The translations under genes were made by a program, and so were the position numbers. Shown one piece after another: positions 1 through 49,746 of a stretch of DNA of 49,746 bases. Position 1 is the first letter of the stretch. Every line of letters begins with the position of its first letter. This stretch comes from Gammaproteobacteria bacterium 42_54_T18 (lineage in GTDB: Bacteria > Pseudomonadota > Gammaproteobacteria > Pseudomonadales > Ketobacteraceae). Below the pieces are notes generated by a model. The model did no database searches, had not been told where the DNA came from, and saw nothing but the letters and a program-made list of their open reading frames with translations. The stretch spans positions 1 through 49,746 of the forward strand of contig MAAL01000148.1 of assembly GCA_002163245.1 (NCBI GenBank), written 5' to 3'.

Positions 1-15
1 TGTTATTATGTGCCA

Positions 16-92
16 AGGCCTAATTTTCCTTTTGTATTACGTTGTTTGTTCGCACTTGCATTGTAACACTTATCGAGAATTAGGCCTTTTTT
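16..92 (+). terminator. Long-loop inverted repeat with T tract
   Basis: The 13-base arms at 16-28 and 75-87 pair with one mismatch and are followed by a run of six T at 87-92. The 46-base loop is long for an intrinsic terminator, but it can form a small inner stem (37-40 with 63-66). It may end a gene lying left of the window. It sits just upstream of a truncated reading frame, so it could also mark a rearrangement edge. Confidence 0.4.
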
Positions 93-175
93 ATGTCAAA
101 CTGTGGGACAGCAGTGACCTTACATATACTAAGCTAATTTAATACCGCTCGATTTGCACTGATAAAGGTCTTGGT

Positions 176-661
176 ATGTCCCGAGGGATGTGTTTCGATT
201 ATATATCGAAACCTATAGATCCTGATGAGTTAGAGAATAAAATTTTATATTGGCTGGATAAGGATAAAGTCTTAAAGGAGGGCGTTATGAGTGATCAATA
301 TGTGAATAAAGAAGATATTCCTGAACTACCTATATGGGATAAGGCCTCGGCCTTAAAAAGGCTAGGAGGTAATCAGAAAAGACTTGATAAGTTAGTGTCA
401 CTTTTTCTGTCAAGTATTCCTGCACTTGCGGAAGGTTTAGCTCAAGCAATTACTGATGGTGAGAATGATAAAGTGATGGAGCATGTACATACTATCAAAG
501 GGGTTTCTGCCAATCTCGGTGCGCTTCAATTACAACAGGTTTCTTCTTGTCTGGAGTTGGCGGTAAAAGATGGGGATACCGATAAATTACATGAAATACA
601 TGTTCAATTTATAGAATGTTTCGACAGTTTTTGCCAGTTGATTGAAAAGGATTTGACATAG
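176..661 (+). CDS. Hpt-domain protein, probable 5'-truncated remnant of a hybrid sensor kinase
   Basis: The 161-residue frame starts inside what looks like the last part of a receiver domain: GMCFDYISKPID carries the conserved Lys-Pro pair (Lys12). A histidine phosphotransfer domain follows, with the motif HTIKGVSANLG and phospho-accepting His105. The same frame stays open upstream to codon 143, and those residues (TDKGLGMSRGM) still align with a receiver. A stop at 140-142 then cuts it off. No kinase, receiver aspartate or upstream exon is present in the first 140 bases. I infer that it is the 3' end of a larger hybrid histidine kinase left after a deletion or rearrangement, though a free-standing Hpt protein started at 176 could still be made. 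No convincing ribosome-binding site precedes ATG 176. It converges on the AraC-type gene through a shared terminator. Confidence 0.6.
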   Translation: MSRGMCFDYISKPIDPDELENKILYWLDKDKVLKEGVMSDQYVNKEDIPELPIWDKASALKRLGGNQKRLDKLVSLFLSSIPALAEGLAQAITDGENDKVMEHVHTIKGVSANLGALQLQQVSSCLELAVKDGDTDKLHEIHVQFIECFDSFCQLIEKDLT

Positions 662-672
662 AAAATCCTTTT
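645..672. terminator. Bidirectional terminator between convergent genes
   Basis: A perfect 10-bp stem (645-654 with 663-672) has an 8-base loop. The A-rich left arm and T-rich right arm give a U tract in both directions. It overlaps the stop codon of the Hpt gene and lies 8 bases before the end of the AraC-type gene, so it can serve both. Confidence 0.6.
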
Positions 673-679
673 TAGCTAG

Positions 680-1729
680 TTAACGCGTTAGCCTGGTTCT
701 GTATTCATTGGGCGACACGTTTGCCCAGTTTTTAAAGGCTTTGGTAAAATTGCTTGCATCGCTGTACCCGAGGGTTTCGGCAATTTGCTCCATGGTGTTT
801 TTGGTGTTTTCCAACAAGTTGATTGCTTGTGTAAAACGTTCAGAGTCTTTTATTTTTTGATAGGTTGTACCTGCATCGTGTAATTTTCTCTTTAATGTGC
901 GGGTGGAAATGTTCATTTCTTCTGCCACCAGGTCAATGGTTGGCGTTTTGTTTTCATGGTTGCGAAAATGAGAGCGAACTTGAGCGGTAATGTCTGTTTT
1001 TAAACTAAGTTGTACTAATTCGATTTCACATTCTTTTTTTGCTTCATCAAAAAGTGAAGGGTTTGCTGATGCTAGTGGCTGTTGTAAGTATGAAAGGGGG
1101 CAGCGTAGCTCATCTCTGTCTTGATTAAATTTAATGGTGAGCCCTGGAGATAATATGCCTGGAGGGATTTCACAGGGGGCATCAAAGGTTAGCAGGATTT
1201 CAGCTTTGATGTGTTCTTGATTTTTTCCTGCTAACCAGCGAGCGATGGTTTCAATACTTATAAATATGGATAACGCATGAAATAGCGCGACTTCAGATGA
1301 TATTGTCTCATCGCTGCCGTGCATACTTAAACAGGCTTGGTCATCTACAATTGCAAAGTTTAAGCGCTCCCCCCCACCGGACCGTGTTTGAATAAACTTA
1401 ATTAATAAACTGGCCGCATCTAATAGGGATTGGCTGCTTTGCGCGGCAAAGCCTAGTACGCCGTGACGTGAGATGGTCAAGCGTTTACCGTATTTGATGG
1501 GTAATAAAGGGTCGTTCAGGCCTTTTATCACGTTTCGAACCACTTGATCCATCGAATGATGACGAATCCGGCAATTGGGTTTTATTAATGTATTCAATGG
1601 GATAGAGGTATCACGCAATACCTCTTGTGGAGTCATTCCACATTCGGACGCGTATTCATTCAGAGCGATTAGGTAATCGACTGAAATTGCGAACTCTCCT
1701 TTACCAATCGTCTCAAAGTTATCTGTCAT
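680..1729 (-). CDS. AraC-family transcriptional regulator (arabinose-binding-like N-terminal domain)
   Basis: The protein has about 349 residues. Its N-terminal region matches the ligand-binding domain found in OruR/ArgR-like AraC regulators, with the typical segment RHGVLGFAAQSS. The C-terminal ~100 residues hold the two helix-turn-helices, including the typical AETLGYSDASNFTKAFKNW. A GTG start at 1756 would add nine residues, but a TATAAT on this strand at 1765-1770 would put transcription start at about that GTG, so I prefer ATG 1729; neither has a good Shine-Dalgarno sequence. The gene is divergent from the PF10118 hydrolase/SDR/hydrolase operon and is its likely local regulator. The effector is unknown. 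Confidence 0.85.
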   Translation of the reverse strand: MTDNFETIGKGEFAISVDYLIALNEYASECGMTPQEVLRDTSIPLNTLIKPNCRIRHHSMDQVVRNVIKGLNDPLLPIKYGKRLTISRHGVLGFAAQSSQSLLDAASLLIKFIQTRSGGGERLNFAIVDDQACLSMHGSDETISSEVALFHALSIFISIETIARWLAGKNQEHIKAEILLTFDAPCEIPPGILSPGLTIKFNQDRDELRCPLSYLQQPLASANPSLFDEAKKECEIELVQLSLKTDITAQVRSHFRNHENKTPTIDLVAEEMNISTRTLKRKLHDAGTTYQKIKDSERFTQAINLLENTKNTMEQIAETLGYSDASNFTKAFKNWANVSPNEYRTRLTR

Positions 1730-1764
1730 GGCCCCATATAACCACAAATTCGACACAATTAAAC

Positions 1765-1770
1765 ATTATA
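1765..1770 (-). promoter_or_regulatory. Candidate -10 element for the AraC-type gene
   Basis: The minus strand reads TATAAT here, 35 bases upstream of the preferred ATG. No clear -35 hexamer lies 16-18 bases further up, which fits an activator-dependent promoter. The 128-base gap between the divergent genes must also carry the promoter of the operon on the other strand. Confidence 0.3.
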
Positions 1771-1857
1771 TCTACCTTAAGACCATAGGATAGTAGAAAC
1801 AGGTACCCGGCAAAGGCGAGGGTGTCGCACATTATATCTGTTTGAGGGGAGTAACAT

Positions 1858-2733
1858 ATGACAGCCATGCAGCGAATTTCCGGGGCTCCGGCCATTAAAC
1901 CACGTAAAATGGACTTTCCATTTAGCGATATCACAGAAAAATATTTCTTTAATAACAACAGTATTATTACTACTTACATGGCTGCGCTGTCCGCAACATT
2001 CCCTCCAGGAGAAAAAGGTTTTATAGATTCGGTGCGAAATTACCGTGATCAAATAACGGATCCAGAATTACAAGAAAGTATTAAGGGATTTATTGGTCAA
2101 GAAGGTCAACATAGTTATCAGCATAAAGAAATTAACAAAGTATTGAATGATTTAGGTTTGTTTGTTCATCGTATAGAAAAGGATTTAGAGAAAAAAATTA
2201 GGGATGACAAAGGGCGCTTGGATAAGCGTGACTTTTTGGCGTCGACCGTTGGAATGGAACATATTACTGCGATTATGGCTGAGTACTTACTTGAAAATCC
2301 GCATATTCTCGATCCTTTGCCTACATCTGCTCGAGAGTTATTGTTGTGGCATGCAGTTGAAGAAATTGAGCATAAAGCCGTAGCGTTTGATGTTTACGAA
2401 GCTTGTGTTGGTGAGCGAAGACGATTGCATATTGTAATGGGTGTTCAAACGGTGTTGTTTTTGTGGCAAGTTGGGTTGTATCAGTTGTCTTTGTTACGCT
2501 GGGCGAAAAAAATGCCTAGTATTAAAGATGCAGTGGGTGCTGCAAAATTCTTTTTTGGTAAGGATGGCTTGGCTCGAAATATCGTTAAACCATATTTGGA
2601 TTATTATCGGGATGATTTTCATCCGTGGGATAACGACAATACAGCATTGATAAATAAGTGGAAAGAATCCAGAGGTTATCCGCTGGATGTAGATTTAACA
2701 GAAGCCAATATTCAGGGGGCAACATCAGTATGA
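1858..2733 (+). CDS. Metal-dependent hydrolase, PF10118 family (ferritin-like diiron fold)
   Basis: This 291-residue protein matches the PF10118 'metal-dependent hydrolase' family. Visible metal-ligand candidates are EGQH (in GQEGQHSYQHKE), GMEHITA and HAVEEIEHKAVAFD, spaced as in ferritin-like four-helix diiron proteins. The function of this family is poorly known, and 'hydrolase' is inherited annotation; an oxidative diiron reaction is equally plausible. ATG 1858 follows a good GAGGGG ribosome-binding site. The stop codon overlaps the start of the SDR gene (ATGA), so the genes are translationally coupled. The first gene of a three-gene operon, probably controlled by the divergent AraC-type regulator. 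Confidence 0.85.
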   Translation: MTAMQRISGAPAIKPRKMDFPFSDITEKYFFNNNSIITTYMAALSATFPPGEKGFIDSVRNYRDQITDPELQESIKGFIGQEGQHSYQHKEINKVLNDLGLFVHRIEKDLEKKIRDDKGRLDKRDFLASTVGMEHITAIMAEYLLENPHILDPLPTSARELLLWHAVEEIEHKAVAFDVYEACVGERRRLHIVMGVQTVLFLWQVGLYQLSLLRWAKKMPSIKDAVGAAKFFFGKDGLARNIVKPYLDYYRDDFHPWDNDNTALINKWKESRGYPLDVDLTEANIQGATSV

Positions 2734-3554
2734 ATAAATTTGATCAAGCGGTTATTGCTATAACAGGAGCATCATCCGGGATTGGGGCTGCACTGGCCTA
2801 TGCATTATCGAAGCAAAATGCGCGGTTAGCATTAAGTGATATTAATGGTGATGCACTGAATGCTGTTAAAGCAGAGTGTTTATCCTTAGGTGCTTCTGCA
2901 GTTGTTGTTGATACGCTTGATGTGGCCGATTCAGTTGCGGTAAATCAGTGGGCTGATAGTGTTTATTCTCATTTCGGCCAAGTGAATGTTGTTATTAATA
3001 ATGCCGGAGTGAGCCTTACTGGTTGTGTTGAAGAAACGTCTGATAAAGATTTTCAGTGGTTAATGAATATTAATTTTTGGGGTGTGGTATATGGTAGCAA
3101 GGCATTTTTACCCTATTTGAAGCGAAGTGAATGGGGACATGTTGTTAATGTATCCAGCCTTTTTGGACTAATTGCGGTTCCTAATCAATCGGCTTACAAC
3201 GCGGCTAAGTTTGCGGTTAAGGGATTTAGTGAAAGTTTGCGCATGGAGTTGGAGATTGAGAAGTCTACGGTCTGTGTAAGCTGTGTGCACCCAGGGGGGG
3301 TGAAAACAAATATCGCTAATAGTGGGCGGTTGGGCCGTGTTGTGGGCCGACAAGCATCCCATGATGATATGAAGAAAGAGTTTAATCAAAAGTTAGCAAG
3401 AACAACTCCGGATCAAGCCGCAGCAATTATTTTGAAAGGTATTGAGCATAAAACACCGCGCATTCTTGTAGGTGTTGACGCCAAAATAGGTGATGTAGTA
3501 CAGCGAATATTACCGACAGGCTATCAAAAACTAATTAGTCGAATGATGGGGTGA
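2730..3554 (+). CDS. Short-chain dehydrogenase/reductase (SDR)
   Basis: A classical SDR of 274 residues. The cofactor motif TGASSGIG is at 12-19, NNAG at 90-93, catalytic Ser143, and the Tyr156-x3-Lys160 pair. The Asp at position 37 at the end of the second strand (LSDING) suggests a preference for NAD(H). The start at ATG 2730 overlaps the previous stop codon by three bases and gives the normal SDR N-terminus; a longer frame upstream lies inside the previous gene. The last bases overlap a possible GTG start of the next gene. The substrate is unknown; its company (diiron-like hydrolase and alpha/beta hydrolase) suggests oxidation or reduction of a lipophilic alcohol or ketone. Confidence 0.9.
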   Translation: MNKFDQAVIAITGASSGIGAALAYALSKQNARLALSDINGDALNAVKAECLSLGASAVVVDTLDVADSVAVNQWADSVYSHFGQVNVVINNAGVSLTGCVEETSDKDFQWLMNINFWGVVYGSKAFLPYLKRSEWGHVVNVSSLFGLIAVPNQSAYNAAKFAVKGFSESLRMELEIEKSTVCVSCVHPGGVKTNIANSGRLGRVVGRQASHDDMKKEFNQKLARTTPDQAAAIILKGIEHKTPRILVGVDAKIGDVVQRILPTGYQKLISRMMG

Positions 3555-3559
3555 TAGAC

Positions 3560-4477
3560 ATGGAAGTAAGAACGGGTTATGCCGAGGCGAATAATATTTC
3601 GATTTATTACGAAGATATGGGGGAACAGCATCACCCGGCGATATTGTTGGTGTGCGGTATGTCTGTGCAATTAATTCATTGGCCAGATGACTTTTGTCAA
3701 AAGTTAGTTGCACAAGGTTATCGGGTGATTCGGTTTGATAATAGAGAAACTGGGCTAACGACACGTAGCCATGTGAAAGTACCACCACCGGTGATGCAGA
3801 GCTTTATTCGTTTTCGTTTGGGAATGGAGGTTCATGCAGAATATAATTTAGATACACTAGTATTAGATGCAGTGTCGTTGTTGGACGCGTTGGATATACA
3901 GCAAGCTCATTGGGTCGGGTTTTCCATGGGGGGAATGATTGCGCAATTAGCTGCGGCACATTATCAACAACGGGTATTAAGTTTAACGTCCATTATGTCC
4001 TCTACCAATGAGCGTCATCTGCCCGGAGCTCGATGGGATGTGTTATTAGCGATATTAAATCGACCCAAAGACAAGTCAGAAAAAGCCATTGTCGATGCTG
4101 GGGTGGCGGTATTTAACAAACTACAAAGCCCTAAATATAAAGTCCATGATGACGTGTTGGCGTTTGATGTTCGTCGCGCTATAGCTCGTGCTCGTCGACC
4201 AATGGCTGGGGCAATGCATCAAATGGCTATCTTTTCTACGGGAGGTTTTTCAAAGCGTTTGAAACAGATCAGTGTACCAACGTTAGTGATACATGGAGAT
4301 AGAGACCTTTTGGTTCGATTACAGGGTGGTAAGCATAGTGCGAAATCAATCCCTAATGCGTCGTTAGAAATAATTCCTGGCATGGGGCATGACTTCCCGC
4401 CAGGGCTTATTGGGAAGCTTACAGGGCTTATTATGGGGCATGTATCCGCAAGCGCCCCCGTGGCTGGAGTCTCATAA
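3560..4477 (+). CDS. Alpha/beta hydrolase
   Basis: A 305-residue alpha/beta hydrolase. The nucleophile elbow GFSMGG places the catalytic Ser at 122, with Asp249 in HGDRDLL and His277 in GMGHDFP completing the triad. The motif DNRETGLT is typical of the branch that includes many marine esterases and epoxide- or lactone-hydrolase-like enzymes. I choose ATG 3560; a GTG at 3551 overlapping the SDR stop would add three residues. Third gene of the operon with the PF10118 protein and SDR. An oxidation/dehydrogenation/ester-hydrolysis sequence is an inference from order only. A strong inverted repeat begins 15 bases after the stop. Confidence 0.88.
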   Translation: MEVRTGYAEANNISIYYEDMGEQHHPAILLVCGMSVQLIHWPDDFCQKLVAQGYRVIRFDNRETGLTTRSHVKVPPPVMQSFIRFRLGMEVHAEYNLDTLVLDAVSLLDALDIQQAHWVGFSMGGMIAQLAAAHYQQRVLSLTSIMSSTNERHLPGARWDVLLAILNRPKDKSEKAIVDAGVAVFNKLQSPKYKVHDDVLAFDVRRAIARARRPMAGAMHQMAIFSTGGFSKRLKQISVPTLVIHGDRDLLVRLQGGKHSAKSIPNASLEIIPGMGHDFPPGLIGKLTGLIMGHVSASAPVAGVS

Positions 4478-4492
4478 GTCGACCCTAGATTG

Positions 4493-4570
4493 AAGTCTCT
4501 AGATGAAAAGAATCGATAGCTTTTGTGCTGTATGTCACAAAATTTATCAGTACTTTTCATCTAGAGACTT
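4493..4570. repeat. Nested inverted repeat after the hydrolase operon
   Basis: Two perfect 18-base arms, 4493-4510 and 4553-4570 (AAGTCTCTAGATGAAAAG and its complement), enclose 42 bases. The loop forms another hairpin: GATA 4515-4518 with TATC 4545-4548, then TTTTGTG 4521-4527 with CACAAAA 4536-4542 around an 8-base tip. The whole 78 bases can fold as one long stem. It may act as a complex terminator of the operon, but it is larger than usual and could be a remnant of a small mobile element. Confidence 0.6.
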
Positions 4571-4608
4571 TTCTCTTATCTGCCAAACTTCTTTACCAAG
4601 CAAGGCGA

Positions 4609-4630
4609 GAACTATCTAGGTAGATAGTTC
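4609..4630. repeat. Palindrome upstream of the 85-residue orphan
   Basis: The arms GAACTATCTA (4609-4618) and TAGATAGTTC (4621-4630) are perfectly complementary and separated by only GG. It lies 50 bases before ATG 4680. Its size and position suit an operator or an RNA hairpin in the leader of that gene. It contains ATCTAG, as the neighbouring nested repeat does. Confidence 0.5.
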
Positions 4631-4679
4631 GATATATAGAGCCTTACACTGTTAATTATAAGGTAAAGAGGGATTCACC

Positions 4680-4937
4680 ATGAGAATGTTTACTATAAAG
4701 CGCGATACTGATAATTCACGTCTATCTCCTGAAGCGACTCGAGCAGTAGCAGCATCAACTCAGTTGAAGCTAAAAAGATATCAATCTCGTCAAGGTAAGT
4801 CTGAGTTCGCCGGTCCTGCTCTTAGTATTGCTGATACCCTGTCAATATCAGCAATTTCTGGAAGTGTTGAGTATATGAAAGTTGAAGTGAATGAAGATGC
4901 ACCATTGTCTGCCGCGATACCTTTTAGTATTCACTAG
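4680..4937 (+). CDS. Hypothetical protein, 85 residues
   Basis: I do not recognise this protein. It is soluble-looking, with no signal peptide and no cysteine. The N-terminal half is basic (KLKRYQSRQGK); the C-terminal half is Ser/Ala/Ile-rich. ATG 4680 follows an adequate AAAGAGGGA ribosome-binding site, and a second ATG lies two codons later. It has its own upstream space holding a 22-base palindrome and converges on the aminotransferase gene with 14 bases between stops. The ribosome-binding site and isolated position support a real gene, but the composition gives no clue to its role. Confidence 0.55.
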   Translation: MRMFTIKRDTDNSRLSPEATRAVAASTQLKLKRYQSRQGKSEFAGPALSIADTLSISAISGSVEYMKVEVNEDAPLSAAIPFSIH

Positions 4938-4951
4938 GCTAAGTTTGTTTG

Positions 4952-5878
4952 TCAGGTTTGTTGCTCAATAATGCCTGTGTATAATACTTTTAACTTCGAA
5001 AATATTTGGCCTGGACATTGTGGAATTAGCTTCCCGTTAATACTTCTCACAGGGATTAATTCAGCACCAGTGCCGGTAAGGAATACTTCATCAGAGGCAA
5101 GCAATGTCGCTTCCGGTATTGATGCAATATCGTAGGGGATTCCCGACTCTTGCGCTAATGCTAAAATGGTTTTTCGGGTAATACCATTTAGTGCACCGTC
5201 GTCACACGGCGGAGTAATTAACTTTCCCTTGTGAACGATGAAAACATTTTCAGCAACGGCTTCCGCTACATTATTTTGGTCGTTCAATAAAATCGCTTCA
5301 TCTACGTTTGTTCTATTTGCCTCTTGTTTTGCCAAAATACTATTGAGGTAATTTAGACTTTTAATCCGTGGATCTAATGCACTGCTTGATATTCGACGTG
5401 TTGTTGCAATAATTGTTGTTATACCTTGATGAATAGCATTGGCTGGCATCATATTGAGTTCAGCAACAATGATGAATACATTTGCTGGTCCACAGCCGAT
5501 AGGGTTTAACCCGATTGCACCAACCCCTCTGGTAACGACTAGTCGAATATACCCATGAGAGAATAAAGCCTGTTCACACAAATTTGTTATTGCACTGATG
5601 AGTTCAGCAGTAGTGTAGGGAATGACAATTTCAAGGCTGTTGGCCGATGCAAATAAACGTTCAATATGATCATGCATCAACAGCGGTTTGTGGTGGTAAA
5701 AACGAATACCTTCAAAAACACCATCACCGTATAAAACCCCGTGATCAAATATGGATAGGGTTGCATCTTCTTGATTGCATTGGTTTCCATTCACCCAGCA
5801 AAGGGCATTTTGGTTGGTTTCTTTTGATCCTGTTTTATTAGGTTCTGCCTTTTTGGGTTCTGTATGGTGTTGTTTCAT
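4952..5878 (-). CDS. Class IV PLP aminotransferase (branched-chain amino acid aminotransferase-like)
   Basis: A 308-residue fold-type IV aminotransferase. Lys173 in IKSLNYLN is the PLP-binding lysine, EAVAENVFIV (206-215) is the cofactor-phosphate region, and GITR (232-235) is conserved in the family. It would transfer an amino group between an amino acid and a 2-oxoacid in the cytosol. Similarity favours IlvE-type enzymes, but D-amino-acid transaminase or aminodeoxychorismate lyase specificity cannot be excluded. The first ~25 residues are Lys/Thr/Asn-rich and outside the usual fold; the start could lie further in. It is divergent from a MocR-type gene, a usual arrangement for a regulator and its target. 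Confidence 0.85.
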   Translation of the reverse strand: MKQHHTEPKKAEPNKTGSKETNQNALCWVNGNQCNQEDATLSIFDHGVLYGDGVFEGIRFYHHKPLLMHDHIERLFASANSLEIVIPYTTAELISAITNLCEQALFSHGYIRLVVTRGVGAIGLNPIGCGPANVFIIVAELNMMPANAIHQGITTIIATTRRISSSALDPRIKSLNYLNSILAKQEANRTNVDEAILLNDQNNVAEAVAENVFIVHKGKLITPPCDDGALNGITRKTILALAQESGIPYDIASIPEATLLASDEVFLTGTGAELIPVRSINGKLIPQCPGQIFSKLKVLYTGIIEQQT

Positions 5879-5933
5879 CGTATGGCCTTTGTTTTGAGGG
5901 GGGTGATAAAAATAAACGGATGCGTATAATCAA

Positions 5934-5973
5934 TACAGATGTAGAAAGTTTATAATGAACCGGTACAGATGTG
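5934..5973. promoter_or_regulatory. Direct repeats in the aminotransferase/MocR divergent region
   Basis: TACAGATGT occurs at 5934-5942 and again at 5964-5972, exactly 30 bases apart (about three helical turns). A TATAAT lies between them at 5951-5956. MocR-type regulators often bind directly repeated half-sites in the gap between themselves and their target, so this is a candidate operator. Confidence 0.4.
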
Positions 5974-6035
5974 TAACATGGTAACTGTGTCGCTTATTGG
6001 TCGTGCAACTGTGCTTGTTGGATATTATCAATCAG

Positions 6036-7463
6036 ATGAAACGTTATGAATCGGTCGCATTGACCCTGACAGAAGAGATTGAAGGGGGCATTTACAAGCC
6101 GGGAGAGCGTTTGCCGGGGGTGCGTAAATTGGCAGCGCTCTTCTCTGTGAGTGTGTCGACGGTTGTGGAGGCGTTAAAGATTGTTGAAGATAATGGTCTG
6201 TTGGATGTGGCTGAACGCTCAGGGCATTATGTTGCACATCCTCAATACCGTCTTAACCCTTTTGTTGCAAACGATGCCGCGGGTACCAATAAGGCTGTAT
6301 TAAAGCCTTGCCCTGTTACACAGTCAGAGTGGGTGATGAACCTTGTTCGAGCAACGCTGGCCTCTGATGTTGTGCAGTTGGGGGCAGCAGTCCCTCATTC
6401 CGATTTTTTAGCTGTTAAAGGAGTCAATAAAGCCCTTAAAGCGGTTTGTGCACACTCTCAGGATCATAGTGATCATTACGATTTTGCGCCGGGTTACGAG
6501 CCCTTGAGGGGGCAAATAGCGTTACGGATGCAAGACTTGCAATGTAATGTTCAGTACACCGATGTCGTTATCACTAACGGTTGTCAAAATGCCTTGGTTT
6601 TGGCGTTAAAAGCGGTAACTCAACCGGGTGACGTGGTTGCGATAGAGTCCCCCACATTTTATGGTTTGTTGCATGTAATTGAATCCCTTGGTTTGCAGGC
6701 GATAGAAATTCCCACAGACCCCATTTCTGGCATTAGTTTATCGGCACTGACGTTAGCCTGTGAGCAGTGGGATGTTAAAGCTTGTGTGTTGATTCCGAAT
6801 TATGGCAACCCCTTAGGCCATTGCATGAGTGAAACAGATAAGCGTCAGCTGGTGACTCTTTCGCAGAATGCAAACGTGCAATTAATTGAAGATGATATTT
6901 ATGGGGATTTGGGACTAAGTAATCAACGATCACTTCCACTGTTATCATTTGACCCAAGTGTTATTTATTGCTCATCTTTTTCCAAGACGTTATCGCCGGG
7001 TTTACGAGTGGGTTGGGTCGTATCACAAAACCATCAAGAGAGAATTGAATACCTTCAGTATGTGAATAGTTTGTCTGCATCCACGATAGCTCAACGCGCA
7101 GTGTATGAATATTTACGTTATCAATCTTATGACCGTTATTTGCGTGAGGTGAGGAGTAAGTTTCGACAACAATTGCATAAGGTAAGATCACTTATTTATA
7201 CCTCTTTTCCTGAAGGCACCAAGGTAAGTGATCCTGCGGGTGGTTTTGTACTATGGGTGGAGTGTCCTGCAACGGTAAATACATTAACGCTTTATGAAGA
7301 TGCATTAGCGAAAAACATTAGTATTGCGCCGGGGCCAATGTTTTCACCACGGAAAAAGTATAAACGTTGTTTTCGGATTAATTGCGCCCAGCCATGGGAT
7401 GCAAAATTTCAGTGGGCTCTAGTAACCTTAGGTGGATTGGTTGAGCTTCAGTTAAGGTTGTGA
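6036..7463 (+). CDS. MocR-family regulator (GntR helix-turn-helix fused to aminotransferase-like domain)
   Basis: A 475-residue fusion. Residues 1-70 are a GntR winged helix (GERLPGVRKLAALFSVS, then STVVEALKIVEDNGLL). Residues ~95-470 form a type I aminotransferase-like domain with NPLG, EDDIYGD and the PLP lysine Lys317 in SSFSKTLSPGLRVGWV. In this family the second domain senses PLP or an amino-acid adduct rather than working as an enzyme. ATG 6036 gives the usual MKRYE-type start; a TTG at 5997 would add 13 residues. It is divergent from the class IV aminotransferase, which it probably regulates. The last 16 bases overlap the 3' end of the convergent PEP-CTERM gene. Confidence 0.88.
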   Translation: MKRYESVALTLTEEIEGGIYKPGERLPGVRKLAALFSVSVSTVVEALKIVEDNGLLDVAERSGHYVAHPQYRLNPFVANDAAGTNKAVLKPCPVTQSEWVMNLVRATLASDVVQLGAAVPHSDFLAVKGVNKALKAVCAHSQDHSDHYDFAPGYEPLRGQIALRMQDLQCNVQYTDVVITNGCQNALVLALKAVTQPGDVVAIESPTFYGLLHVIESLGLQAIEIPTDPISGISLSALTLACEQWDVKACVLIPNYGNPLGHCMSETDKRQLVTLSQNANVQLIEDDIYGDLGLSNQRSLPLLSFDPSVIYCSSFSKTLSPGLRVGWVVSQNHQERIEYLQYVNSLSASTIAQRAVYEYLRYQSYDRYLREVRSKFRQQLHKVRSLIYTSFPEGTKVSDPAGGFVLWVECPATVNTLTLYEDALAKNISIAPGPMFSPRKKYKRCFRINCAQPWDAKFQWALVTLGGLVELQLRL

Positions 7464-8050
7464 CTTTTATTTTTATCGTGATCGTGATCGTGCAAATGAA
7501 CTCGGTGTCGAGACAACCCTAGGCCAATAATACCCAGTGCAAATAGAGCAAGAGTAGATGACTCAGGAACAATAGATATATTGCTTACACCACCGCTGAA
7601 TGCAAACCGGTGATCATCATAATCTTTGTCTCCACCGTTAAAAAGATCTTCAAAGCCGACGTGATAAACATTACCGCCCATATCATCGACAGCTGCATGC
7701 ATAAGGCCATCAGGGTTTCGCGAACCATCACCCATATAATAAGTGTAATCAGTGTTTTGGACGTAAATACCAAAGATTAACTCTTGGCCGTGAGTGTATC
7801 CGGCGGTGGAAGGGTCGAATACGGTAATTAAACCAACGTCATGGTTGGTACCAAATGATGCTACTGAGGTTGTTGGGCCGAATAGGTAAAGTGACAACGT
7901 GCTGGTGTAGGATGCACTGGGTACTAACACTTCCACGGAAATATCCCCACCCGTGTAATACAGTGAGTCACCTAAAACAGGAATTGCTTGTGAGTTGGAA
8001 TGATACAATGCTGCGATTAAGATCAGCGCACCTAGGATACTGCCTTTCAT
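7448..8050 (-). CDS. PEP-CTERM sorting-domain protein with DUF4114-like domain and His/Asp tail
   Basis: A 200-residue exported protein. Residues 1-22 form a signal peptide. Residues ~88-152 resemble the DUF4114 domain (ELIFGIYVQNT, and the acidic GGDKDYDDHRFAF near its end). VPESSTLALF at 161-170, a hydrophobic helix and RHR at 181-183 are the PEP-CTERM sorting signal recognised by exosortase, with Ser instead of the second Pro. Normally the protein ends soon after the arginines. Here 17 residues follow, including HLHDHDHD, encoded partly by three tandem ATCGTG units (7475-7492). The gene end overlaps the MocR gene by 16 bases. No exosortase gene is in the window. Confidence 0.85.
   Translation of the reverse strand: MKGSILGALILIAALYHSNSQAIPVLGDSLYYTGGDISVEVLVPSASYTSTLSLYLFGPTTSVASFGTNHDVGLITVFDPSTAGYTHGQELIFGIYVQNTDYTYYMGDGSRNPDGLMHAAVDDMGGNVYHVGFEDLFNGGDKDYDDHRFAFSGGVSNISIVPESSTLALFALGIIGLGLSRHRVHLHDHDHDKNKSHNLN
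7475..7492. repeat. Three tandem ATCGTG units in the PEP-CTERM gene
   Basis: Three exact 6-base copies lie in the 3' part of the PEP-CTERM gene and encode its alternating Asp-His residues. Short in-frame units of this type can expand or contract by slippage without breaking the frame. Confidence 0.6.
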
Positions 8051-8150
8051 TTACTGCCCCTTGTCCTATTACACAACTACTAGTGGTATGTTTCCACTGT
8101 GTGTTTAAGGTATAGGCAAGGTTGGTGCCAGCATTAAAAACAGCTTCAGA

Positions 8151-8197
8151 TACAAACCGTTACAAAAGCGATGCTCTGTGCTTTGTAACGGTTTGTA
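8151..8197. repeat. Perfect 16-bp inverted repeat
   Basis: TACAAACCGTTACAAA at 8151-8166 is mirrored exactly by 8182-8197, with a 15-base loop. It lies between the start of the PEP-CTERM gene (8050) and the end of ygiQ (8219), both on the minus strand. It may terminate ygiQ, although no strong T run follows directly on that strand; a regulatory site for the PEP-CTERM gene is the alternative. Confidence 0.5.
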
Positions 8198-8218
8198 AAG
8201 ATGGTCGACAAAGGCTGG

Positions 8219-10438
8219 TTAGGGGCGGCGTTTGGCAGGTGAGCGGCTGTTTAAAGACGTTTTTTTGTGAGTACTTTTTTGAGTGTTTTTATGGCCCTGA
8301 GTTTGGTTCTTACTGCTGATTGATTTTTTACTCTGGCCCTTGCTCTGCCCCTTTGGGGTAGCAGTTGAACGTCGTTTGTTCTGTGGGGTTTCCTCTCCGA
8401 CAAGCTGATTTGGCCCGTTGCCGATAAGCTCTTTTCGGCCAAGCTTTAGTAAAATATCACGTACCATATTTGCGCTATCAGGATCGTGATAACGCAGTAA
8501 CGCTTTGTGTGCTTGGCGTTGAGGAGCTGATTTTGGAATGGTGATTTTTTTCGATTTATAGGTCAGTTTATGCAGCGGATCCCGTTCTGAATAATACATT
8601 GCGGTAGCTAATGACATAGGGGAAGGGTAGAAGGTTTGTACTTGATCGACTTTTAGATCATTTCGCTTTAACCATAGTGCTAGGTTCACCATATCTTCAT
8701 CTTCGCAGCCTGGGTGTGCAGCGATAAAGTACGGTATAAGGTATTGTTTTTTGCCTGCTTTTTTAGAAAATTGATCAAACATACGCTTAAATTCATCGTA
8801 TGCCCCCATGCCGGGTTTCATCATTTTGTTTAGCACACCTTCCTCGGTATGTTCCGGTGCAATCTTTAAATACCCTCCTACATGATGAGTGACGAGTTCT
8901 TTTACATACTCAGGATCTTTTACTGCTAAGTCATAACGTAACCCAGAGGCGACGGCGACATTCTTGATGCCTTCTATCTTACGAACTTTTCGATATAACG
9001 AGGTTGTTTGAGAATGATCCGTAATAAGGTTTTCACAAATTGTAGGGTAAACGCAGGAAAGTTTACGGCAGTGAGATTGAATCGTATCGTCTTTACAGTT
9101 TAGGTGATACATATTGGCCGTGGGGCCACCCAAATCTGAAATAGTTCCAGTGAAGCCTGGGGTTTTGTCACGTATCGCTTCAACTTCTCGTAATACCGAT
9201 TCTTGTGAGCGGCTTTGAATAACGCGCCCTTCGTGTTCTGTGATTGAGCAAAATGTACAGCCTCCAAAACATCCACGCATGATATTGATGGAAAAACGAA
9301 TCATATCAAAGGCAGGTATTTTGGCATTTTTGTATTTTGGGTGAGGGCGACGTTGATAGTCAAAATCAAAGACACCATCAATCTCATCTGTTTCTAGTGG
9401 GATTGGTGGTGGGTTTACCCAAATTTCTTTTGTGCCGTGTTTTTGTATGAGTGTTCGAGCATTGTTGGGGTTGGATTCTAGATGTAAAACCCGAGAAGCG
9501 TGAGCATACAAAATAGGGTCTTTGCTAACTTTTTCAAATGACGGCAAGCGGATGTATGTGGTGGCCGGATCTAGTTTTTCTCTACCTTGTAAAGGCATGG
9601 GAATAATTCTAAGCGGTTTCGGGCTATCGTCATCATCTGCTTTATTTTTCTTGTCGCATTGAGCGCTATCAGCGCTGTTGGTCATGTCGTAAGGGTTGGG
9701 GAATTGATCGATGTTTCCTGGCCAATCAATACGAGTGGAATCAACCTCAACCCAGCCTGATGGTGGCGCATCACGAAGAATGGTGGTGCCGCGAATATTT
9801 GTCAGGTCTTTAATGTTTTTGCCAATGGACATCTCGTTGGCAAGTTCTGCAATGGCTCTTTCCGCATTACCGTACAGCAATATGTCAGCGCCAGAATCAA
9901 TTAATACGGAGCGTCGAACTTGATCACTCCAATAATCGTACTGTGCGATTCGACGAAGGCTGGCCTCGATGCCTCCAATGACAACGGGGGTGTTTTTGTA
10001 AGCTTCACGACAGCGTTGGCTATACACAATGACGGCTCGATCTGGGCGCTTTCCACCCTCGCCATGTGGAGTGTAGTAATCGTCGTGACGCATGCGTAAA
10101 TCCGCCGTATAACGATTGATCATGGAGTCCATATTGCCTGCGCTAATACCGAAAAATAAATTAGGCTCACCCAGTGCCATAAAATCGCTCGTGTCTCGCC
10201 AGTTAGGCTGATCAATAATGCCGACGCGAAACCCTTGTGATTCTAAAAAACGACCCATCACGGCCATACCAAAACTTGGGTGATCCACGTATGCATCACC
10301 GGTGACAATAATGATGTCACAGCTGTCCCAGCCTATTTCATCCATTTCTTTCCGGGATGTCGGGAGGAAGCTCGAAGTGCCGTAGCATTCTGCCCAATAC
10401 TTTGGGTAGGAAAATAATTTTGGTGCAGTGATTTTCAT
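8219..10438 (-). CDS. ygiQ: YgiQ-family radical SAM protein
   Basis: A 739-residue match to the YgiQ family (UPF0313). The N-terminus matches E. coli YgiQ closely ([20 protein letters not shown]). The radical SAM cluster motif is Cys390-x3-Cys394-x2-Cys397 in [18 protein letters not shown] [4Fe-4S] cluster and S-adenosylmethionine are expected; the reaction is not established for the family. The last ~65 residues are a low-complexity Lys/Ser/Thr/Gln tail that is common and variable among relatives. A stretch at ~255-275 rich in Asp and Lys also looks like a variable insert. Stand-alone gene with 353 bases upstream containing a periodic repeat. Confidence 0.95.
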
Positions 10439-10791
10439 AAAAAGCTGTTCGTGAGGACAGTTGAACGTCGTTGTGATGATCGTTAATGACGGCAGTTATC
10501 GTAACAGTAGAGCGTAGCGACAACAGGGCACTAAATGGATGACTAAATAGTTTTCTAAATCGGTTGCTAAATAGAGTGCTAAGTGAGCTATTTTCTCAGA
10601 TTTAGACGAGGGGGACTAGTGTTTTATCTCCCTGGAATAGGTGTGGGATAAAACTTGATTGGAATCTATCCAATATGCTTTTTTGTGTTCTAAATCAGCT
10701 GTTAATTAAGGCAAAACAGTGACTTAGCACGCAAATTCATTACAATGATGATCCCTTTCGATGTTGATCAGCTGTTGTTAATGGAGTGAGC
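10439..10791. other. Divergent intergenic region between ygiQ and a TonB receptor gene
   Basis: 353 bases without a gene. It must hold both promoters. It contains the 12-base-period array at 10531-10590, an AT-rich stretch near 10640-10720, and a possible -10 TACAAT at about 10741-10746 for the receptor gene. I saw no B12 box or other riboswitch signature. Confidence 0.5.
10531..10590. repeat. Five-copy 12-bp-period array with core CTAAAT
   Basis: CTAAAT starts at 10531, 10543, 10555 and 10567, and CTAAGT at 10579, all exactly 12 bases apart. The six bases between the cores vary. The plus strand has stops in all relevant frames, so this is not a coding repeat in that direction. It lies about 100 bases upstream of the ygiQ start and about 200 upstream of the receptor start, as a regulator-binding array might. 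Confidence 0.6.
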
Positions 10792-12810
10792 ATGATTTTG
10801 CTTCCTGGCGTTTCAAACCCTATGTTGCGAATTACAGCAATTATCCTTACTGGTTTTCTCAGTTCGGTGAGCATTACTCAAGCTTCGGGTTCTGATGCGT
10901 TGTATCAAATGGACTTAGAGCAGTTGATGGATTTGCCTGTCACTTCTGTGAACAAACGACCTTCCTCTCTGGCGGAATCCGCTGCGGCGGTATATGTCAT
11001 TACTAACGAAGATATTCGCCGCTCTGGTGAGGTATCACTACCTGACGTATTGGCTCTGGCTCCAGGTGTTGATGTCATAAAAACCAATGCTTCTACATGG
11101 GGGGTTGGTATTAGGGGCTTTAATGGTCAGTATTCCAATAAATTGCTTGTGCTAGTGGATGGCCGAAGCATCTATAGCGTGTTGGGCGGTTCAGTATTTT
11201 GGGATATCGCCATGCCGCTTTTAGATGATATTGAACGAATTGAAGTTATTCGTGGTCCCGGTGCGAGTTTGTGGGGCTCTAATGCCGTCAATGGTGTGAT
11301 TAGTATTATTACTAAATCAGCCGTCAAAACTCAGGGACAGCATGTTGTGTTGGGCGTGGGAAGTGAAGATAAATCCTATAGCCGTATGAGATCAGGTGGC
11401 ACTATAAGTCGAGGGCAGGGGAGCGATATCCATTATCGTTTGTACGGACAAACACTTGATCGTGATAGTAGTGTTGATGATGAGACGGGTCAAAATGCTG
11501 ATGATGCCTATAAAGCGATGCAGCTGGGTGTTCGATTGGATTGGGCTGTGGGGCCGCAGGGGAATATGTCTGTGCAAAGTGAATGGTATCACTTGGATAA
11601 ACATTACAACCCATTGATTGATGAGTTAATCGCAGACGGTGCACCTGATGGTGATTTTGAAGAGCATATTTATGGCGGTCATGTGATGGCTCATTGGACA
11701 CAAAAGTTTGATAACGATCAGCAGTACGATGTTCAGTTTTCTATTGATGAAATGAACCGAGATGAAAGTTTATTTGAAGTAACAGTGTTAAATGTAGATG
11801 TGGATTTTCAACATAGTTTAGCAATAACCAAAGCGCAGCAGCTTACCTGGGGTGTGAGTTATCGATACACCATGGATGAGTTTCGTGGGCGTTATTTTGT
11901 GTCGATTGATGATGACGCTAAAGACTATGATCGAACCACTGCATTTGTTCAGGATGAAGTTTCTTTAGCAGATGATTGGGCTGTAGTGTTAGGTGTTAAA
12001 TTGGAAGAAACAGAGTTTGCATCGTTCGATACGCAGCCTACGTTACGAGTTATCTGGACGCCTTCGTCCGATTTTACTGTTTGGACAGCCGTTTCAAAGG
12101 CGAATAGAACGCCGAATCGAGTTGGTAAAGGGGTCGTGTTGGAGTTTGGTAGTGATGATCAAAGGCCTTCGCTAAATCGTTTTGTTAAGGGTAGTAAAGA
12201 TTTTGTATCTGAAACATTGTATGCCTATGAGTTAGGTGTTCGGTCTCAGGTTACTTCAAATGTATTTGTAGACTTTAGTGGGTTCTATTTCGAGTATAAG
12301 GATTTACGTACCTTTGATTTAAACTTCTTTGATCCAGAGCTTGGTGGTTCGGTATTCACTTATGACAACGATGCTTCGGGTTACTCATCAGGTGGTGAAG
12401 CTGTTGTTGAGTGGAAGGTGCTGCGAAATTTATCGATAAATGTTCAATACAGCTATATCGATGTGAGTGTTTCCCCTGATTCTGATGTGCTTGGAGGGGC
12501 TGGAGTCATCGTTTTCGAAGAACAAGAAGTCAATAACATTGCCGCATTACGTTGTGAATATACCTTTGATGGCGGTGTCGAGTTTGATGTTGGTGTTAAC
12601 TATCGAGACGGTATGGATTTGGATAACATAAAGTCGCAGACTGATTTTGATATGCGTCTTGCGTGGCGTTATTCACAGCAGCTTGCATTCTCTTTGATTG
12701 GGAAAAATATCGGTGGTAGTAAACGTGTAGAATTTACCGATACGTTGCTGGCACCAAGGCATAGCCAGATTGAACCAAGTGCTACGCTGCAAGTGGATAT
12801 GCACTTTTAG
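10792..12810 (+). CDS. TonB-dependent outer-membrane receptor
   Basis: A 672-residue TonB-dependent receptor. A signal peptide ends near QAS (about residue 34). A plug domain follows (SVNKRPSSLAESAAAVYVIT, IRGFNGQYSNKLLVLVDGR, RIEVIRGPGASLWGSNAVNG), then a beta-barrel ending in a terminal Phe. The DLEQLMDLPVTSV segment is common in receptors annotated as cobalamin- or iron-complex-type, but the substrate cannot be read from sequence. ATG 10792 has GGAG five bases upstream; an in-frame GTG two codons earlier is less likely. It is a single gene closed by a strong terminator. Confidence 0.92.
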   Translation: MILLPGVSNPMLRITAIILTGFLSSVSITQASGSDALYQMDLEQLMDLPVTSVNKRPSSLAESAAAVYVITNEDIRRSGEVSLPDVLALAPGVDVIKTNASTWGVGIRGFNGQYSNKLLVLVDGRSIYSVLGGSVFWDIAMPLLDDIERIEVIRGPGASLWGSNAVNGVISIITKSAVKTQGQHVVLGVGSEDKSYSRMRSGGTISRGQGSDIHYRLYGQTLDRDSSVDDETGQNADDAYKAMQLGVRLDWAVGPQGNMSVQSEWYHLDKHYNPLIDELIADGAPDGDFEEHIYGGHVMAHWTQKFDNDQQYDVQFSIDEMNRDESLFEVTVLNVDVDFQHSLAITKAQQLTWGVSYRYTMDEFRGRYFVSIDDDAKDYDRTTAFVQDEVSLADDWAVVLGVKLEETEFASFDTQPTLRVIWTPSSDFTVWTAVSKANRTPNRVGKGVVLEFGSDDQRPSLNRFVKGSKDFVSETLYAYELGVRSQVTSNVFVDFSGFYFEYKDLRTFDLNFFDPELGGSVFTYDNDASGYSSGGEAVVEWKVLRNLSINVQYSYIDVSVSPDSDVLGGAGVIVFEEQEVNNIAALRCEYTFDGGVEFDVGVNYRDGMDLDNIKSQTDFDMRLAWRYSQQLAFSLIGKNIGGSKRVEFTDTLLAPRHSQIEPSATLQVDMHF

Positions 12811-12820
12811 TCTTTTCGAT

Positions 12821-12877
12821 CCCACAAAAAAGCCCGGACTCAATATAGAAATGATTGAGTCCGGGCTTTTTTGTGGG
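12821..12877. terminator. Strong bidirectional terminator
   Basis: A perfect 24-bp stem (12821-12844 with 12854-12877) and a 9-base loop. The GC-rich centre is flanked by six A on one side and six T on the other, so it works both ways. It separates the TonB receptor gene from the convergent acyl-CoA-binding protein gene. Confidence 0.92.
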
Positions 12878-12912
12878 TGTTGATTGGTTAGTTCTATGCT
12901 AATTGAAACGTA

Positions 12913-13185
12913 CTATGCGTTCTTTTTTAACGCTTCAATTTTATCAATATAAGATTGCATGGCTTGATCGTTGCTTTGGCCTTTTAGCTTTGCCCAGGCA
13001 TCATATTTTGCACGAGCGATAAAGTTAGTCATTCCAGGGCGCTTGCCTTGGACATCACCAGAGCTGCCTTGTTTAAATAATCCATACATCTCAAGTTTTA
13101 AGTCGTTTGATGGCTTAAAAGAATCACCTTCAACGGTTTGAACATAGTTAACAGCGGCTTCAAATTGGCTTTTTAAATCAGACAT
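12913..13185 (-). CDS. Acyl-CoA-binding protein
   Basis: A complete 90-residue ACBP. The family pattern is intact: LEMYGLFKQGSSGD, RPGMTNF, AKYDAWAKLKGQS and AMQSYIDKIEAL. It binds and buffers long-chain acyl-CoA esters in the cytosol. ACBP is mainly eukaryotic, though it is known in some bacteria, including marine lipid-degrading gammaproteobacteria. The start has a GGAAAT ribosome-binding region upstream. Single gene, convergent with the TonB receptor gene. Confidence 0.93.
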   Translation of the reverse strand: MSDLKSQFEAAVNYVQTVEGDSFKPSNDLKLEMYGLFKQGSSGDVQGKRPGMTNFIARAKYDAWAKLKGQSNDQAMQSYIDKIEALKKNA

Positions 13186-13438
13186 GATATTTCCTGTAAT
13201 CAGTTGTTGGCTATTGCTCGTGTAGGCATCCTACGACGTTGACTGCATTCTAGCAAATCCATAGATCATGGAAAATGACCCTTTTGACGTGAATGTTGGC
13301 TGAAATGATCATTGGCGCTATCCTGCTAAAATGAAAAACTAACAGGTCATCGTGATAATGCATAATAATGCAGTCACAACGACATGATTGTAGCGATATA
13401 GTCACAACAACCTAGCCATAACAATATGGAGATCGGGA

Positions 13439-14581
13439 ATGGAATTTACGTTTAGCACAACACAACAGGTTATCTGTGAGGCGGGTGCCTGTGTCCGACT
13501 TGGCCAAATCTGCCAAGATTTAGGAATTTCACATCTTCTAATCGTAACAGACCCCGGTATTGTACAGCTTGGGTTGCTTGATGCGGCTTTATCTAGCTTG
13601 GATGCTCAGAAAATGCCTTATAGCATCTACTCCGATGTGATTGCCGATCCACCAGAATCTAAAATAGAAGAAGCCTTAGCGCTTGCTAATGAGAAAGTTA
13701 TTGATGGGGTGATGGGCTTTGGGGGTGGTAGCTCCATGGATGTAGCAAAGCTGGTGGCGCTGTTGGTGAACTCCGAACAAACATTGTCGGATGTCTATGG
13801 TGTGGGAAATGCGAAAGGTAAGCGCCTGCCCCTTGTGCAAGTACCCACAACGGCGGGTACAGGTTCAGAGGTGACTCCTGTGGCCATCGTGACAACCGGA
13901 GAGACGACCAAACAAGGTGTTGTATCTCCTATTTTATTACCAGATATAGCATTGTTAGATGCAAACCTTACGTTGGGATTACCTGCCCCAGTAACTGCTG
14001 CAACCGGTATTGATGCAATGGTTCATGCAATAGAGGCCTATACCAGTAAAAATAAGAAAAACCCTTATTCCGATATGTTGGCAAAGGAAGCGTTAAGTCG
14101 TCTATCTAAGCACATTGTTACGGCGACCCTAGATGGCGGCAATGTGCTGGCGCGCTCAGAGATGCTGTATGGTGCGATGTTGGCGGGCCAAGCATTTGCG
14201 AATGCGCCGGTGGCGGCAGTGCATGCGTTGGCTTACCCCTTAGGCGGTCATTTTCATATATCCCATGGTTTGAGCAATTCGTTAGTGTTACCGCATGTAT
14301 TACGTTTTAATTTTGAAAGTGCATCGGAGTTGTATGATGAGCTAGCTGTTGTTTTACAATCATCTTGTGAGAGTATCGCCGGTTCAGAAGGTTTAATTGA
14401 TGCGATGGATACATTGATTAAACAGGTGAACTTACCTACTCAATTACGTGAATTTGGTGTGAAAGAAGAACAGTTGCCAATGTTAGCGAAAGACGCCATG
14501 TTGCAAGAACGTTTGCTGATGAATAATCCTAAAGAAATGACCTATGACGATGCACTGGCAATTTATCAAGCAGCCTTTTGA
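13439..14581 (+). CDS. Iron-containing alcohol dehydrogenase
   Basis: A 380-residue group III (iron-dependent) alcohol dehydrogenase. The NAD(P)-binding motif GGGSSMDVAK lies at 95-104. Candidate metal ligands Asp192, His196, His262 and His276 are all present (IDAMVHAIEAYTS and HALAYPLGGHFHISHG). Preferred substrate is not predictable; short or medium aliphatic alcohols and lactaldehyde are common in the family. ATG 13439 follows GGAGATCGGGA. It is 39 bases upstream of the thioesterase gene on the same strand, so the two are probably cotranscribed. Upstream, AGTCACAAC is repeated at 13372 and 13400. Confidence 0.93.
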   Translation: MEFTFSTTQQVICEAGACVRLGQICQDLGISHLLIVTDPGIVQLGLLDAALSSLDAQKMPYSIYSDVIADPPESKIEEALALANEKVIDGVMGFGGGSSMDVAKLVALLVNSEQTLSDVYGVGNAKGKRLPLVQVPTTAGTGSEVTPVAIVTTGETTKQGVVSPILLPDIALLDANLTLGLPAPVTAATGIDAMVHAIEAYTSKNKKNPYSDMLAKEALSRLSKHIVTATLDGGNVLARSEMLYGAMLAGQAFANAPVAAVHALAYPLGGHFHISHGLSNSLVLPHVLRFNFESASELYDELAVVLQSSCESIAGSEGLIDAMDTLIKQVNLPTQLREFGVKEEQLPMLAKDAMLQERLLMNNPKEMTYDDALAIYQAAF

Positions 14582-14620
14582 TGTAATGGGTTTAAAGAAA
14601 ATACTAAAAGAAGATAAACG

Positions 14621-15073
14621 ATGAAAGCAGAAAAGAAAATAAGTCAACGTACAGATTATGGGTACCATATGCCCATTAACACCCGCTGGAGTGATAACGA
14701 TATATACGGCCATGTGAATAATGTGATGTATTATTCTTATTTTGACAGCGTTGCTAACACCTATCTTATTCAAGAAGGTGGTTTGGATATTCATGGTGGA
14801 AACATCGTGGGCTATGTCGTTAATTCCGGCTGTAACTACTTTTCGCCTGTTGCCTTCCCAGAGGTTCTTTCGGGAGGTTTACGTGTGAATAAACTAGGTA
14901 ACTCATCGGTAGAATACGGGGTGGCCATTTTTAAAGACGGTTCTGATAATGCGGTTGCAGAGGGGCATTTTGTGCACGTATTTGTTGATAGAGAAACGGA
15001 TCGTTCTGTTGCGATTCCCAAGCAGCTTAGAGGAGCTCTTGAAAAGCTGTTAGTGGCTGAGGATAAGGACTGA
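14621..15073 (+). CDS. Acyl-CoA thioesterase, 4-hydroxybenzoyl-CoA thioesterase (hotdog) family
   Basis: A 150-residue hotdog-fold protein. The active-site loop RWSDNDIYGHVNN (22-34) carries the Asp pair of 4HBT-type enzymes; Asp27 is in the catalytic position. It would hydrolyse an acyl-CoA to free acid and CoA. It follows the iron alcohol dehydrogenase gene closely and its stop codon overlaps the start of the next gene by one base, indicating translational coupling. Confidence 0.88.
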   Translation: MKAEKKISQRTDYGYHMPINTRWSDNDIYGHVNNVMYYSYFDSVANTYLIQEGGLDIHGGNIVGYVVNSGCNYFSPVAFPEVLSGGLRVNKLGNSSVEYGVAIFKDGSDNAVAEGHFVHVFVDRETDRSVAIPKQLRGALEKLLVAEDKD

Positions 15074-15498
15074 TGGGTGGGGCTCTAAAGACGTTAAAAT
15101 ATACCGCTGGGCATTTAGTTTTTGTGTATAACGCCGATAGCGGCATGCTTAATCTAATGAAGGACATTGCACATAAACTACTGTCTCCCGCGACGTACCC
15201 TTGTAGCTTATGTGACTTAACCTATTCAGCGTTCGGTGAAAGAAGATCGTGGATACGTTTTCGAAAGGCCTTGCCTGTATCTCAACAGTATTTGCATATT
15301 GATGAATTTGTATCGCAGTACAGCGGTGTTACAAGTGCAGCTCAACTAGACACTATTCAGTATCCAGTGATTTTCAGATTGCGTGATAATGTAGAGTCAG
15401 AAGATAATGCGCTGGAGCTTGTTGCAACAAAGCAACAGATAGATGCTTGTGAATCGCAAAATGCGCTTAAATCGCTGGTTCGTTCGCTATTGGTGTAG
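15073..15498 (+). CDS. Conserved hypothetical protein with CxxC motif
   Basis: A 141-residue cytosolic-looking protein. I know of similar bacterial proteins with a segment resembling YNADSGMLN and a YPCSLCDLT pair (Cys44, Cys47), but not a function. The CxxC could bind metal or be redox-active. The ATG overlaps the thioesterase stop (TGATG), so it is the third gene of that operon. Its 3' end overlaps the predicted convergent 85-residue frame by 32 bases. Confidence 0.75.
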   Translation: MGGALKTLKYTAGHLVFVYNADSGMLNLMKDIAHKLLSPATYPCSLCDLTYSAFGERRSWIRFRKALPVSQQYLHIDEFVSQYSGVTSAAQLDTIQYPVIFRLRDNVESEDNALELVATKQQIDACESQNALKSLVRSLLV

Positions 15499-15724
15499 GG
15501 GGCGATTTGGTTGTTGTTAATGTTTCTGAAGGGTGTTGATAGAGCTCTTCAACGGCATAGGGTGAAGCACCTTGAAACGACGCTCTCCCTTGAGTGACAG
15601 TGTAACTTTTCAGCTTTTCACTAATGGAGTCTACCGTTGCTGGTTCAGTGGCGGTAACCTGTGATTCCGCACTAGGTTCTTTATTGCTTCTGTTTTTAAA
15701 CCAGCGGTGTTTAAGCAAGCGCAT
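15467..15724 (-). CDS. Hypothetical protein, 85 residues
   Basis: A weakly supported frame. It starts with a basic segment (MRLLKHRWFKNRSNK) and is otherwise Ser/Thr/Glu/Pro-rich, so probably disordered. There is no signal peptide and only a poor GGA-type ribosome-binding site. It overlaps the end of the conserved CxxC gene on the other strand by 32 bases. No family is recognised. It fills an otherwise empty 420-base gap, which is the main reason to list it. Confidence 0.4.
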   Translation of the reverse strand: MRLLKHRWFKNRSNKEPSAESQVTATEPATVDSISEKLKSYTVTQGRASFQGASPYAVEELYQHPSETLTTTKSPPTPIANEPAI

Positions 15725-15918
15725 GTAATGATATTTCCGTTGGTTTTGAATGGCGTGATTCTTAGGCGATAATGTTATAAGTCTAACTTATGCGTCTATT
15801 AGCTTCCACTTCTTCTACGCTTTAATTGAAGGGATTTTACATTCTGTTAATACCATCACTTTGTTAAAGTGTAGGTATTAGATAAACCACTATGAAGCTA
15901 AATTACTTAGGGTGATTT

Positions 15919-16509
15919 TTGCATAATCCACTACTTGCCCCAGCAGCATTTTTACTACAACTACACCCTCAAGGTTTGTCAGAATTTGAGTTCATCAAAC
16001 TATTGCAGGAGCGTTGTGATTTTATTCCTGAGGCCTTCTCAGGTGATGTGCTGTCGTTGTTTCGTACGCATTTTTTGCTATTTAATGCTCTGTATCAGTT
16101 GCAGATATCGTGGATTAATGAAGGTTTAGGGTACGTGAACGTAGATGTAATGGGTATTCAATATATACCTAGTAGCTCACACACAGCGTCCCAGGTTACG
16201 TTGCTTATGGCAGGGCAAAGTGAGGCGCTACGAGACTATTATCTTGATATGGATAATTTGACGGAGATGGAGCGTGGGGATGTAGAGACGTTGCTTAGCG
16301 GTTTTTGGGCGAAATACGTAGCCAGTGATATGCGCGTGAGTGCGCTTGCGGTTTTGGGGTTGCAGGATCCTGTGACAATGTCAGACATAAAACTGGCGTA
16401 TCGTCGAAAAGCAATGTTGTTACACCCAGATAGGGGAGGGGATGGTGCAGCGTTACAAGACGTGAATGCTGCAATGGAACAGCTGAAAACCTATTATTTT
16501 GATAAATAA
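15919..16509 (+). CDS. J-domain protein (DnaJ-related family)
   Basis: A 196-residue protein. Residues 1-125 match the DnaJ-related N-terminal region seen in gammaproteobacterial proteins. Residues 140-196 form a C-terminal J domain (MSDIKLAYRRKAMLLHPDRGG) with the HPD tripeptide at 169-171, which stimulates a DnaK-type ATPase. The start is taken as TTG 15919 because it is preceded by TTAGGGTGA and begins a normal family N-terminus (HNPLLAPAAFLL); no in-frame ATG exists near it. Single gene. Confidence 0.85.
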   Translation: MHNPLLAPAAFLLQLHPQGLSEFEFIKLLQERCDFIPEAFSGDVLSLFRTHFLLFNALYQLQISWINEGLGYVNVDVMGIQYIPSSSHTASQVTLLMAGQSEALRDYYLDMDNLTEMERGDVETLLSGFWAKYVASDMRVSALAVLGLQDPVTMSDIKLAYRRKAMLLHPDRGGDGAALQDVNAAMEQLKTYYFDK

Positions 16510-16671
16510 GCAGGGTGTAGAAGTACCTTAGGTCGAAGGAGTGGTTTTTGTCTAAACGAAAGGTACGCCGGTACCAAAGATGCCTTTCAGCCTATTGTTT
16601 TCGGTGGTAAATCGATTTATAGATACTATTCTTATAGTTATCGTTGCTGATAGGGGTAAGCAATCCTTACG

Positions 16672-19623
16672 ATGTTGATTAATAGGTTGAGGTTTCACAA
16701 AATAAAATCTAGCTGGTTAAGCATGGTTTTTGCTTTATGGTTTGTTTGTGGCTGGGTGATGGCGGGGCAAGTCGGAGATGTGAGCTCCACTGTGCAGGTT
16801 ATACCTGCTATCACGCAATACAAAATTGGTAGTCACCTGCAATATATTGAAGATCCCCATCAAACACTTACCTTAGATGACTTTGTTGGAGATCAGCGGC
16901 AACCGATGCGCTGGAAATCATCTGAGGCTGAGGTGCCAAATTTTGGTTATACCAGAGCGACCTATTGGTTTCATATCTCCTTACTGGGGATGAGTGAAGG
17001 AAGTGAGTCTTGGTTGTTGGCTTTGTCTTATTCACTGTTAGATCAAGTGACGGTTTATTTTGTTGAAAATGAACGTCTTGTTCGCAGCTATGAAACGGGG
17101 GATATTTATGCATTTAGTTCACGCCCTATAGAACATCGACATTTTTTGTTTCCTGTACCTAGTGGGCAAGCAGGTTCCCTTGATGTGTACTTTCGTGTTC
17201 AAACGGCTGGAACCTTAGAGCTGCCGTTAACACTTTGGGAAGAGAGAAGTTTTTGGGAGCAAGAACAAAATATTTTGCTGCTGAAGGGTGTGTATTTTGG
17301 CATTATTTTCATTATGGTAATTTACAACTTGTTCATTTACTTCTCGGTGCGAGAAAGCAGCTATTTGTATTATGTGTGTTATGCCGGTTTTCTCATCCTT
17401 TTTCAGACGGGGATTGATGGTGTTGCATTTCAATTGTTTTGGCCAGGAAATCCTAGTTTTCATGGTATGGGGTTTGTGATTTTTAGTGCCTTTACGCTGA
17501 CTTTTTTGTGCCTATTTTCCAATTCGTTTTTAAAATTACCAAAATATAACCCTCGATTATCCAATTTGTTATTGCTGGGTGCTTTGTCGGCAACAATGGC
17601 AGGGGTTGTTGCGGTCTTCTTGCCTTATGCCTATTCCATCCGCTTAGTCGTAGCACTGTCGCTGCCTATTTGTATTGGATGTTTTGGTGTTGGGCTTTAT
17701 ACATGGTTTAAGGGGGCTTTGACCGCTCGTTATTTTATTACCGCATGGAGTGCATTTTTAATAGGGATTTTATTGATATCTCTTAGCAAGCTTGGGTGGA
17801 TTCCAATTAATTTCATCACCACAAATGCTTTGCAAATTGGTTCTGCGTTAGAAGTTGTATTGTTTTCATTGGCATTAGCTGACCGTATAAATGCCGATAA
17901 AAAGGATAAGTTGGTAGCAAAGCAAGAGGCTATTAATAGCTTAAAGCGATTTAAGTCGTTATATGACAATGCCATTGAAGGAATATTTCAATGCACATTA
18001 GAGGGTCGTTTTGTTAGTGCAAACCCTGCAATGGCCACCTTTATGGGGTATGAAACACCTGAAGTTTTTGTTGATATGGCTGATGACAAAGGGTCACAGA
18101 TATTTTTGGATGTAGAGCAGTATCATGAATTTCGAAAGGCGGTACTGGAGCATGGGCAGGTATTGAATTATGAAGCCCATGGTATGAAAAAAGACGGAGG
18201 TCATTTTTGGTGTGCTGTATCTGCAAAGTTGGTAAATCAATCATTGCCTGAAAGCTCTACTGTGAACAGTGATTCGTTTATTGAAGGTTTTGTTGTTGAT
18301 ATTACTGCCAGAAAAAAAAGTGAAGAACAGCTTAATTTCTTGGCTAGGCATGATCCGTTAACGGGGTTAGTCAATCGACGAGAGTTTGAAATTCGTTTAG
18401 ATAGAGCCGTACAAAGCGCTCGTCGAGATCATGTAACTCATACCATGTTGTATATGGATCTTGATCAATTTAAATTGGTGAATGACACTTGTGGTCACAT
18501 TGCAGGTGATGAATTGCTGCGTCAAGTTACTTTGCAAATACAGACTCATATGCGTGGTGGGGATACACTGGCGCGATTGGGAGGGGATGAATTTGGTGTG
18601 TTACTTGAAAACTGTGTTGGAGAGAATGCTACTAAGGTTGCTCATAAGCTTCGATCCGTTATTCAAGAATTTCGTTTTTCCTGGGAGAATAAAATATTTA
18701 CGTTAGGCGTTAGTATCGGTTTGGTACCTATTGCTTACGATACGGAATCGGTTAAATTCGTGATGAGTTTAGCGGATGCGGCCTGTTATGCGGCGAAGGA
18801 TGCGGGCAGAAATCGTGTGCATGAATATGTGCCTGGTGATATTGATTTGGCGTTACAGCAAGGGGAAATGCAATGGGCATCTCGTATTACCCAGGCGTTG
18901 GAGGAGGGAGGGCTGATATTATATAAACAAATCATTGCCCCGATATCCGATGGCAATGGTGGGGAGCATATGGAGATCCTCGTGCGGTTGCAAAACGAAG
19001 ATGAAATTGTCTCTCCCGGTGCATTTTTGCCAGCAGCTGAACGGTATAACTTGATGCCATCAGTGGATCGTTGGGTGGTGAAAAATGTATTTATGTGGTT
19101 GGATGATGATGCCGAACAACTCAAAAACCTGTCGATGTGTTCCATAAATTTATCAGGATTGAGTATTGGAGATGATGAGTTTTCTGTGTTTTTGGCAAAG
19201 CTTTTTGATCAATATGAGGTTCCGCCCGAAAAAATATGTTTTGAGATAACAGAAACCATCGCGGTTACCAACTTAACAAAAGCCATCGAATTTATGAATC
19301 GTTTTAAGGCCCTTGGTTGCCGTTTTTCTCTGGATGATTTTGGCAGTGGTTTTTCATCCTATGGTTATCTGAAAAATTTGCCGGTTGATTTTCTTAAAAT
19401 CGATGGTTGTTTTGTGAAAGATATTGTTGATGATAAAATAGATTATGCCATGGTGGAGTCTATTAATCGCATCGGTCATGTAATGGGCAAAAAAACCATT
19501 GCTGAATTTGTAGAAAATGCAGAGATATTAGCGTGTTTAAAAACCTTAGGCGTTGATTACGCCCAAGGTTATGAAATCGCTAGGCCTGTTCCTGTTATTC
19601 CTTTAGATGTTATCAGTTCTTGA
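16672..19623 (+). CDS. Membrane GGDEF/EAL protein with 7TMR-DISM sensor and PAS domain
   Basis: A 983-residue signalling protein. Order: signal peptide (to ~31); periplasmic 7TMR-DISMED2-like domain (~45-185); seven membrane segments (~200-400); PAS domain (~425-545); GGDEF domain with an intact ARLGGDEFG site (GGDEF 637-641); EAL-type domain (~730-975). The EAL signature is changed to Glu768-Ile-Leu. The remaining phosphodiesterase positions look mostly present (FEITETIA, SLDDFGSGFSSYGYLK, AEFVENAE). Diguanylate cyclase activity is likely. The phosphodiesterase could be active or serve as a regulatory domain, since EIL is a tolerated variant in some active enzymes. Confidence 0.93.
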   Translation: MLINRLRFHKIKSSWLSMVFALWFVCGWVMAGQVGDVSSTVQVIPAITQYKIGSHLQYIEDPHQTLTLDDFVGDQRQPMRWKSSEAEVPNFGYTRATYWFHISLLGMSEGSESWLLALSYSLLDQVTVYFVENERLVRSYETGDIYAFSSRPIEHRHFLFPVPSGQAGSLDVYFRVQTAGTLELPLTLWEERSFWEQEQNILLLKGVYFGIIFIMVIYNLFIYFSVRESSYLYYVCYAGFLILFQTGIDGVAFQLFWPGNPSFHGMGFVIFSAFTLTFLCLFSNSFLKLPKYNPRLSNLLLLGALSATMAGVVAVFLPYAYSIRLVVALSLPICIGCFGVGLYTWFKGALTARYFITAWSAFLIGILLISLSKLGWIPINFITTNALQIGSALEVVLFSLALADRINADKKDKLVAKQEAINSLKRFKSLYDNAIEGIFQCTLEGRFVSANPAMATFMGYETPEVFVDMADDKGSQIFLDVEQYHEFRKAVLEHGQVLNYEAHGMKKDGGHFWCAVSAKLVNQSLPESSTVNSDSFIEGFVVDITARKKSEEQLNFLARHDPLTGLVNRREFEIRLDRAVQSARRDHVTHTMLYMDLDQFKLVNDTCGHIAGDELLRQVTLQIQTHMRGGDTLARLGGDEFGVLLENCVGENATKVAHKLRSVIQEFRFSWENKIFTLGVSIGLVPIAYDTESVKFVMSLADAACYAAKDAGRNRVHEYVPGDIDLALQQGEMQWASRITQALEEGGLILYKQIIAPISDGNGGEHMEILVRLQNEDEIVSPGAFLPAAERYNLMPSVDRWVVKNVFMWLDDDAEQLKNLSMCSINLSGLSIGDDEFSVFLAKLFDQYEVPPEKICFEITETIAVTNLTKAIEFMNRFKALGCRFSLDDFGSGFSSYGYLKNLPVDFLKIDGCFVKDIVDDKIDYAMVESINRIGHVMGKKTIAEFVENAEILACLKTLGVDYAQGYEIARPVPVIPLDVISS

Positions 19624-19659
19624 TCTAGCGGTTTTGTTTCGTTTTTCATTCGGTTTTTT

Positions 19660-20838
19660 TTATTCGACCTCCAAATCGTTCATAATTGCTTTTAGAAAAC
19701 GAGCTGCTTCGCCTCCCGTCACGGCGCGGTGATCAAAGCTAAATGACAATGGCATGATAGGGTGTATGGTGATATCACCTTGATAAGGTACGATTTGATC
19801 GTGTATCGTGCCAGCCCCTAAGATAGACACCATGGGTGGTACTACAACAGGGTTTCCGTATTTTCCAGCAATAGTACCAAAGTTTGATAATGTGATCGTT
19901 GCCCCCATCATTTCTTTGGGCGGGATCTTTCGTGATTTTACGGCATCTCTTAGTGTATCGAAACCTTGTTTAAGGTTGGTGTCACTGCGATTGTTGATAT
20001 CCCGTAGAACGGGCACAAATAGGCCGTCTTCTGTATCAATAGCAATACCAAGGTCGACATTGTCAATGGTGCGTATAGATAAATTATCGCCATCGAACCA
20101 GGCATTTAATTGAGGTTCTGCTTTACAGGCCTGTCCAATGGCACGAATTAGACGCATGGTGGGGTCTGTTTTTACAGGGTGCTGATTGCCGTACCATTTA
20201 TGGATATCTGCATCATCATAGAGGGTAACTTTGACAACTTCTTGTGCTTTTATCATGGCTTTTGCCATTACTCTGCGCACGCCTTTTAGGGTTTTTTCTT
20301 CCCCAAATTCTTGCGTTACTTGATGGGCGCGTTCTACATCACCGATCGTAATGAGCTGATGTTGCCCAGTTCCTTTTAAACTATTAATGTCCACATCGAG
20401 GCGTTTCGCGAGGGCTCGAATAGCGGGCGTGGAAAATGAACGGTTGTGGGTCCCCCCTTGCGCGCTGCCAATAATAAATTGGTCGACTTCAGCGCCCTGG
20501 TTTGATGTTGTGGCTTTTGCCGCAGGCCCTGTCGTTACGTCTACAGTTGCTTCTATTGTGGCCTCTTGGATAACGCCAACAACGGTGCCTGTGTCTGCGT
20601 TATCTTCTCCTACATACTCCACCAAGGGTTCATTGGTGTGAATGATGTCACCTTCAGCACCAAATAACGCCGCAATTTTTCCAGCTTGAGGAGAGGGAAC
20701 ATCAACAATCGCTTTGGCGGTTTCTACCGAAACGATAATTTGGTCGACGACAACAGTATCTCCCGGTGAAATATGCCATTCTACAATTTCTGCTTCCTGT
20801 AATCCTTCGCCCAAGTCGGGCAACTTAAAATACTTCAT
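19660..20838 (-). CDS. bkdB: Branched-chain 2-oxoacid dehydrogenase E2 (dihydrolipoamide acyltransferase)
   Basis: A 392-residue E2. A single lipoyl domain carries the lipoyl-lysine Lys42 in VETAKAIVDVPSP. A peripheral-subunit-binding domain spans ~134-168 (TPAIRALAKRLDV). The C-terminal acyltransferase has the active-site His370 in FDHRAVTGG. The usual HRxxDG is HRAVTG here, with Thr where Asp is common; this variant occurs in some gammaproteobacterial E2s. It transfers the branched acyl group from lipoate to CoA. The start codon overlaps the E1beta stop (ATGA). Last gene of the E1alpha-E1beta-E2 operon; no E3 gene follows. Confidence 0.92.
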   Translation of the reverse strand: MKYFKLPDLGEGLQEAEIVEWHISPGDTVVVDQIIVSVETAKAIVDVPSPQAGKIAALFGAEGDIIHTNEPLVEYVGEDNADTGTVVGVIQEATIEATVDVTTGPAAKATTSNQGAEVDQFIIGSAQGGTHNRSFSTPAIRALAKRLDVDINSLKGTGQHQLITIGDVERAHQVTQEFGEEKTLKGVRRVMAKAMIKAQEVVKVTLYDDADIHKWYGNQHPVKTDPTMRLIRAIGQACKAEPQLNAWFDGDNLSIRTIDNVDLGIAIDTEDGLFVPVLRDINNRSDTNLKQGFDTLRDAVKSRKIPPKEMMGATITLSNFGTIAGKYGNPVVVPPMVSILGAGTIHDQIVPYQGDITIHPIMPLSFSFDHRAVTGGEAARFLKAIMNDLEVE

Positions 20839-21881
20839 ACAAACTCCAATGTGCTTTTCGCAGCAGCAACAATGTCCTGAGTGCTTGGCATGTACAGGTT
20901 TTCATTTTTAAAATAAGGCATTGGAATGTCATAACCCGTGACACGCTGTACAGGAGCTTGTAAATACAGTAAACCTTTCTCAGCTAATTGTGCGGAAATG
21001 TCCGAGCTAACACTGCAACTTCTAGCGGCTTCTTGGGCGATAACACAACGCCCAGTTTTTTTCACAGACGTCAATATAGTATCAATATCTAAAGGACTAA
21101 TGGTTGCTACATCAATGACTTCTGCACGAATACCTTGTCCCCCTAATACATTGGCTGCCTCTAAGGTTTCCTGGATCATAGAGCCCCAACTTACCAGGGT
21201 GACATCAGAGCCTTCTCGTAAGGTAAAGCAGGTGTCCAAGGGGAGGCCTTCGCCGTTATCTTTAAATTCTTGGCGGCTAACACGATAAATTCGTTTGGGT
21301 TCTAGAAAAACAACTGGATCTGGATCTTGAATCGCACTGAGTAATAAGCCATAAGCTCGGGTGGGAGATGAGGGGATGACAACACGTAACCCTGGTATAT
21401 GGGCGAAAATGGCTTCGGTACTTTCAGAGTGATGTTCTGGGGCATGGATGCCGCCACCATAGGGCGCACGCAGCACCATAGGGCAATGGAGACGGCCTCG
21501 GGTTCTGTTTCGTAAGCGGGCCGCATGTGAGATCATATGTTCAAGTGCTGAATAGACAAAGCCCATGAACTGAATTTCTGCAATGGGTTTGAGCCCTTGG
21601 CTTGCCATGCCGATACTGATACCGGCAATTAATGATTCGGCAAGCGGGGTGTCCATAACTCGGCGGCAGCCAAAGCGATCTTTTAGTCCGAGTGTTGCTC
21701 GAAAAACACCACCGTTAGTGGCAATGTCTTCACCAAGAACAACGACGTTATTATCGGCAGCCATGGCGTGATGTAAAGCCAAATTAACAGCTTCTACCAT
21801 GGTGACAATTTTGGTGGTGCTGATATCTTCACTGTGCTCTGTGTCGTGATCATTCGTTGAGAAACCTTCATGAATACCCAT
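20835..21881 (-). CDS. bkdA2: Branched-chain 2-oxoacid dehydrogenase E1 beta subunit
   Basis: A 348-residue transketolase-like beta subunit: LGEDIATNGGVFRAT, DTPLAESLIAGISIGMA, EIQFMGFVYSALEHMISHAA, and RAPYGGGIHAPEHHSE. It forms the thiamine-diphosphate site with E1alpha and decarboxylates branched 2-oxoacids. I start at ATG 21881, which has a GGAGGG ribosome-binding site eight bases upstream and leaves four bases after the E1alpha stop. An upstream open extension to 21995 lies wholly inside E1alpha and is not used. It overlaps the E2 start by four bases. Confidence 0.93.
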   Translation of the reverse strand: MGIHEGFSTNDHDTEHSEDISTTKIVTMVEAVNLALHHAMAADNNVVVLGEDIATNGGVFRATLGLKDRFGCRRVMDTPLAESLIAGISIGMASQGLKPIAEIQFMGFVYSALEHMISHAARLRNRTRGRLHCPMVLRAPYGGGIHAPEHHSESTEAIFAHIPGLRVVIPSSPTRAYGLLLSAIQDPDPVVFLEPKRIYRVSRQEFKDNGEGLPLDTCFTLREGSDVTLVSWGSMIQETLEAANVLGGQGIRAEVIDVATISPLDIDTILTSVKKTGRCVIAQEAARSCSVSSDISAQLAEKGLLYLQAPVQRVTGYDIPMPYFKNENLYMPSTQDIVAAAKSTLEFV

Positions 21882-21885
21882 AGTG

Positions 21886-22965
21886 TTACCCTCCAGCATG
21901 TGATGAGTTGATTGATTTTTCGACGAAGTGTTTTCTTTGTTCTTGTAAAGCATAAGGTAGCTCTTCATACAGGTGATCAAAACAATCGGCGGCATTGGAA
22001 GGTTCGGTCGCTAGGTAGGCTGCAACTTCGCTATCGATAAATTGCTGGTTATTCTCGATAAGTTGTTGCTCCTTTTCTGGTGACCAAAGCGAGCGTTGAA
22101 ATAGATAGTTCTGCAACCGTTTGATGGGATCTTTTTTCCACGCAGCATTTACTTCATCTGAATTTCTATAACGTGTCGCATCATCTGCTGTGGTGTGGTC
22201 ACAGAGACGGTAACTTTCTGCCTCAATTAATGTGGCCCCTTTACCCTGGCGTGCTTTTAGTAGGGCTTCTTGCACTGCGTTGTACATTGCAACGATGTCG
22301 TTACCATCAACGGTAATACCTTGTATTCCCGCAGCAGTGGATTTTTGTGCAATATGCGGTGTTTGAGTTTGTAATGTGCTAGGGGTAGATATTGCCCAAT
22401 GGTTGTTGTTTACCACCACCACTAGCGGTAATTGCCAAACTCCCGCTAAATTAAGTGATTCGTAAAAGTCCCCACGAGATGTAGCTCCCTCACCACAGGT
22501 AGCAACCACCGCACGTCTCTCTCTTCTGATTTTGATTGCGCTGGCGATACCGGCTGCATGAGTTATTTGATTGGCAATAGGGATGCAGTTTGGTAAGTCT
22601 TGTTCTGAAAATACAGCATCTTGGGTGCTGCTGCCGCGTTCGTCACCACCCCAATAACGTAGTTGTGATGCAAGTGAATAGCCACGTAGATACTGAGCAC
22701 CTTGGTCACGGTAATAGGCAGCCATAACATCGGTCTTGTCCATGGCAAAACCAATACCTAAGCTAATGGCCTCTTGCCCTAAACAAGGGGCGTAGGTACC
22801 TAGCTGTCCAGTGCGTTGTAGCGCGATAGCTTTTTTATCGTATTGACGAATAAGGACAAGGGTTTTGTAAAACTCGATGAGTTTTTCAGCGGTTGCCCAT
22901 GTCGGGAGGGTGTTGGCAATATTGCCTTCTTCATCAATGTATTGGTATTTTGTAGTAATATTCAT
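21886..22965 (-). CDS. bkdA1: Branched-chain 2-oxoacid dehydrogenase E1 alpha subunit
   Basis: A 359-residue E1alpha. The thiamine-diphosphate motif is GEGATSRGDFYESLN with VVVNNN 30 residues on (GEG in place of the commoner GDG). YRDQGAQYLRG and the phosphorylation-loop-like region YRLCDHTTADDATRYR are typical of the branched-chain group rather than pyruvate dehydrogenase. It works with E1beta and E2 encoded directly downstream. 178 bases separate it from the leucine dehydrogenase gene upstream, so it may have its own promoter or be read through from it. Confidence 0.93.
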   Translation of the reverse strand: MNITTKYQYIDEEGNIANTLPTWATAEKLIEFYKTLVLIRQYDKKAIALQRTGQLGTYAPCLGQEAISLGIGFAMDKTDVMAAYYRDQGAQYLRGYSLASQLRYWGGDERGSSTQDAVFSEQDLPNCIPIANQITHAAGIASAIKIRRERRAVVATCGEGATSRGDFYESLNLAGVWQLPLVVVVNNNHWAISTPSTLQTQTPHIAQKSTAAGIQGITVDGNDIVAMYNAVQEALLKARQGKGATLIEAESYRLCDHTTADDATRYRNSDEVNAAWKKDPIKRLQNYLFQRSLWSPEKEQQLIENNQQFIDSEVAAYLATEPSNAADCFDHLYEELPYALQEQRKHFVEKSINSSHAGG

Positions 22966-23143
22966 ACAGTTTCCTTATTGACTTGTGGTCACGCTAAAGA
23001 GCGTTGGGAAATTGCCGTGTCGTTGGTTATGTTGTTCGCTTGTGACGAATGACAGGCTTGCTGTGTTGATATTATTGTTACTAGTAAGTGGGTCCTTTTA
23101 TTGTTCGGGACGTTGTTGATTGAGCCCTTATTAATTGAACTTG

Positions 23144-24172
23144 CTAGTGTTTTAGTTTGAGTATGTCCTCCGCTAGATGGTCAGCAATTACGTGTGTTGA
23201 TATATTATCTATTTTTGAACGTTCGAAAATACGTTGTAGCGTATTTCCAATATGAGTGGTTTTTTTTAAAATATCTTGCTGACTAATGTGTTTCAGTCCT
23301 AAGGAAACTTGAATAAGCCCTCCAGCATTAATGACATAATCTGGTGCATAGAGAATGCCTTTTTGATGTAATGCATCGCCGTGTCGTTGTTCTAATAATT
23401 GGTTATTTGCAGAGCCTGCGATAATGTCACAGGTTAAATGGGGAATGGTATTGTCATTAAGGATTGCACCTAGTCCACAAGGGGAAAATACATCACAAGG
23501 AACATGATAGATTTCCTCAGGTGCAACAGTAGTCGCATTAAATCGTTGTTCGCATAGTTTTTGTTTACGAATGTCAATATCAGAAACCGTGAGCATCGCA
23601 CCGGCTTTATGTAATAGCTCTGCTAAAGCAAAGCCAACATTCCCCAACCCTTGGATGGCTATATGGACACCTTCTAAAGTGTTTTTTTTACGTTGATGAA
23701 GTAAAGCAGATTTGATACCGAAGAAAACACCGAGGGCTGTAATGGGTGATGGATCAAATCCGTCATCGGTGCAGCCAGAAACATATTGCGTTGAAAGGTG
23801 AACTTGATCCATGTCGAAAAGTGATGTGCCGCTATCAACCGCAGTGATATAACGCCCACCTAAACTGTCGACAAATTTCCCGAAGGATTGATATAAAGCA
23901 TTGCGATCGTTAATCGTTGGCGGCTTTATAATGACGGCCTTTCCGCCACCTTGAGGTACGTCAGCAAGGGCTGCTTTGTAACTCATACCTTTTGCTAAGC
24001 GAACCACATCATTAATCGCATCATCATCAGAGGCGTACTCTACACATCGGCAACCACCCAGGGCTGGTCCACGAGTTGTACTGTGGATAGCAATAATGGA
24101 TTGCAGTTGAGTGGACTCGTCCACATGAAAATGCAGCTCGCTGAGATTCGCGTGCTCGAATTTTTCGAACAT
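23144..24172 (-). CDS. ldh: Leucine dehydrogenase (Glu/Leu/Phe/Val dehydrogenase family)
   Basis: A 342-residue amino-acid dehydrogenase. Catalytic lysines are Lys66 (GMSYKAALA) and Lys78 (QGGGKAV); the Rossmann motif GLGNVG is at 175-180. Length and pattern fit the leucine/valine/phenylalanine branch. It converts branched-chain amino acids and NAD+ to 2-oxoacids, ammonium and NADH. I start at ATG 24172, which has AGAGGATC upstream; an open extension to 24469 would reach into the divergent gene and has no family match. Lying upstream of the E1/E2 genes on the same strand, it feeds that complex with substrate. Confidence 0.92.
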   Translation of the reverse strand: MFEKFEHANLSELHFHVDESTQLQSIIAIHSTTRGPALGGCRCVEYASDDDAINDVVRLAKGMSYKAALADVPQGGGKAVIIKPPTINDRNALYQSFGKFVDSLGGRYITAVDSGTSLFDMDQVHLSTQYVSGCTDDGFDPSPITALGVFFGIKSALLHQRKKNTLEGVHIAIQGLGNVGFALAELLHKAGAMLTVSDIDIRKQKLCEQRFNATTVAPEEIYHVPCDVFSPCGLGAILNDNTIPHLTCDIIAGSANNQLLEQRHGDALHQKGILYAPDYVINAGGLIQVSLGLKHISQQDILKKTTHIGNTLQRIFERSKIDNISTHVIADHLAEDILKLKH

Positions 24173-24354
24173 ATCAAGATCCTCTAAACGTTTGAGATCG
24201 GGTGGGATCGGGGAAACGTTAAAGTGGGTGGCACCGCTTTTGGCAGCTATCACCGGTTGAATGGGTCGGTAAACCTTTTTAAATACTACCTCATAGATGA
24301 GGGAGATATCCACTAAACGGTATAGGTATAAGGTGTCTTTTGTTAAACGCCTGT

Positions 24355-24408
24355 TTGACATCATTATAACGTACGGTGTACTCTTTGTGGAAATATACAG
24401 TGTACGTT
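24355..24408 (+). promoter_or_regulatory. Candidate promoter and operator before the hydroxylase/TetR genes
   Basis: A consensus -35 TTGACA is at 24355-24360, with a weak -10 (TACTCT, 24379-24384). Overlapping it, AACGTAC (24368-24374) and GTACGTT (24402-24408) form a 7-bp inverted repeat, and GTGTAC occurs twice (24376-24381, 24401-24406 within the repeat). A TetR-family gene lies two positions downstream, so autoregulation here is plausible. Confidence 0.35.
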
Positions 24409-24419
24409 GTGAGGGTGTG

Positions 24420-25463
24420 ATGAATAATTTCAACCAAGTTAGCGCAGAAGTACAGGGCAGTGAGAACAATATTAAGGGTCAACCGAAAAGGGGGGATACT
24501 AAGCGTAATAAGATTAGGACATTTTTTGCGTGGATGAGTTACCCACTCGTGATTGTCATTGGAATGGGGTTCGCCTTTTGGATGGCAAGTTCACTTCCCG
24601 ATTTACTCGCTGCGCCGTTGGGCGATAGCATTTTTGATATTTCAATATTTGGGCGTGAAATAGTGCTCTATGAGGTAGACCTTCATAAATACCTTATGTA
24701 TCTAATGCCAGTGGTTCTGTCCGCATTGTGGGTTTATTGTATGGAGCGTTTTCAATACTTTTCTAAAGATTGGCACCCAGAATGGAAGCAACATATTTTT
24801 AGTGATCTAGGGCTTTTCATCCTTAATAATGTGATTTTAAGGGCGGAGGTTTTTGTGGCAATGGCAATGGCTGCTAGTGCCGGGGTGTTATCTAGCTGGG
24901 TAGGGATAGACTTGTGGCCTAGTCAGTGGCCCCTGGTATTTCAGGTGATATTGTTTTTAATTATCGCTGAATTTATGACGTACTGGTTGCATCGTTTTGA
25001 GCATGAAAAATTGTGGTTATGGCGTATTCATAGTGTTCATCATAACCCCAACAAACTCTATTGGTTTAATGCCACGCGTTTTCATTATATTGATCTTATT
25101 GCGATCCCTGTGTTATCAAATGTACCTGCAATTGCCATGGGAGCTGACCCTGTCGTTATTTATTTAGCAACAAGCTTTAGTGTTATGCATGGTATGTGGC
25201 AACATGGCAATGTTGATGTCAGGTTTGGTTGGCTGAACTATATAGTTTCTTCTCCAGAACTACATCGTTGGCATCATATGAAAGACACCTCATTAGCAAA
25301 TCATAATTATGGTAGTAACTTAATTATTTGGGATTTGGTGTTTGGTACATGGTTTTTACCCAAAGAAAAAGTGAGCCCATTACATGTTGGGGTAGTTGAT
25401 TTAGAGGGCGATGGGGTGATAAAACAGTTATTGTTACCAATTACAATGAAAGTGGATGGTTGA
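24420..25463 (+). CDS. Membrane fatty-acid hydroxylase / sterol desaturase family protein
   Basis: A 347-residue integral membrane protein with about five hydrophobic segments. The diiron histidine clusters are His191-x3-His195, His204-x2-HisHis208 and His282-x2-HisHis286, plus His295 and nearby His ligands (HRFEH, HSVHH, HRWHH). Such enzymes use O2 and a non-haem diiron site to hydroxylate or desaturate lipids. The start at ATG 24420 has GAGGGTG upstream; the longer open frame to 24297 lacks a ribosome-binding site. The stop overlaps the start of the TetR gene, so regulator and enzyme are coupled. Confidence 0.9.
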   Translation: MNNFNQVSAEVQGSENNIKGQPKRGDTKRNKIRTFFAWMSYPLVIVIGMGFAFWMASSLPDLLAAPLGDSIFDISIFGREIVLYEVDLHKYLMYLMPVVLSALWVYCMERFQYFSKDWHPEWKQHIFSDLGLFILNNVILRAEVFVAMAMAASAGVLSSWVGIDLWPSQWPLVFQVILFLIIAEFMTYWLHRFEHEKLWLWRIHSVHHNPNKLYWFNATRFHYIDLIAIPVLSNVPAIAMGADPVVIYLATSFSVMHGMWQHGNVDVRFGWLNYIVSSPELHRWHHMKDTSLANHNYGSNLIIWDLVFGTWFLPKEKVSPLHVGVVDLEGDGVIKQLLLPITMKVDG

Positions 25464-26070
25464 TTTTTTTATGCCGAAGTCGTTACTAGACAGTAAAGTT
25501 ACCGTGAAAAAACGCAAACCTCGCGGTTCCCTCAGTAAAGATGCCATTGTTGATGCAGCCAAAGAGTTGCTGCATGAGCAGGGCATTGATGCATTGAGTA
25601 TTCGAAAAATTGCCAATGTATTGGACGCAGGCCCAATGTCAATTTATAACCATTTTGCAACGAAACAGGATATTGTTTTTGCATTGGTGGAGGATTTTGT
25701 GGCAAGGGCTCATCAGAAAGAACATTCTGCAATGAATTGGCAAGAGTGGTTACACGTTACGTTCGTTGATATTTTTACAGCATTCACGAATGAGCCGGAA
25801 TACTTAATGTTGATGATTAGCTCAAATAATATCGGGGTTGCTTCGAAAAACGTGTTTGATGACGCTCTTGCTTGCTTAATGGAGGCAGGGTTTTCTTCGG
25901 AGAAAGCCACGATTGCTTTTCACAAGTTATTAAGTTTTACCTTGGGTGCAGCAATGATGCGGGCTAATTTGAGTCAAGCTACGGTTGAGAGTGAATCCGC
26001 TGCACATAATGTGATGAAGGGAAGTCAATTTGATACATCACTGAGAGATATTATTGTCGGGCTGACGTGA
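25456..26070 (+). CDS. TetR-family transcriptional regulator
   Basis: A 204-residue TetR-type repressor. The helix-turn-helix lies at ~25-70 (SKDAIVDAAKELLHEQG, IRKIANVLDAGPMSIYNHF). The C-terminal domain is all-helical and ligand-binding, similar to the TetR class. ATG 25456 overlaps the hydroxylase stop by eight bases; ATG 25471 is an alternative. Placed between the hydroxylase and an MFS transporter, it probably controls both, and the inverted repeat near 24368-24408 is a candidate site. Confidence 0.88.
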   Translation: MVDFFMPKSLLDSKVTVKKRKPRGSLSKDAIVDAAKELLHEQGIDALSIRKIANVLDAGPMSIYNHFATKQDIVFALVEDFVARAHQKEHSAMNWQEWLHVTFVDIFTAFTNEPEYLMLMISSNNIGVASKNVFDDALACLMEAGFSSEKATIAFHKLLSFTLGAAMMRANLSQATVESESAAHNVMKGSQFDTSLRDIIVGLT

Positions 26071-26124
26071 TACCCCCCTCAAACAGTAAAATTGCAGTCT
26101 TCTAGAGCTGCTGGATCATTTTAT

Positions 26125-27366
26125 ATGAAAGTTTCACCACAGTGGGTTTTATACATCGCGATGTTGTCTGTCGGTATGGGGCAATCCATTATTTTTGCTG
26201 TATTGCCAATGCTGGGGCGTGAGCTAAAGCTTCATGAACTGCAGCTGCAACTACCTTTTTTGCACTTATCTTTTGAACCCAAGGAGCTTGCAATTACATC
26301 TCTGTCAGCTCTGACGGCATTAACTTTTTCTTTGGTAAGTCCTTTCTGGGGACGAATGAGTGATCGCTATGGCTGTAAGCCTGTGATTGTTGTTGGTTTG
26401 CTTGGCTATACCCTGGGTATGGCGCTTTTTAGCGGTGTTGCGTACGCTGGTTTGGTAGGAGCGGTGGGTGGTCTAGGTCTGTATATTTTGTTACTTGTTG
26501 CGCGAATTATTCACGCATCGGTGATGTCTGCAGCATTCCCCGCGTCGAGCGCGTATATGGTAGGGCTTGTTGATGCGAGTCACCGAGCGAAGGGGCTGGG
26601 TAAATTATCCGCCGCTAATCAGCTGGGTATTATGTGTGGTCCGGCACTTGCTTACTTGATCGCGCTAAATTATTTGGCTCCATTTTTTGTACAGTCTCTT
26701 ATAACATTGTTGGTTGCGATACTTGTGGCCTTAATGTTACCAAGAACAGAAGTGATTGAAAAAAGTTTGCAGCAACCCAAAAAGCTCACCTATTGGGATA
26801 AACGCTATCGTGTATATATTGGTGTTGGATTGGTGGTATATACCTGTTTAGGAATGGTGCAACAAACGTTAGGGTTTTACTTTCAAGACACTCTGAATCT
26901 TGACGGGGTTGCAGCAGTAAAATATTATTCGTCAGCTATGGTCGTCTCTTCTGGGGCTATGATGTTTGCACAGCTATTCCTTGTCCAGCGTTTACATTGG
27001 CGGCCACAAATATTACTGCGACTCGGCCTACCGTTTATGATGTTCGGGTTTTTAATTGTTGCAGTTTCTGGTAATTTGTCCCTGCTGTTAATTGGAATGG
27101 CACTGTTTGGTTTTGGAATGGGATTTACTGGGCCAGGGTTCTCAGCGTGTGCGTCGCTAACGGTTGCCCCAAATGAACAGGGGGCATTAGCAGGACTGGT
27201 AGGGGCGGTTGCAGGAATGGGTTTTGTAATCGGCCCACTGTTAGGTGGTTTTCTGTATGCGTTGGATTCATCATATCCTTATGTCTTAGCGGGTGCCTGT
27301 TCAGGTATTGTGTTTATTGTTATTTCTCTCCGGTCATTGCCTGGGGAAATTCTTAGCGAAGAATAG
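26125..27366 (+). CDS. Major facilitator superfamily transporter
   Basis: A 413-residue, 12-helix MFS protein. The loop 2-3 signature GRMSDRYGCKPVIVVG is present (Asp and Arg conserved). Low-charge helices and a central cytoplasmic loop (EKSLQQPKKLTYWDKRYR) fit a drug/H+ antiporter-like efflux pump. I start at ATG 26125 (KVSPQWVLYIAML); TTG 26092 would add 11 residues. It lies 54 bases after the TetR gene on the same strand, the usual regulator-pump order. The substrate is unknown. The stop codon runs into a nine-G tract (27366-27374). Confidence 0.9.
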   Translation: MKVSPQWVLYIAMLSVGMGQSIIFAVLPMLGRELKLHELQLQLPFLHLSFEPKELAITSLSALTALTFSLVSPFWGRMSDRYGCKPVIVVGLLGYTLGMALFSGVAYAGLVGAVGGLGLYILLLVARIIHASVMSAAFPASSAYMVGLVDASHRAKGLGKLSAANQLGIMCGPALAYLIALNYLAPFFVQSLITLLVAILVALMLPRTEVIEKSLQQPKKLTYWDKRYRVYIGVGLVVYTCLGMVQQTLGFYFQDTLNLDGVAAVKYYSSAMVVSSGAMMFAQLFLVQRLHWRPQILLRLGLPFMMFGFLIVAVSGNLSLLLIGMALFGFGMGFTGPGFSACASLTVAPNEQGALAGLVGAVAGMGFVIGPLLGGFLYALDSSYPYVLAGACSGIVFIVISLRSLPGEILSEE

Positions 27367-27528
27367 GGGGGGGGCGCTGAGTAGGATTAGTTGACACTTT
27401 ATAAACACACTTGTTGTCCAGGTCAGTAATATTCGATCTCGTAAAGTATGTCCTACAGATAAAGCTCTCAAGATCGGTGAATGTTATAACTTCCTTGTTA
27501 TTTTTGATTTAGATGAAGAATACAAAGT

Positions 27529-28122
27529 ATGGATTTAATTTTACAGGTATGGGGAGGATCTTTTTATCTTATTAACAAGATATTATTAGCTCTTTCCGAA
27601 GGTAAGTACGGTAATACTCAAAAAAACCTCAAAGTTACGGGTTGGTCAATTTATATTCTTGGTGTTCCAGCTTGGGTGATTATCTTGGTTGGCCATAACG
27701 ACTGGATAGCCGCATCCATAGAAGTTGGCGGAATCCCTGCTATGTTACTCGGTTTGTACAATACTTATCACGACAATCAGAGACCTCATAAAGCGTTTAA
27801 TTGTTTTGTCACTTTGTGCACATACTCGTCTTTGGTATTAGGTTTTTTGTACAGTTTGAACATTCATGGAGGTATAACATCAATCACTCAAGTTTTAGAA
27901 GTGAGTGCAATGTTAGGATTCTTGATGGGTAGTTATTATATGGCTAAAGGTAATTCTTACGGTTGGTTGTTTTATATGCTAATGAATCTTAGTATGGCTA
28001 GTTTAATGTTCTTGCAAGATAAGCCCATATTGATGACTCAGCAAATATTGTCTCTTTGCTTTGTTTTGTATGGTTTTAATAAATCTCAAAAGATCATACA
28101 AACACCAGCAATCGAAAAGTGA
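27529..28122 (+). CDS. PnuC-like multi-pass membrane protein
   Basis: A 197-residue membrane protein with six or seven hydrophobic helices. The C-terminal part, with NSYGWLFYMLMNLS and the final helix LSLCFVLYGFNKSQK, resembles nicotinamide-riboside transporters of the PnuC family, but the aromatic substrate-site motif is not clear. I regard the family as likely and the substrate as open. ATG 27529 has a weak GAAGAA upstream. It stands alone between the MFS gene and the convergent TonB receptor; the 162 bases upstream hold a TTGACA (27391-27396) without a good -10. Confidence 0.55.
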   Translation: MDLILQVWGGSFYLINKILLALSEGKYGNTQKNLKVTGWSIYILGVPAWVIILVGHNDWIAASIEVGGIPAMLLGLYNTYHDNQRPHKAFNCFVTLCTYSSLVLGFLYSLNIHGGITSITQVLEVSAMLGFLMGSYYMAKGNSYGWLFYMLMNLSMASLMFLQDKPILMTQQILSLCFVLYGFNKSQKIIQTPAIEK

Positions 28123-28184
28123 ACTTTCCTCTATGTGACGAGTTTTAATTATGACAGTAAGGATTAACAATGTTGTTAATCTAC

Positions 28185-28231
28185 ACCCGCATGCTACTGA
28201 GAGCTTTGTGAGTGCTCAATAGCATGCGGGT
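28185..28231. terminator. Inverted repeat between convergent genes
   Basis: Perfect 12-base arms ACCCGCATGCTA (28185-28196) and complement (28220-28231), with an inner 4-bp extension. No long T run follows on either strand, so termination may be weak. It ends nine bases before the stop of the TonB receptor gene and 62 after the PnuC-like gene. Confidence 0.55.
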
Positions 28232-28239
28232 TGATAAAA

Positions 28240-30510
28240 TCACATGTCGTAAGACATATTCAAATAGTAAGTGCGACCAGGCCAGGGGTGAGCGACATAA
28301 CTGATTTCATTGGTCAGGTTGTCAACGCCTAGGCTAACATTGGTGTTTTTATTTATCGCATACGCCGTTTTTAAACCAAGGCGAGTATAAGCATCCTGTG
28401 CACCGTAAACGTTGTCCTCTTTATCTGTATTATCCAAGCGGCCAAAGCTATTGCTGGCATATTGTACGCTGCCACCTACATTCCATTGGGTGTTGATATG
28501 GTAGGTTGCAAGCAGGTTACTGCGCCAGTGAGGGGTTCGGGGAAATTGATTGTCTTCTAATTCAGGGTCAGGGTCATTTTTTGTGATCTCGGAGTCGACA
28601 TAGGTAAGGTTAAATCGCATATCGAGTTGAGGGTTAAAAACGCCCATGATATTAGCGATAAACTCAATTCCTGATGTGTTAACTTCATCAATGGGGATAA
28701 ATGTTCTTAGACCTGTGCTTGTATCCGTTTGAGATTCTATAACCTTTTTTATGGTCTCTTGGAAAATATTAACCCGTAAATACCCACCGTCAATTAATTT
28801 GTCAAACATCAGGTTGTGATGCAAACCATTTTCTGGCTTTAGTCCTGGATTGGCTATTGATGCAGTATTGTATTTTTCATATTGACTAAAAAGTTCTTCT
28901 ACTATGGGGAAGCGATAGGCTTTGGCGATGGAATATCGTATTAACCATTCATCTGTTGGTTGATAACCAACGGAAAATTTGGGGGATGCTTTGGTAGTTG
29001 AATTACTAGGGATTGATGTTAACTCAAAATTATCGTTCTCGTAATATCCTCCATAGCTTTTAAAATATTCATAACGTAATCCAAAGGCCATATCCCAATG
29101 GGTATTGATATCCCAGTTTAATTGAGAGTAAATGGCGCTAACGGTAGTTTTTCCGCCAGAACGACTGGTGGCAGCTCCTTTTGTTCCCGATGCATAATCG
29201 GGTGAGTCATACACACTGGTATTTAATTCATAGGTTTCATGACGTACTCCAGTGACTACTTGCACTCCTTTTGCACCAAAATTGTCGCTGGTTAGTTTTA
29301 CTTCAGCCGTTTTCCAGCCACTATCATCGTAATCTTCAATTTCTCCTTCGGACGTATAATCTGGATCATTAGGGTTGGCTTCTGATGATCGTTCTTCATC
29401 ATGCAATATATCAAAACGATTAATATTAACTTCTAACTGGGTTGTATCAGAAATATCACCTTTTATACGAATGCCAACAGATAGACTTTCACGATCAGCT
29501 TCACTGACATTTAATCCCGTGGAATTAAATGAAAATTCTTGTTCACCTTGTATAGCATTTGATTCAGACCAAATCGTGTTCCCTGCATCGTCCTTCACGT
29601 AGCTGTTGGCAGAGTCGGCTGTTGACCTACGATCCTCATAAGCTACGTTAAGCAGCGTTGACCAATTGCCAAAATCATACCCCAACTTAAATTTGTAATT
29701 ATCGGTAATTGTATTCACTATTCCGGTATCGCCATACCATATCTTTTCATTTCCGGTTCTGTCATTCTCAATTATTGCTCCGCTGACACTTGTTGTACCG
29801 GTGCCACCTTCTTTTGCTTCCCGAAATATCTGCGGCTGTGAATCATTCTCTAAATGGTTGTAAGAAAGAAAATAACTCAAGTCACCGACTTTATCGCCAA
29901 AGGACATAAATCCTTTAAACCCGCTGACATTGTCATCAAAACCATAATCATCAAATTCTTGGGTGAAAAATGTTCCGTCAATATGAAATTCACGCTCTTG
30001 AGGAATTGCTGTTTCAATCAGTACAACACCGCCCATAGAGTTACCGCTGTATTCAGCAGAAAAGGGCCCATAGAGAACCTCAACTTGCGCAATTTCACTG
30101 GCGGATACCATGGTCCAACGAGGAGCCCCGTTCCAGCGGGATTCTAAAAAGTAATGCAGAGGCACACCATCCGCAAACACCATTGAACGTGAGGTTTGGA
30201 ACATATTGGAACCACGTATACCTAATGTGCCGTTAGAGTCACCAATAAAACGACGGCGAATAACAAGGCTGGGTTCGTATTTAACAACGTCCTCTGTTGT
30301 TGTTATGTTGATGCTAACCATATCTTCAGGTGTTAACACACTGGTAGGGTTGGTATAGCTCGCCGCTCGACTATCTTGTTGCTTACCCCAGACATGCAGA
30401 GTCTCTTCTTGTGCTGAAGTTTCTGAGGGTGATGTAGCTGCTATTGGTGTGGTACTAACAAGCCCAAGAGCCAGGCTTGAAAGAAACACGGAATACTTTT
30501 TGGTAGACAT
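28240..30510 (-). CDS. TonB-dependent outer-membrane receptor
   Basis: A 756-residue receptor. A signal peptide ends near AAT (about 25). The TonB-box-like ETLHVWGK is followed by a plug domain (DVVKYEPSLVIRRRF, GIRGSNMFQTSRSMVFADG, QVEVLYGPFSAEYSGNSMGG) and a 22-strand barrel. A barrel loop is unusually acidic (EANPNDPDYTSEGEIEDYDD). The last residues (YYLNMSYDM) end in Met rather than the common aromatic residue. It is divergent from a Cys-rich propeller protein and a TlpA-like thioredoxin; a palindrome lies between. The combination suggests uptake of a metal complex or cofactor, but the ligand is unknown. Confidence 0.92.
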   Translation of the reverse strand: MSTKKYSVFLSSLALGLVSTTPIAATSPSETSAQEETLHVWGKQQDSRAASYTNPTSVLTPEDMVSINITTTEDVVKYEPSLVIRRRFIGDSNGTLGIRGSNMFQTSRSMVFADGVPLHYFLESRWNGAPRWTMVSASEIAQVEVLYGPFSAEYSGNSMGGVVLIETAIPQEREFHIDGTFFTQEFDDYGFDDNVSGFKGFMSFGDKVGDLSYFLSYNHLENDSQPQIFREAKEGGTGTTSVSGAIIENDRTGNEKIWYGDTGIVNTITDNYKFKLGYDFGNWSTLLNVAYEDRRSTADSANSYVKDDAGNTIWSESNAIQGEQEFSFNSTGLNVSEADRESLSVGIRIKGDISDTTQLEVNINRFDILHDEERSSEANPNDPDYTSEGEIEDYDDSGWKTAEVKLTSDNFGAKGVQVVTGVRHETYELNTSVYDSPDYASGTKGAATSRSGGKTTVSAIYSQLNWDINTHWDMAFGLRYEYFKSYGGYYENDNFELTSIPSNSTTKASPKFSVGYQPTDEWLIRYSIAKAYRFPIVEELFSQYEKYNTASIANPGLKPENGLHHNLMFDKLIDGGYLRVNIFQETIKKVIESQTDTSTGLRTFIPIDEVNTSGIEFIANIMGVFNPQLDMRFNLTYVDSEITKNDPDPELEDNQFPRTPHWRSNLLATYHINTQWNVGGSVQYASNSFGRLDNTDKEDNVYGAQDAYTRLGLKTAYAINKNTNVSLGVDNLTNEISYVAHPWPGRTYYLNMSYDM

Positions 30511-30565
30511 GACAACTCCTTAAAACGAAGTCGCGTATTGTATTGTATATTTTCTTCGCCTGGGC

Positions 30566-30580
30566 GCGACATATTGTCGC
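30566..30580. promoter_or_regulatory. Candidate operator palindrome GCGACA-TAT-TGTCGC
   Basis: A perfect 6-3-6 palindrome in the 164-base gap between the divergent TonB receptor and propeller genes. It lies 56 bases from the receptor start and 95 from the propeller start, suitable for co-ordinate control of both. I do not recognise it as a Fur, Zur or other well-known box. Confidence 0.45.
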
Positions 30581-30674
30581 ACCTACGTTGCTATAAATGT
30601 CTGTTAACATAGGCCGCCTTTCCTTTTTATGAAAATCAGAAAGGTGATTGACAGATGCCGGGTAATGGTTACGA

Positions 30675-31994
30675 ATGAGTGCAGTAGATATGAGTTATAT
30701 GCAGTATTATTTTTGCAGAATGCTGAATGTTATTGGCGTAGTGATGGTTTGTTTTGCCGTTATTCTAACGGAGAGTGCCGCCTCTACAACGATGGAGCAT
30801 TGTGAGGCGCCCAATATTGCTTGTGCCAAAACCGTTACTGCAACAGTGTCGCCTACGGGGCGGATCTTATTTGCCTGGACGGTAGATGACTATCTCTATG
30901 TGAATTACAGCGATGATCGAGGAAAAACGTTTTCTCGTCCGATTAATGTTAATAGAACACCTGAAAAAGTTGCCGCACGAGGGGAGAAACGCCCCAAGAT
31001 TGCTGTGGATAGCACAGGGAATATATACGTTTCGTGGATTAAAAAATTACCACAGAAATGGACGTCAAATATACGGTTTTCGTGGTTGAAAGCTGGGGAG
31101 GCGACTTTTTCACCGCCAATAACAGTCAATGATGATACTGAACCTGCAGGTCATAGTTTTAACGAAATGATGGTTTCAGATCATGGTGAAGTCACACTTG
31201 TGTGGTTGGATAGCCGACATTCAAGAGCGGCAAAAAAAAGAGGGGAGCCTTTTGTGGGTAGCTCGATCTATTGGACAACCATAAACCCTTCATCGTTAAA
31301 CCTTTCATCGCTAAAACCTTTACCGCTAAGTGAAAGTACAACGCTTAAGAATACTCCTTATGTGAATGGTAATTGTGTTTGTTGTCGGCTCGCATTAACA
31401 CAACGAGAAACTAAAGAAGGTGAGCTTGCCCCCGTTGTCATGTGGCGGCATATCTTTGGTGATAATGTTCGAGATCATGCTCTGGGTGTATTAGGAGAAC
31501 CTCTACGGCGAGTGAGCTTTGAGCAGTGGAAAGTGGAAGGGTGCCCTCATCACGGACCATCGATTAGTGCCCAAGATCAACGTATCCATATGAGCTGGTT
31601 TAATGATGGGCCTAACGCTAGTGGGTTATTTTATGCGTATACAGACAATCTTGGTGAAACGGTTAGCCCCGCCTTTCATTTTTCAAAAAGTACAGAGTCG
31701 CCCGGGCATCCATCCTTAATAACAGGAGGCGATGGTAAGTTGAAATTAGCGTGGCAGACGTTTGATGGTACGCAATCAGGTATTAGCATTACGATCTCAG
31801 CACAAGGGGAGCAGTGGAGTGATGTTAAGGTTGTTACTACGTTTTCGGGGAAAACAGATTATCCGTTTTTATTGGCGCATCCCGATGGGGATTTATTGCT
31901 TTGGCATAAACCGGGCCATGCATTAACACTAATTGATGTGTCGCAGTATGGTGAGACGCAGCACGGAGAGACACGAAAGAAGGTGGCCCAATGA
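30675..31994 (+). CDS. Exported Asp-box (sialidase-like) beta-propeller protein with Cys/His clusters
   Basis: A 439-residue protein with an N-terminal hydrophobic export signal (about 16-36; the start may be a later Met such as residue 6 or 16). Repeated beta-strand units carry Asp-box-like motifs (YSDDRGKTF, YTDNLGET). Unusual are GNCVCCRL (Cys234, 236, 237) and GCPHHGP (Cys290, His292, His293), plus Cys43 and Cys50, which suggest metal or haem binding or disulfides. Sialidase catalytic residues are not evident, so 'sialidase' would be a fold-level name only. The stop overlaps the start of the thioredoxin-like gene (ATGA). Divergent from the TonB receptor. Confidence 0.75.
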   Translation: MSAVDMSYMQYYFCRMLNVIGVVMVCFAVILTESAASTTMEHCEAPNIACAKTVTATVSPTGRILFAWTVDDYLYVNYSDDRGKTFSRPINVNRTPEKVAARGEKRPKIAVDSTGNIYVSWIKKLPQKWTSNIRFSWLKAGEATFSPPITVNDDTEPAGHSFNEMMVSDHGEVTLVWLDSRHSRAAKKRGEPFVGSSIYWTTINPSSLNLSSLKPLPLSESTTLKNTPYVNGNCVCCRLALTQRETKEGELAPVVMWRHIFGDNVRDHALGVLGEPLRRVSFEQWKVEGCPHHGPSISAQDQRIHMSWFNDGPNASGLFYAYTDNLGETVSPAFHFSKSTESPGHPSLITGGDGKLKLAWQTFDGTQSGISITISAQGEQWSDVKVVTTFSGKTDYPFLLAHPDGDLLLWHKPGHALTLIDVSQYGETQHGETRKKVAQ

Positions 31995-32485
31995 AACGAA
32001 TACTCCGCTTAACCATATCAAACTTACTACTATTGATTGTTTCTGCTGTAGTCAGCTTTCCTGCGCTGTCTGCGGATAAGGCGATGGATCAACTGACGAT
32101 CGAAAAAGTAACCGGGGTGTTCCAAGAGCAGAATCGGCTTGTTATGTTGTGGTCTGTGGATTGCCCACCGTGCTATCAAGAATTAGCGATGTTGGAGCGG
32201 TTGCTGTCATTGTATCCGGATTTGCCTATCACGCTTATTTCTACTGATGATGATTCAGAACGACATGAGGAAGTTGAAGATCAATATAAACGTCTAAAGG
32301 GCAATAAATTAACGACGTGGGTTTTTGCTGACGGCATGGCCCCACAGCTACGTTACGCCATTGATAAAACATGGTCAGGAGTATTGCCGAGAAGTTACGT
32401 GGTAAAGGGGATTAATAGAGTTGGGCACAGCGGTGTGCTTAAGGAGCAAGAGTTACGGCAGTTATTTCATCTGCCTGAGAGTTAA
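31991..32485 (+). CDS. TlpA-like periplasmic thioredoxin-fold protein
   Basis: A 164-residue protein with a signal peptide (cleavage near LSA-DK, ~28) and a thioredoxin fold. The active-site motif is Cys58-Pro-Pro-Cys61 in LWSVDCPPCYQEL, and a cis-Pro region (GVLPRSYVV) follows. TlpA/ResA-type proteins reduce disulfides in the periplasm, often during cytochrome c or copper-centre assembly. It is translationally coupled to the Cys-rich propeller protein, which is an obvious candidate substrate. It ends at a strong terminator. Confidence 0.85.
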   Translation: MKRILRLTISNLLLLIVSAVVSFPALSADKAMDQLTIEKVTGVFQEQNRLVMLWSVDCPPCYQELAMLERLLSLYPDLPITLISTDDDSERHEEVEDQYKRLKGNKLTTWVFADGMAPQLRYAIDKTWSGVLPRSYVVKGINRVGHSGVLKEQELRQLFHLPES

Positions 32486-32507
32486 ATCCAATAACCATCT
32501 GTTTGAA

Positions 32508-32552
32508 AATAAAAAAGGCGCCATCGAAATGTTCGATAGCGCCTTTTTTATT
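32508..32552. terminator. Bidirectional terminator
   Basis: 21-base arms (32508-32528 and 32532-32552) pair with one mismatch around an ATG loop, with A-rich and T-rich ends. It separates the TlpA-like gene from the convergent thiolase gene. Confidence 0.9.
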
Positions 32553-32573
32553 TTACTGAATTAGCTGTAAAGA

Positions 32574-33761
32574 TTAGATAATCTCAAGAGCCATTGCCGT
32601 TGCTTCACCACCACCGATACATAGTGATGCGATACCGCGAGTCTTGCCATGCTGCTTAAGAGCGTGGATAAGGGTCAAAATAATACGTGAACCAGAAGAT
32701 CCTACAGGGTGTCCTAATGCACAAGCACCACCGTAAACATTCACTTTCTCATGAGGGATACTGAATTCGTTCATTGCCATCATAGTTACCATGGCAAATG
32801 CTTCGTTGATTTCAAATAGATCGACATCTTCAATTGTCCAACCTGTTTTTGCTAACAATGTTTGCAAAGAACCGATAGGAGCAATAGTGAACTCAGAAGG
32901 GTGTTGAGATTGTGTAGAGTGACCAACAATACGCGCTAGAGGCGTTAATCCTTTTGCTTTTGCTGTTGATTCTTTCATAAGAACTAGAGCAGATGCACCG
33001 TCAGAAATAGAGCTGGCGTTAGCGGCCGTTACGGTACCGTCTTTAGAGAAAGCAGGGCGAAGTGTTGGGATTTTATCAATCCGAGCATTGCCTGGCTGCT
33101 CATCAAACGTAACGGTTTGCTCACCTTTACGTGTTTTGATAGTAACCGGTACGATTTCTGCCTCAAAGCTTCCTTCTTTAATTGCTTTGTTAGCACGTTC
33201 AAGAGATGTGATTGCAAAAGCGTCCATATCTTCACGTGTTAGGTTTTTCTTATCGGCAATTTCTTGCGCGAATGAACCCATTAAACGGCCTGTCTCTGCA
33301 TCTTCAAGACCATCAAGGAACATATGATCTTTTATTTCAGCATGGCCCATACGCAAACCTGCACGCGCTTTTTCCATCACGTAAGGTGCGTTGGTCATGC
33401 TTTCCATGCCACCAGCAATCATAATGTCGTTGGTGCCGGCTTTTATCAAATCATGAGCAAGCATCGCGGCTTTCATACCAGAGCCACATAGTTTATTGAT
33501 AGTTGTACAGCCAGTAGCTGTTGGTAGACCAGCTTGTAATGCCGCTTGACGGGCAGGGCCTTGTTTTAGGCCAGCAGGTAATACACAACCCATGATAACT
33601 TCTTGAATGTCTGCGGGCTCAAGTCCTGCACGAGATACGGCTTCTTTTATTGCTGTAGCTCCAAGTTGAGGCGCTGAGCAGCCCGAAAGTGAACCTTGAA
33701 AGCCGCCCATAGGAGTACGAGCACCATTTACAATAACGATTGGGTCTAAATCTGCTGACAT
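32574..33761 (-). CDS. Acetyl-CoA acetyltransferase (thiolase)
   Basis: A 395-residue thiolase. The acyl-accepting Cys92 is in NKLCGSGMKA; NEAFA, GGACALGHPVG and CIGGGEATA carry the remaining active-site His and Cys. Sequence and length fit the biosynthetic/degradative acetoacetyl-CoA thiolase group (AtoB/PhaA-like). Specificity for acetyl- versus longer acyl-CoA is not decided. It stands alone; with the leucine-degradation genes it could finish the route to acetyl-CoA. Confidence 0.94.
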   Translation of the reverse strand: MSADLDPIVIVNGARTPMGGFQGSLSGCSAPQLGATAIKEAVSRAGLEPADIQEVIMGCVLPAGLKQGPARQAALQAGLPTATGCTTINKLCGSGMKAAMLAHDLIKAGTNDIMIAGGMESMTNAPYVMEKARAGLRMGHAEIKDHMFLDGLEDAETGRLMGSFAQEIADKKNLTREDMDAFAITSLERANKAIKEGSFEAEIVPVTIKTRKGEQTVTFDEQPGNARIDKIPTLRPAFSKDGTVTAANASSISDGASALVLMKESTAKAKGLTPLARIVGHSTQSQHPSEFTIAPIGSLQTLLAKTGWTIEDVDLFEINEAFAMVTMMAMNEFSIPHEKVNVYGGACALGHPVGSSGSRIILTLIHALKQHGKTRGIASLCIGGGEATAMALEII

Positions 33762-33951
33762 TCTCTTTACCTTCTCATATCTATCTGTTTATTTAAGTGG
33801 GAAGGATTTTACCTGGATACAGTCATTTAGGCCAATTTGTCAGAACTGCTTGGTCGTATTTTGATCGGCGTCTTGAGTGTAAAAAGGTCAAGATATTGAT
33901 TTTTAACGATAAAATGAGAATGTGAGGAAATGTTTCAATAAGGCCAGGAGC

Positions 33952-36069
33952 CTATCTTTCTGGATTTTGAGGGGTTAAAGGGTAGAGGTTGTTAACTTGG
34001 TTGGTCGGATTGTCTTTTCTTAACAGGCTAATTACCTCATTGCTATTAACGGGGCGGCTGTAGTAATAACCCTGAGCAAAATCGCAATGGCATTGTTGTA
34101 AGTACTTAATTTGCTCTAGGGTTTCTGTACCTTCGGCGATAACCTGCATATCAAGGTTGTGGCCAAGGTTGATGATGGCTCCCACAATGGTGGCGTTTTC
34201 TGGGCTATCTAACATGTCTTCAATAAAGGTTTTATCTACTTTTACCTTATCAAATGGAAGGCGCTTTAAATGGTTTAAGGATGCGTACCCTGTACCAAAG
34301 TCATCAATAGCGATCTGAATGCCAATTTGTTTGATGTGTTTAAGCATGCGCACAGCAGCATCTAGGTTAGACATTACTGCTGTTTCCGTTATCTCCAAAA
34401 TGATTCTGTGGGGATTGAGTTGGTACTTTTTGATGGCGTCTTTTAAAACACGTATCAGGTTGGATTGGTGTAGTTGAATAGCGCTGACATTGATGGATAT
34501 TGTAAGGTGAGAAAATCCCGCGTTATGCCATAAGCTTAATGCCCGACAAGATTCATCAATAATCCATTTGCCAATGGAAATAATGGTCTGGTTATTCTCG
34601 GCAAGAGGAATGAATTCATCGGGCGGTACCAGGCCTTTTTCTGGGTGGTGCCATCGGACTAATGCTTCGGCGCCACTAATTTTCATATTGGATAAATCAA
34701 TTTGTGGTTGGAAGAGTAATGAGAATTGATCTTCATTGAGGGCAACGGAAAGTGACTTTTCTAAACGTTTCGTTTCTTTGATTTTTTCATCTACGCTCTC
34801 CACAAAGAATTGGTAGCGGTTACCGCCCTGAGCTTTCGCAAGCTGCATTACATTCTCTGCGTGTTTAAGTAACTCATCAGAGGTATCTCCGTCATGGGGG
34901 TATACGGAGATACCAATAGAGGACGTAATGCTAAGCTGTACCTCATCAATTTGAAAAGGCCGGCGGATAAGTTCTAATACCCGTTGTGCAGATTTGGCCG
35001 CATCTAAGTGTGTGTTGGTGATGGGTAATACAAGAGAGAACACATCTCCGCCAATACGGGAGATGGTTTGAATGCTCTGCATCTCATGTTGAAGCCGTTC
35101 GGATAGCGACAGGAGTAAACGGTCCCCTGCGTTATAGGAATGCAGCAGGTTTACTGAATTAAAGTCGTCCAGGGCACACCATAACACCGCAAAGATTGCA
35201 TTTTTATCATCAGCTTCAAGAATGGATTGTTCAATGCGTTTGTTTAATAACATGCGGTTTGGTAGTTCCGTTAGCATGTCATAGTTACTTAAACGTTCAA
35301 CGTGCGCTTCTGCAACACGGCGTTGATTGTTATGGCTTTCTATGGATGAGAATAAGCTATTGATTTTGTTCACCCAGGTACCCATCTCGTCGGATTGGTG
35401 ACCTTTTGGGGCCTCTAATGGCACACGGCTAGGTTGTAATGGGTCAATAGATTCCAGCGACTTTGTCATTTTTGCCATCGGGCGTGTAATCATGCCGTGA
35501 AAGATGAGATAGAGAACAAGGCCAAATAACATGGATTGCAACAGGCCACTGAAGATGATTTGAAGGCCACGCTCCGTTAACGCTAAGGTGGCATAAGAGG
35601 GGTCGATATTGATTTCTAATACGCCGTAATGAGCGGTGGCGGTGAAGTATTTTGTTCGGTCAGACATGCGAGTTTTGATGGTGCCTTCTAAAGGAAGGCT
35701 GAAATACAGACTTTGGCCAAATAAAAAATTGCTAAGCTCACGGTATTTAACGTTTTTAAGTGGTTTTTTATTGGTTGCCAGTGAGGGTTCAGTTTCAGTT
35801 TTAATAGCGGCATAAAAGATCGCTTCATTTTGAAATAACCCTTCGATTACCTGTTCTGCCATGCCGCGGTCTAGGTTATATGCGGATTGAGTCGCAGGTT
35901 CCTTCATCATTGCGAGCAACTGGTTAGCTTGTTTTTCTAGGTTCTCTTGAGCGCTTTGCACATCGAGCAAGATTTGGACGCTACTGATCGCCAGGCCAAC
36001 CAGTAAAGCCGTTGTAAGAACGGCAAAAAAGAGGCGATTTGAAAGTCGATCAAAGAGTTGATGGCTCAT
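33952..36069 (-). CDS. Membrane GGDEF/EAL protein with degenerate GGDEF site
   Basis: A 705-residue inner-membrane protein. A helix at ~12-34, a periplasmic sensor region (~35-170), a second helix (~172-195), and a HAMP-like linker come before GGDEF and EAL domains. The cyclase signature is GGDVF (340-344), with Val replacing the Glu needed for metal binding, so synthesis is unlikely. The EAL domain looks complete (EALVRW from Glu468, EITETAV, AIDDFGTGYASL, KVDKTFI, AEGTET), predicting a cyclic-di-GMP phosphodiesterase that may use the GGDEF domain to sense GTP. Divergent from the gene at 36269. Confidence 0.93.
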   Translation of the reverse strand: MSHQLFDRLSNRLFFAVLTTALLVGLAISSVQILLDVQSAQENLEKQANQLLAMMKEPATQSAYNLDRGMAEQVIEGLFQNEAIFYAAIKTETEPSLATNKKPLKNVKYRELSNFLFGQSLYFSLPLEGTIKTRMSDRTKYFTATAHYGVLEINIDPSYATLALTERGLQIIFSGLLQSMLFGLVLYLIFHGMITRPMAKMTKSLESIDPLQPSRVPLEAPKGHQSDEMGTWVNKINSLFSSIESHNNQRRVAEAHVERLSNYDMLTELPNRMLLNKRIEQSILEADDKNAIFAVLWCALDDFNSVNLLHSYNAGDRLLLSLSERLQHEMQSIQTISRIGGDVFSLVLPITNTHLDAAKSAQRVLELIRRPFQIDEVQLSITSSIGISVYPHDGDTSDELLKHAENVMQLAKAQGGNRYQFFVESVDEKIKETKRLEKSLSVALNEDQFSLLFQPQIDLSNMKISGAEALVRWHHPEKGLVPPDEFIPLAENNQTIISIGKWIIDESCRALSLWHNAGFSHLTISINVSAIQLHQSNLIRVLKDAIKKYQLNPHRIILEITETAVMSNLDAAVRMLKHIKQIGIQIAIDDFGTGYASLNHLKRLPFDKVKVDKTFIEDMLDSPENATIVGAIINLGHNLDMQVIAEGTETLEQIKYLQQCHCDFAQGYYYSRPVNSNEVISLLRKDNPTNQVNNLYPLTPQNPER

Positions 36070-36268
36070 AAGCGTCAGCGCTGGTGTCCTTGCTAATTAT
36101 TTTTAAATGTCCGCTATAGGCATGTCGCTAGAGGTACGACGTTAGTATTAATCATTCCTATTCGTTAGTCAAAAACCAACCAGAATAAGTCATCAATGTG
36201 ATTCTGATAGCTATAATAGGGCTATGGCGATAGAGAATTATGACAACAAAGAATAATGATAAATCAAG

Positions 36269-36847
36269 GTGGTGATGGTGGATATTAGAAGGGGGCAGGT
36301 AAGGGCCGTGCTTTTGGTACTGTTGTGTTTGATATTCATACCTCTTGAGGGGTATGCGGCAGCAGAAAGTGAGCGAGTAGAAAGGGCCGCTCAACCAAGG
36401 ATGACAACAAAAATGAGCCCAGAGCAAGCACGAGGGGAGTTGCAGCGATTGGTTGATGAGGCGATATTTGTTGCTAGCCAACAGCTAAATGACATTGGTA
36501 CCTTTTATCCCTATGCTGCGGTTATGGAGGCGAATGGCGAGATTAAGTTGGTCGGAGTGCCGCAAAAGCAGGAAGGTAAACCGCAGCCACAACAAACACT
36601 TAAAGCGCTTAAAAAAGCCTTGTTACAATTAAATAGGAAAAAGAAGTATCGCGCAGTGGCTATATTTGTTGATTTTGTTGCCAAGCGAAAGGATACCGGG
36701 GGCCGTCAGCCCGGTATTCGTGTAGAGCTAGAGCATCGTTCACCGGACAGTTTGTCAGTATTTCTGCCTTATTTGATAGCTCAAGATGGTAGGGTTAGCT
36801 TGTTAACACCGCAATATATGCCCGGCTCGCTGTCTGTGTTAGATTGA
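36269..36847 (+). CDS. Conserved exported protein of unknown function
   Basis: A 192-residue protein with a signal peptide (about 11-31, cleavage near GYA-AA). The mature part alternates helix and strand, with a Lys/Gln-rich middle (KQEGKPQPQQTLKALKK) and a strand-rich end (GIRVELEHRSPDSLSVFLPY). I recognise no named domain. ATG 36269 follows AAGGTGGTG. A 51-base gap leads to the esterase gene, so they may be cotranscribed. Divergent from the GGDEF/EAL gene. Confidence 0.7.
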   Translation: MVMVDIRRGQVRAVLLVLLCLIFIPLEGYAAAESERVERAAQPRMTTKMSPEQARGELQRLVDEAIFVASQQLNDIGTFYPYAAVMEANGEIKLVGVPQKQEGKPQPQQTLKALKKALLQLNRKKKYRAVAIFVDFVAKRKDTGGRQPGIRVELEHRSPDSLSVFLPYLIAQDGRVSLLTPQYMPGSLSVLD

Positions 36848-36898
36848 GGATAATAAAAATACGATGAAAGTAGCATATAAGTAATATAAGGGTGATGT

Positions 36899-37849
36899 GT
36901 GACAGAGCGTGCAGTAGAGCGTGTAGTAGAACGAAAATCAGTAGCTGAGAAAGCAATGAATGTGACTCAGCAAATTGTTTTTTGGGGGCTAGGACAAACA
37001 ACATACCGATTTGATAGCGTGCAAAAACAGCATTTTTCCTATGGGGGGCATCAGCGGCAGCAGCTCGATTTGTACTTGCCACGGCGTGTTAAGCCTAAAA
37101 TGAGCGTTGTTTTTGTTCATGGTGGTGTTTGGAAGTCGGGTCATAAAGATGAATATGCTTTTGTTGGACAGGCGCTGGCCGCTCACGGCATCGCTACAGC
37201 GGTTGTGGGTTATCGACTTTTCCCAGAGGTGCGTTTTCCTGCTTTTGCTAATGATATTGCTCAAGCCTTAGGGTGGTTGCAGGCCAATGGTCAATCTCAT
37301 GGTTTTGATGTGGATACTGGCGTGGTTATGATTGGCCACTCCGCAGGGGCTCACTTAGCTAGTCTAGTAACATTAAATCGGCAGTATGCAGAAACATTTA
37401 GTTTTTCTCCTTCGTTGGTAAAAGGTGTGGTTGGTTTGGCGGGTATTTATTCCCTTCGACCAGAAAAAGACGCATTGCTGGGAGATATTTTTCAGCCAGC
37501 TAAACAGCCGAATGATTACTTTGATGCGAATCCCATTAATTATTTAACCAAAGGTGGCGTGCCTTTGTATCTTATTCATGGACAGAAAGATCAAACCGTA
37601 GCCTGTCGTAATGCAGAGCGAATGTTTAAAAATGCATTGTTAGCAGGGCATCCGGTGGATATTCATGTTGAAAATCGTTACGGACATGTTCGGCCTATTA
37701 TGGATTTTATCCCGATTATGCCAAGTCATCGTCGATTTATGGAAAAAATAATAGGTTTTATTAGAGAGGTTATAGATGAAAATACTGGTGACGGGAGCGA
37801 CGGGTTTCGTAGGGCAGCGTTATGTGAAACATCTGTGCAGTCGTCATGA
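36899..37849 (+). CDS. Alpha/beta hydrolase, carboxylesterase-like (HSL/BD-FAE type)
   Basis: A 316-residue hydrolase. The oxyanion motif HGGVWKSG, nucleophile elbow GHSAGAH, Asp in HGQKDQTV and a His in ENRYGHV give a complete triad, as in small arylesterases and kynurenine-formamidase-like enzymes. GTG 36899 has AAGGGTG upstream; ATG 36956 is an alternative. The last ~25 residues (from about DENTGDGSDG) are read from the 5' end of the next gene in another frame, a 74-base same-strand overlap. They are probably a non-functional extension caused by loss of an earlier stop. Confidence 0.85.
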   Translation: MTERAVERVVERKSVAEKAMNVTQQIVFWGLGQTTYRFDSVQKQHFSYGGHQRQQLDLYLPRRVKPKMSVVFVHGGVWKSGHKDEYAFVGQALAAHGIATAVVGYRLFPEVRFPAFANDIAQALGWLQANGQSHGFDVDTGVVMIGHSAGAHLASLVTLNRQYAETFSFSPSLVKGVVGLAGIYSLRPEKDALLGDIFQPAKQPNDYFDANPINYLTKGGVPLYLIHGQKDQTVACRNAERMFKNALLAGHPVDIHVENRYGHVRPIMDFIPIMPSHRRFMEKIIGFIREVIDENTGDGSDGFRRAALCETSVQSS

Positions 37850-38807
37850 GTTAACTGTTTTTTGCTGTGGCAGAAATGCAACGATAGGCGAGCAGTTAAA
37901 AAAGACCGGTGCACATTTTTATCGGGGAGACCTCCTAGATGAAAATTTTGTTAGTCATATCTGTCGGGGAATGGATGTTGTCGTACACTGTGCTGGGCAA
38001 ACCGCGATATGGGGTGATTATCAGCAATTTCATCAGGGAAATGTTGTTACAACGGATAACCTTATTGCTGCGTGTAAGAAAAATAATGTTAGCCGTTTCG
38101 TAAACCTATCAACCCCGAGCATTTATTTTGACTTTAGAGATCACCTGAATATAACCGAAGATTATTTGCCGTCTCGCTTTTCAGATAATTATGCACGAAC
38201 GAAGTATCAAGCGGAGCGTCGGGTGTCGGCGGCTCATTGCGACCAGTTTCGTACCGTATCGCTACGACCAAGATTAATTGTGGGAGTGGGGGATCAAAGT
38301 TTTTTCCCTCGCCTTATTGAGATGCATCAAAAAGGTAAATTAAAACGTATTGGGCCTGGGCGAAATGTGGTGAGTGTAACGTCTATAGAGAACTTATTAC
38401 ATGCGATGGATTTGTGTGTGTTAGGAGGAGAAGATGCTTTGGGTGATGTTTACAATATCAGTAATCCATTGCCTGTAAATTTTTGGAGCATGGTTGATGA
38501 TCTATTTGAGGCCATCGATATGCCAAAGCTGACACATATGGTTCCTTACCCATTGGCGTACGGAGCTGGGTGGGTGTCGGAGTGTGTGGCTTCTTTGTTA
38601 CGGCGAGATCAAGAACCGGATATTCTGCCGTTAAAAGTATCAATTTCTGCACGGTCCATGACACTAAGTATTGATAAAGCACGGCAAAAGTTAAGTTATC
38701 GGCCCGTTATGACAATAGAAGATAGCATTGTTAAATATGCAGAAAATTGGAAACAACAGGTCGCAAAACAAGAAGCCCTTAAATCGAAGGATCTTCTTGA
38801 GAAATAA
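37776..38807 (+). CDS. NAD-dependent epimerase/dehydratase (3-beta-HSD-like extended SDR)
   Basis: A 343-residue extended SDR. The Rossmann motif GATGFVG is at 7-13, and the catalytic Tyr-x3-Lys is in NYARTKYQAE. It resembles 3-beta-hydroxysteroid dehydrogenase-like reductases, a group that includes OleD. No OleA, OleB or OleC is adjacent, so a role in olefin synthesis is not supported. ATG 37776 has a GAGG ribosome-binding site inside the esterase gene. Its 3' end overlaps the convergent 118-residue gene by 29 bases. Confidence 0.85.
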   Translation: MKILVTGATGFVGQRYVKHLCSRHELTVFCCGRNATIGEQLKKTGAHFYRGDLLDENFVSHICRGMDVVVHCAGQTAIWGDYQQFHQGNVVTTDNLIAACKKNNVSRFVNLSTPSIYFDFRDHLNITEDYLPSRFSDNYARTKYQAERRVSAAHCDQFRTVSLRPRLIVGVGDQSFFPRLIEMHQKGKLKRIGPGRNVVSVTSIENLLHAMDLCVLGGEDALGDVYNISNPLPVNFWSMVDDLFEAIDMPKLTHMVPYPLAYGAGWVSECVASLLRRDQEPDILPLKVSISARSMTLSIDKARQKLSYRPVMTIEDSIVKYAENWKQQVAKQEALKSKDLLEK

Positions 38808-39132
38808 CTTGGCCGCGGTAAATAATCTGTTTTTTCTTTACGTTTTTGTTTTTGAGTGGTGAGGCTTCAGGTGTTTCTTGTGTAATAAGAACCTCAACGT
38901 TTGTTTCGTCACGATAGAGGTTCTTCACTTTATTTGTTTGCGTGATGGTCGCGGGTGCTACCACCTGAGCTATAAGCGCTTTCAGTGTGGCATTTGTTGT
39001 TTGTTGCGCAAAATCTATCAACACCGGCTCCAAATCTTTTTGGCTGATCTGAATGGTCACATTAAACTCTTCTCGAACCAATTTTTTAACCTTCCAAAGC
39101 ATTTGGATGGTCTCGCGGTTAGGTAAACTCAT
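38779..39132 (-). CDS. Conserved hypothetical protein
   Basis: A protein of about 117 residues from ATG 39132 (SLPNRETIQMLWKVKKLV); an upstream TTG at 39189 would add 19 residues without family support. It is helical at the start, then a Thr/Val-rich part, with a Lys-rich end (LKNKNVKKKQIIYRGQ). There is no signal peptide. A leucine/valine pattern without a named domain; it could bind a partner through the basic tail. It overlaps the end of the epimerase gene and is divergent from the coiled-coil gene. Confidence 0.6.
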   Translation of the reverse strand: MSLPNRETIQMLWKVKKLVREEFNVTIQISQKDLEPVLIDFAQQTTNATLKALIAQVVAPATITQTNKVKNLYRDETNVEVLITQETPEASPLKNKNVKKKQIIYRGQVISQEDPSI

Positions 39133-39393
39133 AACCAAGGACGCCTCGTGGTGTAGGTGTGGAGTAGAAATAATAAGTACAGAATGCAACGGGGCGAGAT
39201 CATAGCCAAACCTAATTGTGTTAGCAAGTGGTGATGTGTAGCAGATTGTAGCTGAAGGTTGAATGCGGTCTTTTCTGGGTAGTAGGCTGTGTAGCCGATT
39301 AGGTAGTCAATTTAGTCTCTATAAAGTCGTTGAAAAATAAACGATAATAGCGACTTATTCCCTATTAACAGCAGTTACCAGTGAAGTGAAGTT

Positions 39394-40179
39394 ATGAGTG
39401 ATCTCAGTATGAAACCCTCTAAAGAGGACCTGGCTCATCGTGAGCAGTCCGTTAAAAAAGTGGGCAAACGTTCCAGTAATTCAGCTGGCGGAGGTGGTGG
39501 CCAAGCATTTATTATTATTCTGTTGTTACTCATCATGGGAATAGGTGGTGCTGGCGGCTGGTATTTATGGCAACAACTGCAAAGTGTTACCCAGCGACTT
39601 GAAAGTTCTAATAGCGCATTGACGGATTCAGAGTCAGCTCTGGGTTCATTAAAGACCGAGCTGAATGATAGAGATGTGTCGCTGTCCAAGCAAAAAGGTG
39701 CTGTAGCAAAAGATATAACGTTACTTCAGAGTGAAGTGAGAAAACTATGGGACGTCACTAATAAGCGCAATAAAAAGAACATAAAATCCAACAAGGACAA
39801 CCTTGCAGCGTTGTCGAGTGCATCTAGAAAACAGAAGTCAGGGCTTACGGCGCAGCAAAAAAGTACCTCGGCATTATCACTTACGGTTTCGCAGTTACAT
39901 GATGAGCTTGCACAGCGTGATAAGTTAAAAAGCAAGCTGGCATCTGATGTTAGTGCATTAAAAGATCAGGTGGCAGATCTGGCAGTGGAGAACGATATGT
40001 TGAAAACGCTAGCGGTTGAACAAGAAAAGTTACTTCAGGGGTTTAAAAGTGGTCAGCTACAGCGACAAATAGCGGATGTTGAACAGGATATTAAAGCCAT
40101 CAATGCTAGTCGACGTCAGGTAAATGGCCGTCTAGATCAGTTGGATAAAGAATTAGGGGCGCTGTACCCCAAAAAGTAA
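39394..40179 (+). CDS. Membrane-anchored coiled-coil protein
   Basis: A 261-residue protein. A basic, disordered N-terminus (1-32) and a Gly-rich stretch come before one transmembrane helix (~38-60). A long coiled coil follows to the end (LDVTNKR-type heptads, several Gln/Asp/Lys-rich blocks). It is expected to be anchored in the inner membrane with the coil in the periplasm. Similar proteins are found next to signalling genes in marine gammaproteobacteria, but I know of no assigned function. It lies 191 bases before the receiver/GGDEF gene. Confidence 0.75.
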   Translation: MSDLSMKPSKEDLAHREQSVKKVGKRSSNSAGGGGGQAFIIILLLLIMGIGGAGGWYLWQQLQSVTQRLESSNSALTDSESALGSLKTELNDRDVSLSKQKGAVAKDITLLQSEVRKLWDVTNKRNKKNIKSNKDNLAALSSASRKQKSGLTAQQKSTSALSLTVSQLHDELAQRDKLKSKLASDVSALKDQVADLAVENDMLKTLAVEQEKLLQGFKSGQLQRQIADVEQDIKAINASRRQVNGRLDQLDKELGALYPKK

Positions 40180-40370
40180 GCCCTGTCTGTACGCGCTATA
40201 AGGTTTTTCATCTTTTCTCATTTTTCGGTCTATAGTTAAGTTATTCGCGCCTGTTCAATGACTTAGCTATTGCCGAGAATCGATGGAATAGCGCGCACTT
40301 GACGATTATTCTTACTTTTTAGGTACACTTTGTGTGTGCCTTGTTGTGTATTAGGGGAGCTTTTGAGCAC

Positions 40371-41567
40371 ATGACCGCGCCACCAGATGATGACCAGTCT
40401 ACCGAAGTAAAACCGCGATTATTATTAATCGACGATTCTAAGGTGATGCGAAAATCTGCCGTCAAAATGTTAGGTAAAGATTTTGATGTGGTTGTCGCAG
40501 AGGATGGGCAAGAAGGCTGGCAGAAGATTACGGAAGATGATGCGATTCAAGTGGTGTTTACTGACCTGAATATGCCTAATCTCAACGGTTACGAGCTTCT
40601 GCAGATGATTCGCACAAGCGAAGATGATGGGATTCGTAATCTTCCGGTTATTGTTGTTACCGGTGCAGAAAACGATAATGAAGCAAAAGAGCAGGCCTAC
40701 GATAAGGGCGCTACTGACTTTATAACCAAACCTTTTAATAGCACCGATTTACGAGCAAGAGCACAAGCTCATGCAGATTACCATCGCAAAACCAAAGCAC
40801 TTGAAGAAAACAACAAGGTTGATGCACTTACACAGCTAGGTAATGAGCATCACTTTAAAGAACGTTTAGCACAAGATGTATCCTTCGTCTCTCGCCATAA
40901 AGAAGACCTTGCGGTAATGGTAGTGGAGCTGAATGATTTTAATGGGTTATTCCTGAAAATTGGCCGTAAAGGTGCCGATAGTGTTATTAAGCAAATCGCT
41001 AAAGTACTATTAAAGGCTGTACGCAAAGAAGATACCGTATCTCGACTAGGCTTAGCTCGCTTTGCTGTGTCGCTGCCTACAGCAAAATCTGAGGGCGCGG
41101 TGCAATTGGCCGAGCGAATCTGCACAGTGGTTGACTCCTTTAAAGCCAAGTTACGAGGAGAGGCGATTTCGATATCGGTTTCAATCGGTGTGTACATCCC
41201 AGCTTACGGAAGCAGGCCCTCCTATGATGATGTCTGGAGTGGCGCAAAAGAAGCGTTAAAAGAAGCGCTCAAGATGGGAAAGAGCGAGGTCTATGCTGTC
41301 CGTGCAGAAGCGGTAGAGGAGGCGGTAGAGAAGGCTGTAGTTGAAGAGGTTGAGCCTGAGTTTGAGCCAGAACCAGTACCGGCACCCCTAGTAGGGGCTT
41401 TGGATGCAATTTCGATCGATAAAGCCTTACTGCAACTGAAAGCAGGGGAGTCAGAGATTGTCGCATTGAAGGTTCCAGTGCTGCTACAACGCTTGGACCC
41501 TATCTTTAAATTACTGAACGAGCGTCAAAAACAAGCACTTATCGATAGCCTGAATCGGGAGGTTTAA
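40371..41567 (+). CDS. Response regulator with degenerate GGDEF domain
   Basis: A 398-residue two-domain protein. The receiver (15-135) has Asp21/Asp22, phospho-acceptor Asp65 in VVFTDLNMP, and Lys120 in TKPF. The GGDEF-like domain (~150-325) has GLARF (227-231) at the active site, so it should not make cyclic-di-GMP. An Ala/Glu/Val/Pro-rich linker (~325-350) leads to a C-terminal helical piece (~350-398). ATG 40371 is the family-like start. It may act as a phosphorylation-gated effector or scaffold. Confidence 0.9.
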   Translation: MTAPPDDDQSTEVKPRLLLIDDSKVMRKSAVKMLGKDFDVVVAEDGQEGWQKITEDDAIQVVFTDLNMPNLNGYELLQMIRTSEDDGIRNLPVIVVTGAENDNEAKEQAYDKGATDFITKPFNSTDLRARAQAHADYHRKTKALEENNKVDALTQLGNEHHFKERLAQDVSFVSRHKEDLAVMVVELNDFNGLFLKIGRKGADSVIKQIAKVLLKAVRKEDTVSRLGLARFAVSLPTAKSEGAVQLAERICTVVDSFKAKLRGEAISISVSIGVYIPAYGSRPSYDDVWSGAKEALKEALKMGKSEVYAVRAEAVEEAVEKAVVEEVEPEFEPEPVPAPLVGALDAISIDKALLQLKAGESEIVALKVPVLLQRLDPIFKLLNERQKQALIDSLNREV

Positions 41568-41607
41568 GCTGTAATTTTGCTTAATTTCAAAAAAATCAAA
41601 ATAAAGC

Positions 41608-41635
41608 TTTAACTTCATGATATTCCTGTTATTCT
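41608..41635 (+). promoter_or_regulatory. Candidate promoter of tRNA-Leu
   Basis: TTTAAC (41608-41613) and TATTCT (41630-41635) are separated by 16 bases and lie about 75 bases upstream of the tRNA, a usual distance for a 5' leader. Confidence 0.3.
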
Positions 41636-41708
41636 ACGCATCCTTTCTGAGGCAAAGCACTTAAGGCGCTAAGCCAATAGGCAAAGGAAGCAAGAAAGAG
41701 CATGAAAT

Positions 41709-41793
41709 GCGCTAGTGGCGGAATTGGTAGACGCGCTGGTTTTAGGTACCAGTATCTTAGGATGTGTAAGTTCAAGTCTTACCTGGCGCACCA
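41709..41793 (+). tRNA. tRNA-Leu (anticodon TAG)
   Basis: 85 bases with CCA encoded. The acceptor stem GCGCTAG pairs with CTGGCGC (one G-T). The anticodon stem CTGGT/ACCAG encloses TTTAGGT, giving anticodon TAG for CTA/CTG leucine codons. A long variable arm (class II) and the T-loop GTTCAAGTC are present. The D-arm has TGGCGGAATTGGTAGACGC as in bacterial tRNA-Leu. Confidence 0.97.
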
Positions 41794-41854
41794 TGTTTTG
41801 GAACATACCTAATTAAAGTCTGCAAATTACGGAAACGTAAGATGTAGCAAAAAG

Positions 41855-41880
41855 GCCCTACTCCGGTAGGGCTTTTTTTT
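41855..41880 (+). terminator. Intrinsic terminator after tRNA-Leu
   Basis: GCCCTAC (41855-41861) pairs with GTAGGGC (41866-41872) around TCCG and is followed by eight T. It closes the tRNA transcript 61 bases after the CCA end. Confidence 0.9.
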
Positions 41881-41912
41881 GCCTTTTTTTTGTCAAAAGA
41901 GGATGATTAAGC

Positions 41913-42871
41913 ATGCCTATTAACACCATTCCCACCAATATTATCTTCGGTTTTCTCGGTGCCGGAAAAACCACCGCCATACTCGACTTGTTATCACGCA
42001 AACCTGATGGTGAGCGCTGGGCAGTGCTGGTAAATGAGTTTGGAGAAATCGGCATCGACGGCAAAATTATTTCTCAAGCCGGTGCTGATGGGGACATTGC
42101 CGTAAAAGAAATTCCAGGTGGGTGTTTGTGTTGTGTTGCTGGAGTGCCATTTCAAGTTGGCTTAACAGAGCTTGTGCGCAGCGCTCGTCCAGATAGGCTT
42201 ATTATTGAGCCCACAGGTTTAGGTCACCCGAAAGAAATTATTAATACATTGCAGAACAAAACCAATCAGAAATTTATTGCCTTGCAACAAATCATCACCT
42301 TGGTAGATCCTAGAAAATTACATGACGAACGTTATCTCAATCATGAGCACTTCATGGGGCAGATTGATGTTGCCGATGTGTTATTAGCGAATAAAGCGGA
42401 TGTATGTAGCCAAGAAAATATTGATATCTTTTGGCAGTTTGCAGGAGTTTACGCTAAAACAAAATCCCATATTGGTGTTACCCAGCAAGGGCGTGTTGAG
42501 TTGGAATGGTTGGATAAGAATAGTATTGTCGATAGGCATGAACTAAATTCTAATTCTCACGGCGCCGATCACCATCATAGCCATAGCGAGGACCCTAACA
42601 CTCAAAGCTGGACATTCCCTTTCTCGGAAGTTTTAACCATGATGCGATTATAGAATGGGTGGCATCATTTTCCTCCATGAGGTTAAAGGCTATTGTAAAA
42701 ACGACCAATGGGGATTTGATCATTAATCAAAGTGATAATGATCCCGTGTCGATCAGTAAAGTTGAAGGGCTTAAAGAGAGCGTTGTCGAGGTGATTGGTG
42801 TGATGTCGGGTGAACAATTAGGTAAAAATGAGCTGGAAATTGGAGCAGCCTTAAAGGCATGTCTTGTTTAG
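41913..42871 (+). pseudogene. CobW/COG0523-family GTPase with a frameshift
   Basis: A metal-chaperone-type P-loop GTPase in two frames. The first 240 residues carry Walker A GFLGAGKT (13-20), the metal motif GGCLCC (Cys71, 73, 74), EPTGLGHP, NKAD (160-163) and a His-rich loop (ADHHHSHSED). At the T4 run 42631-42634 the frame breaks; restoring one T gives FSEVFNHDAIIEW and continues in the second frame to 42871, completing the normal C-terminal domain and a total near 318 residues. The first frame otherwise stops at 42653. One missing T in a homopolymer can be a genuine mutation or a sequencing error. COG0523 proteins deliver Zn or Co to target enzymes. Confidence 0.85.
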
Positions 42872-42918
42872 AGTGGCTATTGATAGCAACTCTCTAAAAT
42901 AGAAAAGGTTAGGCATTA

Positions 42919-43575
42919 ATGGAATTGGAACTGGATCATTTTTTTATACTTGTAGAGCCCGGAGGGAAAGTGGCTGATGCATTGGTGTCACTTGGAATGC
43001 AGGAAGATTTTAGTCGAGTCCACGAAGGGCAGGGTACAACGAATCGACGTTTTCCGTTCGGTAATCGTATGCTAGAGATTATATGGGTTCATGATGCAGA
43101 AGAAGCGCAGAATGGCCCTGGAAGAGACCTTCGTTTTGTTGGGCGTGCGAATAATCCTGATGCATCCCCGTTTGGGGTAATACTGCGCCGAAAAAATAAT
43201 ACTTGTTTGGATATGCCGTTTGACGGTTGGAAATATCAGCCCGCGTATTTTAAACCACCATGGGCTTTTCATGTTGGTGCGAATGCCGATAAGGTGTACG
43301 AACCATTGTGTATTTATGTACCTTTTATTGAGCCAAAGACAGAAGAGCAAAGTGCAACAGGGAACGAAAATAATCATGTTTTTCAGTCAATAACTCATAT
43401 CGCTATCTATTTGCCATCAATGCCAGCGTCTGGGGTGCTTAATGCTGTTGATGCAGCGGATGGATTATCGATACATTACGGGGAGGAGCATTTCATGGAG
43501 GTAACTTTTGATGGTAAGCGACAGGCCTGCTCCGAAGATTTTAGGCCTGACATTCCCTTGCGGCTTTGTTGGTGA
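42919..43575 (+). CDS. Glyoxalase-like (VOC-fold) protein
   Basis: A 218-residue protein resembling the Glyoxalase_3 (glyoxalase-like) family. It starts LELDHFFILVEPGG, with the first metal-type His at position 7, and has a second half with FQSITHIAIYLP. Metal ligands are not complete enough to predict a reaction. It follows the CobW-family gene by 47 bases and precedes the hypothetical gene by 15, so the three may form one transcript. Confidence 0.8.
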   Translation: MELELDHFFILVEPGGKVADALVSLGMQEDFSRVHEGQGTTNRRFPFGNRMLEIIWVHDAEEAQNGPGRDLRFVGRANNPDASPFGVILRRKNNTCLDMPFDGWKYQPAYFKPPWAFHVGANADKVYEPLCIYVPFIEPKTEEQSATGNENNHVFQSITHIAIYLPSMPASGVLNAVDAADGLSIHYGEEHFMEVTFDGKRQACSEDFRPDIPLRLCW

Positions 43576-43590
43576 TGGAGGGGTGACACG

Positions 43591-44082
43591 ATGAGCGTTC
43601 TTGTATTTCAAATAGTGATTAAGCAATGGGACAAAGGGCAGAGTTCCCCAGAACATGTTGCAGCTAGAGCAGCAATCCCCGCTCGTTACGCTGTAGCCAC
43701 CAAACCTGCCTATTATGTGTTAGATAAACCCTGCATTGTCGACCAGCATGGCGATGACATATCAACAAACGTGTTTAAAAATGGCCGTATAAAGTATGGC
43801 ATGTTGCCCGATGGGCGTATCCGGTTTGATCGGTTTCAGGTGTGCGGAAAAGAAGGCGGAGATATTCTGGAATATGTGTCAGAGGATAAAGGTTGTCAAA
43901 TAGTAGGCCCGCTTAATCAAGGGTGGGTTCAATGCCAATACAGTTGGCGTTACAGTGTTGAAGAAGCAGGCATGCGTTACTGGATGTATGAAGAGGTTAC
44001 GCTTAATGCCGTGTGTATGGATGAGTTTGATGATGAGTGCTTCTTGAAAACTGAACCTACTATTACGCATAACAATACGTAA
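43591..44082 (+). CDS. Conserved hypothetical protein
   Basis: A 163-residue protein without a signal peptide or membrane segment. It has four to six cysteines spread along its length, an aromatic-rich centre (WVQCQYSWRYSVEEAGMRYWMYEE) and an acidic tail. I recognise no domain. ATG 43591 follows GGAGGGGTGA, a strong ribosome-binding site, which supports expression. It is cotranscribed with the glyoxalase-like gene, probably. Confidence 0.65.
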   Translation: MSVLVFQIVIKQWDKGQSSPEHVAARAAIPARYAVATKPAYYVLDKPCIVDQHGDDISTNVFKNGRIKYGMLPDGRIRFDRFQVCGKEGGDILEYVSEDKGCQIVGPLNQGWVQCQYSWRYSVEEAGMRYWMYEEVTLNAVCMDEFDDECFLKTEPTITHNNT

Positions 44083-44210
44083 AGACTATTCATTCTTTAT
44101 CCGCAGCACAGCACATCCTTATTGTTGCCAATTTCACCAGCAGGCTAGGTTATAGTAGGACCTCACCAAAAAATCCTGGAATCTCAATTCGTAATAAGGA
44201 ATCGTCTGCT

Positions 44211-44555
44211 ATGTTCGCAGTTTCTTTGCTCAGCATATTGTGTATCGCCATTTTTCTTACCATGCTATATCGCTTTATGGACAGAGAGAAGTTGATTCTG
44301 GATCAGTGTAGCCGCACCACATTAGCTGGAGATTTTATCAACCTTAACGAGGGAGTTGTATATTACGAAACAAGTGATCCCTCACAAAAACCAAACGTTG
44401 TCTTGGTACACGGTTTTTCAACACCCAGCTTTATTTGGAACCCTACGTATACTCACTTAGCAAATAGTGGTCATTCGGTGCTTCGGTTTGACCTCTATGG
44501 GCGACACCGGAGTCTTGTAGGCGGTCTCATATGCTTATTTACCCAGACGCCGTAA
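44211..44555 (+). pseudogene. 3'-truncated alpha/beta hydrolase
   Basis: The first ~97 residues are a normal start of an alpha/beta hydrolase: a membrane helix at 1-20, then VVLVHGFSTPSFIW and VLRFDLYGR. Relatives continue with GYSD-like residues and then the Ser nucleophile, Asp and His. Here the similarity stops at about base 44503, and 16 unrelated residues run into antisense sequence of the neighbouring LodB-type gene before a stop. The catalytic triad is absent. ATG 44211 has AAGGAA upstream. The break coincides with the left edge of the lod-type cluster. Confidence 0.75.
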
Positions 44556-45719
44556 CCAAAAAGGTGAATTCGAAAACCGTTTTTCACTACCGTAAAGTTC
44601 ATTGCGAACCCGTGCATACAGACCAAAATCATCAAACACTCGATTCTGGTAAGCCATTAATGCATTTTGTTTCCCATCTATAACCCGTGTAGCAAGTGCT
44701 TTCCCAGCTTGGTATCCATGCTGTAAGGCCTTGGTAATGCCGGCTGATGTGATTGGATCGTAACTACTTGCAGCGTCCCCTACAGCGAGCCAGTTCTCAC
44801 CACAAACAGCAGACAACAACGAGGAGGGGGCTGAGTGTGTGACTATATGCAAAGAGTCTGTGGATAGTGTTGAGAGTACAAGGGATAGTTTTTTACCAAG
44901 CCATTTTGTTTCTTGTAGTAGGCCAAACCAACGTGCAGGTGTGTGCCAATGGTGATTTTTTATCGACTCTTGGTCGGTGCAAAACGTCACTATCATTTTG
45001 TTGTCAGGCAGGCGCGCGGCATACCACCAACCTTCTGACACGGATTCTACCAAGGTATGAGGAAGAATCTTGCAATCTTCAGGTATATCAATAACGGTAC
45101 ACAGGAAAATAACGTCGTCGAATACATTTCGGCAAACATTCAAGCGGCGCGAAAAAGCAGCGGCCTTCCCCGTGGCATCCACAACAAAGTCTGCTTTTAT
45201 GGTGGATTTGTTTTTTTTCTGAACAGAAAAATCAAGGTGCTTATGGCCCTGAACATCATTAACCCCGGTCAACCGCCAGCCGTTATGATAAGTAACGCCA
45301 GCGGTGCAAGCTTTTGCCAGAAGTTGAGCATCAAATCTTTCACGATTGAGGTGGTAGCCTCGCCCAACAATATCGAGAAGAAAGTCGTTGTGTCCTGGTT
45401 TTTCACTGTTCCATAGAGATATGCTGCCTGGGCAGTCCAAATGAATGTCTCCAGCCTCTACAATGTCTTGAACGCCGAGTTGCCTGAGTACCGGTGTTGC
45501 AGCGGGAGGAATCGTTTCACCCACGCGGATATTAGAGCTACGTGGACAATCAAAAAGATGAACGTGGTAGCGACGTGCGGGTTCATTTTCTGGTGATTGT
45601 GTTGCCAGTGATTGCAGGAAGGAGAGAGCAGTTGACGTGCCTGCAGGACCACCGCCTAATATGGCAATGGTCCTCTCGTCATTTCCTGTCGGTTTTAATA
45701 ACGCGTTAATGTTAGTCAT
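44535..45719 (-). CDS. lodB: LodB-type flavoprotein (FAD-dependent tryptophan hydroxylase-like)
   Basis: A 394-residue flavoprotein. The FAD motif is AILGGGPAGTSTALSFL (22-27 glycines); VGETIPPA and the late motif VGDAASSYDPITSAGI are typical of tryptophan-halogenase/LodB flavoproteins. LodB enzymes are needed to make the cysteine tryptophylquinone cofactor of their LodA partner. ATG 45719 overlaps the end of lodA by eight bases, indicating translational coupling; a longer frame to 45776 lies inside lodA. It ends right at the truncated hydrolase. Confidence 0.9.
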   Translation of the reverse strand: MTNINALLKPTGNDERTIAILGGGPAGTSTALSFLQSLATQSPENEPARRYHVHLFDCPRSSNIRVGETIPPAATPVLRQLGVQDIVEAGDIHLDCPGSISLWNSEKPGHNDFLLDIVGRGYHLNRERFDAQLLAKACTAGVTYHNGWRLTGVNDVQGHKHLDFSVQKKNKSTIKADFVVDATGKAAAFSRRLNVCRNVFDDVIFLCTVIDIPEDCKILPHTLVESVSEGWWYAARLPDNKMIVTFCTDQESIKNHHWHTPARWFGLLQETKWLGKKLSLVLSTLSTDSLHIVTHSAPSSLLSAVCGENWLAVGDAASSYDPITSAGITKALQHGYQAGKALATRVIDGKQNALMAYQNRVFDDFGLYARVRNELYGSEKRFSNSPFWLRRLGK

Positions 45720-47811
45720 CCGCCGTCGTTGGTGTGGGTACAGTGGCCGTGGGCCATGGAGCAACCGTATCGCCATAAGACGTGAACTGGCTTTTTACCT
45801 CAAGGAACTTGTCCGGGCCATAATTTCCACCTTTATCCGCAGGAATTTGTATCCCCTGGATGATGAAACCCACCTTGTGCCAGTTATCAACATAATCAAT
45901 ATACTGTTGATACTTACCTTCATTTTGTGGGTAGTTGGTATGGGTCAAATTATTGTTCCCGTCACCATCCCCTCGGATACTAAATAGCTGCTGGCCCAAA
46001 CTCCAAGCTTTGTTTTCAGAATCATAAGTACATAATTCTTTTGGATGAACTTGCACGGGGCGCTGTGCGGGCCACGACCAATACAGCGTGTTGTTGGAGC
46101 TGGGGTTAGGGTCGGGGTTATGCACCGCGCAACTGTTGTAATCAGTGTGCCAAGGCTGGGACATAAATTTACTGAGATCTCCAGGCTCAACTTGTACATT
46201 TTGCAAAGGAATATAACCCACATCCAAAAAGGGTTTACCGGCCTCTACCGATTGATAATTTAAGGCTTGCTCATTGATACGAAAAGGCCCCGTAACGCCT
46301 TGCCATCGTTGCTTATATAAATTGACATCACGAACAATAAAGGTGAGGTCAATGCCTGGGGAATAGCGCCCACCCAAACAGTTTTCAAGTATCACTCTAT
46401 CTAATTTTTCACCCACGCCAAGCGCAGGAAGTGACTCAACAGATTGCTCAGCGTACCACTGCATTAATAAAAAATATTGTGTTGGGCTCACGGAGAGAAA
46501 ACTCTTCGTAGCATCTCCCAGGGCCAACGGCATTTTCACGCCTTCGTCATCCTCTTCGGTATCATTTGGGTCTCTAATCAACGCTTTAAAATTCGGGATT
46601 TTTGCCTCTGGCGATGCGGAATACTGAAGCTTCGCCATCATGTTATGTCCGTTGATACCTGCTTGTGGCAGGTTGGTATTCCAACGTTGAAGAAAAGCAC
46701 CGTGGAAAATCGGTAAAATATCATCTTCCCATGATGCTTTGTAACTTCCTTGATATTTGCCATCACGATAAAGGTTTGGCATCAGTTTCAAATTTTCCAC
46801 CCAGGTATTAAAGACATCATCCCAGGTAGATACCACGTTGCGTGTTTGTGGCGCGTAACCAGGGTCGGTTGTTACTACCCAGCCGCCCACAACCGATGCT
46901 GAGGTATTATCTTCAAAAACAATCACCGCATTAACTGGGCCATCAGAGGTATCATCAAACCAGTAATTATTATCAATAGGATCCTCTAATTGAGGAAGGC
47001 TTTCATCCAATAAGATACCGCTGGCCCGACCATAGCCACCCGTAACAATCAATCGGCCAGTCCCTGTCTCTACCTGCAATTCACCCAAGGTATCAATAGG
47101 GCCATATTTATTGCCCATCGTAAAATGCTCACCGGGAAAACTCAGCGGATAATCGCTCACGGGACAAATATTTCCTTGAGCATCGGCATAGCGACAGTCG
47201 GCGGTCTTATTAAAATGTTCAATGGCGCCGGGACATGCGCTGGATGCGATAGTGCGAGGCCCACCATCGATGACAAGTTTTGTTCGTCGGTTAGGATCCG
47301 CCAGGTCAGATCCTAACCCTGCCAGTTCTGGGTATGCTGTATTTTCAGGGTCACGAATAGGAGGGTAGTGGTATTGACCCTGGTCATCAGGTTCGTAGGC
47401 TTTAATGCCAATCTCTTCACCCGCAGCATCCGTAATTTTATACCAGTTATTTTTTTTATTGGCGACATGCACCGTCCAAACAATGTCTTTGATGACCTTA
47501 CCATTGACCGTGTCGCCAATTTTCACCTCTCGGCCAGGATCATTGCTCGGGTAAGTATCTTGTAGTTGGTCATATACAAAAATACGAAACCGCGCAGCTT
47601 GACGTTTGACTGCACCTGCCGCGTCGCGAAAATCATCTTCCTGAATAGGGGTGTCTTCTGTGCCAGGTTTAATAGGTAAACCACCAAATAAGCCTGTGGT
47701 CTTATCAAGCAACTCACCTGCGGCAGTTTCTGGCGCAATATAATATTCGTCACTATTTCCCACGCGCGCAAAGTTAATAGCCGGATGTACCCTAAAAATT
47801 GTATCTGTCAT
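45712..47811 (-). CDS. lodA: LodA/GoxA-family cysteine-tryptophylquinone oxidase
   Basis: A 699-residue member of the LodA (lysine epsilon-oxidase)/GoxA (glycine oxidase) family: MTDTIFRVHPAINFARVGNS at the start, KLVIDGGPRTI, TGRLIVTGGYGRASG, PWHTDYNSC and WSWPAQRP. In this family the cofactor forms from a Cys and a Trp. The Asp557-x3-Cys561 spacing matches the known Asp and Cys of LodA; the partner Trp is most likely Trp644 in DNWHKVGF, though Trp578 or 580 cannot be excluded. There is no signal peptide, as for known LodA. The substrate amino acid is not predictable. GAGGATA precedes ATG 47811. Placed 40 bases after a haem protein gene and coupled to lodB. Confidence 0.93.
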   Translation of the reverse strand: MTDTIFRVHPAINFARVGNSDEYYIAPETAAGELLDKTTGLFGGLPIKPGTEDTPIQEDDFRDAAGAVKRQAARFRIFVYDQLQDTYPSNDPGREVKIGDTVNGKVIKDIVWTVHVANKKNNWYKITDAAGEEIGIKAYEPDDQGQYHYPPIRDPENTAYPELAGLGSDLADPNRRTKLVIDGGPRTIASSACPGAIEHFNKTADCRYADAQGNICPVSDYPLSFPGEHFTMGNKYGPIDTLGELQVETGTGRLIVTGGYGRASGILLDESLPQLEDPIDNNYWFDDTSDGPVNAVIVFEDNTSASVVGGWVVTTDPGYAPQTRNVVSTWDDVFNTWVENLKLMPNLYRDGKYQGSYKASWEDDILPIFHGAFLQRWNTNLPQAGINGHNMMAKLQYSASPEAKIPNFKALIRDPNDTEEDDEGVKMPLALGDATKSFLSVSPTQYFLLMQWYAEQSVESLPALGVGEKLDRVILENCLGGRYSPGIDLTFIVRDVNLYKQRWQGVTGPFRINEQALNYQSVEAGKPFLDVGYIPLQNVQVEPGDLSKFMSQPWHTDYNSCAVHNPDPNPSSNNTLYWSWPAQRPVQVHPKELCTYDSENKAWSLGQQLFSIRGDGDGNNNLTHTNYPQNEGKYQQYIDYVDNWHKVGFIIQGIQIPADKGGNYGPDKFLEVKSQFTSYGDTVAPWPTATVPTPTTADD

Positions 47812-47851
47812 TATCTTATCCTCAAATTGTCACGATTAACGTGCTGAACCG

Positions 47852-49270
47852 TTATTTGTTATCTAGCGCCATCTCTTGAGACCAGGTATATATATTCACA
47901 AAAGCGTGACTAATATTCAGGTTCATCGGCTTTAATGGATCAAGTAAACGACCGCTACTTGATGTCAGCAATCGTTGCTCAGTGTTGTGACAACGAAAAC
48001 AATTGTTCTCAGTACTCGCAAATTGGGTAAAGGTTTCAATTGTAGGGTTAGAGAGCATCAGCGACCCTATAAGCAGTTGTTTACCCTTATCATTAAAATC
48101 GGTGGCCAATGTCATATTGGGGTTAAGGCCTTTATTCGTCTTAAACCAAATGGCGCCTATTTCTCGGTAGTTAGCCCACACATCGCCTTCTTTTTTTAAG
48201 TTAGATCGAACAATGGCATTAAGCTCTTTGATGCCCGCATCATTTTCGTCAATCGTGCCTTGAATAGTCTCGTTAACGCTGGGTGTTGGGCTTAAGTTGT
48301 AAACAGCGGCATTACCATATTCATATTGCAAGCATACCTGGCCAACCGGTGACATCTTCTGTGTTGCTTGATCCAGCTTCATGTAGGGCGACGTTACGTA
48401 ATTTTTATTGCAACTTGCATAAGTATTGGTCATTTGCGGCGTGGATTTTTCTGGCGTGGGATTAAAAAACGTATAGTCACCGCTAGAGGCTATCACCGTG
48501 TCGGGATTAAATGTCGTAGGAACGATGGGAGCGTTTTTAACATGTTCAAACGTAGCCCAAATCATTTCAGGGTGATTTTTAACAACGCCACCGATATGAA
48601 AGCCCACCAGTGCCAAGGTCACGTCACGAATATTCTCGGTATCAATCACAAACTTCGCCCCTTGCTGCTTTAAACCATAAACGGCGTAATCCATCGTAAA
48701 CATGTCGCTAACATCGTCACCCGGTTCAACAATCTTCCACGAGGCTTTTAATTCAACCACTCCTGCGGGAAAGGGCGTGTCAGGGTTAAAAGCTTGTACT
48801 GCATTGGGAGAGGTGAGGTTATTGCTTTCTATGAACTCTACCCAGTCGTTATTCAGATATTGAGAGTAATAAACAACGTTTCCGTTCTTATCTACAAGAA
48901 TGCCATCTGGCCCGGCTTGAACGGTTTCATCAAAAGGACTGTGTCCAGCGCTCGGTTTCATCACCTCACGGCTCTCAATACCTAATACATCATAGGGTGT
49001 TTCAAAACTAAGGAATCTGGGTTTTCCTCTGTAATCCTGTGTTAGCCACAGAAACATTTGCCATGACCAAGCGTTGAAGGAGCAGATAGAATTGGGTGAA
49101 AAGTTTTTGCTGTCGGGCTCTGGTGTATCTTGATGAGGAAACCAGGTTTTTATTTCTGGTAGTTCTTCCTTACAAGGGTCGCTTACAGCGAATGCGGATT
49201 GAGTCCAAAAAATACTGACTGATAAAATTAACGTGACAACGAACGATCTCCATGAATGTTCAGGTATCAT
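47852..49270 (-). CDS. Exported mono-haem c-type protein, first gene of the lod-type operon
   Basis: A 472-residue protein with a Sec signal peptide (cleavage near AFA-VS, 28). Motifs include SFNAWSWQMFLWL, PAGVVELKASW and VGFHIGGVVK...IWATFEHVKNAP, a pattern I have met in exported bacterial haem proteins with no clear role. One haem c motif, Cys424-x2-CysHis428 (CFRCH), lies near the C-terminus, and extra cysteines occur at 33, 63 and near 283. It is 40 bases upstream of lodA on the same strand. An electron-carrier or acceptor role for the LodA-type enzyme is an inference; standard LodA uses O2. AGAGGTG precedes ATG 49270. Confidence 0.85.
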   Translation of the reverse strand: MIPEHSWRSFVVTLILSVSIFWTQSAFAVSDPCKEELPEIKTWFPHQDTPEPDSKNFSPNSICSFNAWSWQMFLWLTQDYRGKPRFLSFETPYDVLGIESREVMKPSAGHSPFDETVQAGPDGILVDKNGNVVYYSQYLNNDWVEFIESNNLTSPNAVQAFNPDTPFPAGVVELKASWKIVEPGDDVSDMFTMDYAVYGLKQQGAKFVIDTENIRDVTLALVGFHIGGVVKNHPEMIWATFEHVKNAPIVPTTFNPDTVIASSGDYTFFNPTPEKSTPQMTNTYASCNKNYVTSPYMKLDQATQKMSPVGQVCLQYEYGNAAVYNLSPTPSVNETIQGTIDENDAGIKELNAIVRSNLKKEGDVWANYREIGAIWFKTNKGLNPNMTLATDFNDKGKQLLIGSLMLSNPTIETFTQFASTENNCFRCHNTEQRLLTSSSGRLLDPLKPMNLNISHAFVNIYTWSQEMALDNK

Positions 49271-49425
49271 AATTGTTTTTCACCTCTCTTAGTTGATGAC
49301 GTGGGAAATCCACGATGGATACTAAGAACACAGGACATCAATATAGATAATGACATATCCCTATTGCCAACCCTGGCGTTTTTTTAATCGAACTGATTAA
49401 GATGGGTTACCTTTGCTCTCTCTAA
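49271..49425. other. Upstream region of the c-haem/lod operon
   Basis: No gene seen. It must hold the operon promoter on the minus strand. CGTGG (49300-49304) and CCACG (49310-49314) form a small hairpin or operator around GAAAT, 30 bases upstream of the start. The rest is AT-rich without a clear element. Confidence 0.4.
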
Positions 49426-49628
49426 ATGAAAACTAGCAGAATTTATTTAGTACCTTGATTTGCGTGGCTTTCATTTGTGCAAACGCTATTTGCACATTTG
49501 CTTTTGCTAATGGTGATGCCGATAAAGAAAGCAGTATGCAAGGAAAGCATATTGCAAATTCGGACAACCTTTACAGTATATTTGTGCAGTTATTTGAGAG
49601 GGGCGAAAAACCAATGTCCCTTCAATAA
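49426..49628 (+). pseudogene. Small exported peptide with probable frameshift
   Basis: From TTG 49455 the frame reads a signal-peptide-like core (ICVAFICANAICTFAFA) and a short mature part ending GEKPMSLQ at 49628. The natural start MKTSRIYL is at ATG 49426 but in another frame; one missing base near 49447 would join both into about 67 residues with a complete signal peptide. Either it is broken or the TTG start is used. No family is recognised. A perfect 15-bp inverted repeat follows the stop. Confidence 0.35.
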
Positions 49629-49630
49629 AA

Positions 49631-49668
49631 TAACCACTAGATGGTTACTATGTACCATCTAGTGGTTA
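49631..49668. terminator. Perfect 15-bp inverted repeat, likely terminator
   Basis: Arms 49631-49645 and 49654-49668 (TAACCACTAGATGGT and complement) enclose eight bases. On the minus strand TTTTATT follows, which suits termination of the gene entering from the right; it also sits directly after the small peptide frame on the plus strand. Confidence 0.65.
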
Positions 49669-49686
49669 ATACATACCATGTGTTGG

Positions 49687-49746
49687 TTACTTTTTACCTT
49701 GATCCTGCCGCAAAAAGAGGACTACCACTCCGGCTAAAAATGAACC
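49687..49746 (-). CDS. C-terminal end of a probable membrane protein (partial)
   Basis: Nineteen codons, cut by the window edge, read a hydrophobic segment then a basic end: SFLAGVVVLFLRQDQGKK, then TAA at 49687-49689. This resembles the last membrane helix and cytoplasmic tail of a transporter or other membrane protein. A terminator-like repeat lies 18 bases beyond the stop, which supports it. Too short to name. Confidence 0.4.
   Translation of the reverse strand, partial: GSFLAGVVVLFLRQDQGKK

Follow-up and report, generated by a model that had tools for sequence, protein, structure and literature searches.

An undescribed family of exported one-haem proteins is found in many bacteria directly before lodA/lodB-type genes, and in the window (the whole analysed stretch of 49,746 nucleotides) the operon of this kind may well encode a haem-coupled cysteine tryptophylquinone (CTQ) dehydrogenase, in which electrons pass from the CTQ to the haem of the upstream protein (probability roughly 0.55). 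Annotations describe LodA-family proteins as oxidases, with functions explained via H2O2, such as in biofilm dispersal and antimicrobial action. As the haem protein probably takes the electrons of its LodA neighbor, annotating such LodA proteins as simple producers of peroxide may be inaccurate.

All three open reading frames of the operon were confirmed on the minus strand in the order haem gene, lodA, lodB, and this order and orientation recur far beyond chance; the three-gene operon claimed in the first-pass annotation stands. The haem gene (positions 47852-49270, minus strand) encodes a 472-residue exported protein of an unnamed, P460-like family with a single CxxCH motif and lies, as had been described, 40 bases (47812-47851) upstream of the lodA-type gene (45712-47811, minus strand), which encodes a protein of 699 residues containing the domains LodA_N and LodA_C and lacking a signal peptide. 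The lodB-type flavoprotein gene (44535-45719, minus strand) encodes 394 residues counted from the ATG at 45719. The reported overlap of eight bases between lodA and lodB holds with this internal ATG as start, while the first ATG of the reading frame (45776) gives an overlap of 65 bases instead.

The haem protein carries a Sec-like N-terminal signal, judged by eye, in residues 1-28 (49187-49270, minus strand) with likely cleavage after AFA, and its haem c attachment motif is CFRCH at residues 424-428 (47987-48001, minus strand). All 46 lodA-adjacent members, and likewise the GMC-linked members described below, have exactly one CxxCH; 45 of the 46 have a hydrophobic N-terminus and 13 a lipobox-like motif. 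K175 (codon 48746-48748, minus strand), H225 (codon 48596-48598, minus strand), Y368, E412 and the CxxCH are invariant in 99/99 aligned members, with K175 aligning with the haem cross-linking lysine of cytochromes P460 (G+5 position) and H225 being a candidate distal haem residue. The motifs SWQMFLWL and IWATFEHV, named earlier as conserved, are conserved in parts, i.e., F65, W70 and F73 of the former and W238, F241 and E242 of the latter are kept in 82 to 94 of the 99 aligned members. The single CxxCH rules out a multihaem cytochrome, and together with the absence of a corresponding domain it rules out a QHNDH-like or MauG-like identity. Neither Pfam nor NCBIfam names the family, sequence searches returned no solved relative of the window protein, and the family profile gave only short CxxCH matches to solved structures (E 0.7 or worse). 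No viral copies of the gene were confirmed, and no published biochemistry was found for any member.

The haem protein looks like an enlarged relative of the cytochromes P460/c'-beta (PF16694), for which the evidence is suggestive and falls short of proof. Both have one C-terminal CxxCH and appear to share a beta-rich core, a lysine on the same strand at G+5 and a tryptophan 15 residues after the position of the distal residue. In profile comparisons (P 0.001-0.01), K175 aligns without offset with the P460 lysine, the P460 lysine positions being taken from PMC11928373. However, all Pfam, profile and fold matches are weak. The window protein has no match to PF16694 (gathering score 27 bits), and 15 of 51 relatives match, all under the cut-off (best E 0.0021; top bit score 16.5 among relatives scanned singly). 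In a Foldseek search with a model of pLDDT 88, the structures 7ead, 2je2 and 7s5o ranked first, third and fifth, but with E values of 0.19-0.75, and a second, divergent member (L077; model pLDDT 72, weak around the haem site) gave no P460 match among the 50 matches listed. A test of the P460 relation with excised core blocks gave probabilities of 93.5 and 94.2% (scores 48.1 and 49.3). However, the scores were 43.7-44.5 for single-strand matches in which the block order was broken and up to 44.5 and 37.0 for random excisions, so that the P460 score stems mostly from the lysine strand. The family also differs from P460/c'-beta in length (about 450 versus 125-200 residues), in its extra N-terminal and central segments and in a histidine two residues past the position of the distal carboxylate. 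The haem protein is probably P460-like instead of an ordinary cytochrome and would constitute a new branch of the P460 superfamily or a neighbor to it. This superfamily is known so far for gas binding and hydroxylamine oxidation, and its haems are usually catalytic or ligand-binding and not electron carriers (PMC11928373).

The check proposed in the first-pass annotation, a search for the haem family beside lodA in other genomes, found it upstream in 46 of 80 lodA loci, with the haem gene and lodA on one strand. These loci had been selected for likeness to haem-linked LodA and are 80 of 119 confirmed matches; a class-wide genome sample gave two of nine. The refuting case named in that annotation, a haem family that seldom or never adjoins lodA, is therefore not what was observed. 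The distance to lodA is 2-106 bp in 45 of the 46 loci and 370 bp in one, and in four more of the 80 loci the haem gene lies at 414-1142 bp. The haem-linked loci span Pseudomonadota, Bacteroidota and Verrucomicrobiota. On the LodA tree, covering three phyla, the haem-linked label requires 5 changes versus 25.5 in shuffles (0/500 as low), and the distances of LodA and haem protein correlate with r 0.82 (41 of the 46 loci; 0/1000 permutations as high). For comparison, the LodA-LodB correlation is 0.78, and the partial correlation of LodA and haem protein given LodB is 0.67. None of the LodA proteins examined is naturally fused to the haem protein.

The window LodA matches LodA_N with 165 bits (cut-off 26) and LodA_C with 117 bits (cut-off 25) in Pfam. 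Like L-lysine 6-oxidase LodA and glycine oxidase GoxA, it has both CTQ residues, C561 (codon 46129-46131, minus strand; aligned with LodA C516) and W580 (codon 46072-46074, minus strand; aligned with LodA W581), as well as the equivalent of LodA D512, and a lodB-type gene follows downstream, as do the maturases LodB and GoxB. In contrast to these enzymes it is preceded by the haem gene, its scores against the NCBIfam models of LodA (210 bits, equivalog cut-off 600) and GoxA (130 bits, cut-off 750) are far under the cut-offs, and serine occupies the position of LodA C448. The window LodB scores 241 bits (E 1.5e-71) against NCBIfam LodB, under the equivalog cut-off of 400 bits, and also matches QhpG, the maturase of quinohemoprotein amine dehydrogenase (QHNDH), with 162 bits. 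The CTQ cysteine and tryptophan occur in 48 of 49 haem-linked LodA rows, the remaining one being cut off by the contig end, and in 32/32 others; together with the D512 equivalent they are equally conserved in both groups. The sole LodA position found to separate haem-linked LodA from the rest is D495. The lack of a Sec signal, noted before for the window LodA, turned out to be a feature of the haem-linked group, as in 45 of 46 members more than 12 extra N-terminal residues are impossible.

Independent support for the haem protein as electron acceptor comes from loci other than the lodA-adjacent ones. Among 55 haem-family members surveyed there, six adjoin a GMC enzyme. In five of the six loci the gene order is haem gene, small subunit, GMC gene, and the GMC proteins of these same five contain C-x5-C-x3-C, the spacing of a 3Fe-4S cluster. 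In the FAD-dependent glucose dehydrogenase (FAD-GDH) of B. cepacia, electrons pass to a cytochrome c subunit via the 3Fe-4S cluster with the ligands Cys212/218/222 (PMC6719666). The five GMC stretches contain no frame of at least 100 residues with two or more CxxCH, so the haem family occupies the place of the cytochrome gene. It thus resembles the cytochrome c subunit of direct-electron-transfer FAD dehydrogenases (FAD-GDH, sorbitol, gluconate) in operon position, but it has one haem versus three, and no sequence similarity to known cytochrome domains was found. In RefSeq, one such gene beside sorbitol dehydrogenase and GMC genes is named cytochrome C. About half of the 55 members have no recognized redox neighbor. 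WD40, BNR or ferritin-like proteins adjoin several members in other contexts, and three of the u591 neighbors gave no Pfam or NCBIfam match.

This neighborhood beside 3Fe-4S GMC dehydrogenases with a small subunit makes CTQ-to-haem transfer the best explanation, to which linkage in 46/80 loci, tree clustering and co-divergence add further support; the inference of the first-pass annotation is thereby borne out in part. In the proposed sequence of events, LodB would hydroxylate the tryptophan of LodA to let CTQ form, LodA would oxidize a primary amine or amino acid, and the reduced CTQ would pass electrons to the single c haem, which would replace O2 as acceptor or compete with it. As a soluble or lipid-anchored protein of the periplasm or the cell exterior, the haem protein would hand the electrons on, and the same family may serve other exported redox enzymes likewise, above all GMC/3Fe-4S dehydrogenases. 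QHNDH is also a CTQ enzyme coupled to a c haem; in contrast, the window operon has a single haem, carried by a separate exported protein, and apart from the QhpG match no QHNDH subunit domain was found in the three window proteins (Pfam, NCBIfam). Several points count against the proposal, namely the missing signal peptide of LodA versus the exported haem protein, D495 as the only distinguishing position, the absence of a recognized redox neighbor in about half of the 55 members and the usual non-carrier role of P460 haems.

Because the haem protein is probably P460-like, the main rival, which appears rather unlikely and is not listed in the first-pass annotation, is that LodA is an ordinary H2O2-producing oxidase whose peroxide reacts with the haem protein, which either acts as a peroxidase or acquires a haem-lysine cross-link at K175. 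The invariant K175 coincides with the cross-link position of P460; in cytochrome P460 this cross-link forms with peroxide, and one cytochrome c'-beta has peroxidase-like activity, although the lysine suppresses peroxidase activity in N. europaea (PMC11928373). Iron or haem proteins are recurrent companions of LodA, as long LodA proteins (L064, L090, L117) carry a fused PF14518 domain instead of a haem protein and catalase-type fusions were reported (PMC4417212). However, the P460 relation itself lies under the Pfam threshold, and the 3Fe-4S GMC dehydrogenase neighbors, built for feeding a cytochrome, stay unexplained.

Improbable, in turn, is co-regulation without mutual electron transfer, in which the proteins share a physiology such as biofilm, surface or peroxide stress or ligand sensing. 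The signal-less LodA, the many members without redox neighbor and those next to WD40, BNR and ferritin-like proteins would fit this, but gene order is fixed, gaps are short and co-divergence is strong. Tight linkage and co-divergence would equally suit a maturation factor helping to build the CTQ. MauG, which helps to build tryptophan tryptophylquinone, has two haems versus one here. Such a role is highly improbable, as LodB, the known type of maturase, is already present, the CTQ residues are kept in all 32 LodA proteins without a haem gene nearby, enzymes without CTQ adjoin some haem-family members, and the haem protein is exported, whereas LodB acts inside the cell (PMC2855505).

More tentatively than CTQ-to-haem transfer in the window, it is possible that this P460-like family of about 450 residues with its invariant cross-link-site lysine and distal-strand histidine is an exchangeable exported redox partner of CTQ (LodA), FAD/3Fe-4S (GMC), molybdopterin (xanthine-dehydrogenase type) and copper (tyrosinase, LPMO) enzymes, that haem-linked LodA are CTQ dehydrogenases and that peroxide leaked by the partner may mature the haem cross-link. 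Should a large part of the LodA family pair with a haem protein of its own, the views held on the substrates, products and physiology of these enzymes would have to be revised. The haem family would also be a new kind of electron acceptor, of use for enzyme electrodes.

Electron transfer to haem would also simply explain why LodA groups IB, IC and ID have no recorded oxidase activity (PMC4417212), which in turn supports the proposal; O. beijerinckii DSM 7166, with a LodA in group IB, is the strain of the haem-linked LodA L041. Against it counts that a role in producing H2O2 was reported for LodA-like proteins of Caulobacter crescentus (IB) and Chromobacterium violaceum (IC) (PMC4417212), and that in a C. 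vibrioides strain a haem-family member lies two genes upstream of lodA. In Chromobacterium the haem family is present in 6 of 19 genomes and adjoins lodA in 2 of 19, so that the haem link may be absent from C. violaceum itself.

The three genes and the 40-base gap named in the first-pass annotation were all found on the minus strand of the window: the haem protein gene (47852-49270), coding for 472 aa with one CxxCH, lodA (45712-47811, 699 aa) and lodB (44535-45719, 394 aa counted from an internal ATG). The eight-base overlap of lodA and lodB holds with this internal ATG, while the upstream ATG gives 65 bases. The window LodA matches Pfam LodA_N (165 bits) and LodA_C (117 bits) and stays below the NCBI cut-offs for lysine 6-oxidase (210 bits, cut-off 600) and glycine oxidase (130 bits, cut-off 750), so that neither activity can be assigned. 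Alignment with the solved LodA (3weu, native numbering) pairs C516, D512 and W581 with C561, D557 and W580 of the window protein. The LodB scores 241 bits against NCBI LodB, 210 against GoxB and 162 against QhpG, all under the respective equivalog cut-offs. A 114-aa plus-strand ORF (44211-44555) ends within the 3' part of lodB; its matches cover no more than the opening portion of alpha/beta-hydrolase families, and it looks like a truncated hydrolase gene. Searches of Pfam, NCBIfam and PDB sequences gave no match for the haem protein at the limits used. Single-sequence searches of its own genome returned one match each for the haem protein and LodA, and a profile of the haem family weakly matched a second member, on contig 140 (88021-88602, stretch L198), a distant 375-aa protein with one CxxCH and no recognised redox neighbour.

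An alignment of LodA from the window and two other genomes with identical gene order served as the query against 84,980 species genomes, giving 200 candidate stretches, of which 119 were confirmed and the best 80 examined, a set biased to relatives of haem-linked LodA. Within this set the proposed recurrence of the haem gene was found: 46/80 loci carry a haem-family gene upstream of lodA on the same strand; counted from its stop to the start of the LodA alignment, the gap is 2-106 bp in 45 of them. In the remaining one (L082; L numbers denote the stretches compared), with a low-scoring haem protein, it is 370 bp. The haem gene lies 414-1142 bp upstream in four further loci and downstream in one, is absent in 25, and four loci start too near a contig end to judge. 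Each of the 46 lodA-adjacent haem proteins has a single CxxCH; a hydrophobic N-terminus is seen in 45, and a simple pattern finds a lipobox-like motif in 13. LodA_N was matched in 10/369 genomes of the class, and the haem gene is present in two of the nine lodA neighbourhoods examined there (the window and L036), the tenth genome having been left out as a sub-threshold match. As the haem family was found in only 9/145 relatives, 9/369 class genomes and 17/398 phylum genomes, chance adjacency to lodA is out of the question; haem gene, lodA and lodB make up a conserved and so far undescribed type of operon. Among single loci, L063 (5998-9946) has two overlapping LodA-type frames in tandem ahead of a single lodB, and the LodA proteins of L064, L090 and L117, with no haem gene nearby, carry a C-terminal PF14518 iron-containing redox domain; in a published survey the same domain lay N-terminally in five proteins (PMC4417212).

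In a LodA tree of 90 sequences (quick method, midpoint root; 49 haem-linked vs 32 not), whose haem-linked rows include Pseudomonadota, Bacteroidota and one Verrucomicrobiota genome, the haem-linked label changes five times, as compared with a mean of 25.5 in shuffles, 0/500 of which were as low. Pairwise distances, taken for the 41/46 linked loci whose LodA and LodB are complete, correlate at 0.82 for LodA-haem (reached by 0/1000 permutations), 0.78 for LodA-LodB and 0.65 for haem-LodB, and the partial LodA-haem correlation given LodB is 0.67. The haem protein tracks LodA no less closely than the known type of maturase. Associations with lodB, tyrosinase, multicopper oxidase, ferritin-like and catalase-type genes are described in the survey of 168 LodA-like genes, and the word "cytochrome" is absent from its main text (PMC4417212). 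Open-access searches yielded no paper on LodA with cytochrome P460, on CTQ-dependent with cytochrome, or on lodA with c-type cytochrome and quinone, and plasmid-collection records name the haem family mostly "hypothetical protein" and once "cytochrome C". What is new is the partner protein family and its implications for LodA, rather than the CTQ enzyme itself.

The absence of a signal on LodA, already remarked in the window, is borne out in the haem-linked group, where 45/46 proteins can have at most 12 residues ahead of the first aligned residue and therefore no signal peptide. In M. mediterranea, GoxA is described with a twin-arginine signal (PMC3948610) and LodA is reportedly secreted by stationary-phase cells, with LodB remaining intracellular (PMC2855505); LodA-type proteins, signal-less ones included, therefore do leave the cell, and that of the window may as well.

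The AlphaFold2 model of the haem protein, built with 51 lodA-locus relatives, has pLDDT 88.3 and pTM 0.89. Foldseek found no solved structure at E < 0.001, and ranks 1, 3 and 5 belong to one superfamily: cytochrome c'-beta 7ead (E 0.19), cytochrome P460 2je2 (0.71) and cytochrome c'-beta 7s5o (0.75). A poor model of the divergent L077 protein (pLDDT 72) gave no P460/c'-beta structure among the 50 Foldseek matches listed. Pfam Cytochrome_P460 matches 15/51 members below its cut-off (best E 0.0021; next family 2), covering the lysine strand or the CxxCH region, and 2/10 more distant members scanned. Comparison of full-length profiles placed K175 opposite the P460 lysine at P 0.001-0.01; with core blocks cut out, the probability was 93.5 and 94.2% (scores 48.1 and 49.3), mostly from the lysine strand, the controls reaching 43.7-44.5 for single-strand matches and up to 44.5 and 37.0 for random excisions. 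In M. capsulatus P460, K78, the cross-linking residue, stands five after the glycine of PDGAILVK, and D102 15 before a Trp (numbering from PMC11928373); in the window protein K175 is G170 + 5 and G223 lies 15 before W238. H225, two residues past G223 on the same strand, would face the same side if the alignment holds. K175, H225, Y368, E412 and CxxCH are identical in 99/99 aligned members, with W178 kept in 98, N408 in 97 and W238 in 91. The protein probably belongs to the P460/c'-beta superfamily as a much enlarged form, but it fails Pfam's own Cytochrome_P460 threshold and is not classed as a member. The genome of the window also contains, elsewhere, three matches to ordinary cytochrome P460 (PF16694), two in tandem (contig 1, 36184-37244; contig 48, 2301-2555). 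The chief alternative explanation for the operon, in which a P460-type haem carries out peroxide chemistry, we consider rather unlikely.

Electron transfer from LodA to the haem protein, as the first-pass annotation proposed, is the best-supported mechanism (probability roughly 0.55). Gene order, CTQ residues, LodB type, one c haem, the haem-protein export signal and co-divergence are established; LodB would start CTQ formation by analogy to QhpG, which was reported to hydroxylate the QHNDH tryptophan (PMC7876137), LodA would oxidise an amine, and the CTQ electrons would pass to the haem of the upstream protein. The idea draws support from co-divergence and from other contexts of the family, surveyed for 55 members in 49 stretches (window and L036 excluded). 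The gene order haem, small subunit, GMC enzyme occurs in five of six GMC loci (L023, L145, L186, L189, L192), in which no frame of at least 100 aa has two or more CxxCH; apart from the haem gene, L189 has a single-CxxCH frame of 353 aa and L192 one of 123 aa. In L145 the small subunit barely exceeds the Pfam FAD-SLDH cut-off (24.4 vs 24.2 bits), and the three genes go in RefSeq by the names cytochrome C, sorbitol dehydrogenase and GMC family oxidoreductase. Unlike the sixth (L182), the GMC proteins of the five loci named contain C-x5-C-x3-C, the spacing of Cys212, Cys218 and Cys222 reported to hold the 3Fe-4S cluster that passes electrons to the cytochrome c subunit in B. cepacia FAD-GDH (PMC6719666). 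The GMC/3Fe-4S context is the strongest argument that the haem family accepts electrons from partner enzymes. The LodA survey records no oxidase activity for groups IB, IC and ID, several bearers of which showed no lysine oxidase activity in culture (PMC4417212); group IB takes in a LodA of O. beijerinckii DSM 7166 (PMC4417212), the strain whose L041 LodA is haem-linked here. Against a pure dehydrogenase counts the reported participation of Caulobacter (IB) and Chromobacterium (IC) LodA proteins in H2O2 generation (PMC4417212). A C. vibrioides strain has a haem-family member two genes upstream of lodA, the gene between being ferritin-like by eye.

Same-strand neighbours within 2.5 kb in the survey were GMC (6), u591 (5), lodA (3), YCF48/BNR-type (3), WD40 (3), tyrosinase (2), LPMO (1) and a molybdopterin enzyme (1); about half of the members had no neighbour recognised by the seed set used. 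The nameless family u591 (580-700 aa) adjoins haem-family genes in L029, L170, L175 and L193 and, judged by eye, in L092 (1450-3270), with a tyrosinase also present in two cases; three u591 proteins, scanned against Pfam and NCBIfam or one of them, gave no match. In L194 some 200 bp separate an LPMO gene (LPMO_10 + CBM_2, 2958-4688) from a haem-family gene downstream of it (4869-6329), whose product may supply the LPMO with electrons or link it to peroxide. The L144 haem-family gene (5491-7011) follows by about 100 bp a molybdopterin enzyme of xanthine dehydrogenase type (1127-5386; 1419 aa, molybdopterin/FAD/2Fe-2S). A C-terminal mannan-binding MVL domain (36.6 bits) in the haem-family protein of L025 (8194-9645) suggests action at a surface or glycan.
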